11,035 bases of DNA from Anaerolineae bacterium (GTDB lineage: Bacteria > Chloroflexota > Anaerolineae > Anaerolineales > UBA11858), in the NCBI GenBank assembly GCA_003694235.1, contig RFKO01000036.1:1-11035 (forward strand), given 5' to 3'. The position numbers and the translations under genes are program-made. Below are positions 1 through 11,035 of the stretch, piece by piece (position 1 is the first letter of the stretch; each line of letters opens with the position of its first letter). Below the pieces are notes generated by a model. It was not told the DNA's origin and made no database searches. It saw only the letters and a program-made list of their open reading frames with translations.

Positions 1-372
1 CATCAGAGCCTGCCGATAGCGCACGCCGCGCGCCACAGCATCCAGGGCCTGATCCGTCCGCAGCGGCAGAGACAGCACTTCAACATAGCCGTTATTGCGA
101 GAAATGGTCTCACCAAGCTGGGTATCGGGTGGGGACAGCAATATCTTAGGCATGGCAGGGAAGCCGCCACACAGCCATTGCAAGGATTCGCCTCCTTCCC
201 CCTCGGCAGCCAGTCGGCAATCCACAATCGCCATCTCCACGCTCTCTGCCTCGATCAGTGAGCGGGCCGTTTGCAAATCCTGCGTCTGCACTGCCGTATG
301 GCCGGAGGGCGCCAGCACGCCTCGCTCCAGCAATTCTCCGGTCGTTGGATCGCTGAATACCAAAATTTTCAT
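1..372 (-). CDS. Receiver-like (response-regulator type) protein, 3' end outside window
   Basis: The first 124 codons run without a stop from an ATG at 372 to the left edge, so this is the N-terminal part of a longer protein. It begins MKILVFSDP and has the alternating pattern of a CheY-like receiver. Strand beta1 is ILVF, followed by Ser7-Asp8 where most receivers have two acidic residues. MAIVDCRL gives Asp51 as the likely phosphoacceptor, and LSLPL stands where 'TKPF' is usual, so the conserved Lys is missing. It lies 36 nt behind the kinase-like gene on the same strand, consistent with an operon in which it would be the partner. No clear Shine-Dalgarno sequence precedes the ATG. The output domain, if any, lies outside the window. 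The receiver assignment comes from pattern reading and is fairly secure. Its phosphorylation competence is uncertain. Confidence 0.72.
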   Translation of the reverse strand, partial: MKILVFSDPTTGELLERGVLAPSGHTAVQTQDLQTARSLIEAESVEMAIVDCRLAAEGEGGESLQWLCGGFPAMPKILLSPPDTQLGETISRNNGYVEVLSLPLRTDQALDAVARGVRYRQALM

Positions 373-408
373 CGGAAAATCTGCTCGTCAGAATTCGCGC
401 CAGCCCGC

Positions 409-2040
409 CTAGGAGGCAAGCGCCGGCAAGCGAAAGTGAAAGGCGGCCCCTTCACGCGTCTGTGTATCCAGCCAGATTGTACCACCATGAGCACGCACCA
501 CCTCGCGCGCCAGCGAGAGACCGATGCCGGGGTGCGATTGCGTCTTATCACCCTGCTGATAAAAGGGTTGAAAAACCTGCTTTTGCCGGGCAGCCTCGAT
601 CCCCGGCCCGGTATCCCGCACAGTGACCTGATACCAGCCTGCCTCTGGCCGAGTAAGCGAAATCTCCACTTTACCGTGCCGCCCCGCATAACGCAGCGCA
701 TTGGACACCAGCGCCTCGACTGCCAGGCGGACATGTTTCTCGCTGCCCTGTACCGCCGCGGCCTCCTCCGGCAGATCGACGCCCATTTTTACCCCGCGCG
801 CGGCTGCATCCGCCTGATGTTGATCCACAACCGCGCGGATGACCTCAACCAGATCCACCCGTTCTTTCCCGCGTTTGCCAGAAGCCCCCAATAGCGTCTC
901 CAGCCCCTCCAACAAGCGCCGGATGTTGTGCACATGCTTCTGGATTCCATGCAACAAATCGCTGGTCTCCAATTGCTCGCTAAGATGATTCACCTCGGCC
1001 ACCAGCCCCTCCACCGAAGGTTTGAGGCGCGCGTACAGATTGGACAACATGTCGGTTTTGAACTGCTCATCGGCCTGGGAACTATCGGCAGCCCGTTGCA
1101 GAGAGGCAGCCCGCTCTTCCAGGGCGCGGAACAGCCGGGCGTTGATCAGTGCAATCGAGGCATAATCTGCCACCGCTTCGAGCAGGGCCTGCGTGCTCTT
1201 GTCAAACGGTCGCTCCCGACGCCGCAACACCACCAGCACCCCGATGACCGCCTCTTGCGCTTTCACCGGCATCACCAGCGCCGCTTTACCCAAATGGGCC
1301 ACTTTGAATCGCTTCAGCGCCGCGCCGTGAATGGCCAGCGGCTCCCCGGAAAGTGCCACCAGTTTGCTGATGCCATCATCCCACGGCGCGTTCAGACGCG
1401 CGCCCACCGAAGCCGGCAGATTGCGCGCCGCGCGCAGCACCAGCTTTTTACTTCCCTCCGCCTGCACATGCAACCAGCCCATATCCGCTTCAGCGATGCG
1501 CACCGCCCCATCCATAATCCTTTCAAACAGACGACGCAGATCGGTCACCGAGATGACCAGTTTGCCGATGGAAATCAAAGTGGTCAGATCGCGCACCCGC
1601 CGCTGTAACTCGGCGTTTGTCTTTTCCAGTTGTCGCGCCAGCCGCTCGCGCTCGCGTCGCTCCCGCACCCGCCCCAGGGCGCGCTCCACCGCCGAAACCA
1701 CCTCGGCCTCCCGCAACGGCATACTGAGATAATCGGTCGCCCCCAGCCGAAAAGCCTGGATCACCTCGCTTTCCTTGCCCTCCTCGGCCAGCACAATCAC
1801 AGGCAATTCCAGCCCCTGCGAAGTCAGCGCGACCAGCAGATCTTTTCCGCTCAAGCCCGGCATGTGCAGATTGACCAGAATCACATCTGGCGAGAACTGC
1901 GCTGCGACCTGAATGGCCTGCGGCGATTCCGTCACCACTTTGACGTTGTACCCAAGCGGCTGCAGCGCCTGGCGGGCAATCAGGTCAATCACATCGGGAT
2001 TGGTTTCAACAAGAAGCACGCGATCCGGGGATTGTGCCAT
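409..2040 (-). CDS. Receiver-GAF-histidine-kinase-like signalling protein with altered phosphorylation sites
   Basis: A 543-residue soluble protein with no membrane segment. Residues 5-122 form a receiver-like domain (VLLVETNP, then VILVNLHMPG). The phospho-Asp position is Asn57 and the conserved Lys is Met107 (DYLSMPL). A coiled linker (125-152) leads to a GAF-like domain (about 160-305). A DHp-like helix hairpin (about 320-385) contains LSNLYARLKPSV, which aligns without gaps to the H-box pattern LANMSHELRTPL and puts Ala337 at the phosphorylatable His. The HATPase_c domain (about 395-540) keeps the N box (SNALRY, Asn447), G1 box (DTGPGI, Asp476), F box (VFQPF) and G2 box (GIGLSL). The chosen start, MAQSPDRVLL, has GAGAGAGG just upstream. 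The reading frame stays open to 2262, but that part crosses the leader and promoter and has no family resemblance. ATP binding seems likely. Classic phosphotransfer seems unlikely unless another His in the second DHp helix (His364, 369, 371) is used. Confidence 0.85.
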   Translation of the reverse strand: MAQSPDRVLLVETNPDVIDLIARQALQPLGYNVKVVTESPQAIQVAAQFSPDVILVNLHMPGLSGKDLLVALTSQGLELPVIVLAEEGKESEVIQAFRLGATDYLSMPLREAEVVSAVERALGRVRERRERERLARQLEKTNAELQRRVRDLTTLISIGKLVISVTDLRRLFERIMDGAVRIAEADMGWLHVQAEGSKKLVLRAARNLPASVGARLNAPWDDGISKLVALSGEPLAIHGAALKRFKVAHLGKAALVMPVKAQEAVIGVLVVLRRRERPFDKSTQALLEAVADYASIALINARLFRALEERAASLQRAADSSQADEQFKTDMLSNLYARLKPSVEGLVAEVNHLSEQLETSDLLHGIQKHVHNIRRLLEGLETLLGASGKRGKERVDLVEVIRAVVDQHQADAAARGVKMGVDLPEEAAAVQGSEKHVRLAVEALVSNALRYAGRHGKVEISLTRPEAGWYQVTVRDTGPGIEAARQKQVFQPFYQQGDKTQSHPGIGLSLAREVVRAHGGTIWLDTQTREGAAFHFRLPALAS

Positions 2041-2178
2041 GGCCTCTCTCGCTTCCTTCTCCGAATTCTGTTTCTGTATCTGCGGAATAACTCCGCAGGC
2101 TATGAATTGCGCTTTCGCGCTGTTGGGAAAGCAAGGTCGTACTGCCCCATCGCTTCCAACCCGCGAGAGCGGGAGCGC
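2041..2178 (-). promoter_or_regulatory. Hairpin-rich 5' leader of the kinase operon
   Basis: Between the predicted start of transcription (about 2178) and the kinase ATG at 2040 the minus-strand RNA can form three perfect small hairpins. They are CCCGC-UCUC-GCGGG (2160-2173), GCGC-GAAA-GCGC with a GNRA loop (2109-2120), and CUGCGGA-GUUAU-UCCGCAG (2080-2098). None is followed by a U tract, so none looks like a terminator. They may be chance in GC-rich DNA, mRNA-stabilising structure, or protein/RNA binding sites. No known riboswitch signature was recognised. Confidence 0.35.
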
Positions 2179-2184
2179 ATTCTT

Positions 2185-2193
2185 ATCATAGCA
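2185..2193 (-). promoter_or_regulatory. Extended -10 promoter for the kinase operon
   Basis: On the minus strand TGC-TATGAT reads as an extended -10 element (TGnTATnAT). There is no good -35 hexamer 16-18 bp upstream (around 2208-2214), which is tolerated for extended -10 promoters. It gives a start near 2178 and a leader of about 138 nt. It lies about 55 bp from the -35 box of the divergent protease promoter. Confidence 0.4.
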
Positions 2194-2247
2194 CGAATGC
2201 CGCCGATTGGGGAAGATAAGGATTGAATTAAACCTTCCCGCGCCCTC

Positions 2248-2277
2248 TTGACGCCGCCCCACAAAAACACATACAAT
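2248..2277 (+). promoter_or_regulatory. Sigma-70 type promoter for the HtrA-like protease
   Basis: TTGACG (2248-2253), an 18-bp spacer and TACAAT (2272-2277) form a good housekeeping promoter. Transcription would start near 2284, giving a short leader of about 32 nt that carries AAGGAGG at 2301-2307, 8 nt before the ATG. Confidence 0.6.
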
Positions 2278-2315
2278 CTAATCAGAATGTTCCCCCACTC
2301 AAGGAGGCAAACCTG

Positions 2316-3509
2316 ATGAAATCCGTATTGCGCGCATGGGGATGGGTAATGGTGCTGGCCGTTACCTCTCTCGCATGCTCTCTCGTTACCGGTACTTTTT
2401 CTCCCACCCCTACCCCTCTTCCGCCAGTGCAAGTCTCGCCCACTCCCGCGCAACCCGCCCCGTCCCCGGCGGAAAGCCCTACCATCCTGGGTTTGCAGGC
2501 GCAGCTGGTAGACCTTTATCAGCGCGTCAACCCGGGCGTGGTGACCATTCAATTGCTCTCCACCGAACTGGGCGGCTCATCGTTGGGCTCCGGCTTTGTG
2601 ATTGACACCCACGGTCACATTGTGACCAACTACCACGTGGTGCGCGATGCAGAGCAAGACCCGACCATCAAACTGGAGGTGGACTTCCCCTCTGGCTACA
2701 AGACCTACGGTGAAATCATTGGCACCGACTCCGATTCCGACCTGGCGGTGATCAAGGTGGATGCCCCGGCCGAAGAACTCGTCCCTCTCCCCCTGGGGGA
2801 CTCCGAGCAACTGGAAGTCGGGCAAATCGTGGTCGCCATCGGCAACCCCCACGGGTTAAGCGGCACGATGACCTTTGGGGTGATCTCCTCGATTGGCCGC
2901 ACCATGCCATCGTTGCACGAAGCGCCAGGCGGTTCGACCTTTACCGCCGGCGGCATCATCCAGACCGACGCAGCCATCAACCCCGGAAATTCCGGCGGCC
3001 CGTTGCTCAACCTGGATGGAGAAGTGATCGGCGTGAACGTGGCCATCCAGAGCAACAACTTCGATTTCACCGGCCAGCCGGTCAATTCCGGCATCGGCTT
3101 CACCATTCCGGTCAACATCGTGCGCCGGGTGGTGCCTCACCTGATCGCCGAAGGGAAGTACGAGTACCCCTACCTGGGTATCGCCAGCCTGCCCGATGAC
3201 GCGCTGACGCTGGTGCACCAGGAGGCCCTGGAACTGCCGCAAACCACCGGCGTCTATGTGCTGGAGGTCGCCGCCAACAGCCCGGCCGAGAAAGCCGGCC
3301 TGCGCGGCGGGCGTCAGACCGGCTCCAGCCAGGACATCCCCAAAGGGGGCGACCTGATCATCGGCATTGACGATGTGGAGGTGCGCGACTTCAATGACCT
3401 GATCAGCTACCTGATCCTGCATACCGAACCGGGAGATACCGTGACGCTCACCGTGTTGCGAGATGGCGAACCCCTCCAACTGGACGTCACCCTGGCCCCG
3501 CGTCCCTGA
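2316..3509 (+). CDS. HtrA/DegP/DegQ-family serine protease, exported and probably lipid-anchored
   Basis: A 397-residue trypsin-like protease with one PDZ domain. The family degrades or refolds damaged proteins outside the cytoplasmic membrane. An N-terminal signal with a hydrophobic core ends in TSLAC (Cys21), a slightly non-standard lipobox because Ser is at -3. A Pro/Thr/Ser linker follows (about 28-55). The catalytic triad is visible: His107 in TNYHVV, Asp142 in SDSDLAVIKV and Ser226 in NPGNSGGPL. The PDZ domain spans about 285-395, with YLGIA and GDLIIGIDDVEV. The start is fixed by a strong AAGGAGG 8 nt upstream and by the signal sequence. Length is normal for single-PDZ members. The next gene follows after 75 bp without a convincing terminator, so the two are probably co-transcribed. 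The divergent kinase operon could be a regulator, but nothing in the sequence proves that. Family is certain. The exact DegP/DegQ/DegS-type role is open. Confidence 0.95.
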   Translation: MKSVLRAWGWVMVLAVTSLACSLVTGTFSPTPTPLPPVQVSPTPAQPAPSPAESPTILGLQAQLVDLYQRVNPGVVTIQLLSTELGGSSLGSGFVIDTHGHIVTNYHVVRDAEQDPTIKLEVDFPSGYKTYGEIIGTDSDSDLAVIKVDAPAEELVPLPLGDSEQLEVGQIVVAIGNPHGLSGTMTFGVISSIGRTMPSLHEAPGGSTFTAGGIIQTDAAINPGNSGGPLLNLDGEVIGVNVAIQSNNFDFTGQPVNSGIGFTIPVNIVRRVVPHLIAEGKYEYPYLGIASLPDDALTLVHQEALELPQTTGVYVLEVAANSPAEKAGLRGGRQTGSSQDIPKGGDLIIGIDDVEVRDFNDLISYLILHTEPGDTVTLTVLRDGEPLQLDVTLAPRP

Positions 3510-3584
3510 CCGCCGCCCTGCGGCAACATCGCGTCCTGGTCAACACGAGCACATGTTCCCAACCGCTCAGGAAAGGAGCAGCCT

Positions 3585-4682
3585 ATGTTGACATCGCGTG
3601 AACTACAAGAATTGCTGGACTTCAATGCCGGTCACCCTGTCACCAGCGTATATCTGAACACCGATCCGGCACAGGGAAATGCAGATGTATACCGCCTGAA
3701 ACTCCGCAACCTGCTCAAAGAAGCCCAGCCGCCTGCCGAGGATGCAGAGCGCATCCTGCGCTTCTTCGAGCAGGAATATGACGGAGAAGGTCGCAGCGTG
3801 GCCGTGTTCAGCTGCCAGGCGGAAGCGTTCTTCCGCACCTTCGCCATCGCCGTGCCCATCGAAAGCCGTATCCGCCTCAGCCCCAATCGTCCGCACGTCA
3901 AGCCGTTGCTGCGGCTGCTGGATGCTTACGGGCATTACGGCGTGGCCGTGGTTGATCGCCAGAGCGCCCGTCTGTTCGCCTTCCATCTGGGCGAGCTGCT
4001 GGCAGAAGAACAATTCAGCGGCGAAAGCGTGCAACGCATCAAACAAGGAGGCGGCTCCCAGGCGGGCGGTCAGCGCGGCGGCGAAGGCGCGCCCACCATT
4101 GAAGAAATCGCCGAGCGCAACATGAAGGCCGCGGCCGAACTCAGCGCCCGCTTTTTCAAGCAGCACGACGTCCGGCGGGTACTGATCGGCGGCACAGAGG
4201 AAAACTGCGCCCGCTTCATCCAATACCTGCCGCGTCACTGGCAGAGCCTGCTCATGGGGACGTTCCCGGTTGACATGAACGCACCTTACCCCGAAATTCG
4301 CGAGAAAGCGCTGGAAATCGGCCGTCAGGCCGAACGCAAGCGCGAGGAACGGCTGGTCTCCAGCGTGATCACCGGTGCCCTGAAAGGGCAAAACGGCACG
4401 CTGGGACTGGAAGACACACTGCTCGCTCTACAGGAAGGCCGGGTGCAAACCCTGTTGATCCACGAAGGGTTGCGCCAGCCCGGCAAACGCTGCACCAAAT
4501 GCCACTACCTGACCAGCAACGGCTTGCAGGCCTGCCCTTACTGCGGCCAGCCGTTCGAGGATGTGCCCGATGTGGTCGAAATCGCTTCACAGCGCGTGAT
4601 GCGCGCCCACGGCGAGGTAGAATTCGTGCTCGACCCCGCCCTCAAACAGCACGGCGGCATCGGCGCGTTGCTGCGCTACTGA
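3585..4682 (+). CDS. Bacterial eRF1-like (baeRF / Vms1-like) protein with GGQ motif and zinc ribbon
   Basis: A 365-residue cytoplasmic protein. The N-terminal part (TSVYLNTDP, about 1-110) and the following segment YGVAVVDRQSARLFAFHLGEL (119-139) resemble the bacterial/archaeal relatives of peptide release factor eRF1 described as baeRF families, to which Vms1/ANKZF1-type peptidyl-tRNA hydrolases are related. Right after that segment lies a Gly-rich loop with Gly161-Gly162-Gln163, where eRF1 carries its catalytic GGQ, then the helix IEEIAERNMKAAAELSARFF. Residues 197-295 fit an L7Ae/eRF1 domain-3-like fold. The C-terminus has a zinc ribbon: Cys303, Cys306, Cys317 and Cys320 (CxxC-x10-CxxC). 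GAAAGGAG lies 6 nt before the ATG. Known relatives hydrolyse peptidyl-tRNA during ribosome rescue or quality control, and that role here is inferred. It sits 75 bp behind the protease, and a strong terminator follows. Confidence 0.75.
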   Translation: MLTSRELQELLDFNAGHPVTSVYLNTDPAQGNADVYRLKLRNLLKEAQPPAEDAERILRFFEQEYDGEGRSVAVFSCQAEAFFRTFAIAVPIESRIRLSPNRPHVKPLLRLLDAYGHYGVAVVDRQSARLFAFHLGELLAEEQFSGESVQRIKQGGGSQAGGQRGGEGAPTIEEIAERNMKAAAELSARFFKQHDVRRVLIGGTEENCARFIQYLPRHWQSLLMGTFPVDMNAPYPEIREKALEIGRQAERKREERLVSSVITGALKGQNGTLGLEDTLLALQEGRVQTLLIHEGLRQPGKRCTKCHYLTSNGLQACPYCGQPFEDVPDVVEIASQRVMRAHGEVEFVLDPALKQHGGIGALLRY

Positions 4683-4702
4683 ACCACCCTTTCAAGCAGA
4701 CC

Positions 4703-4738
4703 ACAAGGCGAGGGAGTGACCCTCGCCTTGTTTCTTTC
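4703..4738 (+). terminator. Strong intrinsic terminator after the baeRF-like gene
   Basis: A perfect 12-bp stem (ACAAGGCGAGGG at 4703-4714, CCCTCGCCTTGT at 4720-4731) with an AGTGA loop is followed by TTTCTTTCT. On the minus strand the hairpin sits directly behind the stop of the transglycosylase gene but lacks a U tract, so it is a clear terminator only for the plus strand. Confidence 0.92.
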
Positions 4739-7183
4739 TCACGGTGTGCGGTCGTACAAAAGACGGTAAATGGCAAACAACTCATATACCCCCTTGAGAT
4801 AGCGACGCGTTTCGTCAAAGCGCACAATTTCCACAAACAAATCCGGATCGCCCTGGGAGAGCGCGTGCCAGATCGCCGCGTTGCCCGGCCCGGCGTTGTA
4901 CGCCGCCAGCGCCGCCATCAGATCGCCATTGAAATAATCGCGTTGCTGCGCCAGATACTCCGCCCCAAAGCGCAGGCTGACCAGCGGGCGATACAGGTCT
5001 TCCGTAGCGTAACCGGGCGGCCAACCCAATTTCTGCGCCAGCGTTTCTCCTGTCGAGGGGATGATCTGCATCAAACCCAACGCGCCGGCGGAAGACTCTA
5101 CCCAGGCCGCAAACAGACTCTCCTGCCGGATGACAGCATAAAGAAACAACGGGTGCAGATCGTTCTCCACCGCGGCCGGCACCACCAGTTCCCGAAAATA
5201 CGCTCCAAAGCGCACGTGATTGAACCATGCCGGCGCGCCCAGCGTGGCCGCGTCATCCATCAGGTTGAGATCGAGCACCTGACGGGCGGCGAAAATCGCC
5301 GTGCGGTAATACCCCAGTTCAACCAGATAGTCCGCCAACAAGAACGAAGCCAGCGGATCGGTCTTCACATCCTGTCGCAGGGCGTCAAATTCGCTCCGCG
5401 CCTGGTCACGCAAACCCAAACGGTGCAACTCTGTCCCACGAATCAGGCGGGGATCGGCAGCCAGTACGCCGGGGAACGTTAAATCCACCTCCTGCGACAA
5501 ACCAAAGGCGGACCGCAGCCAGGCCTCGGCCTCGGGACGCTCCAGCGCCAGGTCGTAGCCCAGGTCATAAACCAGGGGCGGAGAGAACACCTCGCGTCCC
5601 AGCAAGATATCGCGCGCCCGCTCGCTGTAATATCCCGTGGGGTCGGCTGCAACCGCCTGCTGGAAAGCTGCTTCCGCCCCTCCCGCCTCCCCCATCGCCT
5701 GAGCGCACTTCCCCATCCAGAAATAAGCCGCGGCGCGCTCGCCTGCCGAGGAAGCATACCCCAGGTAGCGCTCAAACCACTGACGCGCCCGCGAGAAATC
5801 CGCCTGACGATAGCGCGCAATACCGGCGAGGAAGACCGCATCGGCGACCTGGTCGGCTGCAGGATACTCAACCGTCAAGCGCTGCCAGAGCTCCACCGCA
5901 TCATCCAGCGCTCCCTGCCGCTCGGCGATGCGCCCCGCTTCCATCAAGAACGCCGGCGCGCGCGGGTGCGCAGGCGATTGGGCCACAAAATCCACCAGCG
6001 TCTGACGGGCAGCCTCGTACCGCTGCTGAAAAGCCCACTGCGTGTAAGCCTTCTCCCACCATGCGTCGGCCCAACGCTCCGAATCCGGCAGCGCGGCGAT
6101 GATTTCGTCAAGGTACTCAATCGCCTGCTCGTGCTCTCCCAGCGAGCGGAAAGCCAGCGCCTGGTAATAGCGGACGATATCGTAGTGCTCCGCCTCAGGG
6201 AACTGGTTGAGATAGCGATCAAAGGCAGCAATGGCGAGGGCGTACTGGCCGGCAAAATAGTCCACCAGCCCGCGGTCAAATTCACTCACCGGATAACCCG
6301 CTTCCACAATCCAGATCAACCCCTGATAGGTATCGTAAGAAAGCGGGTAATTCTCGACCGCATCCAGATAGACGGTATAGGCCTGATCCGGTTGGCCTGA
6401 CTGCAGATAAACGCTCCCCATCTGATAATCCAGATAGGCGCGGGTGTACTCGTTGGCGGTGCGGTTATACAAATCCTGATAGGCCACCAGGGCGGTATCG
6501 TATTCGCCGGCGGCGGCATACGCATCGGCGATCTTGATTTCCAGAGAGAAAGTTTCCCCCACGCGAGGGGCAGCCAGCGCCTGCTGATATGCTTCCACAG
6601 CCGCCAGCGGATCCCCGGCCGCAATCAGCGCATCACCGCGTAACTCCTGGATATAGGAATCTACCAGACCCGGCCGCAGCCCCAGATAAAAGGCATACGC
6701 GTTAGCCGCCTGAGCGTACTCTCCCTGAGCGGAGTGCAACTGCGCCAGGGTGATGTAGGCGGGAGGGCGATACGTGGAATCGGGGAATTCAGCGATCAGG
6801 GTTTGCAACGCCTGAGCGGCCGCAGCGTAATCCTGCATGTGGAAGGCTGCGCGCCCCATACCCAGCAATGCCGCAGCGCGCTTCTCCGGGTCGCTTTCCT
6901 GCACCCAGGCGGCATGGTACGCCTCGGAGGCTGCCTGCCAGTCGCCATAGAACAACAAGCGATCTCCTTCTTCCACCGTCCCCGAGGCGACAGGCACTTC
7001 GACTGGCGGCGCGGCAGTGGGCAGAGGCGCGGGAGGCGCGGTCGCTTCGTTGACAGGCGGAAAAACCGCGGGGGAAGCAACCGTCTCTGCCGCACCGGCC
7101 TCAGGAATCTGACAGGCAGACAAGATGAGCACCCCCAAACAGAGCAAAAGTAAAGACAAAAATCGTCGAATCACAGGAAACAT
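4739..7183 (-). CDS. Slt-type lytic transglycosylase lipoprotein with long TPR region
   Basis: An 814-residue protein that should cleave the glycan strands of peptidoglycan, forming 1,6-anhydro-muropeptides outside the cytoplasmic membrane. A signal peptide ends in a canonical lipobox LSAC (Cys24), followed by a Pro/Ala-rich linker (about 30-68). A long all-helical part rich in TPR/Sel1-like motifs (for example DYAAAAQALQTLIAEFP and GEYDTALVAYQDLY) covers about 72-540, then a helical connector. The catalytic domain (about 660-800) shows Glu688 in VIRQESLF as the general acid/base, GLMQI (703-707) and AAYNAGPGN (760-768), all hallmarks of Slt70-like (family 1) enzymes. It is larger than E. coli Slt70, mostly through extra TPR helices. 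The start is supported by the signal peptide, although the ribosome site is weak (GAAAG). It converges with the release-factor-like gene and diverges from the infA unit, so it is probably monocistronic. Confidence 0.93.
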   Translation of the reverse strand: MFPVIRRFLSLLLLCLGVLILSACQIPEAGAAETVASPAVFPPVNEATAPPAPLPTAAPPVEVPVASGTVEEGDRLLFYGDWQAASEAYHAAWVQESDPEKRAAALLGMGRAAFHMQDYAAAAQALQTLIAEFPDSTYRPPAYITLAQLHSAQGEYAQAANAYAFYLGLRPGLVDSYIQELRGDALIAAGDPLAAVEAYQQALAAPRVGETFSLEIKIADAYAAAGEYDTALVAYQDLYNRTANEYTRAYLDYQMGSVYLQSGQPDQAYTVYLDAVENYPLSYDTYQGLIWIVEAGYPVSEFDRGLVDYFAGQYALAIAAFDRYLNQFPEAEHYDIVRYYQALAFRSLGEHEQAIEYLDEIIAALPDSERWADAWWEKAYTQWAFQQRYEAARQTLVDFVAQSPAHPRAPAFLMEAGRIAERQGALDDAVELWQRLTVEYPAADQVADAVFLAGIARYRQADFSRARQWFERYLGYASSAGERAAAYFWMGKCAQAMGEAGGAEAAFQQAVAADPTGYYSERARDILLGREVFSPPLVYDLGYDLALERPEAEAWLRSAFGLSQEVDLTFPGVLAADPRLIRGTELHRLGLRDQARSEFDALRQDVKTDPLASFLLADYLVELGYYRTAIFAARQVLDLNLMDDAATLGAPAWFNHVRFGAYFRELVVPAAVENDLHPLFLYAVIRQESLFAAWVESSAGALGLMQIIPSTGETLAQKLGWPPGYATEDLYRPLVSLRFGAEYLAQQRDYFNGDLMAALAAYNAGPGNAAIWHALSQGDPDLFVEIVRFDETRRYLKGVYELFAIYRLLYDRTP

Positions 7184-7246
7184 GGATGGAATTTTCTTTC
7201 TGGGGCTTGACAGTCACGCCAGGATGTTATATGTTATAATCAGTCG
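7184..7246. promoter_or_regulatory. Divergent promoter region between transglycosylase and infA units
   Basis: This AT-rich stretch separates the two divergent units. On the plus strand TGT-TATAAT (7232-7240) is a perfect extended -10, putting the start near G7247. A consensus TTGACA (7207-7212) lies 22 bp upstream of TATAAT, too far for a standard pair, so the extended -10 probably dominates. On the minus strand the overlapping TATAAC/TTATAA motifs (about 7225-7240) could serve the transglycosylase gene, but no good -35 was found. Sharing these bases would couple the two promoters. Confidence 0.6.
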
Positions 7247-7347
7247 GTTGTTTGCGAACTGTAAGCCGCGAGTCACATCATGAACAGCAAGCCTGAAATG
7301 GCATCGAAGACTTTCACCTGACACGGGGGCAGGCCTGCGCTCGCCCT

Positions 7348-7389
7348 CCCGGCTCGGCTGGTTCGCAAACAGCGGCCGGGTTTTCTTTT
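7348..7389 (+). terminator. Intrinsic terminator inside the infA leader
   Basis: CCCGGC (7348-7353) pairs with GCCGGG (7375-7380). After a small internal loop GCTG (7357-7360) pairs with CAGC (7370-7373), leaving the loop GTTCGCAAA, and TTTTCTTTT follows at once. It stands about 155 nt before the infA start with no gene in between, so readthrough must be allowed for infA unless another promoter lies downstream. Confidence 0.75.
7358..7370 (+). repeat. 13-nt direct repeat, copy 1 (in terminator loop)
   Basis: CTGGTTCGCAAAC recurs as CTGGCTCGCAAAC at 7492-7504, 12 of 13 bases identical. Both copies are complementary to the 5' end of the leader (7250-7257 at least), so each is a possible partner of the same 5' segment. 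Confidence 0.55.
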
Positions 7390-7543
7390 GTCCCGGTCCC
7401 GAAATCTTTATCAAAAAGGAGTGTGTGGTTTTCGTCGAGGTAGTTGCCTGAGAGCAACACCCCATCGCCCTTCCTTTGCCATGGCTTGCGCCTGGCTCGC
7501 AAACCTGGGAGAATCAAGAACGAGAAGAAGAGTTACGATATCT
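7390..7543 (+). promoter_or_regulatory. Distal part of the infA leader
   Basis: No gene is convincing here, but several signals are. AAAAAGGAG (7413-7421) precedes a possible 8-codon ORF at 7425-7451 starting GTG and reading (M)VFVEVVA. Its stop lies in the loop of a hairpin, GTTGC-CTGAGA-GCAAC (7443-7458), extendable by GGT/ACC around a bulged A. A second hairpin TTGCG-CCTGGCT-CGCAA (7486-7502) covers the second copy of the 13-nt repeat (7492-7504). Neither hairpin has a U tract. The infA ribosome site (AGAAGAAGAG, 7523-7532) is weak and about 11 nt from the ATG. Confidence 0.4.
7492..7504 (+). repeat. 13-nt direct repeat, copy 2 (upstream of infA)
   Basis: CTGGCTCGCAAAC, one mismatch from the copy in the terminator loop, 134 bp downstream and about 40 nt before the infA start codon. 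TCGCAAAC (7497-7504) is complementary to GTTTGCGA at 7250-7257. Confidence 0.5.
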
Positions 7544-7780
7544 ATGGCCAAAACGAACGACAAAATTCGCATTGACGGTACGGTAATAGAGGCCCTGCCA
7601 GGGACGCAATTCAAAGTCCGGCTGGACAACGGCCACGAAATTATAGCCTATCTCTCCGGCAAAATGCGCAAGTATTACATCCGCGTGCTGCTGGGAGATC
7701 GGGTCACCATTGAAATGTCCCCTTACGACATGACGCGTGGCCGTATCGTTTACCGGTATAAAAAACCTGCCGTCCAATAA
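7544..7780 (+). CDS. infA: Translation initiation factor IF-1
   Basis: A 78-residue protein with the complete IF-1 OB fold. MAK and the following [49 protein letters not shown] match the family closely: the [13 protein letters not shown] hairpin, the SGKMRK motif and [12 protein letters not shown] near the end. IF-1 binds the 30S A site and assists IF-2 and IF-3 in selecting initiator tRNA and the start codon. It is a few residues longer than E. coli IF-1 (KKPAVQ tail). The frame stays open upstream to 7388, but that stretch is leader RNA and IF-1 proteins do not extend that way. In many bacteria infA sits in the ribosomal protein cluster behind secY/adk/map. Here it is followed after 29 bp by the sigma factor gene, so the pair is probably co-transcribed and controlled by the structured leader. 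Confidence 0.96.
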
Positions 7781-7809
7781 ACCTGCCTCGACCCCACAAA
7801 AACAAGGGT

Positions 7810-9057
7810 ATGAAAACGATCATTAACGATCACATTCTCGAATCGCTGGACAACAGCGATAGCAAGTACTCCGCGCTGGGCAAGTTGATCGAGCTCGGGC
7901 GTCAGCAGGGGTATGTGACCTACGACGATATCCTGGCGCACTTCCCCGATGCCGAGCAAGATATCAGCCAGATCGAGGAGGTGTTTGCCGCGCTGCTGAA
8001 CGCGCAAATCCCCTATGTGGATAACACCGAGGTAGATGAAATCATTGATGAGGAGGAGTCAGAGGATTACTCTCGCGAGAAAACCGTGCGCATCCCTCCC
8101 GAGGAAGACCATCTGGCCAACATCGACACCAAGGACCTGCTGGGGTTGTACTTCAAAGACGCGGCGCATGTCCCCCTGCTGACCGCCGAGGAGGAGCTCA
8201 AACTGGCCAAGCAGATTGAGCGCGGCCGCCAGGCGCGCAAGAAACTGGCCTCCGGCAACATCTCGGAAGAGGAGCGCAAAGAACTCCTGGAAGACATCCA
8301 ACGCGAATGGGAGGCCGTCAACCACCTGATCACGGCCAACACGCGCCTGGTCATCAGTGTGGCGAAGAAGCATATGGGGCGCGGGGTGCCCTTCATTGAC
8401 CTGATTCAAGAAGGCAACATCGGCCTGATGCGCGCGGCCAAAAAGTTCGACTACAAGCGCGGCTATAAGTTCAGCACATACGCCACCTGGTGGATCCGTC
8501 AGGCGGTGACGCGCGCCATCGCCGATCAGGGACGCACCATCCGCATCCCGGTACACATGGGCGACCAGATTTCACGTCTCTTCCGCACACAGCACAAACT
8601 CAAACAGGAATTGGAGCGCGAGCCCACGGTGGAAGAGATGGCCGCCGAACTCGATATCCCGCCCGAAAAAGTGCGCTACATGCTTCAGGTCGCCCGACGG
8701 CCGCTCTCACTGGAAATGCCAACCACACTGGAAGGCGACGCCGTGCTGGGAGATTTCATCGAGGATGAGGAAACCCCCTCGCCGGATGAGACCACCACCC
8801 AGCAAATCCTGCGAGAGCAGCTGGAAGAGCTGATGGAAGAACTGCCGGCGCGCGAAGCACGCATTCTGCGCCTGCGCTACGGCATCCCCGATGGCCGTGC
8901 TCATACCCTGCAGGAAGTGGGCAACAAGGTTGGCGTTTCGCGCGAACGCGTCCGCCAGATCGAAGCCCAGGCCCTGCGCCGCCTGCGCCGCCCCGGCGTA
9001 CGCCGCAAATTGCAGGATTTTCTCGGCCCCACCTCGTCCGGCGGCAATAACTCCTGA
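7810..9057 (+). CDS. rpoD: Primary (housekeeping) RNA polymerase sigma factor, sigma-70 group 1
   Basis: A 415-residue sigma factor that directs RNA polymerase to -35/-10 promoters. A short region 1.1-like domain (about 15-75) precedes an acidic stretch (74-100). Region 1.2 (DLLGLYFKDAAHVPLL, 109-124) and region 2 (ANTRLVISVAKKHMGRGVPFIDL...) follow, with region 2.4 YATWWIRQAVTRAI (224-237). Region 3.0 GRTIRIPVHM starts at 241. Region 4.2 carries the helix-turn-helix in TLQEVGNKVGVSRERVRQIEAQAL (366-389). The presence of 1.1, 1.2 and GRTIRIPVHM marks a group 1 factor, also called sigA. The ribosome site AAGGG lies only about 2 nt from the ATG, unusually tight, and no better start is seen. It is the second gene of the infA unit, and a GC hairpin follows. 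Confidence 0.95.
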   Translation: MKTIINDHILESLDNSDSKYSALGKLIELGRQQGYVTYDDILAHFPDAEQDISQIEEVFAALLNAQIPYVDNTEVDEIIDEEESEDYSREKTVRIPPEEDHLANIDTKDLLGLYFKDAAHVPLLTAEEELKLAKQIERGRQARKKLASGNISEEERKELLEDIQREWEAVNHLITANTRLVISVAKKHMGRGVPFIDLIQEGNIGLMRAAKKFDYKRGYKFSTYATWWIRQAVTRAIADQGRTIRIPVHMGDQISRLFRTQHKLKQELEREPTVEEMAAELDIPPEKVRYMLQVARRPLSLEMPTTLEGDAVLGDFIEDEETPSPDETTTQQILREQLEELMEELPAREARILRLRYGIPDGRAHTLQEVGNKVGVSRERVRQIEAQALRRLRRPGVRRKLQDFLGPTSSGGNNS

Positions 9058-9068
9058 CAAGGTTCACT

Positions 9069-9104
9069 GGCCGGCTGCCCGATGGGTGGCCGGCCCTGTG
9101 TTTA
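9069..9104 (+). terminator. Probable intrinsic terminator after rpoD
   Basis: GGCCGGC (9069-9075) pairs with GCCGGCC (9089-9095), and the inner part TGCCC/GGGTG adds CCC-GGG plus two G-U pairs around a GAT loop. CAC/GTG can extend the base. The U tract is poor (TGTGTTTATCC), so termination may be partial. Confidence 0.6.
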
Positions 9105-9144
9105 TCCTCTGGGGGAAATTTGACAAGACCTTAAACCAATTCAT

Positions 9145-10035
9145 ATGCTTCACTCCGACGCCAACATCCCCTCATCTTCTTCTCTCTGGAGTCTGCTCGC
9201 TGCGCATCAACAAAGCGAAGAACCGATTACCGTACAGGTGGTGGCCCTGAACCGCGGCGGCCTGATCGCCGAGTTCCGGCGCCTGCGCGGCTTCATCCCC
9301 AACTCCCACATCCCCGGCGTGAGCGGCGATCCGCTCTCGGAGACCAACCAGCAACGCAAGGAGCAACTGATCGGCGAAACGCTCTCCGTGCTCGTACTGG
9401 AAGCAGATGCCGCCACCCAGCGGCTGATCTTTTCCGCCCGCCCTCCCCAACCCAAACGCCTGGAAGACCTGCAAACCGGACAGATCGTCAGCGGCACGGT
9501 CGTCAACCTGACCGCTTTCGGCGCTTTTGTGGACATCGGCTGTCCGGTCAACGGGCTGGTACACATCTCGGAAATCGCCTGGCAGCGCGTCCGGCATCCC
9601 GCGGACGTGCTCCATCCCGGCGAGCGGGTCACAGCGCAGGTGCAACAGGTTGACCTGCAGCGACAACGCTTCAGCCTGAGCATCAAAGCGCTCAAACCCA
9701 ACCCCTGGCAGGGCATTGAAGAACGCTACAAGACCGGCGATCTGGTGGAAGGCGTGATCACTGCCAAACGCCGGTTCGGCTACTTCGTCCGCCTGGCAGC
9801 CGGCGTGGAAGGGCTGCTGCACATCAGCGAAATCCCGCCCGGCGACACCCTGCTGACCGCGCCCGATTTTTCGCCGGGAGAGAAGATCCTCACCCGCGTT
9901 GTCGCCGTCGAGCCGGAAAAACACCGCCTCAGTTTGAGCCTGCAACAGGTCAGCATCGAAGAACAAATCAGCTGGTTGCTGCACCAGCAAACCCGCCTCG
10001 ACGGGAATTCCAAATTTGACGATTCCGGAGACTAA
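9145..10035 (+). CDS. S1-domain RNA-binding protein (three S1 repeats)
   Basis: A 296-residue protein related to ribosomal protein S1. Three S1/OB repeats are visible. The first, at about 27-98 (ITVQVVALNRGGLIAEFRRLRGFIPNSHI), is the diverged N-terminal type. The second, at about 111-182 (GQIVSGTVVNLTAFGAFVDIGCPVNGLVHISEI), is the best match. The third is at about 197-267 (GDLVEGVITAKRRFGYFVRLAAGVEGLLHISEI). S1 repeats bind single-stranded RNA, and S1 helps mRNA dock on the 30S subunit. With three repeats it is shorter than the six-repeat E. coli S1, so it may be the S1 of this organism or an accessory S1-like factor. No Shine-Dalgarno sequence precedes the ATG. A TTGACA at 9119-9124 has no proper -10 partner before it. 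The hairpin behind rpoD suggests partial or separate transcription. Confidence 0.88.
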   Translation: MLHSDANIPSSSSLWSLLAAHQQSEEPITVQVVALNRGGLIAEFRRLRGFIPNSHIPGVSGDPLSETNQQRKEQLIGETLSVLVLEADAATQRLIFSARPPQPKRLEDLQTGQIVSGTVVNLTAFGAFVDIGCPVNGLVHISEIAWQRVRHPADVLHPGERVTAQVQQVDLQRQRFSLSIKALKPNPWQGIEERYKTGDLVEGVITAKRRFGYFVRLAAGVEGLLHISEIPPGDTLLTAPDFSPGEKILTRVVAVEPEKHRLSLSLQQVSIEEQISWLLHQQTRLDGNSKFDDSGD

Positions 10036-10096
10036 AAGCCGCGGCGCCTGCGGAGGCAAGATTTCAATCGCCAGGGCCTGCTCCTGTTTGGAATTG

Positions 10097-10128
10097 CTGC
10101 TACAGCGAACAATCGGTAGCAGTATAAT
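10097..10128 (+). promoter_or_regulatory. Promoter with inverted repeat (possible operator) for the coiled-coil protein gene
   Basis: A perfect TATAAT at 10123-10128 would start transcription near 10135. No good -35 hexamer lies at 16-18 bp. Instead, a perfect 7-bp inverted repeat, CTGCTAC (10097-10103) and GTAGCAG (10116-10122) with a 12-bp spacer, occupies the -35 region and touches the -10. This fits an activator or repressor site, but also a chance or RNA hairpin. The gene's AGGAGG lies at 10158-10163. Confidence 0.5.
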
Positions 10129-10168
10129 ATAGCCGCTGTATCCTCCCACCCTTCTCCAGGAGGTTTGA

Positions 10169-11035
10169 ATGTCCGAAACACCACAACTGACGTTTGGCCA
10201 GCGGCTGCTCAATCTGATCCGCTTCTTGCTTCGATTGTTGTTCGTGCTCGTTCTGGCCGCCGGGCTGGGATTGGGCGTCTATTATCTCACCACGGTCACC
10301 ATCCCTACCGTCTACCAGCAATATGTGCAACCGGTGGAAGAAAACACCCAACGCCTGAGCGCGCTGGAAACCCAACAGGCGCAAACGGTCGAGACCCTCC
10401 AGAAACAACTGGCAGGCCTGCAGGAACGGCTGACAGCGCTGGAAATCCAGAACGACGAACAGCAGCACACCATCGCCGCGCTGCAAGAGGAACTTGACGC
10501 CCAACAGACAGCCATCAACATCCAGAGCGAGAGCAGCAAAGAGGAAAGCGCTCAACTCCATCAAACCCTGGATGACCTGACACAGACACTGCAAGCACAG
10601 AAAAACGCGCTCCAGTCGCTCGAACAGCAAATCAGCGAATTGAACAGCCGTCAGGAAAGCAGCGCCGCCGATGTGACCGAACTCGCCTATCAGGTCAAAA
10701 ACCTGACCGCGTTGCAAAGCCTGACGCGCGCCCGTCTCTTCCTGGCGCAAGGGAACCTGGCGCAGGCAGAAGCCGGTGTGCGCGAGACACTCCAGGCCAT
10801 CGGGGAGCTGTCATCTCTGTCTCCAGAGGAGCGATTGGCTGCGCTCGATCGGGCGGCGGCCTACCTGAACGCGACCCTCGACCTGCTCCCCAGCGAAGCC
10901 CTTCAGGCCGCAGACCAGCTTGAGGCCGCCTGGCAATTGCTCACGGCAGGTAAACTTTCTCCCAGCGCCACGCCTACTGCCACACCCACTGTCACGCCCA
11001 CACCTTCAGCCACCCCCACCCCCGCCCCCACGCAG
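10169..11035 (+). CDS. Membrane-anchored coiled-coil protein with Thr/Pro linker, 3' end outside window
   Basis: 289 codons run open from the ATG to the right edge. AGGAGG 5 nt upstream fixes the start. Residues 1-17 are short and polar/basic. One membrane helix (about 18-42, LIRFLLRLLFVLVLAAGLGL) follows, with no lipobox Cys. Residues 55-180 are a long Gln/Glu/Leu-rich coiled coil. Residues 181-262 (SLTRARLFLAQGNLAQAEAGV...) form a helical, TPR-like segment. From 264 on comes a Thr/Pro/Ala linker (ATPTATPTVTPTPSATPTPAPTQ) that probably leads to an extracytoplasmic domain beyond the window. The layout of one helix, coiled coil and helical domain is loosely like HemX-type proteins, but I do not recognise the family and assign no function. 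It is 133 bp behind the S1 gene, with its own likely promoter. Confidence 0.8.
   Translation, partial: MSETPQLTFGQRLLNLIRFLLRLLFVLVLAAGLGLGVYYLTTVTIPTVYQQYVQPVEENTQRLSALETQQAQTVETLQKQLAGLQERLTALEIQNDEQQHTIAALQEELDAQQTAINIQSESSKEESAQLHQTLDDLTQTLQAQKNALQSLEQQISELNSRQESSAADVTELAYQVKNLTALQSLTRARLFLAQGNLAQAEAGVRETLQAIGELSSLSPEERLAALDRAAAYLNATLDLLPSEALQAADQLEAAWQLLTAGKLSPSATPTATPTVTPTPSATPTPAPTQ

Follow-up and report, generated by a model that had tools for sequence, protein, structure and literature searches.

The question raised by this locus is whether the RNA that precedes an infA-rpoD operon in a stretch of Anaerolineae DNA of 11,035 nucleotides (the window, in full) is a regulatory switch, and of which kind. 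As expected of an attenuator, an intrinsic terminator is present between the promoter and the first gene. An earlier note on this DNA had put the region forward as a candidate attenuator, 'on' riboswitch or small RNA, in which the first 14 nucleotides of the predicted transcript form a helix (P1) with the inner part of that terminator and close over a possible sensor domain of roughly 90 nt. Our comparisons make it very probable that this leader controls the infA operon by transcription attenuation and that it belongs to an RNA family found in the window's order, whose records carry the names Anaerolineales, Anaerolineae or Chloroflexi. From the earlier reading we retain the mutually exclusive P1 and terminator and the start site, but the sensor domain finds no support in the window. 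The features are collected in Table 1, where the names slt and rpoD are those that we presume for these genes, the second being also the name used in the earlier note.

Table 1. Features of the leader and its surroundings (window coordinates)
Feature	Position	Strand	Remarks
slt, soluble lytic transglycosylase-like (presumed)	4739..7183	-	divergent; marks synteny
Predicted promoter	7207..7240	+	TTGACA 7207-7212; TATAAT 7235-7240 with upstream TG
P1 (antiterminator) 5' strand	7247..7260	+	first nucleotides of the predicted transcript; MFE fold; sequence GTTTGCGAAC
P1 extension after bulge	7264..7274	+	MFE fold; partner is the terminator 5' stem (7351-7359)
Leader interior, candidate sensing region	7275..7347	+	diverged; without the GGAG of relatives
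Intrinsic terminator	7348..7389	+	hairpin 7348-7380 CCCGGCTCGGCTGGTTCGCAAACAGCGGCCGGG, then U tract TTTTCTTTT 7381-7389
P1 3' strand	7360..7373	+	in terminator loop and inner stem; sequence GTTCGCAAAC
Site of rpsU or rpsU remnant in relatives	7411..7445	+	similarity of window to rpsU start not above chance
infA (IF-1)	7544..7780	+	first gene 3' of the leader
rpoD-like primary sigma factor (presumed)	7810..9057	+	begins 29 nt past infA

An extended -10 element (TGtTATAAT, 7232-7240) predicts a transcript start near 7247; an alternative -10 element, TATGTT at 7230-7235, has a 17-nt spacing from TTGACA. The minimum free energy (MFE) fold of 7247-7389 contains P1 at the coordinates first proposed, and it also contains the claimed extension beyond the bulge, with 7264-7267 paired to 7356-7359 and 7270-7274 to 7351-7355. 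Since P1 and the terminator hairpin use common bases, the two structures are mutually exclusive. Pairing of the first 30 nt with the terminator reaches -34.0 kcal/mol, against a mean of -19.9 (sd 3.6) for dinucleotide shuffles, 6 of 5000 being as good, and the terminator hairpin alone has -18.2 kcal/mol (a simple terminator scan called none in the window and missed it). As a whole, the leader has an unremarkable fold energy (z -1.09; 29/200 shuffles as good), and the segment 7247-7347 by itself has a lower stability than its shuffles, 183 of 200 of which fold at least as well: what is unusual is the P1 pairing, not how stably the leader folds in general. A second direct copy of the terminator arm (CGGCTGGTTCGCAAAC, 88% identical) lies at 7489-7504, before infA. 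It is missing from G001, the one further genome found for the window's genus.

That genome also gave the only clear match in a DNA-level search of 60 relatives. A 69-nt block from the promoter through +16 (7194-7262) is 90% identical in it, the interior has diverged and the terminator stretch matches at 72%, weakly (E 0.46). Its P1 strands read GTTTACGAAC where the window has GTTTGCGAAC and GTTCGTAAGC where the window has GTTCGCAAAC, so that within the 10-pair core one G-C pair has become A-U by a double change, one U-A pair has become U-G and no pair is lost. In genus g5, all 10 core pairs are kept in G017 (L035) despite further changes, and the 5'-end pairing of this locus is marginal (188/2000 shuffles as good). 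The terminator end CCGGG-TTTT is kept in L034-L039. Pairing with the 5' end is no better than in shuffles in L036-L039 (1605, 1709, 1394 and 657 of 2000), of which L036 and L038 have a complement of 8 pairs some 25 nt deeper in and L039 has two of its ten P1 pairs broken; no terminator was called in L041, where an insert sits at the terminator position. Genus g5, which neighbours the window's, shows, on these predicted pairings, partial decay. Long palindromic, MITE-like inserts were seen at several places: upstream of infA in L041, where one replaces the terminator region, between leader and infA in L036 and L037, and between 5S and rpsU in L135.

Beyond these genera, an infA search in named genomes confirmed 566 loci, and among the best 80, which were kept, rpsU (encoding bS21) lies upstream of infA in 67. 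Inspected by eye, many of the rpsU leaders among those listed have a TATAAT and a 5' end complementary to a CGGCTG...CAGCCG-U-run terminator just before rpsU, and in the leaders of the order the distance from 5' end to terminator is roughly 110-170 nt. Promoters and terminators were then picked by an automatic pipeline that made no use of the pairing. Its input comprised 83 regions (8 of the slt clade and 75 with rpsU, the terminator being sought in the 150 nt before rpsU); 60 gave both elements and 23 were excluded for lack of a callable terminator or promoter. Removal of leaders more than 75% identical reduced the 60 to 49, and 48 remained after L125, a mis-called hairpin, was dropped; L051, the second infA locus of G002, which has no rpsU, stood outside the pipeline.

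In these 48 leaders the 5' 20 nt pair with their own terminator loop at -11.63, compared with -7.79 (sd 0.38) for permuted partners (z -10; 0/20000), in a test that controls only partly for relatedness. The signal persists when the window's clade is removed (44 leaders, z -8.6) or when L046 and L049, two leaders of another type included in the 48, are taken out (z -9.9), and control segments taken from mid-leader or upstream of the promoter give z 0.1 and +1.8. When the set is thinned by identity, z is -5.6 (0/20000) for the 13 leaders that share 60% or less, -3.2 for 5 leaders and -1.8 for 3. Individually, 21 of the 48 leaders are significant against their own shuffles (p<0.05) and 27 are not. 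When the 5' segment is slid, the own-pair signal changes from z -0.2 (-15) and -7.3 (-5) to -10.0 (0), -3.9 (+10) and 0.1 (+20); it is strongest at the start predicted from TATAAT, so the start site is supported by evolution alone, and G7247, the start that had been proposed, fits both this peak and the extended -10 element.

An alignment of ten leaders points the same way. P1 and an internal hairpin, P2, directly 5' of an AAGGAG core, covary, with 6/18 pairs changed on both sides and a score of 0.298 against 0.211 (sd 0.020) in shuffles (0/500), and all six slid versions score lower on every measure; because the ten were picked by eye from a 26-row alignment and the structure was taken from one of them, this test leans towards that structure. 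For the 12 closest leaders, RNAalifold gives 17 pairs, none with a double change, and when our own structure is counted there is no covariation above shuffles. The check that the earlier note had named for P1, covariation in relatives, is thus borne out by the 48-leader permutations, the ten-leader alignment and G001, with no excess in the 12 closest leaders, and by these comparative measures the predicted exclusive alternative pairing is conserved by covariation across relatives.

The interior of the leader behaves differently from P1. GGAG occurs in 41 of the 48 interiors, where 14.4 are expected (sd 3.2, maximum 23 in 300 shuffling rounds), and the window and G001 are among the seven that lack it. 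A subgroup of 12 leaders carries the near-invariant series GAGGAGUGUGAAGCG...UUUGAUC...GAUCAU; its core GUGAAGCGU may resemble the 16S decoding site, and the GGAG core might pair with the anti-Shine-Dalgarno sequence. A model of this subgroup (R2), run on 71 loci, gave 18 matches, namely the 12 training leaders, L081 (E 1.1e-4), L073 (0.04) and four on the minus strand that are likely chance; it does not find the window. Among 199 genomes of the class it matches five, all of them among the nine of the same order; the 189 others and the window's own genome give none, and every match stands 55-65 nt 5' of the bS21 domain. The switching helix is thus general, and the putative sensing part is not uniform. 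Of the proposed sensor domain, then, the P2 and GGAG core are present in relatives, but the window and G001 lack GGAG and the subgroup model misses the window, and a conserved core such as a riboswitch would be expected to have, seen in one subgroup of relatives, is not found in the window.

Which gene does the leader accompany? It is present ahead of infA-rpoD, as the earlier note had it, but it is not peculiar to that operon: in the window's order it is mostly found before rpsU-infA, and a leader peculiar to infA-rpoD is rejected. An rpoD gene was found behind infA only in the window's own family (membership of named records being judged by gene content and matching copies), and the combination of rpoD and this leader only in g1 and g5, two genera that have the order slt, leader, infA-rpoD in common; rpoD is syntenic in L034-L039, L041, L052 and L053. 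Genus g2 (L045) has the leader before rpsU-infA, and genus g4, of the window's family, has rpsU-infA followed by rpoD but a leader of another type. Eight g4 loci (L040, L042-L044, L046, L048-L050) carry, immediately 5' of the ribosome site of rpsU, a hairpin like AGGGTGAG...CTCACCCT and lack a CGGCTG terminator; judged by its sequence, this may be a second type of leader, unrelated to the first. In eight other loci (L055, L058, L063, L106, L109, L113, L118, L125) the unit of leader, rpsU and infA comes after 23S and 5S rRNA genes.

All 83 regions had been drawn through infA searches, so that the constant presence of infA is partly by construction. A sample drawn by rpsU was therefore taken to avoid selection by infA; it overlaps the first leader set, and its groups differ by lineage as well as by linkage. 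Within the window's order, 12/12 loci have infA 210-256 nt past the start of rpsU, a terminator with a CGGC/GCCG stem is at the right place in 9/12 and P1 beats shuffles (p<0.05) in 4 of the 10 testable loci. The 32 rpsU loci from other orders of the class have neither linked infA (0/32) nor the leader (0/32, two with too little upstream sequence), and the best-scoring 30 from other classes of the phylum, where 117 genomes have a bS21 match, show no infA in the flank examined and no CGGCTG-type terminator (one has 3 nt upstream).

Where the two genes are apart, both sides can be compared. Among 11 infA loci without adjacent rpsU, a leader with a CGGC-stem terminator lies directly before infA in four and is absent in seven; in the four, 9 (L057), 1382 (L074), 183 (L079) and 85 (L095) of 2000 shuffles equal P1, two being significant. 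In g1 and g5 a separate rpsU follows 5S rRNA (by eye) without this leader (L133-L136, L140), and the second bS21 gene present in G011 and in G005 (L177, L178) has a different hairpin and a P1 that is not significant (p 0.49 and 0.33). Upstream of the separate rpsU in L136 and L140, and of the second rpsU in L177 and L178, stands a promoter-like TATAAT with another hairpin and a U run, perhaps another attenuator type on the strength of these motifs. A leader before infA without rpsU, together with separate rpsU genes without a leader, suggests that the leader follows infA where the genes are apart, in the loci examined. Remnants of rpsU after the terminator are significant in L035 (0/100 shuffles as good) and L041 (1/100), weak in L039 (6/100) and absent in the window (33/100), L034 (32/100) and L036 (93/100), and the window's own assembly, only 81% complete, yielded no bS21 gene. 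The gene arrangements thus trace a history in which, in the window's clade, rpsU would have left this site and the leader stayed with infA-rpoD.

A course of events compatible with these structures can be proposed. Transcription would begin at about 7247; if 7247-7260 captures the emerging 7360-7373, the terminator could not close and polymerase would read through into infA-rpoD, and if the 5' end is held away, hairpin 7348-7380 would form and an RNA of about 140 nt would be released near 7389. Most relatives would use the same switch before rpsU-infA, with P1 closing over P2 and the GGAG-containing strand. P1 can form first, since its 3' strand emerges from the polymerase ahead of most of the terminator 3' half. 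In the full-length window leader the P1 form is the MFE, at -51.5 versus -43.5 for the terminator form, and with the terminator 3' half kept free the window stands at +1.0 kcal/mol towards the terminator; by the same comparison in 46 leaders, 8 favour P1 by more than 1, 10 lie within 1 and 28 favour the terminator, and at least 8 P1 pairs form in 30 of the 46. With energies this close, small inputs could tip the switch. We infer from sequence that the switch operates in the cell, as we do the direction in which it works and what it responds to.

For the input, our first guess is IF-1 itself, in autogenous control; nothing points directly to it, and it is ranked first because it is infA, and not the separate rpsU, that the leader accompanies, and because IF1 of Escherichia coli can antiterminate: it is described as an RNA chaperone that can also act as an antiterminator, both in vivo and in vitro (PMC3017892). 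The whole proposal, that IF-1 binds the nascent leader, sets P1 against the terminator and so controls its own operon and, here, the primary sigma factor, and that this was kept when rpsU left, is speculative and on balance rather unlikely to be correct in full. bS21, the free 30S subunit or a metabolite are possible inputs as well.

The strongest competitor for the sensed partner is bS21: the RNA would be a bS21 ribosomal-protein leader, and the window's copy a remnant that stayed next to infA when rpsU moved away. The gene of the protein supposedly sensed directly follows the leader in most relatives (67 of the 80 named infA loci have rpsU), not in the window, and the loss of the widespread GGAG core from the window and G001 and the decay in part of g5 would suit a remnant. 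But P1 and terminator are kept by compensating changes in the window's own genus, where rpsU is elsewhere, neither the separate rpsU genes nor the second bS21 genes have such a leader, rpsU loci without infA have none, and four infA loci have it without rpsU; we regard this explanation as possible yet doubtful. Alternatively, P1 could simply fix a termination fraction with no input sensed at all, a constitutive setting that would agree with energies near balance in many leaders and with the diverged window interior. The P2 covariation and GGAG core of relatives suggest a selected interior, however, and we find such a setting unlikely.

If instead P1, P2 and core formed the aptamer of a metabolite riboswitch with P1 as its switching helix, the 5'-end position of P1, the covariation of P2 and the near-invariant stretches in the subgroup of 12 would all be in place; the core nevertheless varies within the family and is not preserved in the window, and the linked genes seen, rpsU, infA and rpoD, include none that is metabolic, which makes this improbable. 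Improbable too is the idea of a small RNA, a terminated transcript of some 140 nt acting in trans with incidental readthrough: promoter and terminator delimit it and its ends pair, yet the pairing partner is inside the terminator, the leaders sit before infA or rpsU-infA and there is no match to 6S or other families. Finally, GTTTGCGAAC and GTTCGCAAAC might be imperfect palindromes read by a repressor as DNA operators, with one arm at the start site and the similar third copy at 7489-7504. That copy is not kept in G001, and the arm sequence changes entirely across relatives with complementarity preserved; we reject the operator pair as very improbable. The transcription attenuator of the infA operon remains the reading that we adopt.

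An Rfam 15 search of the window returned no family at the gathering threshold, the only match at E<=5 being a chance match of another family at 3632-3721, and 19 relative loci gave rRNA only; on this ground 6S and other known RNAs are rejected, in agreement with the original impression that no known RNA class could be recognised. The titles, abstracts and passages of open-licence literature yielded no rpsU or infA leader RNA in Chloroflexota, and a word match in the main text of some RNA-discovery papers found none for rpsU, S21 or infA; an RNA switch for infA is not known to us from elsewhere. The best reading of these sequence comparisons is a new lineage-specific RNA family within a known kind, the attenuator leaders of translation genes. 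A conserved switch before rpsU and infA, downstream of rRNA genes in several of these genomes and joined to a sigma factor gene in one lineage, would give direct access to the way in which translation and transcription capacity are set in a phylum known chiefly through metagenomes; it is also a natural case of a leader remaining with one gene after its first gene departed.

Among known systems, the L10, L20 and S10 leaders are autogenous ribosomal-protein leaders that use attenuation, and the present RNA resembles leaders of this type in standing before translation genes, in its exclusive terminator and antiterminator and in being lineage-specific; it differs in that none was found for infA in the literature searched and in that the window leader has no Rfam match. 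Some transcriptional riboswitches use a 5'-end switching helix, and here too the first nucleotides form a P1 that competes with a terminator, but the window has no conserved ligand core and the linked genes are not metabolic. For rpsU, a review reports Shine-Dalgarno-based control in Flavobacteria, calls the regulation of E. coli rpsU unknown and gives the E. coli macromolecular synthesis operon as rpsU-dnaG-rpoD (PMC10931766). In that operon, as here, a translation-initiation gene is coupled with the gene of the primary sigma factor, whereas here the order is infA-rpoD (rpsU-infA-rpoD in g4), dnaG is absent and infA-rpoD stands behind an attenuator in the 5' leader. The antitermination of the IF1/CspA type is alike in that IF1 acts as an antiterminator in E. 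coli, and unlike in that the accessible part of that account describes no IF1-responsive leader of infA itself (PMC3017892), which is what the leader of the window, as we tentatively read it, would be.
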